Below are positions 1-34,308 of a DNA stretch of 34,308 bases, one piece after another. The number at the start of each line of letters is the position of its first letter. Position 1 is the stretch's first letter. Below the pieces are notes generated by a model, which ran no database searches, was not told where the DNA came from, and saw only the letters and a program-made list of their open reading frames with translations. Made by a program: the position numbers and the translations under genes. The stretch comes from Bacillota bacterium (GTDB lineage Bacteria; Bacillota; Limnochordia; DUMW01), in contig DUMW01000062.1 in NCBI GenBank assembly GCA_012839765.1, positions 1 to 34,308 of the forward strand, written 5' to 3'.

Positions 1-22
1 CCAGGATCAAACTCTCCGTTAA
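1..22 (-). rRNA. rrs: 16S ribosomal RNA, 5' end only (partial)
   Basis: The reverse complement of positions 1-15 is the universal 16S start segment AGAGTTTGATCCTGG. By analogy with E. coli, where this segment begins at about base 8, the mature 5' end lies near position 22. The rest of the gene and presumably 23S and 5S lie beyond the left edge. The exact 5' end is estimated. Confidence 0.93.
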
Positions 23-30
23 AATCTATC

Positions 31-52
31 CTAAAGTGCCTTAGCACTTTAG
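31..52 (-). other. rRNA leader hairpin just upstream of 16S
   Basis: A perfect 9-bp inverted repeat (CTAAAGTGC / GCACTTTAG, 4-base loop) sits about 9 bases before the estimated 16S 5' end on the transcribed strand. No U-tract follows, so it is not a terminator. It is probably a leader structure used in pre-rRNA folding or processing, which is inference. Confidence 0.5.
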
Positions 53-117
53 CTCCAACTTCGAGTAAATCCTGCAAACTTGAATCTCAAGGCTTCTCGC
101 TTTTCGTATACTGTTTA

Positions 118-130
118 GTTGTCAAAGTGC
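118..130 (-). promoter_or_regulatory. boxA-like antitermination site in rRNA leader
   Basis: In the rRNA leader the transcript reads GCACTTTGACAAC, close to the boxA core of rRNA operons (E. coli TGCTCTTTAACAA). It lies about 30 bases after the predicted start of transcription, where Nus-factor antitermination complexes load in other bacteria. Assignment rests on sequence resemblance and position. Confidence 0.5.
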
Positions 131-165
131 TTGGCGGTGACTGGTGTCCGCCGCCGACGTTTCGT

Positions 166-194
166 ATAGTAACACATCCTTTTAGGAGTGTCAA
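166..194 (-). promoter_or_regulatory. rRNA operon promoter (sigma-A type)
   Basis: On the minus strand a consensus -35 TTGACA (189-194) is separated by exactly 17 bases from TACTAT (166-171). Transcription would start near 159, giving a leader of about 137 bases before 16S. The -35 lies only about 45 bases past the tyrS stop, in the same direction. Confidence 0.75.
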
Positions 195-237
195 GGGTTC
201 TTTTTCAGAAAAAGTTCATTTACCCCCGAATAGGCCC

Positions 238-1455
238 TCAATCTCCCAGGCAAATGCGGGCAAAGTGCCGTTTACCTACCTTAAGCAATGCCCCATCCCG
301 CACTTCCCAATCCAGATTGGGATCGCTCACCGGTTCATCGTCAATCCGCACCGCACCTTGAGACACCAACCGTCTGGCTTCACTATTGGTCCCAGCAAAC
401 CCAGCCGCGGTGACCAGCTTTACGATCCAAATCCGGTTGTTGTCCAAGGTCGCCCGGGATAAGCGAAGCTCCTGTACATCCTCGGGCACTTCCTTCTCCA
501 CAAAGACCACATCGAAGTGCTCCTCGGCCCGGACCGCCGCATCCTGTCCATCGAAGCGCCCAACTATCTCCTTGGCCAAACGCCGCTTCAGTTTGGCCGG
601 ATGCAGTGTGCCCTCCGCCACTTGCTGCTGAAGCTCCTTGACCTGCTGCATCGGCAATTCCGTCAGCAGTTCAAAATACATGGGCATTAGCTCATCGGGG
701 ATGGACATGATCTTACCGAACTTCTCTTCAGGCGGATCATCCAGGGCGATGTAGTTTCCGAGGGATTTGCTCATCTTTTCTTTGCCGTCGGTCCCTAACA
801 GGATGGGCACACACAAGCCCACCTGGGGATCCTGACCGAGATCCTTTTGTAGCTCCCTACCAACTAATATATTAAATTTCTGATCGGTGCCTCCCAATTC
901 AATGTCTGCCCGGACCATCACCGAATCATAGCCTTGCATCAACGGATAGACCAACTCATGGAGGCTGATGGGCAACTGGTTGGCAAACCGTTGGGCGAAA
1001 TCCTCCCGCTCCAGCATCCTGGCCAAAGTCATCTTGGAAAGGAGCCTGATCACATCGGAAAAATCCATCTGTCCGAACCACGCACCGTTGTACACCACCT
1101 CGGTACGTTCCGGATCCAGGATCTTAAATACCTGTTCCTTGTAGGTTACGGCATTGGCTAGCACTTGCTCGTGACTCAGCTGTGGTCTAGCCTTGTTACG
1201 TCCCGAAGGGTCTCCCACCGTGGCGGTATAATCACCAACAATCAACACCGCCTGATGGCCTAGGTCCTGAAACTGCTTCAGTTTTAGCAAAGGTACAATG
1301 TGTCCCAGGTGCAGGTCCGTCCCCGTGGGATCCACACCAAGCTTGACCCTCAGGGGCCGTCCTTCCTGTTTTGCCTTTTCAAGTTTCTGTTCCAATTCCC
1401 CTTCGGGAAAGGTGTCGACAACACCTCTTAAAACCTGTGTCAGTACATCTTCCAT
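238..1455 (-). CDS. tyrS: Tyrosyl-tRNA synthetase (TyrRS)
   Basis: This class I synthetase charges tRNA-Tyr with tyrosine using ATP. An N-terminal Rossmann catalytic domain carries the HIGH-type signature HLGH in the DPTGTDLHLGH segment. The KMSKS loop KEKMSKSLGN is intact. The last 60 or so residues (TNSEARRLVSQGAVRIDD) form an S4 RNA-binding domain. The 405-residue length fits the TyrZ-like branch of bacterial TyrRS. The frame opens upstream with GTG (1464) and ATG (1461), but GAGGTGA overlaps those codons and is well spaced for the ATG at 1455, so I chose that start. A Tyr T-box leader precedes the gene. No convincing terminator follows before the rRNA promoter. Confidence 0.96.
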   Translation of the reverse strand: MEDVLTQVLRGVVDTFPEGELEQKLEKAKQEGRPLRVKLGVDPTGTDLHLGHIVPLLKLKQFQDLGHQAVLIVGDYTATVGDPSGRNKARPQLSHEQVLANAVTYKEQVFKILDPERTEVVYNGAWFGQMDFSDVIRLLSKMTLARMLEREDFAQRFANQLPISLHELVYPLMQGYDSVMVRADIELGGTDQKFNILVGRELQKDLGQDPQVGLCVPILLGTDGKEKMSKSLGNYIALDDPPEEKFGKIMSIPDELMPMYFELLTELPMQQVKELQQQVAEGTLHPAKLKRRLAKEIVGRFDGQDAAVRAEEHFDVVFVEKEVPEDVQELRLSRATLDNNRIWIVKLVTAAGFAGTNSEARRLVSQGAVRIDDEPVSDPNLDWEVRDGALLKVGKRHFARICLGD

Positions 1456-1483
1456 CTCCATCACCTCAGGTATCTATTGATAC

Positions 1484-1524
1484 AAAAAAAGAGCCACTCT
1501 CATCCCCAAGGGACGGGAAGGCTC
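1484..1524 (-). terminator. Attenuator terminator of the tyrS T-box
   Basis: GAGCC (transcript side of 1520-1524) pairs with GGCTC (1491-1495) and is followed by seven T at 1484-1490. The left arm overlaps the 3' part of the T-box sequence, as needed for competition with the antiterminator. Confidence 0.85.
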
Positions 1525-1737
1525 CCGCGGTACCACCCTACTTGATCGCAGCTAAGGATCCGCTCATTGCTTCATAACGCCGAAGACGCGGACTGGACTA
1601 CTCTGCCTTCTTGCCTTTCGCCCAGTCGGCTCCAAGGTGTACGTCCGCAGCCTCAGGTTGGTTTGCACCTGCCACCAACTCTCTGTCCCTCTGAGTCGCT
1701 GCTTCTCCTCCTTATCATCGCCTTTGACCTATCGGTT
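1484..1737 (-). promoter_or_regulatory. T-box riboswitch leader of tyrS (Tyr specifier UAC)
   Basis: The leader between promoter and tyrS contains the conserved T-box GGGTGGTACCGCG (complement of 1526-1538). Its UGGU can pair with the ACCA end of uncharged tRNA-Tyr. In Stem I the specifier is read as TAC at 1639-1641, followed by ACCTTGGAGC as in many T-boxes. It ends in an intrinsic terminator. Uncharged tRNA-Tyr is expected to stabilise the antiterminator and switch on tyrS. Confidence 0.93.
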
Positions 1738-1743
1738 TGTAAC

Positions 1744-1772
1744 ATTATAGCATAAGCCTATTTGCAGCACAA
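1744..1772 (-). promoter_or_regulatory. tyrS promoter (sigma-A, extended -10)
   Basis: TTGTGC (1767-1772), a 17-base spacer and TATAAT (1744-1749) preceded by TGC, an extended -10 arrangement. Predicted transcription start is near 1737, at the 5' edge of the T-box leader. Confidence 0.75.
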
Positions 1773-1818
1773 CAAGGCCCTTTTCGCCAATGCAATAAGT
1801 GCACGTTGCAATGGACTG

Positions 1819-1827
1819 TGCTATAAT
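1819..1827 (+). promoter_or_regulatory. ponA promoter, extended -10
   Basis: TGCTATAAT at 1819-1827 is a perfect extended -10, about 50 bases before the ponA start. There is no good -35 at 16-18 bases; the TTGCAA at 1806 is too close. It lies back-to-back with the tyrS promoter, the two -10 boxes being about 70 bases apart. Confidence 0.55.
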
Positions 1828-1877
1828 TACCTTTGTGATATAGTACGTGACCCACGGCTTGTGAGGGGGATGCATCT

Positions 1878-3989
1878 ATGGCACGCAGATCCCGACTGCG
1901 TCGCTTTTTATTGCTACTTTTCGTGATCGTGACGTGCATGGTTTTCGGCACCGGGTTAGGGTTGTTCGTCGGCCTTCTCGAAAACGCACCTTCTTTGGAC
2001 GAGGTAAATTTCAACCCACAACTGACTACTTACATCTATGACATCAACGGCAAAGTGATCGGACGCCTATACAGGCAGAACCGCGTCTATGTGCCCATCG
2101 AGCAAATCCCCATCCACGTACAAAACGCCTTTATCGCGATCGAAGACCACAACTTTTACAAACACCACGGTATAGACTTTGTGGCAGTGGCCCGCTCTAT
2201 CCTTGTGAACATCCGCGAAAGACGCTTCGCCCAAGGTTTCAGCAGTATCACACAACAGCTGGCCCGGAATGCCTTCCTACATAATCGCAAACAGATCTCC
2301 CGGAAACTACAGGAGGTTCTCTGGGCCATCCAGATCGAACGAAAGTATAGTAAACCGGAGATCCTGGAAGCCTACTTAAACATCATCCTCTTCGGAGAAG
2401 CCTGGGGCATTGAAGCGGCCTCCCAAAGCTACTTCGGCAAGAGTGTACAGGAACTCAGTCTGGCAGAGGGAGCCCTATTGGCCGCCATCGTAAACCTACC
2501 CAACGCCCTCAATCCCCGGATTAACCCCGAGGGGGCAATCAATCGGCGCAATCTGGTACTGTCCCAGATGCACCGCTATGGCTATATCACTGCCCAGCAG
2601 GCGGAGGAAGCCATGAAGGAACCCCTAATCCTCGCCGAAAGGCCAAGTAGCACCCCCCTGGAGACCAGGTATTTCCTGAACTACGTGCGGGATCAATTGA
2701 TCGACATGTATGGAGTGGAGTTGGTCTACACCGGCGGTCTGCAAGTTTATACCACCTTGGATTTGGACATGCAGAAGACCGCGGAGGAAGTCTTGCTTAA
2801 CAGCTTGCCGGTGGGATATGAAGACGACAAGGGGCTCATCCAACCCCAAGGCGCGATCATCGCCATCGATCCCCGCACCGGCTACATCAAAGCCATGGTG
2901 GGCGGCCGAGGCAACGATGAGCTGAACCGGGCCGTACAATCCACCCGGCAACCGGGTTCGGCCATGAAACCCTTCGTCTTTATTGCCGCGTTGGAAAGGG
3001 GATACACACCGGCAACGGTCTATGACGATTATCCGGTGAAAATCGAATTGCCCACGGGCCAGGTCTATGAGCCCAGGAACTATAACGATCAATACTATGG
3101 CCCTGTCACCCTACGGAAAGCCATTGAGGATTCCCTCAACTCCGTGGCCGTTCAGCTGTTAAATGAGATCGGTCCCGAAGCCGCCTTTGAAGTGGCCACC
3201 CGCATGGGGATCACCACCCTGGTGGACAAGCAAGGAGAGCTTACGGACAAAACCCTGGCCTTCGCCCTGGGAGGATTGACCTACGGGACTACCGCATTAG
3301 AGATGGCCAGTGCCTACGGAATCCTCGCCAACCAAGGTGTGTGGGTGGAACCCATCGGGATTATCAAAGTGGTTCACCCCGACGGTCATGTGGATGAATT
3401 CGAACCGAAGCGCGTTCCTGTACTGGACGAGAAGGTAGCTTACCTCATGACCGACATGCTCCGGGGGGTCATTTCCCGGGGAACAGGCCGCCGGGGTAAC
3501 ATTGGCCGACCCGCGGCAGGTAAAACGGGGACCACCGTCAGTAACCGCGACGGCTGGTTCATTGGCTATACCCCGGAACTGTCAGTGGCTGTCTGGATGG
3601 GTGAAGACATCCCGAAACCAATGAGTTACCAGGGAGTCAACTATGGCAGTTGGAAAACCACGGAGATCTGGGGTGAGTTCATGAGCAAAGTCACCGCCAA
3701 TACACCCGTCACTGACTTTCGCCGGCCCCCGGGCATTGTGGAGCGCACAATTGATATCAAGACGGGATTGTTGGCCCATCCGGGAATCCCCAGCACTGAG
3801 ACCAGCGTGGAGAAGTTCATCGCCGGAACGGAACCAACGGAATACTCCCCCCGGTACACTCTGCCAGTGCAACCGGAAAAGCCCGCGGAACCGGAGAAGG
3901 AAGAAGAGGAGACTCCCGTGGAAGAGCCCACTCGGCGGCGCTCGGTTTGGGAGGAATTCTTTAACGAATTGTTCCGTTTCGGGAACTAA
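1878..3989 (+). CDS. ponA: Class A penicillin-binding protein 1A (transglycosylase/transpeptidase)
   Basis: A bifunctional peptidoglycan synthase anchored in the cytoplasmic membrane and acting on lipid II outside the cell. Residues about 9-33 form one membrane anchor after a basic start. The GT51 glycosyltransferase domain shows EDHNFYKHHG (from Glu89), QGFSSITQQL and the RKLQEVLWA helix. The transpeptidase domain has all three penicillin-binding motifs: SAMK with nucleophile Ser361, SLN (419-421) and KTGT (549-552). The tail from about residue 665 is rich in Pro, Glu and Arg and probably disordered. The length of 703 residues is normal for PBP1A. GAGGGGG before the ATG supports the start. 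It is transcribed alone, divergently from tyrS, and convergent with mutS2. Confidence 0.95.
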   Translation: MARRSRLRRFLLLLFVIVTCMVFGTGLGLFVGLLENAPSLDEVNFNPQLTTYIYDINGKVIGRLYRQNRVYVPIEQIPIHVQNAFIAIEDHNFYKHHGIDFVAVARSILVNIRERRFAQGFSSITQQLARNAFLHNRKQISRKLQEVLWAIQIERKYSKPEILEAYLNIILFGEAWGIEAASQSYFGKSVQELSLAEGALLAAIVNLPNALNPRINPEGAINRRNLVLSQMHRYGYITAQQAEEAMKEPLILAERPSSTPLETRYFLNYVRDQLIDMYGVELVYTGGLQVYTTLDLDMQKTAEEVLLNSLPVGYEDDKGLIQPQGAIIAIDPRTGYIKAMVGGRGNDELNRAVQSTRQPGSAMKPFVFIAALERGYTPATVYDDYPVKIELPTGQVYEPRNYNDQYYGPVTLRKAIEDSLNSVAVQLLNEIGPEAAFEVATRMGITTLVDKQGELTDKTLAFALGGLTYGTTALEMASAYGILANQGVWVEPIGIIKVVHPDGHVDEFEPKRVPVLDEKVAYLMTDMLRGVISRGTGRRGNIGRPAAGKTGTTVSNRDGWFIGYTPELSVAVWMGEDIPKPMSYQGVNYGSWKTTEIWGEFMSKVTANTPVTDFRRPPGIVERTIDIKTGLLAHPGIPSTETSVEKFIAGTEPTEYSPRYTLPVQPEKPAEPEKEEEETPVEEPTRRRSVWEEFFNELFRFGN

Positions 3990-4001
3990 CCGAAACACAA
4001 A

Positions 4002-4036
4002 CAGGTCCGCCCAACTCCAGGTTAATGGCGGACCTG
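4002..4036. terminator. Shared terminator between convergent ponA and mutS2
   Basis: A perfect 10-bp inverted repeat, CAGGTCCGCC / GGCGGACCTG, with a 15-base loop lies between the two convergent stop codons. The flanks are only moderately T-rich on either strand (TTTCTCTTCT and TTTGTGTTT), so efficiency is uncertain. Confidence 0.7.
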
Positions 4037-4083
4037 CTAGTTTCTCTTCTGTTCTCCTGCCATTTAGCAGACATCAAAAAGCA

Positions 4084-6459
4084 TTAGTGCAAATGGACGA
4101 TGGTGACCCCCAGTCCACCTTCGGTAGGCGGGGCAATGTAATACTCCTTCACATTGCGATGGTTCTTCAAATAGGCGGCAACCTCTTTTCGCAAGGTACC
4201 GGTGCCCTTCCCGTGCACGATCCGCACCGGGGACAATCCCACTAAAACCGCATCATCAAGATACTTGTCCAGGGCGTAGAGGGCCTCATCCACGGTCATC
4301 CCCCGCAGATGCAGTTCTGGGGAGATGGTGCTGCTTTTACTCCGGGCCAGCGTCCCCGCCCGGGAAGGTCCTTGCTGCTTCGGTGGAGTCTCCCTTTGGC
4401 CCTTGGCCGGTGCTAAGTCAGCCAAATCCACCACAACCTTCATGAGACCTACCTGCACCTGGACCTGATCTTGCTTCGGATCGTCCAGAAGGATCCCCTC
4501 CTTGTCAAGGCTTCTAACTAGAACGGGATCACCAGCCCGTAACCGCTCCAGCCACTTCTGGTCCGCTTCTTCCGGGGGTGGGGTCTTCTGCTCCACCTGG
4601 TCAAGCTGTTTTTGGCGTTCTTGGAGCCTGTGCCGGACTTGGCGCGCCATGTCCTCCAATTCTTCTTTATCTTTGACCTTGCGCATTGCACCCAAGAGAT
4701 CCTCGAATTCTTGACGGATCTCCTTCAGCATGTGCTTAGCTTCCCGTCTGGCCTCCCGGATGATCGCTTGCTCATCTTGCTTTAGTTTAGCCAGACGTTC
4801 TTCATAGTCCTGACGAAGCCTCAGATAGGATTGTTCCTCTAATTCTGCCTGTCGGGCCCTCACCCGGGCCTGCCGTTCTTGGGTCTGGATGCTCTCGATC
4901 AGTTTATCCAGGGCAAAGTCCTCTTGGGACCGGAACCGTAGAGCGCTCTGGTAGATCTCCCTACTTAACCCCAGATTCAATGCGATCTGAAAAGCATTAC
5001 TCTTGCCTGGCAAGCCGATCAGCAGCCGATAGGTCGGCTTTAACGTCTCGGTGTTAAACTCCATGGAGGCGTTTTCCATCGCCGGATGATGAAAGGCAAA
5101 GCCCTTCAACTGACTGTAGTGGGTGGTGGCCACCACTAGGCACTCTTCCACCAGATGCTCCAAAAGGGCCATAGCCAGTGCCGCCCCTTCGTCGGGGTCT
5201 GTGCCGGCCCCCAATTCATCCAACAGAACCAGGGAATTGGGGGTAACCTGCTCTAAAATCTGCACAATGTTTCGCATGTGCCCCGAGAACGTCGAAAGGC
5301 TCTGCTCAATACTCTGCTCGTCACCGATATCGGCAAAGACATAATCGAAGACGGGCACCACACTTTGGGGTTCTGCCGGAATGGGCAAACCCGACTGGGC
5401 CATCAGACACAAGAGTCCTAGGGTCTTCAAAACCACCGTCTTTCCTCCGGTGTTGGGGCCCGTAATTACCAAGGCCCGGTAACCCTCCCCGAGATAGATA
5501 TCATTGGGAACCACATCTTTCCCTAAAAGTGGGTGGCGCGCCCTAAGCAAAGTCACCTTGCAGTCATCGGTGATTTGAGGACAGGCCGCATCCAGTTCCA
5601 TGCTGTACCGGGCTTTGGCAAAGGTGAAGTCCAGATGGGCCAAAACCTCTAGGGAAGCCATGGCTAGATCCGCAAAGTCCCCCACTTGCTGGCTCAGTTC
5701 CCGCAGGATCCGCTGGATCTCCCGTTCTTCCTCGCCGGTCAAGCGGCGTAACTCATTGTTTAACCGAACCACCGCCTCGGGCTCGACGAAGACCGTGGCA
5801 CCACTGCTAGATATATCATGGATGATCCCCGGCAGCGCGTCTTTGTGCTCCTGCTTTACCGGCACCACATAGCGTCCCGCCCGCATGGTCACGATGAAAT
5901 CCTGGAGCACCTTCTGGAAGCGTCCGCCATGGACGATCTCATGCAGCCGAGACCTAATCTGATTCTGGACGGTGGCCATTTGGCGGCGGATGGTGCGTAG
6001 GGCAGGACTGGCACTGTCTTTGATGGTGGAGTCCTCGTCAACACATTCCCCGATACGTTCTTCTAAGCGGGTGTTGGGAGTAATCATCTCTCCCCACTGC
6101 ACCAGACACTCAAGCTGGGAGTTTCCTTGGGCCTGAATGAGAAAACGCCGCATCATGCGCATCACTTGCAAGACAGCACGCACATCCAACAGTTCCTCTG
6201 GGGACAGCATCCCCCCCAGATTAGCCCGCCGGAGGGCACTGCGAATGTCCTTTAGGCCGCGCAAAGGAACAGTGCCCCCATATTCCCTAAGCAACTGCAT
6301 GGCCCCATGGGTTTCCGCAAGCAGTCGCAGAATCTCATTTTTGTCTTTGATGGGTCTTAACCCGTGACAAAGCTCCTGACCCAGGGTAGAAACGCAATAT
6401 CCCGCCAGGGCCTCACGGATCTTGGCAAATTCCAATACCTTCAATGAATGTTCGAACAC
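4084..6459 (-). CDS. mutS2: MutS2 family ATPase/endonuclease
   Basis: MutS2 proteins act on branched DNA or on collided and stalled ribosomes rather than in classical mismatch repair. The N-terminal mismatch-recognition domain of MutS is absent, as expected. Residues about 1-320 hold the core/clamp helices. Walker A GPNTGGKT is at 334-341 and Walker B with signature LVLLDELGAGTDPDEG is near 411. A long charged coiled coil runs about 510-640. The C-terminal Smr nuclease domain has LHLRG and the catalytic-type VHGKGTG motif. The length of 791 residues is normal. The start is GTG with a GAAGGGA ribosome site. It is the last gene of the pheS-polX operon but follows a 150-base gap that may hold its own promoter. 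Confidence 0.95.
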   Translation of the reverse strand: MFEHSLKVLEFAKIREALAGYCVSTLGQELCHGLRPIKDKNEILRLLAETHGAMQLLREYGGTVPLRGLKDIRSALRRANLGGMLSPEELLDVRAVLQVMRMMRRFLIQAQGNSQLECLVQWGEMITPNTRLEERIGECVDEDSTIKDSASPALRTIRRQMATVQNQIRSRLHEIVHGGRFQKVLQDFIVTMRAGRYVVPVKQEHKDALPGIIHDISSSGATVFVEPEAVVRLNNELRRLTGEEEREIQRILRELSQQVGDFADLAMASLEVLAHLDFTFAKARYSMELDAACPQITDDCKVTLLRARHPLLGKDVVPNDIYLGEGYRALVITGPNTGGKTVVLKTLGLLCLMAQSGLPIPAEPQSVVPVFDYVFADIGDEQSIEQSLSTFSGHMRNIVQILEQVTPNSLVLLDELGAGTDPDEGAALAMALLEHLVEECLVVATTHYSQLKGFAFHHPAMENASMEFNTETLKPTYRLLIGLPGKSNAFQIALNLGLSREIYQSALRFRSQEDFALDKLIESIQTQERQARVRARQAELEEQSYLRLRQDYEERLAKLKQDEQAIIREARREAKHMLKEIRQEFEDLLGAMRKVKDKEELEDMARQVRHRLQERQKQLDQVEQKTPPPEEADQKWLERLRAGDPVLVRSLDKEGILLDDPKQDQVQVQVGLMKVVVDLADLAPAKGQRETPPKQQGPSRAGTLARSKSSTISPELHLRGMTVDEALYALDKYLDDAVLVGLSPVRIVHGKGTGTLRKEVAAYLKNHRNVKEYYIAPPTEGGLGVTIVHLH

Positions 6460-6611
6460 CTGAGTTCCCTTCCCGTTGCTGATGAAAATAGCCAGTGTTT
6501 CTTACGTCCAGTCCACACTCTTGCAGACCCCTCTATCATACACCACTTTTCCCCGTTTGCCAGTCTTAAAAGTGTCTTCCGGACCAACGGCCACAGAAGC
6601 CTTGGGTGAAA
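6460..6611 (-). other. Gap between U32 gene and mutS2; possible internal promoter
   Basis: This is the only sizeable gap inside the long operon. On the minus strand TGTATGAT (complement of 6535-6542) resembles an extended -10 element, but no good -35 is placed before it. I see no terminator or conserved RNA motif. mutS2 may therefore have a weak promoter of its own. Confidence 0.3.
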
Positions 6612-9056
6612 TCACGCATTATGCTTCCCTTTTTGGTAGAAGTGTCCCAGGGTATATTCACCCTGGAAAAGCCCTAAAAGCTCCCCTTCGATCTCTTTCA
6701 GCCCACGGGTATCTGCGGCCAAAGCCTGTCTGTAAAGCTCTACAATGCGCTTGGCCAACGGCAAAGAATGAAGTCGCAAATCTAAGCGGACAAGCTCCAC
6801 CCCCGCTTCCCGCAGGCGGGGGATGGTACGCAAAGCGGCCAATTCCCTGGAGTTGAAAAGATGCATGCGACAAGCACCGTCAGTGCGGATGGGAAATGAA
6901 AGATTCAACCGATCCACCAGACTCCCGGTCCCACTGGCAAGACAGGGCTGACAATCCATCAGCCGCCCCGGACAATACTCGGAGACCATCACCGGCAACC
7001 GTCCCTGGACGATCACTTCCGTGGGCACAGGCCCCTGTCCCAGGGAAGGAAGCTGATTCAAACTAAGCTCACAGGAAAGGCAGACACCGGAAAAGCCCAA
7101 TTCGTACAGCTGAACCAAAGCCAAGGGGTTATAGATATTAAAAGAGAAGTCAGCCCAAAGGGGCGCCCTACCCCGCAAAAGCTGGAAAGTACCGAGATTT
7201 GCCACTAAGAGTCCCGACGGCAAATGGGGAGCGTCCCCCACGATGGCGGCAATATCCCCAAGCTCCCGATCCTTTGTAATTCGCGGAAAGGCCCAAAACA
7301 ATTCACAAGAGGACCCTTCGACCCGTTCCAACGCCTGCCAATAAATCTCCCCCGGCAGAACAGCACTGCCTCCCCGCCCCTTGGTGAAGGCTTCACCGCC
7401 AAAATAGATCCGGTCGGCACCCGCGGCAATCAAAGGTTCGATGAACTCCAGTTTGTTCACCAAGACCCCCAGCCGCAAAGGAGCAGGGGGATTCTTTTGT
7501 GGTGGCAGTGAAAAGGCTAAGTCTGTAGTTCCCCTTAGGGGGGGCCGCCTGAACTGTTCCGCCCGTAAGGCCATCAGCCGCTCAAAGGCTGCCCGCCGCA
7601 CCTGTTTCAGTTCCCCGAAGGGCAAGATGGGCTCCCCGTCAATCTTGACAGAACTCTCCACAACTTGGAAAGGAACATCCCCCAATTGCAGTAGCTTTTC
7701 CAACAGGACCTCTTCCGTCAAAGGGTGGTTCTTGGCCGCTTCCGCCACCAGAGAAGTCCTTTCCTGGACCCGGTTACCTTCCCCATCTTCCAACACCAAG
7801 GTCAAAGGCTGTCCCACCGCCACCGTCGCGTGCATCTTCACTGGTACCCGCCGCAAACATCGGGGCGATGTATAGCTTTGTACTGCCGCTGGATCCGTAA
7901 CTAACTTATAAACCTCGTCCCCCACCTTAACCCGGCCCGAATGCCGCCAATGGACCACCTGTCCCGCTGCCGCCTTCGGAAGGGACCTTTTCCCCTCTTT
8001 CAGATCCCGCACTATACTCTGCTGGAAACGATGTTTGGACCAGAATTGGACCTGTTCCCCCTCTTCTAGCTCCCGGGCCAGACGCACCCAGACCCGGTTC
8101 GGGGCCACTTGCACCACCTCACCCTGGTAAACCCCCCGGTTTCCCGGATACAAGGGATTCACCACTTCCTTACCCCGTCGTCCCCCCAGGTATCCCGAGG
8201 TGAAACCTCGGGTGAAGGCGGCCTCCAGCCAATCCCGCTCCTGTTGCAGTGCTTTGAAACCTACCGGATCCGTCAAGGCCCGATCTAACGCCGCCCGGTA
8301 GACCCGGGTCACGGTGGCCACATATTCGGGAGCTTTCATCCTCCCTTCGATCTTCAAAGCGGCCACCTTACTGGTCACGATGTCCCCCAACAGGTCCAAA
8401 AGACACAGATCCCGCATGCTAAGGAGATAACCAGACAGGTTTTGGCCCGGCGCCACCAGCCGATAGCGCAATCGGCAAGGTTGGGCGCACTCGCCACGGT
8501 TACCGCTGCGTCCACCCAACAGGGAACTAAACAAGCATTGTCCGGAGTAGGCCACACAAAGGGCACCATGTAAAAAGATCTCCAGTTCCAGAGAACTGAC
8601 GGAGCCCAATGTGCGCACTTCTTCCAGGGACAACTCCCGGGCCAGGACCACCCGGCTTAGGCCTAATTCCTCCAGGACTTGGAGATCGTGACGATTATGA
8701 ATCGTCATCTGGGTACTGCCATGGAGGGGGATGGTGGTCAGTTCCCGGGCCAGTCGTACCACAGCCAGATCCTGGATAATCAAGGCATCCACGCCGATCC
8801 TATGGAGGAACTGGAGGTACTGGGCCAACTCCTCCAGCTCCTCTTCCCGGATCAAGGTGTTCACCGTCACGTACAGCTTGACCCCCCGGATATGGCAATA
8901 ATCTACGGCCTCTATCAACTGGGCTCGGTCGAAATTCACCGCATTGGCCCGGGCACTGAAGGCTTTGCCCCCGAGGTAGACACTATCGGCACCGTTTTCC
9001 ACCGCGGCCTTCAAGGCCTCCATACTTCCCGCGGGGGCCAGCAACTCCACCATCAA
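6612..9056 (-). CDS. U32 family protein with DUF3656 domain (RlhA/YdcP-like)
   Basis: U32 proteins, once called peptidases, include tRNA and rRNA hydroxylation enzymes (TrhP, RlhA) and UbiU/UbiV, several of which bind an Fe-S cluster through conserved cysteines. Here the N-terminal TIM-barrel half begins LLAPAGSMEALKAAVENGAD. The family signature follows with Cys167, Cys174, Cys190 and Cys194 (GECAQPCRLRY) and Cys218. The roughly 800-residue form with a middle DUF3656-like region and a second U32-like half matches the RlhA (23S rRNA C2501 hydroxylation) branch, so rRNA modification is the best guess, not proven. AGGAGG precedes tandem ATG codons; the first is used. It sits 18 bases downstream of the NIF3 gene, in the polX operon. 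Confidence 0.85.
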   Translation of the reverse strand: MMVELLAPAGSMEALKAAVENGADSVYLGGKAFSARANAVNFDRAQLIEAVDYCHIRGVKLYVTVNTLIREEELEELAQYLQFLHRIGVDALIIQDLAVVRLARELTTIPLHGSTQMTIHNRHDLQVLEELGLSRVVLARELSLEEVRTLGSVSSLELEIFLHGALCVAYSGQCLFSSLLGGRSGNRGECAQPCRLRYRLVAPGQNLSGYLLSMRDLCLLDLLGDIVTSKVAALKIEGRMKAPEYVATVTRVYRAALDRALTDPVGFKALQQERDWLEAAFTRGFTSGYLGGRRGKEVVNPLYPGNRGVYQGEVVQVAPNRVWVRLARELEEGEQVQFWSKHRFQQSIVRDLKEGKRSLPKAAAGQVVHWRHSGRVKVGDEVYKLVTDPAAVQSYTSPRCLRRVPVKMHATVAVGQPLTLVLEDGEGNRVQERTSLVAEAAKNHPLTEEVLLEKLLQLGDVPFQVVESSVKIDGEPILPFGELKQVRRAAFERLMALRAEQFRRPPLRGTTDLAFSLPPQKNPPAPLRLGVLVNKLEFIEPLIAAGADRIYFGGEAFTKGRGGSAVLPGEIYWQALERVEGSSCELFWAFPRITKDRELGDIAAIVGDAPHLPSGLLVANLGTFQLLRGRAPLWADFSFNIYNPLALVQLYELGFSGVCLSCELSLNQLPSLGQGPVPTEVIVQGRLPVMVSEYCPGRLMDCQPCLASGTGSLVDRLNLSFPIRTDGACRMHLFNSRELAALRTIPRLREAGVELVRLDLRLHSLPLAKRIVELYRQALAADTRGLKEIEGELLGLFQGEYTLGHFYQKGKHNA

Positions 9057-9074
9057 ACCTTACCTCCTCGTTCC

Positions 9075-10025
9075 TCACTTCTTTCGGGAATACCGTAGAA
9101 AACCTGAGCAGGGGATAATCTCCAAATCCGGCATCTTGTCCAACAACAGATTCATCCCCAGGGAGTCGCTGGCGATATGCCCGGCGATCACCACATTGAT
9201 CTGGGCCTTCTTAGCCTCTTCCAGATTAGCTTCCGAAATGTGCATACAAACCATAGTCCCTACTCCGGCATCGGCGTATTTAGCAAACATGTCTTTGGAA
9301 CCGCCAGTGCCGCCAGTCATATCCACAAAAACCTTGCCCGCCCGGCGCTTCTTGTCTCCGGCCACTACTTTCAAACCGGCCTCATCCCGCTTAGCCTGCT
9401 GATACTCCGGCTCCTCAAGCAAAACCTCCAGAACATCTTCCACGCGGTAGGGCTGAGCTTGATCGAACTTCTGCTGCAGATAGGTGGTAACGTGGTTATC
9501 CGCGGGGGTGTGGATACACATCATAGCCAGATCTAAAAGCCGAGCCACGTCCCGGGCCCGCTGGTGGTTGGTGGGTAATACCGAACGTTCCACCTGGTCG
9601 ATCCGTTCCTTAAGGAGCCCCTCCGCCACATTGATGGGCACCCCTAGCATGGCGGCCAACTCCTCGTGCATATGCATTACCTGGTAAAGACGGGCTAAAG
9701 CCGTGCCCTCCGGATGATGGGCCAACACAAGATCAACGGGACGGCCCTTTTCCCTGAGCCGATCCGCCAAAAGGACCTCGCCCACCTCCATATCGATCCC
9801 CACCAGCACCGTGCGGATCTCCCGCTCCTCATCGCCGTTGAGGATCCGGGTATCGGCATAGGGGTTGGTCAACCGCTCCTGGTCGAAGTACTTCTTCTCT
9901 TCCTCCGACATCTTTTCAAAGTCTTCCCGGATGCGTCGCAACTCCGCCTCTACGGTCTGGCGACCCCGGGGATCCATCTTGATTCCTTCTTCCACGGCAA
10001 AACGATACATTTCACCAAGTTTCAT
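9075..10025 (-). CDS. NIF3/DUF34-like metal-binding protein
   Basis: The C-terminal half matches the NIF3 fold, with a family-like segment HISEANLEEAKKAQINVVIAGH ending in a histidine followed by ASDSLG. An earlier LAHHPEG motif corresponds to the paired His metal ligands. Members are widespread, bind two metals and have no settled function; involvement in metal or cofactor chemistry is proposed. This 316-residue version has a charged helical N-terminal extension of about 70 residues (MDPRGRQTVEAELRRI), resembling a clostridial subfamily. AAGGAGGG stands 8 bases before the ATG. It is placed between polX and the U32 gene, 27 bases after polX. I cannot assign a reaction. Confidence 0.75.
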   Translation of the reverse strand: MKLGEMYRFAVEEGIKMDPRGRQTVEAELRRIREDFEKMSEEEKKYFDQERLTNPYADTRILNGDEEREIRTVLVGIDMEVGEVLLADRLREKGRPVDLVLAHHPEGTALARLYQVMHMHEELAAMLGVPINVAEGLLKERIDQVERSVLPTNHQRARDVARLLDLAMMCIHTPADNHVTTYLQQKFDQAQPYRVEDVLEVLLEEPEYQQAKRDEAGLKVVAGDKKRRAGKVFVDMTGGTGGSKDMFAKYADAGVGTMVCMHISEANLEEAKKAQINVVIAGHIASDSLGMNLLLDKMPDLEIIPCSGFLRYSRKK

Positions 10026-10052
10026 GTGGAGACCCTCCTTAAATAGAACTGT

Positions 10053-11768
10053 TTATTCCTTGCGCAAAAAGGCCCGGAGTTGCTCCAAGGGCCAGCAATT
10101 CACCACATCGACACAGGAAAGGCCCGCGCGGCGAGCCACCCACAACCCATAGGTCAAATACCCCAATTGTACCGGGGCGTGGGCATCGCTATTGATGGCG
10201 AACTTCACCCCCAGCCTAAGCCCCTCTCGGACATGGGTTTCATCCAAGTCAAGCCGTTCGGGATGGCTGTTGATCTCTAGTACCGTACCGGTGCGAGCTG
10301 CAGCCTGCAGCACTTCCTCTACGTCCACCTCATAGCCGGACCTACGCCCCAACAAACGTCCGGTTACATGACCGATAATATCCACATGGGGGTTTTCCAT
10401 GGCGCGAAGGATCCTTCGGGTCATCTCTTTCCGATTGAGGTTGAAGTGCTGGTGGACACTAGCCACCACCAGATCTAGCTCGCCAAGGACTTCATCGGGC
10501 AAATCCAGGGTACCGTCGGGTAGGATATCCACCTCGATACCGGCCAGCACGGTGAAACCATCTAGCTCCCCGTTGACTTGAGCGATCTCCTGCCGTTGCT
10601 GCCGAAGCTGCTGGGGTGTAAGGCCACGGGCAATCTTCAGAGACTGGGAATGATCACACACCGCCAGATAGGAAAGCCCCGCCGCTTTAGCAGCCAAAGC
10701 CATCTCCTTGATACTGACGGTACCATCACTGTAGTGGGAATGAAGGTGCAAATCTCCTTGGAGATCGCCACGTTCGACAAGATGCGGCAATTCTCCCGCC
10801 AAAGCTTGGGCCACTTCTTCCCGCCCTTCGCGCAGTTCCGGGGGAATCCACGGTAGGCCAAGACTGTGGTAAATGTCCGCCTCCACAGTAATTGGCCGCG
10901 TTTCGCCCGCGGCAAAGGCAATGCTCTTGCCATCGGGAAAGGAGATTCCCCGTTGCGCCGCCACTTGGGCCACCTGGGCCAGATGACCGGGGCTTCCAGA
11001 AGTCTCATACCAACGGAAGGGAAACTGCTCCGGTGGGACAACCTGGATTTGAGCGACCAAGCCTTGGGCCTGTAGGTGGATTGTACCGCCATCCCGTTGG
11101 GGGGCACCGTCCAAAGAAGGGTAGTCCTCAATTTCCTCCCAAAAGCCCGAAGGGTCCTCGGCGGCCACCAACAACTCCACCCGGGTAAGCAAAGGCCGTC
11201 GCCGTCGCAGGGCCCCCGTGGGCTCAACCCGGGATACACCGGGAATCCGGCGGCAAAAGTCCCCCAGATGTCGTTCTAAGAGCACCGCGACCGCCAGCAA
11301 CACCCGCCCCCGGTGTTGCAGATGGTACTCCACCCCCCTTTGGATCCGAGCCACTGCCTGGGGACCGAGCTTGGGAACCTGCCTGATCGTACCCTCCCGC
11401 AGGTGTCGGGCTAGATCGTCGAGGGAGGTGACCCCCAAGGTCTCATGCAATTGCCGGGCGGTCTTCACCCCGATCCCTGGAATTCGGGCCAGTTCCAGGA
11501 GAACAGGAGGAAACTGGGATTTCAACTCTTCCTGTTCCCGGATGCTTCCTGTGCGCAACCATTCATCGATCTTAGCTGCAATACCGGCACCCACGCCAGG
11601 AATCTGACGGAGGGCGTTATTGGCGTGCAAGAGCCGAACATCTTCTGGTAAATTCTGAATGCTTTTTGCCGCCCGGCGATAGGCCCTGGTTTTGAACGCC
11701 TCTACACCGGTCAGTTCCAACAGCAACGCTAGCTCTTCCAACAACAAAGCTAACTGAATATTCTCCAC
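10053..11768 (-). CDS. polX: PolX-type protein: degenerate polymerase domain plus intact PHP phosphoesterase
   Basis: Bacterial PolX joins a family X DNA polymerase to a PHP 3'-5' exonuclease for base-excision repair. The N-terminal helix-hairpin-helix units (IPGVGAGIA, IPGIGVKTA) are present. The palm motif is GALRRRR (residues 185-191) where GSxRR is usual, and the catalytic DxD is replaced by RVE (196-198). The third Asp is Gln at about 240 in VAQIQVVPPE. Nucleotide transfer is therefore unlikely. The PHP domain is complete: DLHLHSHYSDG, CDHS, SVHQHF, GHVTGR and NSDAH. The frame extends to a TTG at 11786, but AAGGGGAG lies inside that extension and is well placed for the GTG at 11768, giving 571 residues. 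It follows cvpA by about 30 bases. Confidence 0.9.
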   Translation of the reverse strand: MENIQLALLLEELALLLELTGVEAFKTRAYRRAAKSIQNLPEDVRLLHANNALRQIPGVGAGIAAKIDEWLRTGSIREQEELKSQFPPVLLELARIPGIGVKTARQLHETLGVTSLDDLARHLREGTIRQVPKLGPQAVARIQRGVEYHLQHRGRVLLAVAVLLERHLGDFCRRIPGVSRVEPTGALRRRRPLLTRVELLVAAEDPSGFWEEIEDYPSLDGAPQRDGGTIHLQAQGLVAQIQVVPPEQFPFRWYETSGSPGHLAQVAQVAAQRGISFPDGKSIAFAAGETRPITVEADIYHSLGLPWIPPELREGREEVAQALAGELPHLVERGDLQGDLHLHSHYSDGTVSIKEMALAAKAAGLSYLAVCDHSQSLKIARGLTPQQLRQQRQEIAQVNGELDGFTVLAGIEVDILPDGTLDLPDEVLGELDLVVASVHQHFNLNRKEMTRRILRAMENPHVDIIGHVTGRLLGRRSGYEVDVEEVLQAAARTGTVLEINSHPERLDLDETHVREGLRLGVKFAINSDAHAPVQLGYLTYGLWVARRAGLSCVDVVNCWPLEQLRAFLRKE

Positions 11769-11796
11769 AAAGGTACTCCCCTTCAACTCGCCACCC

Positions 11797-12285
11797 TCAA
11801 CCCAGTAACCTGTTCACCACCCCAAACATGCGGGGCAACAGGGTAAAGATCTGGTACGCTACCCCCGATGTCTCCACTACCTCTCCTAGTTTCGCCAAGG
11901 TATGCAGATTTGAACCAAAGATAACGGCCATGAAACTGCCGGCGAGGATGAAGGCACAAAGAAGCCCGAACAACGCACCAAAGAGCCGATCACAGAGCCC
12001 GAAACGGGCCTGTTGCACCGAGCTTTGCATCCACCGGGCCAAAAGGCCCACACCGACGGTAACACCCACACTGACCAACAAGAAGGCACCGGCTCCCGTT
12101 AGGGCCTGGGGAACATTTAGGTACAGGGAGAGGGTCGCACCCCACCGTTCGTAGGTCATAAAGGCCAAAAGCAGGCCCAAGATCGGACCACCGATCTTAC
12201 CGAACTGTAGGACAAAACCCTCAGAAAAGCCCCGATACCCCAGGGCCAAAAAAAAGCCAATGATCAGTAGATCTAGCCAGCTCAT
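11797..12285 (-). CDS. cvpA: CvpA family membrane protein
   Basis: A 162-residue integral membrane protein of the CvpA/colicin V production family. It opens with MSWLDLLIIGFFLALGYRGF, the typical start with a Gly-rich first helix, and has about four hydrophobic segments (about 4-22, 31-47, 64-84, 103-128). The family is known from colicin V export and envelope phenotypes, but its molecular role is not settled. Its ATG overlaps the zapA stop (ATGA), so the two are translationally coupled. The order zapA-cvpA-polX-mutS2 is conserved in Bacillota. Confidence 0.85.
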   Translation of the reverse strand: MSWLDLLIIGFFLALGYRGFSEGFVLQFGKIGGPILGLLLAFMTYERWGATLSLYLNVPQALTGAGAFLLVSVGVTVGVGLLARWMQSSVQQARFGLCDRLFGALFGLLCAFILAGSFMAVIFGSNLHTLAKLGEVVETSGVAYQIFTLLPRMFGVVNRLLG

Positions 12286-12569
12286 CGAGCTTCCTCCAGC
12301 AGCCTCAACAGCTCCTCGTTGTCCTTCCGGGCCTGATACAATTCGCCGGCCAAATTCAAAGCCACCAGGACTGCCACCCTATGGATAGGCAGTCCCTGGT
12401 ATTTCTCCTGAAGCCCCCTCATCCGCCGATCCACATCCGCGGCCAGGTCCCGGATGCACCCTGCGGGGACCGCACCCTTGATAGTGTAGGTATCACCACA
12501 AATCTCTACTTTTTCCGTAGTCACAGTCTGTTCCGCATCGTTGACGGGTCCTTGGTCCTTGACGGTCAC
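12282..12569 (-). CDS. zapA: Cell division protein ZapA
   Basis: ZapA binds and cross-links FtsZ filaments at the division ring. The 95-residue protein shows VEICGDTYTIKG, the family's opening beta hairpin, then IRDLAADVDRRMRGLQEKY and a C-terminal helix likely to form the coiled-coil tetramer. The start is GTG with GGGGGGTGA about 9 bases upstream. It follows pheT by 24 bases and overlaps cvpA by four bases. The first 14 residues are less conserved and might be slightly shorter in reality. Confidence 0.85.
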   Translation of the reverse strand: MTVKDQGPVNDAEQTVTTEKVEICGDTYTIKGAVPAGCIRDLAADVDRRMRGLQEKYQGLPIHRVAVLVALNLAGELYQARKDNEELLRLLEEAR

Positions 12570-12593
12570 CGTCCTTCACCCCCCGCCCGGTTA

Positions 12594-15008
12594 CTACTGT
12601 CGCAGAGTTACCCCCAACTGCTCCAGTCGTTCCTGGATCTTCTTCTCGATCTCTACAATCTCTTCATCAACCAGGGTCCGATCCTCCGCCTGATAGGTCA
12701 CCCCATAGGCCAGACTGCGGTAGCCTGCGGGGATCTGCTTGCCGGTATACACGTCAAACAATTGAACCTCTTTCACCAAGGAGCCGCCCACCTCTTTGAT
12801 CACCTGGACCACTTGATCCGCCGCCAGATCATTAGGGACCAGGAAGGCCAAATCCCTCTTTACGAAGGGGTAACGGGCAATGCCCACGTAGGAAATGGTA
12901 TCGTCGCAATGGGCGATCAAGGCCTCCAGATCGAATTCCGCCACATAGACCGGCCGCTCCAGGTCGAATTCTGCCGCACACTGGGGATGCACTTGTCCAA
13001 AATGGCCGATACATTCATCCCCGGCCAGGATGGCGCTGCGTCGTCCCGGATGCAGGAAGGGACACTGGCTGGGTCCGAAGGTGATTCCCTTTGCCCCCAG
13101 TCGTTCCAGGATGAGTTCCATGATCCCTTTCAGATCAAAGAAATCTACCTCGCTGGGCACCTGTCCCCACGTGGTGCCCGGACGCAGGCCACTCAACAGC
13201 ACCGCACCCATCTCCCGTTCCACGGGCAACTTACCGCTGGCCACTGGCCAGAAGACCCGCCCCAATTCGTATAGATATACGTTTTCCGCCTGGCGGGCAA
13301 AGTTCCTTTGGGCCGTATTCAAAAGGCCCGGCACAAGACTGGTTCGCATCACACTCTGGTCTTCACTCAAAGGGTTAGCAATGGTGAGCACGTTGTGTAG
13401 ATCCCGCCCAAATACTTGCAAGTCGTCTCCTAACTTCGCCAAGTCCCCCGGACTAATGAAGCTATAGGTCAGGACCTCGTAAAGACCGCAACCGGTGAGA
13501 ATTTCCCGCAGCTGGTCCTGCTTAACAAGGATCTGGGTCTGTCCGGCAAAAACCGTCTCCGTGACAGGGAGGGTGGTGGCAATCTGATCATACCCGTACA
13601 GGCGGGCTACTTCCTCAATAATATCCGCCTCGATCCCCAGATCCCGTCGGTGGCTGGGCACCTGGACAATCAAGTGCTCACCATCATACTCCACCCCGAA
13701 CTCCAGCCGCTGGAGCATGTTTACCATTTCCTCGGTTGCAATGGCTGTACCCAGGACCTTGTTCACCACCGCCGGCCGCACATGGATGGTCTTCGGTTGC
13801 TCCTCCACGTTATTGACGTCGATCATGCCCGCCACCACCGTGGCTCCGGCCAGCTCCTGCATCAACTGACAGGCCCGCTCTAGGGCATAAACCGTACCCT
13901 CGGGAGGAAGTCCCTTTTCAAAACGGGCGGCCGCCTCACTGTGCAGACCCAAGCGCCGTCCCGTGCGCCGGATACTAGCTCCCTTGAAGTTGGCAGACTC
14001 CAGCAGGATATTCCTGGTCTCCTCGGTTACCTCCACGTGGGCCCCACCCATCAATCCCGCGATACAGGCGGGGGCCTTAGCATCCGCGATCACCAGGTCC
14101 TCTTCGGTCAACTTCCGGGTTACATCGTCTAGGGTGACCATCTCTTCTCCCGGAGCCGCCCGCCGGACCACCAGTCTCTGTTCGGCCAGTCTGTCGTAGT
14201 CGAAGGCATGGAGGGGCTGACCGGTCTCCAGCATCACAAAGTTAGTAATATCCACAATATTGTTAATGGGCCGCATCCCCGCCGCCCGAAGATACTGCTG
14301 CATCCACAAAGGCGAAGGACCAATCTTCACGTTCCGCACCAGCCGGGCACAGTACCGCGGGCAAAGATCCGGTGCCTGCACTTCCACGCTGGTGCATTGT
14401 TCGATGGCCTCAGCGGACTCCTGGAAAACAGGCTCCGGCAACTTCACTTCCTTACCCAGCATCGCGGCCACTTCCCGAGCCACGCCGATCACGCTCAAAA
14501 GGTCGGGTCGGTTAGCGTAAATATCGATTTCAATGGCCACATCGTCCAGATGCAGGACCTCTTCGATGCTGGTACCGGGCACACAGGTCTCCGGTAGTTC
14601 AATGATCCCTTCGTGCGCATCGTCAATCCCCAATTCCCTGGAGGAACAGAGCATACCGGCCGAGGCTTCCCCCCGAATCACTGCTTCCTTGATCTCTAAT
14701 CCTCCTGGCAAATGGGCGCCGGGCAAGGCAATGGCCGTCAGCATCCCTTCCCGCACGTTGGGAGCACCACAGACCACCCGCCGCACATCCCCAGGGCCCA
14801 CTTCCACCTGACAAAGGGTCAACCGATCCGCCTTGGGATGGGGATTCACTGTCAGGACCTTCCCCACCACCACTTTACCCTGGAAGTCCGTGCCCATGGG
14901 CTCCATCCGGTCCACCGTAACGCCGCTCATGGTGAGTCTTGCGGCCAACTGGTCCACCGGCAAATCCACGTCCACATATTCTTTAATCCATCGATAAGAT
15001 AACCGCAA
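12594..15008 (-). CDS. pheT: Phenylalanyl-tRNA synthetase beta subunit
   Basis: The large subunit of the (alpha-beta)2 PheRS. It holds an N-terminal tRNA-binding (EMAP-like) domain around residues 40-150 (VVVGKVLTVNPHPKADRLTLCQV), the B3/B4 editing domain, B5, the catalytic-like core and a C-terminal FDX-ACB anticodon-binding domain (ISYVGIARYPFVKRDLAFLV). The 804-residue length is standard. The start appears to be TTG with GGGGTGA just upstream; the next residues, RLSYRWIKEYVDVDLP, are the usual N-terminus. It lies 32 bases after pheS, in one operon. Confidence 0.96.
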   Translation of the reverse strand: MRLSYRWIKEYVDVDLPVDQLAARLTMSGVTVDRMEPMGTDFQGKVVVGKVLTVNPHPKADRLTLCQVEVGPGDVRRVVCGAPNVREGMLTAIALPGAHLPGGLEIKEAVIRGEASAGMLCSSRELGIDDAHEGIIELPETCVPGTSIEEVLHLDDVAIEIDIYANRPDLLSVIGVAREVAAMLGKEVKLPEPVFQESAEAIEQCTSVEVQAPDLCPRYCARLVRNVKIGPSPLWMQQYLRAAGMRPINNIVDITNFVMLETGQPLHAFDYDRLAEQRLVVRRAAPGEEMVTLDDVTRKLTEEDLVIADAKAPACIAGLMGGAHVEVTEETRNILLESANFKGASIRRTGRRLGLHSEAAARFEKGLPPEGTVYALERACQLMQELAGATVVAGMIDVNNVEEQPKTIHVRPAVVNKVLGTAIATEEMVNMLQRLEFGVEYDGEHLIVQVPSHRRDLGIEADIIEEVARLYGYDQIATTLPVTETVFAGQTQILVKQDQLREILTGCGLYEVLTYSFISPGDLAKLGDDLQVFGRDLHNVLTIANPLSEDQSVMRTSLVPGLLNTAQRNFARQAENVYLYELGRVFWPVASGKLPVEREMGAVLLSGLRPGTTWGQVPSEVDFFDLKGIMELILERLGAKGITFGPSQCPFLHPGRRSAILAGDECIGHFGQVHPQCAAEFDLERPVYVAEFDLEALIAHCDDTISYVGIARYPFVKRDLAFLVPNDLAADQVVQVIKEVGGSLVKEVQLFDVYTGKQIPAGYRSLAYGVTYQAEDRTLVDEEIVEIEKKIQERLEQLGVTLRQ

Positions 15009-15040
15009 CTTTGTTCACCCCAAATCTTTACCGGCACCAG

Positions 15041-16057
15041 CTAAAACTGGTTCAGGAACCGCAAGTCGTTTTCGAAGAACAACCGAATATCATCGATCTG
15101 ATAGCTGAGCATGGCCAGTCGCTCCACCCCCATGCCAAAGGCAAACCCGGTGACCTGATCCGGGTCGTAGTTCACTTGTCGCAACACACTGGGATGGACC
15201 ATGCCACAACCCAATACCTCCAGCCAGCCCGTATTCTTACAGACCCGGCAGCCCTCCCCCTTACAGATAACACAGCCGATGTCCACTTCGGCACTAGGCT
15301 CCGTAAAGGGAAAGTAACTAGGCCGGAACCGTACAGGGGTATCCGGGCCGAAGAACTGCGTGATAAAGGCCGCTAGGGTCCCCTTCAGATCCCCGAAGGT
15401 GATATCTTCCGCCACCGCCAGCCCCTCCACCTGGTGAAACATCGGTGAATGGGTAACGTCCGAATCGCACCGGTACACCTTGCCCGGTGCGATGATACGA
15501 ATTGGTGGCTGTTTCTGCTCCATCACCCGGATCTGTACCGGCGAAGTCTGGGTTCTAAGTAGGACTTCCCCTTCGATATAAAAGGTGTCCTGCATGTCCC
15601 GGGCCGGATGGTCCTTGGGCACATTTAAAGCCTCGAAGTTGTAGTAGTCCAGTTCCACCTCGGGGCCCTGGACCACTTCGAACCCTAAGCCAATGAAGAT
15701 CCGCTTAATCCTTTCTAGGGTCTGGGTCAAAGGATGCTTAGTACCGAAGGCCGGACGCCGGCCGGGCATGGTGATATCCACCTTTTCTTCCATCAGCCGT
15801 CGTTGGGTCTCCCTCTCGGCCAATTTCTCCCCCCACTGGGCCAGCACCTTTTCCAGTTCTTCCCGGGCCTGGTTCACCAGTTGACCCATCCTAGGCCGCT
15901 CTGCCGGATCCAATTGGCCAATGCTGCGCAATAAAGAGGTGAGGACGCCCTTCTTACCTATGTATTTCACCCGGAGCTCCTCCAACTCCCGTAGGGTCGT
16001 GGCTCCACGGATTTCCTGTGCGCCCTCTTCGACGATGGTTCTAATCTTGTCCTCCAC
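15041..16057 (-). CDS. pheS: Phenylalanyl-tRNA synthetase alpha subunit
   Basis: The catalytic class II subunit of PheRS, 338 residues. An N-terminal coiled-coil domain (about 1-85) for tRNA-Phe is followed by motif 2 (VYRCDSDVTHSPMFHQVEG) and motif 3 (FGMGVERLAML). The segment GCVICKGEGCRVCKNTGW carries four cysteines that could bind zinc, as in some PheS proteins. The start is GTG with GGGAGG 9 bases upstream, directly after the leader terminator. It is the first large gene of the operon running to mutS2. Confidence 0.96.
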   Translation of the reverse strand: MEDKIRTIVEEGAQEIRGATTLRELEELRVKYIGKKGVLTSLLRSIGQLDPAERPRMGQLVNQAREELEKVLAQWGEKLAERETQRRLMEEKVDITMPGRRPAFGTKHPLTQTLERIKRIFIGLGFEVVQGPEVELDYYNFEALNVPKDHPARDMQDTFYIEGEVLLRTQTSPVQIRVMEQKQPPIRIIAPGKVYRCDSDVTHSPMFHQVEGLAVAEDITFGDLKGTLAAFITQFFGPDTPVRFRPSYFPFTEPSAEVDIGCVICKGEGCRVCKNTGWLEVLGCGMVHPSVLRQVNYDPDQVTGFAFGMGVERLAMLSYQIDDIRLFFENDLRFLNQF

Positions 16058-16074
16058 GTGGGCAGGCCTCCCTT

Positions 16075-16117
16075 AAAAAAAGAGCTTTCCCGTCATCTAC
16101 ACAACGAAAGAAAGCCC
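16075..16117 (-). terminator. Intrinsic terminator just before pheS
   Basis: In the transcript GGGCTTTC (complement of 16110-16117) pairs with GAAAGCTC (16082-16089), followed by seven T (16075-16081). It lies between the leader and the pheS ribosome site, so it must be bypassed to express pheST: an attenuator position. Confidence 0.8.
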
Positions 16118-16333
16118 TTCCCACAAAATTGATACTTCATCGTGACTTGTCTGTTCTTCCGCACACTGTGAAAGAACCTCCGCAATCCATTTCGGTGCCA
16201 CACCTTCCCGCCATCCCAAGCGGGCTTGTTTCCTGGCACACCACCCCAAACTGCACAGGTATGCTAGGCAATTCCCATCCCCTTTGTGAACAGTCCACCA
16301 GTTGCCAACCGAATAGGACGGTGGCAGCTGAAA
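16075..16333 (-). promoter_or_regulatory. pheST leader with attenuator-like terminator, not a recognised T-box
   Basis: About 260 transcribed bases lie between yqzL and pheS and end in a terminator. They contain an 8-bp hairpin (16153-16177) and a CCCGC/GCGGG hairpin near 16210-16230. They also hold a T-box lookalike, AGGTGTGGCACCG (complement of 16191-16203). The UGGC there would not match the A discriminator of tRNA-Phe, and no standard Stem I is visible, so I do not call a T-box. A 15-codon frame, MKYQFCGKGFLSLCR, runs into the terminator and has two Phe codons but no ribosome site. The mechanism is unknown. Confidence 0.45.
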
Positions 16334-16423
16334 TTACATCGTCCGCAGTTGTTTATATAACAAATACGCGACGATGGAGCCGGTCGATTCGAAGATCTTC
16401 CAAAAGAAATCAGCTGTGGACAT
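16334..16423 (-). CDS. yqzL: YqzL-like microprotein (29 residues)
   Basis: A 30-codon frame from ATG (16421-16423) to TAA. The residues DFFWKIFESTGSIVAYLLYK match the YqzL family of Bacillota, whose pattern is an aromatic FWK-F--TG-I--YLLYK core. Members are about 45 residues; this one is shorter because the C-terminal tail is missing. GGAGG lies about 6 bases before the ATG and a sigma-A promoter lies 50 bases upstream. The function of the family is unknown. The frame is easily missed because of its size. A non-coding role of the same stretch as pheST leader is possible. Confidence 0.7.
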   Translation of the reverse strand: MSTADFFWKIFESTGSIVAYLLYKQLRTM

Positions 16424-16472
16424 AGGATCCTCCGCCCGTTCAGGGTAGTCTTGAACTGAAAACCTTAGTCCC

Positions 16473-16501
16473 ATTATAGCACACCGATCTACCCTTTACA
16501 A
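16473..16501 (-). promoter_or_regulatory. Promoter of yqzL-pheST operon (sigma-A, extended -10)
   Basis: TTGTAA (16496-16501), 17 bases, then TGC-TATAAT (16473-16478). The -35 is inside the last codons of the upstream methyltransferase gene. A small hairpin, GTTCA/TGAAC, sits at the predicted 5' end of the transcript. Confidence 0.75.
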
Positions 16502-17292
16502 TATCGCTGCCGATGGGCCTCGTAGAGTAGTACTCCCGCGGCGATGGCCACATTCAGTGACTCCACACCGTTACCCATAGGGATGGCAACTCTTTCTGCG
16601 ACCATCGACTCCAGTTGGGGACTAAGGCCAAAGGCCTCGCTACCCAGGGCGATGGCCACAGCCTGGCGGAAATCCACTTCGGTATAGTAGCTAGCTCCCT
16701 GCCCTGTGGCTCCATAGAGGGTTATACCGTGCTCTTGGAGTAACGACACCAGGGCCGCCGGAGCCACCTCCTGGCAGATGGGGATCCGAAAAACAGCACC
16801 CATGCTGGCCCGCAGACACTTGGGATTGTACAGGTCCACACTGCCTGGGGTGAAGACCACTCCGCTGGCCCGGGCGGCGGCCGCGGTGCGAATGATGGTC
16901 CCGGCATTGCCGGGGTCGGCAATACGATCACCAATTAGAATCAAGGGATGGGAACCGAGACAGGCTTCCAGATCGTATTCCGGCGGTTCCACCACCGCGG
17001 CGATCCCTTGGGGCTGTTGTGTATCGGCAATGTCTTCCATGAGGTCCTGGGTAATCATAAAAACTGGACAGCGGGTCTGTAGTCTTCGCGCCAACCCTTG
17101 GTGCTGACCGCTATCCAAAAATTCTTTGGTAACCAGGGCCCAACAAAAATGCAGATTACCAACCAGCAAAGCATCATCGACCAACCGGACTCCCTCGAGG
17201 AGAACCTTGCCCTCTTTGAGGCGTCCTTTGCGGGTCTTCAGTAGACGGGCAGTTTTCACGTACTGGTTTTGCCGGCTAGTAATCTGCTGCAC
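16489..17292 (-). CDS. TrmH/SpoU family RNA 2'-O-methyltransferase
   Basis: An S-adenosylmethionine-dependent SPOUT enzyme for ribose methylation of rRNA or tRNA, 267 residues. An N-terminal substrate-binding domain (TSRQNQYVKTARLL, about 1-100) precedes the knotted catalytic domain. Motif 1 is IADPGNAGTIIRTAAAA, motif 2 is ALGSEAFGLS and motif 3 is IPMGNGVESLNVAIAAGVLLYE. Motif 1 has DPGN, as usual. The start is GTG, four bases from the rplT stop, using a GGAGAG site inside rplT. Its tight link to rplT suggests rRNA as substrate, as for the YsgA branch, but the target base cannot be read from sequence. Confidence 0.9.
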   Translation of the reverse strand: MQQITSRQNQYVKTARLLKTRKGRLKEGKVLLEGVRLVDDALLVGNLHFCWALVTKEFLDSGQHQGLARRLQTRCPVFMITQDLMEDIADTQQPQGIAAVVEPPEYDLEACLGSHPLILIGDRIADPGNAGTIIRTAAAARASGVVFTPGSVDLYNPKCLRASMGAVFRIPICQEVAPAALVSLLQEHGITLYGATGQGASYYTEVDFRQAVAIALGSEAFGLSPQLESMVAERVAIPMGNGVESLNVAIAAGVLLYEAHRQRYCKG

Positions 17293-17295
17293 CGA

Positions 17296-17655
17296 TTAAC
17301 TCTCCAGACTCTGCTTTGCTAGGGCCACCAACTCGTTGAAGGCCGCAGTATCTTCCACCGCCAGCTCTGCCAACATCTTGCGGTTGATATCCACTCCCGC
17401 TTTGCGCAGGCCACTGATAAAGCGGTTGTAAGACAAACCAGCATTCCGGGCGCCGGCGTTGATCCGGGCAATCCACAGCTTCCGGAAATCCCGCTTCTTG
17501 ACCTTCCGGTCGCGATATGCGTACGATAGCGATTTCATCACGGCCTGGTTTGCAGGACGGAAAATCTTGCTCTTCCTGCCCCAATAACCTTTGGCCAGTT
17601 TGAGTACTTTCTTATGTCGTCTACGTGTTACTGTTCCACCTTTAGCCCGTGGCAT
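17296..17655 (-). CDS. rplT: 50S ribosomal protein L20
   Basis: A 119-residue assembly protein of the large subunit. It begins [20 protein letters not shown] and contains [20 protein letters not shown], both hallmarks of L20. AGGAGG stands upstream of the ATG. It is the third gene of infC-rpmI-rplT. In Bacillota L20 represses this operon by binding the leader. Confidence 0.97.
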
Positions 17656-17681
17656 AGACGTTACCTCCTGTGCTAAATACT

Positions 17682-17876
17682 CTAGTAAGGCAGCATTCTC
17701 TTGACGCGCCGCTCATCTGCTTTGCTCACATAGGATGGCTGGCGCAGTCTTCTCTTGCGCTTCGGGCTTTTCCCTGTCAGCAAGTGGGAACGATAGTTAC
17801 TATTCTTCTTGATCTTACCCGTAGCGGTCTTCTTAAAGCGTTTTGCTGCTCCCCGATGTGTCTTCAACTTAGGCAT
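17682..17876 (-). CDS. rpmI: 50S ribosomal protein L35
   Basis: A 64-residue basic ribosomal protein with the typical start [20 protein letters not shown] and [16 protein letters not shown]. The ATG overlaps the last codons of infC by eight bases and GGGAGG lies within infC, so translation is coupled. Confidence 0.97.
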
Positions 17877-18408
17877 CGTTCTTTGCCTCCCTCTGCTTAT
17901 CCTTGACCGGCGCCAAAATCATGAACATGTTTCGGCCCTCCAGGACCGGCGCGCGCTCAATCTGTCCTATTTCCTGTAACCTTTGTGCAAACTCCTGCAG
18001 TCGTTTTCCTGCCAGGTCTGCATGGACAATCTCCCGGCCCCGGAACCGCACCGTAACTTTAACCTTGTCCCCTGCTTTCAGGAACTTCTCGGCATTGCGC
18101 AGCCGCACGTCAAAGTCATGGTCATCGATCTTGGGGCTCATACGAACCTCTTTGATGTTGATAACCTTCTGCTTCTTCCGAGCTTCCCTCTCCCGTTTGG
18201 ACTGCTCGTACTTGTACTTCCCGTAATCCATGATCCTGCACACGGGCGGAGCAGCCTTCGGGGCCACTTCAACGAGATCTTGCCCTCTTTCTTCAGCCAA
18301 CTTCAGTCCTTGGGATAACGGCATGATTCCCAGTTGTTCACCGGTGGAATCAACAACGCGGACTTGGCGAGCGCGTATCTCATGGTTAACCCTTAATTTG
18401 GTGGTAAT
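17869..18408 (-). CDS. infC: Translation initiation factor IF-3, ATT start codon
   Basis: IF-3 binds the 30S subunit and checks start-codon and initiator-tRNA pairing. The N domain begins [20 protein letters not shown]; a linker rich in Lys and Arg ([17 protein letters not shown]) leads to the C domain ([20 protein letters not shown]). The open frame extends upstream to 18471, but that part overlaps the leader terminator. The ideal ribosome site AGGAGGTGA lies 5 bases before ATT at 18408, which matches the conserved protein start, so the start codon is almost surely ATT. Rare AUU-type starts on infC allow IF-3 to repress its own translation in E. coli. The product would be 179 residues. Confidence 0.94.
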
Positions 18409-18449
18409 ACTCGTCACCTCCTGGTATTTTTCCTCTCTCGACCGCCAAC

Positions 18450-18480
18450 AAAAAAAGAGCGGACGATTCACCCGCTCTTT
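18450..18480 (-). terminator. Attenuator terminator in the infC leader
   Basis: AAAGAGCGG and CCGCTCTTT form a 9-bp stem with a 9-base loop, running into seven T (18450-18456). It lies about 40 bases before the infC start. Confidence 0.88.
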
Positions 18481-18571
18481 ATTCCCGTTCTAGCGTTGTA
18501 TTCTAGACCTTGCTGGCGTCGCCGCAAGGTGAGAAGCGGATGACTTCTACTTGCATGGCATCTGTTGAAGC
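18450..18571 (-). promoter_or_regulatory. L20-type leader of infC-rpmI-rplT
   Basis: The leader starts just after the promoter and contains CACCTTGCGGCGACGCCAG followed by CAAGGT, which resembles the L20-binding leader seen before infC in Bacillota. It ends in a strong terminator. L20 binding is expected to favour termination, giving feedback on the operon. The match is from memory of the family, not from a covariance search. Confidence 0.75.
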
Positions 18572-18577
18572 AACAAC

Positions 18578-18606
18578 AGTGTAGCATATCCCCGGGAAGG
18601 CGTCAA
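18578..18606 (-). promoter_or_regulatory. infC operon promoter (sigma-A)
   Basis: TTGACG (18601-18606), 17 bases, TACACT (18578-18583) preceded by TGC. The -35 begins 14 bases after the thrS stop, with no terminator between, so thrS transcripts may also run into infC. Confidence 0.8.
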
Positions 18607-18619
18607 TACACCAGCGGCA

Positions 18620-20545
18620 CTAAATTTCAACCCGGGCACTACCCACCGCCGATTCCTTCCGCAACCGTTCGATGAACTCCCCAAGGGCCATGGCGCCTAG
18701 ATCACCCTCCCGGCGATGACGGACGGAGACGCACTGATCAGTCTGCTCCTTCTCACCGAGAATGAGCATGTAGGGGACCTGATTCAGTTGGGCACTACGG
18801 ATTTTGTACCCTACCTTCTCGTCTCGTTCATCCACTTCCACCTCAAAACCGGCGTAAAGCAGCTTGCTGGCCACTTCTTGGCTATAGGGCAAAAACTCCT
18901 GTCCCACCGGGATCACCTGTACCTGCACCGGCGCCAACCACAGGGGAAAAGCCCCCGCATAGTGCTCGATGAGAATGCCAATGAACCGCTCCATACTGCC
19001 AAAGACCACCCGGTGGATCATCACCGGCCGGTGCTTCTGCCCGTCTTCCCCGATATAGGTGAGATCAAAGCGCTCCGGCATCTGGAAATCCAGCTGGATG
19101 GTTCCACATTGCCAGGTGCGGCCGAGGCAATCTTCGAGATGGAAATCGATCTTCGGACCGTAGAAGGCCCCATCCCCTTCGTTAACCACGTAGGACAGAC
19201 CTTTACGCTTTAAGGCTCCTTCCAGGGCTGCGGTAGCCCTTTCCCACAGTTCGTCGGAACCCATGGAGTTTTCCGGCCGGGTACTCAGCTCCACATGATA
19301 ATTGAACCCGAAGACGTCTTTGTAGACATAGTCCACCAAGTCCATGACCCCCAGGATCTCCTCCTCGATGTGGGCAGGAGTCATGAAAATGTGGGCATCG
19401 TCCTGGGTGAAGTTCCGCACCCGCATCAATCCGTGGAGCACCCCGGACAGCTCATGGCGGTGTACCAGCCCCAATTCGGCATAGCGCAAAGGCAGATCCC
19501 GATAGGAGTGCATCTTCCGCCGGTAGACCAAAAGGGATCCGGGACAGTTCATGGGCTTGATCGCATATTTGCTCCCATCGATCTCGGTGAAGTACATATT
19601 CTCCCGGTAATGGTCGTAATGGCCCGACTGCCTCCAAAGTTCCTCACTGAGGATGACCGGCGTCTGAATTTCCTGGTAACCCCGCAGTTTATGCTCTCGG
19701 CGCCAGAAATCCTCCAGTTTACGCCGAATGGCCATTCCCTTGGGGTGGAAGACGGGAAAGCCCGGTCCTTCCTCGCAAATGCTGAAAAGGTCCAGTTGCT
19801 TGCCCAGTTTCCGATGGTCCCGCTTAGCCGCCTCCTCCAACCGCTGCAGATGATCCGTCAGATCCTTCTTCTTGAAGAAAGCCGTACCATAGATTCGCTG
19901 CAACATGGGCCGGGAGGAATCGCCCCGCCAATAGGCACCCGCGGTATTAAGCAGCTTGAAGGCTGGCACCTTCCCCGTAGACGACAGGTGGGGACCCCGG
20001 CAAAGGTCTACAAACTCTCCTTGGCTATACAGGCTGACCCGCTCATCCCCCAGGTCATTGATTAGCTCCACTTTGTAATCCTGTCCCTGTTCCTGGAAGA
20101 AGGCGATCGCCTCCTCCCTGGACATTTCCGCCCGGGTGATCCCTAAGTCTTCCTTTATAATACGTTCCATTTCCGCCTCGATCTTCTCCATTTCCTCCGG
20201 ACCTAGGGTGGTGGCAAGATCGAAGTCGTAGTAGAAGCCGTCACTGATGGCCGGACCGATGGCCAGCTTTGCCCCCGGGAAAACCCGCAGCACCGCTTGG
20301 GCCATGACGTGGGCCGTGGTGTGCCTGAGGATCTCCAAGGCTTCGGGATCGTCGGTGGTAATGAGCCGTACTTCGCTGTCTGCTTTCAGCGGGGTGAATA
20401 GATCCACCATTTCTTCGTTTACCACCGCGGCCACGGCCCGGCGGGCCAGTCCCGCGGAAATATCCTGGGCGATGTCATAGGGGGTGACCCCTTGGGGATA
20501 ACCCTTTTGCGATTGGTCGGGCAACGTAACAACGATATCGGACAT
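18620..20545 (-). CDS. thrS: Threonyl-tRNA synthetase
   Basis: A class II synthetase, 641 residues. Domains in order: TGS (about 1-60), editing domain with HTTAH near 70-75, the catalytic core and an anticodon-binding domain (VQVQVIPVGQEF onward). Motif 2 and the zinc-site region MNCPGS and HRHELSG are intact. The frame continues upstream to a TTG at 20581, but GGGAAG is positioned for the ATG at 20545, and MSDIVVTLPDQS is the normal family start. Expression is controlled by a Thr T-box. It ends just before the infC promoter, an arrangement common in Bacillota. Confidence 0.96.
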   Translation of the reverse strand: MSDIVVTLPDQSQKGYPQGVTPYDIAQDISAGLARRAVAAVVNEEMVDLFTPLKADSEVRLITTDDPEALEILRHTTAHVMAQAVLRVFPGAKLAIGPAISDGFYYDFDLATTLGPEEMEKIEAEMERIIKEDLGITRAEMSREEAIAFFQEQGQDYKVELINDLGDERVSLYSQGEFVDLCRGPHLSSTGKVPAFKLLNTAGAYWRGDSSRPMLQRIYGTAFFKKKDLTDHLQRLEEAAKRDHRKLGKQLDLFSICEEGPGFPVFHPKGMAIRRKLEDFWRREHKLRGYQEIQTPVILSEELWRQSGHYDHYRENMYFTEIDGSKYAIKPMNCPGSLLVYRRKMHSYRDLPLRYAELGLVHRHELSGVLHGLMRVRNFTQDDAHIFMTPAHIEEEILGVMDLVDYVYKDVFGFNYHVELSTRPENSMGSDELWERATAALEGALKRKGLSYVVNEGDGAFYGPKIDFHLEDCLGRTWQCGTIQLDFQMPERFDLTYIGEDGQKHRPVMIHRVVFGSMERFIGILIEHYAGAFPLWLAPVQVQVIPVGQEFLPYSQEVASKLLYAGFEVEVDERDEKVGYKIRSAQLNQVPYMLILGEKEQTDQCVSVRHRREGDLGAMALGEFIERLRKESAVGSARVEI

Positions 20546-20606
20546 CGACAAACACTTCCCTTCCAAGGTATAGGTCTTCAACCGGGCACGAACAGCTTCT
20601 CCACAT

Positions 20607-20642
20607 AAAACAAAACCTCCCGCCCTACAAGGGACGAGAGGT
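20607..20642 (-). terminator. Attenuator terminator of the thrS T-box
   Basis: ACCTC-CG-CCC pairs with AGGGCGGGAGGT across a short TTGT loop (stem 20615-20642), followed by TTTTGTTTT (20607-20614). It lies right after the T-box sequence. Confidence 0.85.
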
Positions 20643-20879
20643 CAACCTCACGTGGTTCCACCCTAATTGCCACCAAAAATCGAGTCTTCTTGATGGCCTC
20701 TTTAACTGCGGTAACGGTGCAACCGGCCCGGCCTACTGGACGAAAGATCGTTCAGCCTGCAGTTCGGAGGGGGTCTTCACCTGCCCCAGTAGTTAGGAAG
20801 CTTTCAGCCGCTGACTTCCATTCTCTGTCAACCCTTAGGGAGGTTACTCTCCTCGTCATCACCATTGCATATATATTTG
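20607..20879 (-). promoter_or_regulatory. T-box riboswitch leader of thrS (Thr specifier ACC)
   Basis: The T-box AGGGTGGAACCACG (complement of 20651-20664) has UGGA, which pairs with the UCCA end typical of tRNA-Thr. The likely specifier is ACC at 20772-20774, followed by CCCTCCGAACTGC. That sequence aligns with the region after the specifier in the tyrS leader. Uncharged tRNA-Thr should prevent termination and raise thrS. The specifier choice is by alignment and less certain than the T-box call. Confidence 0.9.
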
Positions 20880-20885
20880 CCTTTC

Positions 20886-20914
20886 ATTATATCCATCTCC
20901 ACGGACAGTGTCAA
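20886..20914 (-). promoter_or_regulatory. thrS promoter, perfect sigma-A consensus
   Basis: TTGACA (20909-20914), a 17-base spacer, and TATAAT (20886-20891): identical to consensus in both boxes. Such a strong promoter suits a gene limited by transcript termination in the T-box. Confidence 0.88.
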
Positions 20915-20972
20915 CTGCACAATGACAAAGCCCTAGAAGCGAAAAACCCCTGCCAGGCCTTCATCTCAGCCC

Positions 20973-21686
20973 TCACTTTTTCAATAGCAAGGTCCCCCAG
21001 CTGTAACTTTTGATCCAGTGCTCCATCCCTCCGAAGTAGGCCAAGGAGGAAAGTCGCTTTCCATCCTGATCCATCTTCTCGAGGGTAATCTCGCAGGTCA
21101 TCTCCATGTTAGCCCGGAGGACCGAACCAAGCACACCATTCAAAGGCAAAACCGCCTCCAGGGTCCAGCCCCCGCTCCAAGGGGCGGTCACCACTTCCCA
21201 CAGGGGGCTGGTACGTCGACTCTGTAGGTCCTCCTGCACCGCACCGTCCCGGAGACTTGTCTGGTTGGCCACCCGGAAACAGACTTGGTCCGGCAACACC
21301 TTATTGGACCGCCTGCCCTGGGGATCTATGTACAGGTTTAATCGGGAGTATTTGGATACATCCTCCTCCCAGATCCTTGCGGCAAGGTACAGATTATGCT
21401 GATCCCACAACAGCCAGATCTGGGCACTGCTAAAGGTAGGGGCAATCACCGGCTCCCTGGTCACCAGGGGCTCCCAGACCCGAAACCCCTGTAACCAAGG
21501 CGGTGCTGCACTGCTGAGGTAAATGGGGGTGAGGTGTTCCCATTCCGCCAGGTCCCCGTCAATTACCGGTGGTTCCTCGGTGTAATAGACGGACAGCACC
21601 TGAGGTTCCATCCCCTCCTGGGCCAAAGCCCCAAAAGCGAAACCCACAATCAGCCAGCAACTGAAGATACCCACAACCCAGCGCAT
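20973..21686 (-). CDS. Secreted CBM9-like (carbohydrate-binding family 9 fold) protein
   Basis: The 237-residue product has a signal peptide (about 1-22, hydrophobic run then ALA before QEG). One domain with the pattern of CBM9/DOMON-like modules follows: PPVIDGDLAEWEHLTPIYL, then AQIWLLWDQHNLYLAARIWEED and SRLNLYIDPQGRRSN, ending WTLEAVLPLNGVLG. Such modules bind sugars or haem in secreted enzymes and cytochromes. Here the module stands alone with no catalytic partner, so the ligand is unknown. GGGGAGGAG precedes the ATG. It lies 39 bases downstream of the DUF445 gene and is probably co-transcribed with it. No clear terminator is seen after it. Confidence 0.75.
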   Translation of the reverse strand: MRWVVGIFSCWLIVGFAFGALAQEGMEPQVLSVYYTEEPPVIDGDLAEWEHLTPIYLSSAAPPWLQGFRVWEPLVTREPVIAPTFSSAQIWLLWDQHNLYLAARIWEEDVSKYSRLNLYIDPQGRRSNKVLPDQVCFRVANQTSLRDGAVQEDLQSRRTSPLWEVVTAPWSGGWTLEAVLPLNGVLGSVLRANMEMTCEITLEKMDQDGKRLSSLAYFGGMEHWIKSYSWGTLLLKK

Positions 21687-21725
21687 CCGTTACTCCTCCC
21701 CTTCCAATAGGTACCGACTCCACGG

Positions 21726-22322
21726 TCATAAGGGTAGATATCTCAATCCCCACTGGGTCAACCCCAACAGACCGCCGAGGACCATCCCCCAAAGTTCAAT
21801 ATATCGCAGTTCCGTGCTCACCACGGAAAGCACAAGGCGTTCCAGCTCCCGCAGATCAAAGCCGAGAATGGTTTCCTCGATGATTTTAGCCACGTTGACT
21901 TCCTCGTTGATCACCCGCTGCACACTTTCCACCACACCGGGCAACATTCCCCGAAACTCCCGGTCGATGGCCTGGACGATTTCACCAATGAGGTACTGCC
22001 GCACAGCCCCGGGCAAGAACTTCGGCAGTTTCTCCTCCAGCCGCAGACTAACATGGGTACCCAAGGCCGCGGCCATTTCTTCCAATATGGGGCCTTCGGT
22101 AAAGAGACTGGCGAGCTTGTCCTGGGGTAGCAGCTCTTTTGCCACCGTCTCCCCCACCACCCGCGCGAGCTCCTGCTGCCGTGCTGGCAAGAGACCCTGC
22201 AGAGAGAACCGCCCAATACCCCACGGCCTATAGGGGCGAAACAGCATTCGGATGGCAATGCGGTTGGTAATCCAGCCAATGAAGGCGCCCATTCCAGTCA
22301 TAAGCAGAAGCTCCCAAGACAT
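21726..22322 (-). CDS. DUF445 family membrane protein
   Basis: A 198-residue protein with an N-terminal membrane segment containing the family signature GAFIGWITNRIAIRMLFRPY. A helical amphipathic middle follows (ETVAKELLPQDKLASL, VVESVQRVINEEVNVAKII), and a C-terminal membrane segment lies near residues 176-192. DUF445 (YheB-type) proteins are uncharacterised; B. subtilis members are linked to sporulating cells. This is shorter than the 370-residue YheB form, having one copy of the repeat-like middle. GAGGAGG precedes the ATG, and a sigma-A promoter lies upstream. Confidence 0.8.
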   Translation of the reverse strand: MSWELLLMTGMGAFIGWITNRIAIRMLFRPYRPWGIGRFSLQGLLPARQQELARVVGETVAKELLPQDKLASLFTEGPILEEMAAALGTHVSLRLEEKLPKFLPGAVRQYLIGEIVQAIDREFRGMLPGVVESVQRVINEEVNVAKIIEETILGFDLRELERLVLSVVSTELRYIELWGMVLGGLLGLTQWGLRYLPL

Positions 22323-22355
22323 GGGGTGTCCTCCTCAACGGACTTCATATCTTCT

Positions 22356-22384
22356 ATCTTACCCAATGGGGATGGCCTGTACAA
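22356..22384 (-). promoter_or_regulatory. Promoter of DUF445-CBM9 pair
   Basis: TTGTAC (22379-22384), 17 bases, TAAGAT (22356-22361), about 30 bases before the DUF445 start. Confidence 0.6.
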
Positions 22385-22419
22385 GGGCATAGAAGGCGGA
22401 TAGTCAGCGAAGGCTCTCC

Positions 22420-22457
22420 AAAAAAGAAAAGGGCCTGCGGGTTGGATCCACACAGGC
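22420..22457 (-). terminator. Terminator after ytxC
   Basis: GCCTGTG (transcript of 22451-22457) pairs with CGCAGGC (22433-22439, one G-U pair) around an 11-base loop, followed by TTTTCTTTTTT (22420-22430). It begins 23 bases after the ytxC stop. Confidence 0.75.
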
Positions 22458-22479
22458 TCTGCGGGTTGCTTTCCATGCG

Positions 22480-23301
22480 TCAGCGACAGAGGGGACAACC
22501 GGGACAATACCGGATCCGCTGCCGAAACACCTCATCGATGGTCCCCAACAAAGGATCAGGGGGAAGATGCAAGATAATACTTACCGGAGCAAGGGTCACC
22601 AAAGCACTGAGCAGTAAGTCTTCACCGCTTACCCCACCACTGCCCGGCTCCAAAGACAGGCCGTGAAGAAGCCGCGCGTCCACGGGCCTGAAATGCTGAT
22701 CCACCAGGGAATAACCACCAAGGTTCCTGCGCATAACCTGGACCGTATCGATCCGGGGTTCTTGCACCTCCACGAAAAATTTCAAGAGTTTTACAAACTC
22801 CTCATGTTCTTTTTGTTCCTGGAAATTGCCCACCGCAAGATCGACACAATCCACCAGTTCCTCCCAGTAGTCCCGCAACCGGAACCGCACAAAACCGTCC
22901 ACGTGCACATAGGCGTGATGCTGTAGGTATTCCAACAGGGCGAAGAGAATCTGTGTCCTCCGCCGGGGGTTATAGGCTAACCTTTGGGCCTCGGCACAGA
23001 TGTTGCCTTCCTCCACCCGGTCAAAGCCCGTGTAATGACACCGAAGGATCCGCCGGATGTATTCCACCTGCAGGATTTCCGTGATAATATCGGCAATGGT
23101 TTCCGCCAACTGATAGCGGCAGATTTCCACCACCCCGTGGGTATGTAAATGACAGGAATAGAAGACCAGCTGGCCCAACTTATGTTCCCCGATGTCCATG
23201 CGGATCCCTTCGCTGCACAACAGATCCCGAAACAGGTGGAAACGCTGTTGAACGCGGGGAAATGCTTTGCTTGTCCCGACCTTGGCAAGTTCCACGCGCA
23301 T
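22480..23301 (-). CDS. ytxC: Putative sporulation protein YtxC
   Basis: A 273-residue soluble protein matching the YtxC family, which in B. subtilis also lies beside thrS. No enzyme motif is visible. The middle is typical of the family: FLRDYWEELVDCVD-type segments (FVRFRLRDYWEELVDCVDLA) and a TILHLPP-like core seen here as SIILHLPPDPLL. The end CPGCPLC has three cysteines that might bind a metal. On the minus strand upstream, TCATA-N18-TATACTA (about 23324-23353) is a loose match to a forespore sigma-G promoter, and TTGTAC overlaps it. The role in sporulation is by family name only. Confidence 0.8.
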   Translation of the reverse strand: MRVELAKVGTSKAFPRVQQRFHLFRDLLCSEGIRMDIGEHKLGQLVFYSCHLHTHGVVEICRYQLAETIADIITEILQVEYIRRILRCHYTGFDRVEEGNICAEAQRLAYNPRRRTQILFALLEYLQHHAYVHVDGFVRFRLRDYWEELVDCVDLAVGNFQEQKEHEEFVKLLKFFVEVQEPRIDTVQVMRRNLGGYSLVDQHFRPVDARLLHGLSLEPGSGGVSGEDLLLSALVTLAPVSIILHLPPDPLLGTIDEVFRQRIRYCPGCPLCR

Positions 23302-23393
23302 CGCTCCCTACTCTCTGATGTACCGTATAGTATATGTACAAGGGTCGGGAGTTATGAGATGATGAGAGAAAGGCAAAAAGGTAGGTAGATAAA

Positions 23394-23419
23394 CAAAAAA
23401 AAGCAGCTTTTCCGCTGCC
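23394..23419 (-). terminator. Terminator after the Gly-Cys-Val tRNA cluster
   Basis: GGCAGC-GGAAAA-GCTGCT hairpin followed by TTTTTTTT (about 23395-23402), 12 bases past tRNA-Val. Confidence 0.8.
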
Positions 23420-23430
23420 AGGCAAAAAAA

Positions 23431-23506
23431 TGGTGGGGAAGCACGGGATCGAACCGTGGACCTTCCGCACGTCAAACGGATGCTCTCCCAGCTGAGCTAC
23501 TTCCCC
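23431..23506 (-). tRNA. tRNA-Val (anticodon GAC)
   Basis: A 76-base cloverleaf with acceptor GGGGAAG/CTTCCCC, anticodon loop TTGACGT (GAC), T-arm CACGG TTCGATC CCGTG and encoded CCA end. It is the last gene of a three-tRNA transcript and reads GUC/GUU codons. Confidence 0.96.
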
Positions 23507-23512
23507 ACGTTT

Positions 23513-23586
<74 letters not shown>

Positions 23587-23597
23587 GGGTATAAAAA

Positions 23598-23672
23598 TGG
23601 AGCGGAAGACGGGACTTGAACCCGCGACCCCCACCTTGGCAAGGTGGTGTTCTACCACTGAACTACTTCCGC
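23598..23672 (-). tRNA. tRNA-Gly (anticodon GCC)
   Basis: A 75-base cloverleaf with acceptor GCGGAAG/CTTCCGC, discriminator U, anticodon loop TTGCCAA (GCC), T-loop TTCAAGT and encoded CCA. First gene of the cluster. Confidence 0.96.
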
Positions 23673-23703
23673 CCGAGTGCGCTTTCCTCACCTGCGCAAG
23701 TTG

Positions 23704-23732
23704 ATTATAGCATAGGTCTTTTTCTAATGCAA
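23704..23732 (-). promoter_or_regulatory. Promoter of Gly-Cys-Val tRNA cluster
   Basis: TTGCAT (23727-23732), 17 bases, TGC-TATAAT (23704-23709). The start of transcription falls about 25 bases before tRNA-Gly. Confidence 0.8.
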
Positions 23733-23837
23733 CCCCCTAACCGCACATTTTTGTTCAGATTTCTTAGGTCCTGTCGGAGCGAACCATTGGCTCCCTTACC
23801 ACCCACACACAAAAAAGTGATTTCCTCCATCACCCTA

Positions 23838-23866
23838 TTTACCACGCATTCAGGATCTGATAGAAT
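23838..23866 (+). promoter_or_regulatory. Promoter of the homocitrate-synthase-like gene
   Basis: TTTACC (23838-23843), 17 bases, TAGAAT (23861-23866). The distance to the chosen ATG is 75 bases. The boxes are moderately good matches. Confidence 0.5.
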
Positions 23867-23940
23867 AAGGAAACATATATATTTCTTGCCCACTTACTGT
23901 TCTCATCAGGATTTTAACATCTGTGGAGGTACGAAGCTGT

Positions 23941-25185
23941 ATGGACATGCAAAGCAAAAGCAAAATCTACATCATTGATGTAACTAACCGGGACGGGGTC
24001 CAAACGTCGCGACTGGGGCTGGCCAAACTCGAGAAGACCATGCTGAACATTTATCTCAATCAGATGGGGATCTTCCAAAGCGAGTTCGGCTTTCCCGTTA
24101 CCCGCCATGAGGTAAATTACCTGAAGGCCAACTTGAAACTGGCGGAAATGGGAGTAATCCAACCCATGCGCTTGGGCGGTTGGCTGCGGGCCATCCGGGA
24201 AGACGTGGAAAAGGCCTTTGACCGGGTCAACATCAAGCACGTCAACCTCTCCATCTCCACCTCGGACCAGATGCTCTACGGCAAGTTTCAGGGACGGAAG
24301 AACCGTCAGGACATCATCAATATGATGGTAGAGGCGGTAAAGACTGCAAAGGAACGGGGCGCCGAATCCATCGGGGTCAACGCGGAAGACGCCTCTCGCA
24401 CCGATCGGGACTATTTAGTGGAATTCGCCCTGGCCGCTAAGGAAGCCGGTGCCGATCGTATCCGCTACTGCGACACCCTTGGCTATGACAATCCCTTCAC
24501 CATCTATGAAGGGGTCTATCATCTAGCATCCCATACCCAGATGCCCATCGAGATGCATTGCCACAACGATCTAGGAATGGCAGTGGGCTGCTCCCTAGCC
24601 GGAGCCAAGGCTGCCCTGGATGCGGGCGTGGACTGCTACATCAATACCACGGTAAACGGTATGGGTGAACGCGCCGGCAACGCTGATCTGGTATCCACTA
24701 TTTTAGCCGTGCTCAAGTCCAAGGATTTCGCCGAGCGCTATCCCCTGGATGAACGGATCGATCTCTCCTGCGCCTGGCGGATCGCGAAATACGCCTCCCT
24801 GTGTTTTGGCGTACCCATCCCCATCAACCAGGTGGCCGTAGGGGCTAACGCCTTTGCCCATGAGTCGGGGATCCACGTAGACGGTGCCCTGAAGGACCGC
24901 CGGAACTATGAACTGTTTGATTTCGAGGAGCTGGGCCGAGGTGAACCGGAGATCATCGAGACTGGACGACAGATCACCACAGGAGAATACAGCGGCATTA
25001 AGGGGTTCCGTAACGTCTACGAGCGGCTGGAAATCGAGTTCAAGGACGACAAGGAAGCAGAAATGATCCTAGACTTGGTCCGGTACGCCAACGTCCACAC
25101 CCAAAAGCCCCTCACCGATGATGAACTGCGGTTCATCGCCACCTACCCGGACATTGCCCGGGAAATCATGACCGTGACACCATAA
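23941..25185 (+). CDS. Homocitrate synthase / Re-citrate synthase family protein
   Basis: A DRE-TIM (HMGL-like) enzyme that condenses acetyl-CoA with a 2-oxo acid. The barrel starts IIDVTNRDGVQTSRLGLAKL, with the Arg-Asp catalytic pair. The metal site HCHND and the motif NTTVNGMGERAGNADL are intact; AHESGIHVDGALKD lies in the C-terminal part. At 414 residues it lacks the LeuA-type regulatory domain of isopropylmalate synthases. This clostridial subgroup is usually named homocitrate synthase (NifV-like), but it is close to the experimentally known Re-citrate synthase of Clostridium kluyveri, so citrate formation is a real alternative. The frame extends to GTG 23923, but GGAGG lies inside that extension, so ATG 23941 is preferred. 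No nif or lysine genes are nearby. Confidence 0.85.
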   Translation: MDMQSKSKIYIIDVTNRDGVQTSRLGLAKLEKTMLNIYLNQMGIFQSEFGFPVTRHEVNYLKANLKLAEMGVIQPMRLGGWLRAIREDVEKAFDRVNIKHVNLSISTSDQMLYGKFQGRKNRQDIINMMVEAVKTAKERGAESIGVNAEDASRTDRDYLVEFALAAKEAGADRIRYCDTLGYDNPFTIYEGVYHLASHTQMPIEMHCHNDLGMAVGCSLAGAKAALDAGVDCYINTTVNGMGERAGNADLVSTILAVLKSKDFAERYPLDERIDLSCAWRIAKYASLCFGVPIPINQVAVGANAFAHESGIHVDGALKDRRNYELFDFEELGRGEPEIIETGRQITTGEYSGIKGFRNVYERLEIEFKDDKEAEMILDLVRYANVHTQKPLTDDELRFIATYPDIAREIMTVTP

Positions 25186-25220
25186 AAAGAACGGCCAAGA
25201 CTAACTTGGCCGTTCTTTTT
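25184..25220. terminator. Bidirectional terminator
   Basis: AAAAAGAACGGCCAAG and CTTGGCCGTTCTTTTT form a perfect 16-bp palindrome around five bases. It has A/T runs on both sides and serves both the synthase gene and the convergent GH4 gene. Confidence 0.93.
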
Positions 25221-25245
25221 ATCCTCTTTATCTTTATGTCTCTAC

Positions 25246-26541
25246 TTACTTATACTCCGGCAACCAGTCCTTGTGAGCCTCAAACAACTCATCACACATA
25301 CTGATAATCTCATCGATGCTCAGTTCGGAGCTGGTATGGGGATCCAACAGCGCAGCATGGTATACATACTCTTTTTTCAGGGTCAAAGCAGCCTCAATGG
25401 TCAACAGCTGCACGTTGATATTGGTCCGGTTCAGGGCCGCCAGCTGCGGTGGCAAGTCGCCCACATAGCAAGGAGTAATGCCGTTGGCATCCACCAGGCA
25501 AGGCACTTCCACACAGGCTTCCTTCGGTAAGTTAGTGATCAACCCGGTGTTGGGCACATTACCGTGGATCTTGAAGGGCTTGTCCAGCTCCATGGCCTCC
25601 ATGATATACGAGGCGTACTCGTTGGTGCGCTTATGGGTGATCTGCTTATTCTCCACCAGATCCTTACGCATAGTCTCCCAGCGCTTGATCTGGGCGACAC
25701 ACCGTCTGGGATACTCATCCAACGGAATGTTGAACCGTTCGATCAGCTCAGGGTACTTACTCTTGATAAAGTAAGGTAGATATTCCGCCGAATGTTCGCT
25801 GGATTCGGTGAGGTAATAGCCGAACTGCTTCATGATCTCATAGCGAACCATGTCACTGTGAGGAGTCGGCCGTTGGGCAGCCCGTTCCTTGATCTCAGGA
25901 TAGAGATCCTTACCGTCCTTAGTGACTTCCAGCAACCAAGCCTGGTGGTTGATTCCGGCAATCTTCCACTGGACACCCGTAGGATCCATGCCAAGGGACT
26001 GGAGCAAATGGGGCACGCAAACCTGCACACTGTGGCAAAGACCTACGGTCTTGATGTTGGTAGCCCGCTGCATAGCACCGGTCACCATCGCCATGGGGTT
26101 AGTGTAGTTCAGGAACCAAGCATTGGGGCAGACTTCCTCCATATCCTCGGCAAACTCCAACAGGACAGGGATGGTCCGCAAAGCCCGGAAGATACCACCG
26201 ATCCCCAGGGTGTCCCCAATGGTCTGACGTAGACCATACTTTTTCGGAATTTCAAAGTCGATGACGGTACAAGGTTCGTAACCACCCACCTGGATCGCAT
26301 TGATTACGTAATCCGCATCCTTCAGTGCAGCTTTTCGGTCGGTGTAGGCCACAATCTTGGCTTTCCCACCGTGGTTCTGGTTGAGATTGGTGAGCATCTG
26401 GAAGGAATCATCAAGGCGCTGAGGGTCTATGTCATACAATGCGAACTCGGACTCTGCCAAGGCAGGTGTCAGAATGCAATCGCCTAACACGTTCTTTGCA
26501 AAGACCGTGCTTCCGGCGCCCATGAATGTGATTTTAGGCAA
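25246..26541 (-). CDS. melA: GH4 family alpha-galactosidase (MelA-like)
   Basis: GH4 glycosidases use NAD+ and a divalent metal in an oxidation-elimination mechanism. The Rossmann start PKITFMGAGSTVFAKNVLGD binds NAD+. Metal ligands are the Cys of GLCHSVQ and the His of GINHQAW, the combination found in the alpha-galactosidase, alpha-glucosidase and alpha-glucuronidase branch rather than the 6-phospho-beta branch. The length of 431 residues is normal. The frame opens three codons earlier with GTG (26550), but GGGAG is 8 bases before TTG 26541, and PKITF is the usual family start. No transporter is adjacent, so the substrate (melibiose, raffinose or a uronide) cannot be fixed. Confidence 0.88.
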   Translation of the reverse strand: MPKITFMGAGSTVFAKNVLGDCILTPALAESEFALYDIDPQRLDDSFQMLTNLNQNHGGKAKIVAYTDRKAALKDADYVINAIQVGGYEPCTVIDFEIPKKYGLRQTIGDTLGIGGIFRALRTIPVLLEFAEDMEEVCPNAWFLNYTNPMAMVTGAMQRATNIKTVGLCHSVQVCVPHLLQSLGMDPTGVQWKIAGINHQAWLLEVTKDGKDLYPEIKERAAQRPTPHSDMVRYEIMKQFGYYLTESSEHSAEYLPYFIKSKYPELIERFNIPLDEYPRRCVAQIKRWETMRKDLVENKQITHKRTNEYASYIMEAMELDKPFKIHGNVPNTGLITNLPKEACVEVPCLVDANGITPCYVGDLPPQLAALNRTNINVQLLTIEAALTLKKEYVYHAALLDPHTSSELSIDEIISMCDELFEAHKDWLPEYK

Positions 26542-26626
26542 GATCTTCACTCCCTAACACTATGAATATATCCTGATTGCCAATGCGAGAAAACAGAGAG
26601 CTCAGGTTAATGCTCTTATCATGGGT

Positions 26627-26655
26627 ATTATACCACAAGCTTACTAGGGAGACAA
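26627..26655 (-). promoter_or_regulatory. Promoter of GH4 gene
   Basis: TTGTCT (26650-26655), 17 bases, TATAAT (26627-26632). The leader is about 80 bases. I see no clear operator palindrome in it. Confidence 0.7.
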
Positions 26656-26720
26656 GCTTTTGAACCGTTGGAACAAAGTGGTGGGACTACAAATCCGAGG
26701 GCTAACAAGAGACAAAAAAA

Positions 26721-26796
26721 TGGTGCCGAGACCCAGAATCGAACTGGGGACACGGGGATTTTCAGTCCCCTGCTCTACCAACTGAGCTATCTCGGC
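26721..26796 (-). tRNA. tRNA-Phe (anticodon GAA)
   Basis: A 76-base cloverleaf with acceptor GCCGAGA/TCTCGGC, discriminator A, anticodon loop CTGAAAA (GAA), T-loop TTCGATT and encoded CCA, followed directly by seven T. It is the last gene of the cluster. Confidence 0.96.
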
Positions 26797-26803
26797 ACTA
26801 AGA

Positions 26804-26882
26804 TGGCGGAGCCGACGGGATTTGAACCCGCGATCTCCGGCGTGACAGGCCGGCGTGTTAAACCGGGCTACACCACGGCTCC
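26804..26882 (-). tRNA. tRNA-Asp (anticodon GTC)
   Basis: A 79-base cloverleaf with acceptor GGAGCCG/CGGCTCC, discriminator G, a large D-loop, anticodon loop CTGTCAC (GTC), T-loop TTCAAAT and encoded CCA. Confidence 0.95.
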
Positions 26883-26897
26883 GCGACTGTTGATTTA

Positions 26898-26973
26898 TGG
26901 TGGGCGAAACAGGGCTCGAACCTGTGACCCCCTGCTTGTAAGGCAGGTGCTCTCCCAGCTGAGCTATTCGCCC
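26898..26973 (-). tRNA. tRNA-Val (anticodon TAC)
   Basis: A 76-base cloverleaf with acceptor GGGCGAA/TTCGCCC, discriminator A, anticodon loop CTTACAA (UAC), T-loop TTCGAGC and encoded CCA. Together with the GAC isoacceptor at 23431 it covers the Val codon box. Confidence 0.96.
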
Positions 26974-27000
26974 AATGCCTTCAACCTCAAGGCAAGTCTG

Positions 27001-27029
27001 AGTATACAGCATCCCACGGAACGAGTCAA
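27001..27029 (-). promoter_or_regulatory. Promoter of Val-Asp-Phe tRNA cluster
   Basis: TTGACT (27024-27029), 17 bases, TATACT (27001-27006), about 28 bases before tRNA-Val. Both boxes are close to consensus. Confidence 0.8.
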
Positions 27030-27109
27030 AACACACAACTACACCGTTAATGGCGTTTTGCTCCAGATATCTCCCGTTGTCTTCGTCTAACATCGATATT
27101 CATACCATT

Positions 27110-27138
27110 GTATGAAAGACTTTGCGCCGGTAATACTA
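27110..27138 (+). promoter_or_regulatory. Sigma-G-like promoter of the ku operon
   Basis: GTATG (27110-27114), 17 bases, AATACTA (27132-27138). The forespore sigma-G consensus known from B. subtilis is GHATR at -35 and CATNMTA at -10; only the first -10 base differs. The same arrangement with the same spacing precedes the spore-protein gene at 30740. The start of transcription would be near 27145, just before the ku ribosome site. Confidence 0.6.
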
Positions 27139-27164
27139 CTAAAGATCCAAAAGGGGGTATGACC

Positions 27165-27947
27165 ATGCGCAGTCTTTGGAAAGGGGCCATTAGCTTTGGT
27201 TTGGTGAATATCCCCGTACAGATGTATGCGGCCACCGAAGAGAAATCCGTAAAATTCCGGCAGCTGCACCAAGTGTGTAACACACCGTTGCAGTACCAGA
27301 AGTCCTGTCCCCACTGCCAAAGGGAGGTGCCTGCTGAGGAGATCATCCGGGGCTACGAGTATGCACCGGGGCAGTTCGTGGTACTCACCGAGGCCGACCT
27401 GGATAATCTCCCAGGTGAAGCCACGAAGACCATCGATATCATCGACTTCGTCAACTTGCAGGAAATCGACCCGGTATATTACCACAAGACCTATTATTTG
27501 GCACCCCAACCCACGGGACAGAAGGCCTACGCCCTGCTGCGGCTTGCCATGACGGAAACCAACCGTATCGCCATTGCCAAGGTGGTACTACGGGCCAAAC
27601 AATCCCTCTGTGCCATCCGGGTGCAGAATAGCGCCCTGGTCTTGGAGACCATGTTTTTCCCCGATGAAATCCGTCCCCTAGATCAACTGGAAATCCCCAG
27701 GGAAGTCGCCCTGAACCCGAAAGAAGTGGACATGGCCATCAGTCTCATTGGCAGCCTTACGGACACCTTTGCGCCGGAAAAATACACCGATGATTACCGG
27801 ATAGCCCTCCTGCGTCTCATTGAACAAAAGATCGCCGGCCAAGAAGTCCACCAGGCGCCGGCGGCCCAGGACTCGGCGGAAGTGCTGGATCTGCTGAAAG
27901 CCCTAGAGGAAAGCCTGAAGGTGGTCCAAGCCACCCATGGGAGCTGA
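27165..27947 (+). CDS. ku: Ku, DNA end-binding protein of bacterial end joining
   Basis: Bacterial Ku forms a homodimeric ring on double-strand ends and recruits the ligase and polymerase. The 260-residue protein starts MRSLWKGAISFGLVNIPVQMY, the universal Ku start, and has a Ku core with the CPHC zinc-like pair (residues about 48-51), GYEY and DFV-LQEIDPVYY. The C-terminal tail is short. AAGGGGG lies 7 bases before ATG 27165; an ATG two codons earlier is too close to it. It leads a rightward group with the ligase (8 bases later) and polymerase genes. A sigma-G-like promoter suggests forespore expression, as known for ku-ligD in B. subtilis. Confidence 0.95.
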   Translation: MRSLWKGAISFGLVNIPVQMYAATEEKSVKFRQLHQVCNTPLQYQKSCPHCQREVPAEEIIRGYEYAPGQFVVLTEADLDNLPGEATKTIDIIDFVNLQEIDPVYYHKTYYLAPQPTGQKAYALLRLAMTETNRIAIAKVVLRAKQSLCAIRVQNSALVLETMFFPDEIRPLDQLEIPREVALNPKEVDMAISLIGSLTDTFAPEKYTDDYRIALLRLIEQKIAGQEVHQAPAAQDSAEVLDLLKALEESLKVVQATHGS

Positions 27948-27955
27948 GCGTACAG

Positions 27956-28924
27956 GTGAGCGATTCCCTTCCCACCGTAGTGAAACCCATGCTGGCCCAA
28001 AGCAGCCCACCCTTTGACTCTCCAGAGTATCTTTTTGAACCCAAGTGGGATGGAATCCGTTGTCTCCTCTTTGCCCAGGGGGCAACCAAATTACAAAGTC
28101 GCAACCTACGGGATCTTACCCCGCTGTTTCCAGAGCTTGCCCAGTTGCACACCCACTTGGAGGCCCAAGGGACCATCCTCGATGGGGAATTGGTAGTGAT
28201 TCAGGAGGGAAAAGCTCAATTTGCCGGAATTCAAAAACGACTAACTCCGCGCCGGCCTGGGGTCATCGACGCGCTAAGTCACAGCTTGCCGGCCACCTAC
28301 GTAGCCTTCGATCTTCTGTACTACGAAGGACGTCCCCTACTACAAGAACCTCTGTATCGGCGAAAGGAGTACCTAGCAAAGCTCTTTCAGCCCGGTCCTT
28401 CGCTTATTGCCTCACCATACGTGTTTTCCAACGGCATTCAGCTCCACGAAGCTTGCAAGGCCCAAGCCTTCGAAGGCTCGGTGGCCAAACTGTTAAAAAG
28501 TCCCTACCTGCCGGGCCAACGAAGTCGTTTTTGGTTGAAAACCCGCATCGAGCAAGAAGTGGACTGTGTAATCCTGGGGTACACCAAGCAGGAAAACCAA
28601 CACTCCATCGGAGCCTTGCTCTTGGGAGTAGCCACCCCCGCGGGTTTCCGCTACATTGGTAGTGTGGGCACGGGTTTTGATCAACAAGTACGTCAGACCC
28701 TCTTCACTGTCCTCGGTAACCTCGAAAGGGATACGCCGCCGGCCCCGGTACCACAGGCAATAGGTACCGGAGCCCACTGGGTTCACCCAGTGCTAGTCTG
28801 CGCCGTGCGCTACTTGGAGGTTACCCCCCAGGGTTTTTTACGCCATCCTGTCTTCGTGGGCCTGCGCCAAGACAAAGGACCAAAGGAATGTCTGGAGGCA
28901 CAACTATGGACCGTAAACAAGTGA
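27956..28924 (+). CDS. ligD: ATP-dependent DNA ligase, stand-alone LigD-type ligase domain
   Basis: It seals nicks in the end-joining pathway with Ku. The nucleotidyltransferase domain has motif I EPKWDGIR with the adenylated Lys30, motif III DGELVV, motif IIIa YVAFDLLYYEG and motif IV EGSVAK (173-178). Motif V reads WLKTR (193-197) where WLKxK is usual: the last Lys is Arg197. An OB-fold domain follows (EVDCVILGYTKQEN to the end). At 322 residues it is only the ligase module of LigD; polymerase and phosphoesterase modules are not fused. The start is GTG with GGGAG about 12 bases upstream. It overlaps the polymerase gene by 19 bases. Confidence 0.92.
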   Translation: MSDSLPTVVKPMLAQSSPPFDSPEYLFEPKWDGIRCLLFAQGATKLQSRNLRDLTPLFPELAQLHTHLEAQGTILDGELVVIQEGKAQFAGIQKRLTPRRPGVIDALSHSLPATYVAFDLLYYEGRPLLQEPLYRRKEYLAKLFQPGPSLIASPYVFSNGIQLHEACKAQAFEGSVAKLLKSPYLPGQRSRFWLKTRIEQEVDCVILGYTKQENQHSIGALLLGVATPAGFRYIGSVGTGFDQQVRQTLFTVLGNLERDTPPAPVPQAIGTGAHWVHPVLVCAVRYLEVTPQGFLRHPVFVGLRQDKGPKECLEAQLWTVNK

Positions 28925-29817
28925 CCGTCTTGGGAGACCGAGAACTGATCCTCACTAACCTCACCAAAGTCCTCTGGCCCGACGCTGGTCTCACCAAAGC
29001 CCATTTGGTACAGTACTATACCCGCGTTGCCCCTTACCTGTTGCCCCACTTAGCTCGCCGCCCCCTCACGGTAATCCGCTACCCCCAGGGGATCAGTGAA
29101 AAGGGGTTTTATCAGAAACAATGCCCGCCGTATGCTCCCCAATGGATCAAAAGATATCCTGTTGCGTCCCAGCACGGTATCACCGAATACATCCTTGCAA
29201 AGGAGCCGGCCACCTTGGCCTGGTTGGCCAACCAGGGGGCCATCGAAATCCATCCCTGGCTTTCCACCATCGAACATCCGGATCATCCCAACCAGATCGT
29301 AATTGACCTGGATCCGGCGCCGGGCTGCAGCTGGTCCGATGTAGTACTGGTGGCCAAATTGGTTAGAAAGCTACTGGAACAGCTGGATTTGGTAGGGTTT
29401 GTAAAGACGTCGGGTGCTACTGGTCTGCACATCTGTATCGGCATTCCTCCTAAGTACGATTTTCAAGTAACCAGTAGCTTTGTAGCTTATATTGGACAGC
29501 TTTTGGAACGGACCATCCCGGAAAAGGTCACCACCGAGCGACTGGTCCGTAAGCGCGCCGGACGGGTCTATGTGGACCATTTGCAAAATCTGCCGGGCAA
29601 GACCATCGTGGCACCCTACAGTGTACGGGCTCGATCCCAGGCACCGGTATCTACACCGCTTCTGTGGGAGGAGCTGGATGCGATCACACCGGATCAGTTC
29701 ACCATCACCAATCTATTCAGCCGCCTAGAACAACACGGTGACCTCTTGGCCCCGTTGTTGAACCACCCGCAATCCATCGATCACGTCCTCCCTCTATTCC
29801 GGCATTTGCTTGCATAG
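28906..29817 (+). CDS. ligD: LigD-type polymerase/primase domain protein (stand-alone)
   Basis: An archaeo-eukaryotic primase-type polymerase that fills ends before ligation and tends to insert ribonucleotides. The 303-residue protein has LTNLTKVLWPDAGLTKAHLV at the N-terminus and catalytic IDLDPAPG with Asp134 and Asp136. SGATGLHICIGI with His175 follows, then RAGRVYVDHLQN with the third Asp224 and GKTIVAPYSVR. All three metal-binding acids are present, so activity is likely. GGAGG stands 7 bases before ATG 28906; the frame itself extends slightly upstream. It overlaps the ligase gene and so is translated with it. The 3'-phosphoesterase module of some LigD proteins is not found in this window. 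Confidence 0.92.
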   Translation: MDRKQVTVLGDRELILTNLTKVLWPDAGLTKAHLVQYYTRVAPYLLPHLARRPLTVIRYPQGISEKGFYQKQCPPYAPQWIKRYPVASQHGITEYILAKEPATLAWLANQGAIEIHPWLSTIEHPDHPNQIVIDLDPAPGCSWSDVVLVAKLVRKLLEQLDLVGFVKTSGATGLHICIGIPPKYDFQVTSSFVAYIGQLLERTIPEKVTTERLVRKRAGRVYVDHLQNLPGKTIVAPYSVRARSQAPVSTPLLWEELDAITPDQFTITNLFSRLEQHGDLLAPLLNHPQSIDHVLPLFRHLLA

Positions 29818-29853
29818 TATAATTAAATGAGCTTACCCAAAGGAAGTGAAGAT

Positions 29854-30630
29854 ATGTTCTACATTGGCACCTCCGGGTATAGTTATCGGGATTGGGTAGG
29901 CCCGGTCTATCCGCCGGGTACCAAGAACGAAGCGATGTTGGAGCTTTACGCACAACTGTTTTCCTTTACAGAGCTGAATTTCACCTACTATCGGATGCCC
30001 CAGAAGCACATTTTGGCCCGCATGGCCACCCGGACCCCCAAGGATTTCCTATTCACCGTCAAAGCCCACAGCTCCATGACCCATTCCAGAGACTTCACCC
30101 CTGAGGACCTAACCGGTTTCCTCGATGCCCTGGATCCCCTGGCCAGGGAAGGCAAACTGGCGGGGATTCTCCTCCAGTTTCCCTACAGCTTCCATCCCAC
30201 ACCAGAAAACCGGGAATACCTAGTCAGGCTGCGTACAGGGTTCGGGTATCAGTGGCCGCTGTTCGTGGAATTCCGGAATGTGAAGTGGTTACAACAGGAA
30301 GTCTTCGATTTGTTGAAAGAACAACAGCTGGGCTTCGTCTGTGTCGATCAACCGCGCATCAAGGGTCTGATGCAGGCTTTAGCCGTAGCCACCACCCGTC
30401 TGGGTTACGTGCGCTTCCATGGGCGCAACCAAGAAAAATGGTACCACCACGAAGCAGCCCACCAGCGGTACGACTATTTCTACAGCGTGGAGGAACTGGC
30501 CGAATGGCTGCCCAAGCTCCGACGCCTCAAGGATCACACCGACGCGGTCTTCATCAGTATGAACAACCACTACCAGGGCAAGGCAGTGCAGAACGCTAAA
30601 ATGCTACAGCAGCTATTGGAGCTGGCCTGA
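29854..30630 (+). CDS. DUF72 (YecE-like) TIM-barrel protein
   Basis: DUF72 proteins have a TIM-barrel fold and no established reaction. The 258-residue protein starts MFYIGTSGYSYRDWVGPVYP, has LNFTYYRMP, the typical FTVKAHSSMTH strand, LLQFPYSFH, VEFRN and YVRFHGRN, all family hallmarks. AGGAAG lies 7 bases before ATG 29854; the frame extends nine codons upstream without a ribosome site. A TATAAT at 29818 may mark a separate promoter, but its -35 is poor. It directly follows the polymerase gene (36 bases), which hints at, but does not prove, a part in DNA repair. Confidence 0.88.
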   Translation: MFYIGTSGYSYRDWVGPVYPPGTKNEAMLELYAQLFSFTELNFTYYRMPQKHILARMATRTPKDFLFTVKAHSSMTHSRDFTPEDLTGFLDALDPLAREGKLAGILLQFPYSFHPTPENREYLVRLRTGFGYQWPLFVEFRNVKWLQQEVFDLLKEQQLGFVCVDQPRIKGLMQALAVATTRLGYVRFHGRNQEKWYHHEAAHQRYDYFYSVEELAEWLPKLRRLKDHTDAVFISMNNHYQGKAVQNAKMLQQLLELA

Positions 30631-30689
30631 ACTTCACCTTACCCAAGCAAAAAAGCCACTCGGTGCCTAACTTCGGTAACAATTAACTC

Positions 30690-30718
30690 GTATGCAGTGG
30701 GTCCCACGGGTAATCCTA
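30690..30718 (+). promoter_or_regulatory. Sigma-G-like promoter of the spore-protein gene
   Basis: GTATG (30690-30694), 17 bases, AATCCTA (30712-30718), near the sigma-G consensus GHATR / CATNMTA. Transcription would start near 30725, about two bases before the AGGAGG site, giving a very short leader. Confidence 0.6.
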
Positions 30719-30739
30719 AGACCGAAAGGAGGTGTCGAG

Positions 30740-31021
30740 ATGGCTTTAGGGCAACAGCGTAGTCGTAATAAACCTGTAATTACCGGTGCGATGCAGGCTC
30801 TGGACCAGTTCAAGTACGAAGTGGCCAGCGAGCTGGGGATCAACCCTGAGTACCAGAGTGGCTACTGGGGGAACATCTCCTCTCGGGAGTGTGGCTCCGT
30901 GGGTGGCCACATGGTCCGGCGGATGATCGCGGCCGCTGAGCAGTCCTTGGCTCAGCAGCTCCAAAGCGGTCAGAAGCCCAGCTTCGGACTTGAACCGGAT
31001 GCCCAACAGGGCAACAGATAA
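30740..31021 (+). CDS. Alpha/beta-type small acid-soluble spore protein (SASP)
   Basis: SASPs coat spore DNA, shift it to an A-like form and protect it from UV and other damage. Residues FKYEVASELGI contain the GPR germination-protease site (E-VASE). YWGNISSRECGSVGGHMVRRMI is the DNA-binding second half. At 93 residues it is longer than the usual 60-70, with about 20 extra C-terminal residues (LQSGQKPSFGLEPDAQQGNR). AGGAGG precedes ATG 30740 and a sigma-G-like promoter lies upstream. It is strong proof that the host can form endospores. Confidence 0.95.
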   Translation: MALGQQRSRNKPVITGAMQALDQFKYEVASELGINPEYQSGYWGNISSRECGSVGGHMVRRMIAAAEQSLAQQLQSGQKPSFGLEPDAQQGNR

Positions 31022-31057
31022 GCCGGTGCACATACTGACAGCTAGTCCGTTTTCCTA

Positions 31058-31085
31058 AGGTATGCGGCCCAGTGGCCGCATACCT
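31058..31085. terminator. Strong hairpin between convergent SASP and DUF362 genes
   Basis: AGGTATGCGGCC and GGCCGCATACCT form a perfect 12-bp stem with a 4-base loop. The T-tracts are weak on both strands (CTATTTCC on plus). It sits 37 bases after the SASP stop and touches the DUF362 stop, so it probably ends both. Confidence 0.75.
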
Positions 31086-32213
31086 CTATTTCCTGAAAAA
31101 GCCGATCACCCGTTGCAAAAATCCCGGGGCCAGGCCCACCGCATCCTCTGGACACAGCTCGTGACAACAATAGCAGCGGATACACTTATCGTCAACAATC
31201 TTCGCGGTCTTATCCAACACAATGGTATCCGCAGGGCAACAACGGGCACAAACACCACAGCCCACACAACGCTCGGTAATAATATACGGTCGGGAGGTAA
31301 GCTGCTTTTGTAGCAGGTTCCAGATCGGTTTGGGCACGCCCCCCAAGGTGACCGAAGTCTCCGCAGGTTTGAAATCTCTTACTTGTACTTCCTCTAAAGG
31401 TGCTCCTAAGATCCGAATCTTGGTCAAGTCCCCCTGTCCGACACCCTGTTGGTGGGCCACCCGGATGGTGGGGATACTCATGGGATCAATACCCACCACC
31501 GCGCAGGCCACCGCATCTACCGCCACCCCGTCGGTACCAGCAATCAACAGCCCCACCGGTCGCGGGTTGCCCTGCCGGGGTCCTTGTCCTTCCATGGCCA
31601 CGATCCCGTCAATGATCGACAACTGGGGCTTAAGGGCCAGATAGAGATCTACCAACATGCCCGCAAAGTGTTCCCGATCAGCCAGGCGCAGGTGCATGGT
31701 GGCTTTTTCCGTGCCGGGAATGCATCCGAAGAGGTTCTTCACCGCCCCCGTAAAACCCATTAGGCCATGGGTTTTCAATTTCGCTACGTTAATGATCTGC
31801 CGGGCCTGGGCAACGGGCTGTGCAATGACGGCACGGCGGATCCGTTGGCCTTCCACCGCCACCTCCACACCGGGACTGAATCTTACCAGGGATACGTTTC
31901 CTTCACCACAGACCTTCTCCATCCCTGCACTTTTGGCCACCCGCTCCAAACTGCCAAAGCCGGGACTGTCCCCCAGGGACAAGTCAGTGATGTTCTTTCT
32001 ATGTAACAGTCCGACAAGCCCCTCCACCACCGCCGGGTGGGTACACACCGCCGCCTCCGGCGGGGCCGCGCACAGCAGGTTAGGCTTGATCAGGGTCGGC
32101 ACCGGCATAAGCCTAACACCCATCTCGTCCAAGGAAGCATCCAGTTCAGCAAAGGCCCGGGCCATAGTCTGGGGTGCATAGTCTTCTGCCTTAATCAGGA
32201 CCACTGTGCTCAT
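31086..32213 (-). CDS. DUF362 protein with C-terminal 2x[4Fe-4S] ferredoxin domain
   Basis: The 375-residue protein has a DUF362 domain (about 1-290: LIKPNLL, THPAVVEGLVGLL, NVAKLKTHGLMGFTGAVKNLFGCIPG, IDGIVAMEGQGP). A bacterial ferredoxin domain follows with two cluster motifs, CVGCGVCARCCP and CIRCYCCHELCP. DUF362 proteins are common in anaerobes; their reaction is unknown, but the ferredoxin part shows electron transfer. The ribosome site AAGGAGGGAG supports ATG 32213. It is the last gene of the apbE operon, 21 bases after the NusG-II gene. Confidence 0.9.
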   Translation of the reverse strand: MSTVVLIKAEDYAPQTMARAFAELDASLDEMGVRLMPVPTLIKPNLLCAAPPEAAVCTHPAVVEGLVGLLHRKNITDLSLGDSPGFGSLERVAKSAGMEKVCGEGNVSLVRFSPGVEVAVEGQRIRRAVIAQPVAQARQIINVAKLKTHGLMGFTGAVKNLFGCIPGTEKATMHLRLADREHFAGMLVDLYLALKPQLSIIDGIVAMEGQGPRQGNPRPVGLLIAGTDGVAVDAVACAVVGIDPMSIPTIRVAHQQGVGQGDLTKIRILGAPLEEVQVRDFKPAETSVTLGGVPKPIWNLLQKQLTSRPYIITERCVGCGVCARCCPADTIVLDKTAKIVDDKCIRCYCCHELCPEDAVGLAPGFLQRVIGFFRK

Positions 32214-32234
32214 GGTGGCTCCCTCCTTACAATC

Positions 32235-32642
32235 CTATTGGGTAATTCCGTCGATCTCCGCGTCCATTGAGTCCCCAACCAATTCTACAATGAGACGGTT
32301 AGGCAGACAAATGATCGCTTGCCCCGGGCGGGAGATGGTTCCCAGGTGACTACAGATTTGGCCAGGACAGATTTCCAAGGGCAAGGGCCGCATGCGCACC
32401 CCCGTGGGACTGACCTCCAGCACCGCCTCCCCCTTCCCAGGCAGATCGATATCCACCGTGTAAGTTCCTTCCCGGTCCCACCATTGGCGGTAGACTTCCT
32501 TCCCGCCGACGGAGACAACGAGCTGCAATTGTCCTCCATGGAGCCGGGGAGAAAGAACCCCCAGGGAAAGCAGGAAAGACCCCAGAATGACCCCCATAAT
32601 GACAAAATCCCCTTTTTTCAGTAAGGAAAGATATCTACGCAC
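32235..32642 (-). CDS. Membrane-anchored NusG domain II protein (EetA-like)
   Basis: The 135-residue product has one N-terminal membrane anchor (about 13-31, FVIMGVILGSFLLSLGVL) and an outward NusG domain II. The family's cysteine motif CPGQICSHLGTISRPG then IICLPNRLIVE is clear. It is not the transcription factor NusG. Proteins of this type occur beside Gx transporters and ApbE, including in flavin-based extracellular electron transfer loci (EetA); I infer a similar role. The frame runs further upstream inside the Gx gene, but GTG 32642, with GGGGGAAG before it, overlaps the Gx stop by eight bases and fits best. Confidence 0.8.
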   Translation of the reverse strand: MRRYLSLLKKGDFVIMGVILGSFLLSLGVLSPRLHGGQLQLVVSVGGKEVYRQWWDREGTYTVDIDLPGKGEAVLEVSPTGVRMRPLPLEICPGQICSHLGTISRPGQAIICLPNRLIVELVGDSMDAEIDGITQ

Positions 32643-33174
32643 GGGTCTTCCCCCTTTCCAATCCAAAGATCCGCTGCCATCCGGTGGCCTGCAAAATGTA
32701 ATGGGCCACAATCCCAGTGAAAAAACCTGTGGGTAGCGAAAAAATGAGAAAATAGGGCAAATAGAAGATGATGCCCCGATGTCCCAAAAGCACTATGGCA
32801 AGGATCACTTGGGTCAAGTTATGGGCAAAGGCTCCGGCAATGCTAAGGCCAATTGCACTCACCTGATCCGGCCACCAGCGATTGATCCCGGCCATCGCTA
32901 AAGCGGCAGACACCCCGCCTCCCAAGCTCAACATAAAGGTAAAACCAAAGGTGGTGCCGGTAATGAGGGAAACAAGTAGGCCCCGGGCCAGATTCAAGAA
33001 CAAGGCTTCCTTCAGATCGAAGCGGACAACCACCAAGAGGACCACGTTGGCTAGGCCCAGTCTTGCTCCGGGGATCACGCTGGGGATGGGAAGCAGGTTT
33101 TCAACGAACCACAAAGCCGTGGCTAAACCCAGCAGTAGCCCCAATCGTACTGTGGTAGAAGGATTCCGGATCAT
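32635..33174 (-). CDS. Gx transporter family / heptaprenyl diphosphate synthase component I-like membrane protein
   Basis: A 179-residue polytopic membrane protein with about five hydrophobic segments. Family signs are LRLGLLLGLATALWFVENLLP-type opening (LGLLLGLATALWFVENLL), PGARLGLANVVLLVVV, ISLITGTTFGFTFMLSLGGG-type (SLITGTTFGFTFMLSLGGG) and SIAGAFAHNLTQVI. It resembles ECF-transporter S components and EetB. The name heptaprenyl synthase component I is historical and probably wrong for it. ATG overlaps the apbE stop (ATGA). Its substrate is unknown; quinone or flavin handling is inferred from context. Confidence 0.82.
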   Translation of the reverse strand: MIRNPSTTVRLGLLLGLATALWFVENLLPIPSVIPGARLGLANVVLLVVVRFDLKEALFLNLARGLLVSLITGTTFGFTFMLSLGGGVSAALAMAGINRWWPDQVSAIGLSIAGAFAHNLTQVILAIVLLGHRGIIFYLPYFLIFSLPTGFFTGIVAHYILQATGWQRIFGLERGKTRA

Positions 33175-34196
33175 TCCGTCACCTCAATCCGAGGGGGCCA
33201 TTGGGCGGGATCTAGTCCTCCGGACAAATGCACCCGGCCCTGCCAGTCCACGATGATTCCCTCTGTAGCTGGGACGCCTTCGATCAACGCCATCCCCGCC
33301 TCGGGCCCCAGGACAAAGGCCGCGGTGGCCAAAAGATCCGCTAAGGTTACCGAACCGGTAATCACCGTGACACTGATACACTGGTCTGCAGGCCACCCCG
33401 TCTGGGGATCCAGGATGTGGTGGTAGCGCTGCCCATCCTGTATGAAATACCGCTGGTAATCACCCGAAGTGGCCACAGCTCGATCTTCGACGCGCAGAAC
33501 CCCCAACACCCCACTGGCATTGCGGGGATGCCGAACTGCGATCCGCCATGGACCGCCGGCGGGGCGACCCCCGATGGTAAAGAGATCTCCACCGGCATTC
33601 ACCAGGCCCGAATCCACCCCCTGGGCACGGAGGCTAGCCACCGTCTCATCAACGATAAACCCCTTGGCCACGCCGCCAAGCTCCAATTTCACACCCGCGT
33701 GGGTCCTTTGGACCGTTCTCTTTTCCGGATCCAAACGAAAGGCCATGGGTTGCCAGGCGGTCCTCGCCGCCTCCAGGGCCTTCATGTCGGGCACCTGGGG
33801 ATTGCTGCCTGTAAAATCCCACAACTCCACCAATGCCCCTAACCCTACATCAAAGGATCCCTCGACCAAGGAGGCATAGGTCAGAACCTGCTCGAAGAGA
33901 TCATAGACCTCCTGGCTTACCGGCACTGGCTCTAGGGTAGCGTTGATCTGAGCAATCTCCCCTGTCTCGGGATCGAAAATCCGGGCCAGTTCCCGCAAGC
34001 GGACCACCGCCTGCCGAGCTGCAGTCTGATGCCTTTTGGGCACCTGGATCTCCACCACGGTGTCCATCAAGAATTCCCGTATAACATACAGTTCGGCCGA
34101 TCCTGCGTTGTGTTGGTGTACAATTCCTGCCACCCCTAAGGCAACAAGGGCAATGACCATGAAGGTAATTGGACGTACCCGCTTTTCCTGCATCAT
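33171..34196 (-). CDS. apbE: FAD:protein FMN transferase (ApbE)
   Basis: ApbE splits FAD and attaches FMN covalently to Thr or Ser of secreted or membrane redox proteins. An N-terminal membrane anchor (about 12-28, ITFMVIALVALGVAGIV) without lipobox Cys places it outside the membrane. Family motifs: MDTVVEIQV, FDPETGEIAQIN, DVGLGALVELWDF, LELGGVAKGFIVDETV, NAGGDLFTIGG and HHILDPQTGWPA; the Mg-binding region LLATAAFVLG is intact. The frame opens at ATG 34220, but a TATAAT box overlaps that codon; GGAGG precedes tandem ATG codons at 34196 and 34193, one of which is the start. First gene of the operon. Confidence 0.92.
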   Translation of the reverse strand: MMQEKRVRPITFMVIALVALGVAGIVHQHNAGSAELYVIREFLMDTVVEIQVPKRHQTAARQAVVRLRELARIFDPETGEIAQINATLEPVPVSQEVYDLFEQVLTYASLVEGSFDVGLGALVELWDFTGSNPQVPDMKALEAARTAWQPMAFRLDPEKRTVQRTHAGVKLELGGVAKGFIVDETVASLRAQGVDSGLVNAGGDLFTIGGRPAGGPWRIAVRHPRNASGVLGVLRVEDRAVATSGDYQRYFIQDGQRYHHILDPQTGWPADQCISVTVITGSVTLADLLATAAFVLGPEAGMALIEGVPATEGIIVDWQGRVHLSGGLDPAQWPPRIEVTE

Positions 34197-34218
34197 CAAA
34201 TCCTCCACTATCAACGTC

Positions 34219-34224
34219 ATTATA
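34219..34224 (-). promoter_or_regulatory. apbE operon promoter, -10 box
   Basis: TATAAT on the minus strand, 23 bases before the chosen apbE start. At 17 bases upstream only TGTTCC is found, a poor -35. From here to the right end (34225-34308) I see no gene. Confidence 0.45.
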
Positions 34225-34308
34225 CTATTGTCCTAACAAAAGGAACAGGCCTTAGAGCTGGCAATCTCCAACAGACTAACGAAAATGATACTCACTGGGA
34301 AGGCTGAA

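Follow-up and report, generated by a model that had tools for sequence, protein, structure and literature searches.

A PolX protein with an altered polymerase site and a complete PHP site in the native operon of a Limnochordia genome

Known forms of PolX and how the locus compares

PolX proteins that combine an altered polymerase site with a complete PHP site have already been published as noncanonical PolX, and they made up 27.5% of the set analyzed by Prostova et al. 2022 (PMC9226535). Two Deinococcus members, with the triads AEE (D. radiodurans, PDB 2W9M) and ARE (D. gobiensis, all three Asp replaced), showed no polymerase activity and a strong Mn-dependent 3'-5' exonuclease, and the D203A variant of B. 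subtilis PolX lost its polymerase activity and kept the exonuclease (PMC9226535). Earlier work had reported activity for the AEE enzyme; it was not reproduced by Prostova et al., and contamination of the older preparation was suggested (PMC9226535). Most noncanonical proteins fall in one main monophyletic cluster, with separate small groups described, some of them in Firmicutes, and the noncanonical forms probably arose several times; deletions in the palm and fingers are common among them, but not required (PMC9226535). In Firmicutes, altered PolX goes together with a nuclease-free NHEJ system in 11 of 12 genomes, and PolX may supply the missing nuclease; in Bacilli and Clostridia ZapA and MutS2 are neighbours of both PolX kinds (PMC9226535). 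A 2026 survey found the PHP site to be better conserved than the polymerase site (PMC12926913). Our literature search found no paper treating PolX together with Limnochordia.

We analyzed the polX gene of a stretch of 34,308 nucleotides (contig DUMW01000062.1, the window) from a Limnochordia genome. Like noncanonical PolX (PMC9226535), its product has an altered triad and degraded fingers, with the Asn replaced by a hydrophobic residue and the Lys lost, keeps the HHHEHHEDH PHP site and the HhH domains, and belongs to a genome whose NHEJ genes lack the LigD nuclease. Unlike many of those proteins, it shows no truncation of palm or fingers and sits in the ancestral Firmicutes operon, with neighbours of the kind reported for PolX of Bacilli and Clostridia. 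Its origin is probably separate from that of the Deinococcus/Bacteroidetes/Alphaproteobacteria cluster. With canonical PolX (T. thermophilus 3AU2/3AU6, B. subtilis YshC) it shares the domain order and the fold, but neither of the two canonical motifs, D-x-D ... D and the fingers sequence (Y/H)FTGSKxHN. Judging from its residues, it would also resemble the PolX-like PHP proteins of Actinobacteria (PMC12926913) in keeping a PolX-type PHP nuclease without polymerase function; those proteins, however, have no polymerase region, whereas here palm and fingers are retained; the model shows them folded, and in relatives they are under constraint. What is new in our data is how often the site was lost in place within a single class, together with a differing order of decay.

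State of the polymerase and PHP sites

The 577-residue protein matched the NCBIfam PolX profile NF006375 with 429.4 bits, 3.4 bits above the cut-off of 426. As this match exceeds the curated cut-off, automatic annotation would call the protein a polymerase; database annotation will accordingly name it PolX DNA polymerase, which is very probably wrong. It is the only full PolX copy in the 2.56 Mb genome. A second copy was ruled out, the other matches being stand-alone PHP proteins only. Pfam models gave the order N-terminal HhH_8, HhH_5, palm, fingers (the Pfam 'thumb' model) and PHP, with the N-terminal 8 kDa domain retained (HHH_8, 77 bits). The palm stretch comprises 95 residues, close to the 96 of Thermus and longer than the 84 of D. 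radiodurans, and the alignment revealed no deletion in palm or fingers. The coordinates of all features are collected in Table 1.

Table 1. Features of the window, in order of position
Feature	Position	Strand	Basis or remark
mutS2, end of the conserved polX operon	4084..6459	minus	reading of sequence; gene order
U32-type peptidase gene	6612..9056	minus	reading of sequence; gene order
Gene with weak DUF34/NIF3 match, directly downstream of polX	9075..10025	minus	0.2 bits under cut-off
polX	10053..11786	minus	577 aa, TTG start, open ORF; noncanonical, altered triad REQ
PHP domain, residues 344-572	10071..10757	minus	Pfam PHP; nine ligands intact
Fingers dNTP motif WYETSGSPGHL (canonical LHHFTGSKEHN)	10980..11012	minus	alignment
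Palm domain, residues 162-252, full length but degenerate	11031..11303	minus	conserved columns 3/8; confident model fold
Gln-246 replacing the third catalytic Asp	11049..11051	minus	codons and alignment
RVE, triad positions 1 and 2, replacing DxD	11175..11183	minus	codons (R202 11181-11183, E204 11175-11177) and alignment
GALRR (G191-R195), GSxRR motif without Ser	11202..11216	minus	alignment
N-terminal HhH_8 (8 kDa) domain and second HhH, residues about 8-155	11322..11765	minus	Pfam HHH_8, HHH_5
cvpA-like gene (Colicin V production)	11797..12285	minus	operon neighbour, conserved order
zapA	12282..12569	minus	operon neighbour, conserved order
pheT and pheS	12594..16057	minus	same operon, upstream; conserved order
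YtxC-like gene	22480..23301	minus	Pfam PF08812, 155 bits
NHEJ stretch, from Ku to a DUF72 gene	27108..30630	plus	
Ku	27108..27947	plus	TIGR02772, 319 bits
LigD-type ATP-dependent ligase, separate gene, without nuclease (PE) domain	27956..28924	plus	TIGR02779
LigD-type polymerase, separate gene, IDLDP and RVYVD acids present	28888..29817	plus	TIGR02778; sequence

Codon positions and alignment agree with the first-pass annotation on its reading of RVE after GALRRRR and of a Gln in place of the third Asp. When 62 to 108 relatives, Thermus 3AU2 and Deinococcus 2W9M are aligned with the protein, R202, E204 and Q246 fall on the three metal-ligand columns, at which 95-100% of the 37 canonical sequences in the tree set carry Asp. 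The claim that all three polymerase aspartates are lost is literally correct (R, E and Q), but the Glu at position 2 is still acidic; by the definition of Prostova et al., in which Asp or Glu counts as a triad acid, two of the three acids are gone. The GSxRR site reads GALRRRR, with the Gly and both Arg kept and the Ser lost. In the fingers, TSGSPGHL stands in place of FTGSKxHN: the steric gate is lost, Lys has become Pro and Asn has become Leu, while the GS and His-268 are kept. The PHP motifs had been described as complete, and they are, with all nine ligands of the HHHEHHEDH set in the alignment (H347, H349, H379, E418, H445, H473, E504, D534 and H536). Of the columns in which canonical PolX is conserved to 90% or more, the protein retains 54 of 56 in the PHP domain and 13 of 15 in the N-terminal HhH region, against 9 of 12 in the fingers and only 3 of 8 in the palm. 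Because nearly all PHP and most HhH columns are kept while most palm columns are lost, chance or error is an implausible source of the altered triad. The ratio of palm to PHP divergence was 1.60 against canonical relatives, compared with 1.30 for canonical pairs. The Pfam palm model was dropped as a test of decay, being too weak to inform even for canonical relatives.

One could argue that the protein is still a weak or specialised nucleotidyltransferase, binding metal through Glu-204 and other acids. E204 is indeed kept, triad position 2 is acidic in 91% of the altered copies, GxxRR and His-268 are invariant, the palm is full length and confident in the model, and there is the older activity report for the AEE Deinococcus enzyme discussed in PMC9226535. 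Nevertheless, Arg has replaced the acid at position 1 and Gln the one at position 3, and the search for replacement acids elsewhere in the palm found no acidic column specifically gained and conserved in the altered copies. We also rejected E188 as a compensating acid: its column holds an acid in 74% of altered copies against 38% of canonical ones, and canonical Thermus PolX likewise has Glu there. Moreover, the dNTP site lacks its steric gate, its Lys and its Asn, the AEE activity was not reproduced and the ARE enzyme is inactive too (PMC9226535), which makes residual nucleotidyl transfer very unlikely. The acid at position 2, the invariant GxxRR and the full-length palm still leave a small chance of a nucleotide- or metal-linked role for the palm.

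We therefore favour, with high confidence, a noncanonical bacterial PolX in which the HhH domains and the palm form a DNA-binding scaffold for an active PHP nuclease, and which is no longer a polymerase, its site having decayed in place. The proposal that the protein is not a polymerase and is most likely a nuclease processing 3' ends fits both the anatomy of the sites and the published activity of the similar Deinococcus proteins (PMC9226535).

Repeated loss of the polymerase site in the class

We searched 73 genomes of the class, mostly draft assemblies, and obtained a PolX match at the strict limit in 41 of them; 31 of the 73 lack PolX. Triads were readable in 41 PolX copies: DDD in 17, EDE in one and an altered set in 23. 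Besides the REQ of the window, the altered triads comprise SDN (three copies), KEE, KDE, GEE and QEE in family f6, RTE, QEE in family f4, and EEQ, HEL, IER, KEV, QEI, QEH, KEE and VCE. Wherever the PHP site of an altered relative could be read, its ligands are complete (HHHEHHEDH). We scored the EDE copy as canonical since all three residues are acidic, although it may be inactive, as its fingers motif (LWQTTGSKRHV) is altered too. Regarding the question of whether the loss is clade-wide, the answer is mixed: more than half of the readable copies are altered, and the losses are many and separate.

A single clade of all altered PolX was rejected (p-AU 2.9e-47). With palm and fingers columns left out, the PolX tree required 10 changes between canonical and altered states, six of them forced by well-supported branches, and a tree from PheS, PheT and MutS2, all encoded in the operon, forced six changes as well. 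These trees indicate that the polymerase site has been lost repeatedly within the class, with at least six forced changes of state. As the first-pass annotation had held, polX sits in its standard operon: the gene of the window and most altered copies have the native order pheS-pheT-zapA-cvpA-polX-mutS2, the same as the canonical copies, and from this position it follows that the site decayed in place. Five altered copies lie off the operon, in G057, G019, G068, G013 and as a second copy in G054. The last genome has a native canonical PolX (L179, DDD) next to this off-operon altered one (L180, VCE). The PolX proteins of G057 (L175), G019 (L176) and G068 (L177) group with the Deinococcus and rhizobial noncanonical cluster, and they likely entered genomes without a native copy by horizontal transfer.

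The same origin could be proposed for the polX of the window, that is, acquisition from the main Deinococcus/Bacteroidetes/rhizobial noncanonical cluster with the same function. Such transfers into the class are likely for the three genomes just named, and a grouping of the protein with Deinococcus, rhizobial and these three off-operon members was not rejected (p-AU 0.68); the same held for a placement with the f6 lineage (p 0.22), the long branch of the protein giving both tests low power. Against a transfer, the gene lies in the native operon, unlike those of G057, G019 and G068, and its palm is full length, compared with the deletions common in the main cluster. In addition, a DUF34/NIF3-like gene at the position downstream of polX is found only here and in G001 and G006, which carry the SDN lineage, and on the operon-protein tree the genome of the window and this lineage are sisters with 89% support. 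Altogether we regard a transfer as unlikely and decay within the native operon as the better account. This sister relationship makes a loss in common with the SDN lineage possible. On the PolX tree alone, an independent loss, one shared with that lineage and one shared with the main Deinococcus cluster are not separated, as the branch of the protein is long, and its own family is represented by one genome.

The copies also differ in which part of the site changed. L030 (G046) and L031 (G025), both of family f4, have an intact DDD triad and a fingers motif, TGPAAHV, without the dNTP-binding residues; their close relatives G003 and G037 have the triad QEE. The SDN lineage (L005, L006 and L008) is the reverse, with FTGSxxHN retained and the acids lost. 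As read from these sequences, the order of decay differs between lineages, with the fingers going first in G046 and G025 and the acids first in the SDN lineage. The class thus offers related pairs of intact and lost sites, such as G002 (DDD) with G007 (RTE) and G046 (DDD) with G003 (QEE), which allow asking about the purpose of synthesis by PolX, the reasons for its frequent loss and the role of a retained dead palm.

The retained palm and the repair surroundings

The AlphaFold model of the protein has a mean pLDDT of 94.6, with means of 84-97 for the palm blocks, and its nearest solved structure by TM-score is Thermus PolX with DNA (3au6, TM 0.87/0.90). Across the 23 altered and 37 canonical sequences, G191, R194, R195, H268 and E302 are invariant where present, while the first and third triad positions, S192, G232 and R273 vary freely among the altered ones. 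In altered relatives, dN/dS was about 0.12-0.23 for the palm and about 0.05-0.12 for the PHP domain, so that the palm evolves at roughly twice the PHP value and is far from neutral. These values come from relatives, the protein itself having none close enough, and the pair G003/G037 is so close that it offers too few changes for a judgement.

A functionless gene on its way to loss would account for the fast divergence of palm and fingers and for the many class genomes without PolX. However, the frame of 577 codons is open and in its operon, nearly all conserved PHP columns are kept, every altered relative with a readable site has all nine PHP ligands, and the dN/dS values of the altered relatives are low. 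We consider a decaying gene very unlikely. The low dN/dS of the relatives, the folded model and the invariant GxxRR and His instead suggest that palm and fingers persist as a non-catalytic module, folded and binding DNA or phosphate. A tentative extension, to which we give somewhat less than even chances, is that after repeated in-place loss in the class the dead palm and fingers were retained to serve the PHP nuclease as a module dedicated to end binding, with GxxRR and His-268 as its signature. If so, 3'-end processing would be the selected core function of bacterial PolX and DNA synthesis a dispensable extra.

Under our preferred reading of a nuclease on a scaffold, the HhH domains and the catalytically dead palm and fingers would most likely bind a gap or the end of a break. 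The PHP site, presumably Mn-dependent, would then trim or clean the 3' end by 3'-5' exonuclease action, possibly also by incision at AP sites or removal of 3' blocks, and Pol I or Ku and LigD-type enzymes with a ligase could finish the repair. The polymerase site would have decayed within the ancestral pheST-zapA-cvpA-polX-mutS2 operon, in one of several separate losses in the class. We infer the absence of polymerase activity, the nuclease activity, the substrate and the pathway from this arrangement of sites and genes.

The genome encodes Pol I and Nfo, and no Xth-type AP endonuclease matched over the cut-off. Hence gap filling need not fall to LigD, and PolX is not obviously the sole AP endonuclease. 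The NHEJ stretch of the window holds Ku, the LigD-type ligase and the LigD-type polymerase, followed by the DUF72 gene. The separate LigD-type polymerase with all its acids noted in the first-pass annotation was recovered by its profile match, with the acids readable in the sequence and the gene beside Ku and the ligase. The further suggestion that this enzyme could take over gap filling did not hold as a specific role, since ordinary Pol I is encoded and Ku is not tied to the state of PolX: it occurs in 20 of 23 genomes with altered PolX, 12 of 17 with canonical PolX and 26 of 31 without PolX (p = 0.25 and 0.76). With no significant difference among these groups, we rejected a specific link of Ku/LigD to altered PolX; compensation by LigD is not specific, as relatives with intact PolX carry Ku and LigD just as commonly. 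No LigD_PE nuclease domain scored over the cut-off in this genome or anywhere in the class, and a domain absent throughout cannot separate the PolX states. Given that Ku is common whatever the PolX state, the class data neither confirm nor exclude the link between altered PolX and nuclease-free NHEJ.

Finally, the window contains a YtxC-like gene, a family known from spore-forming Bacilli.
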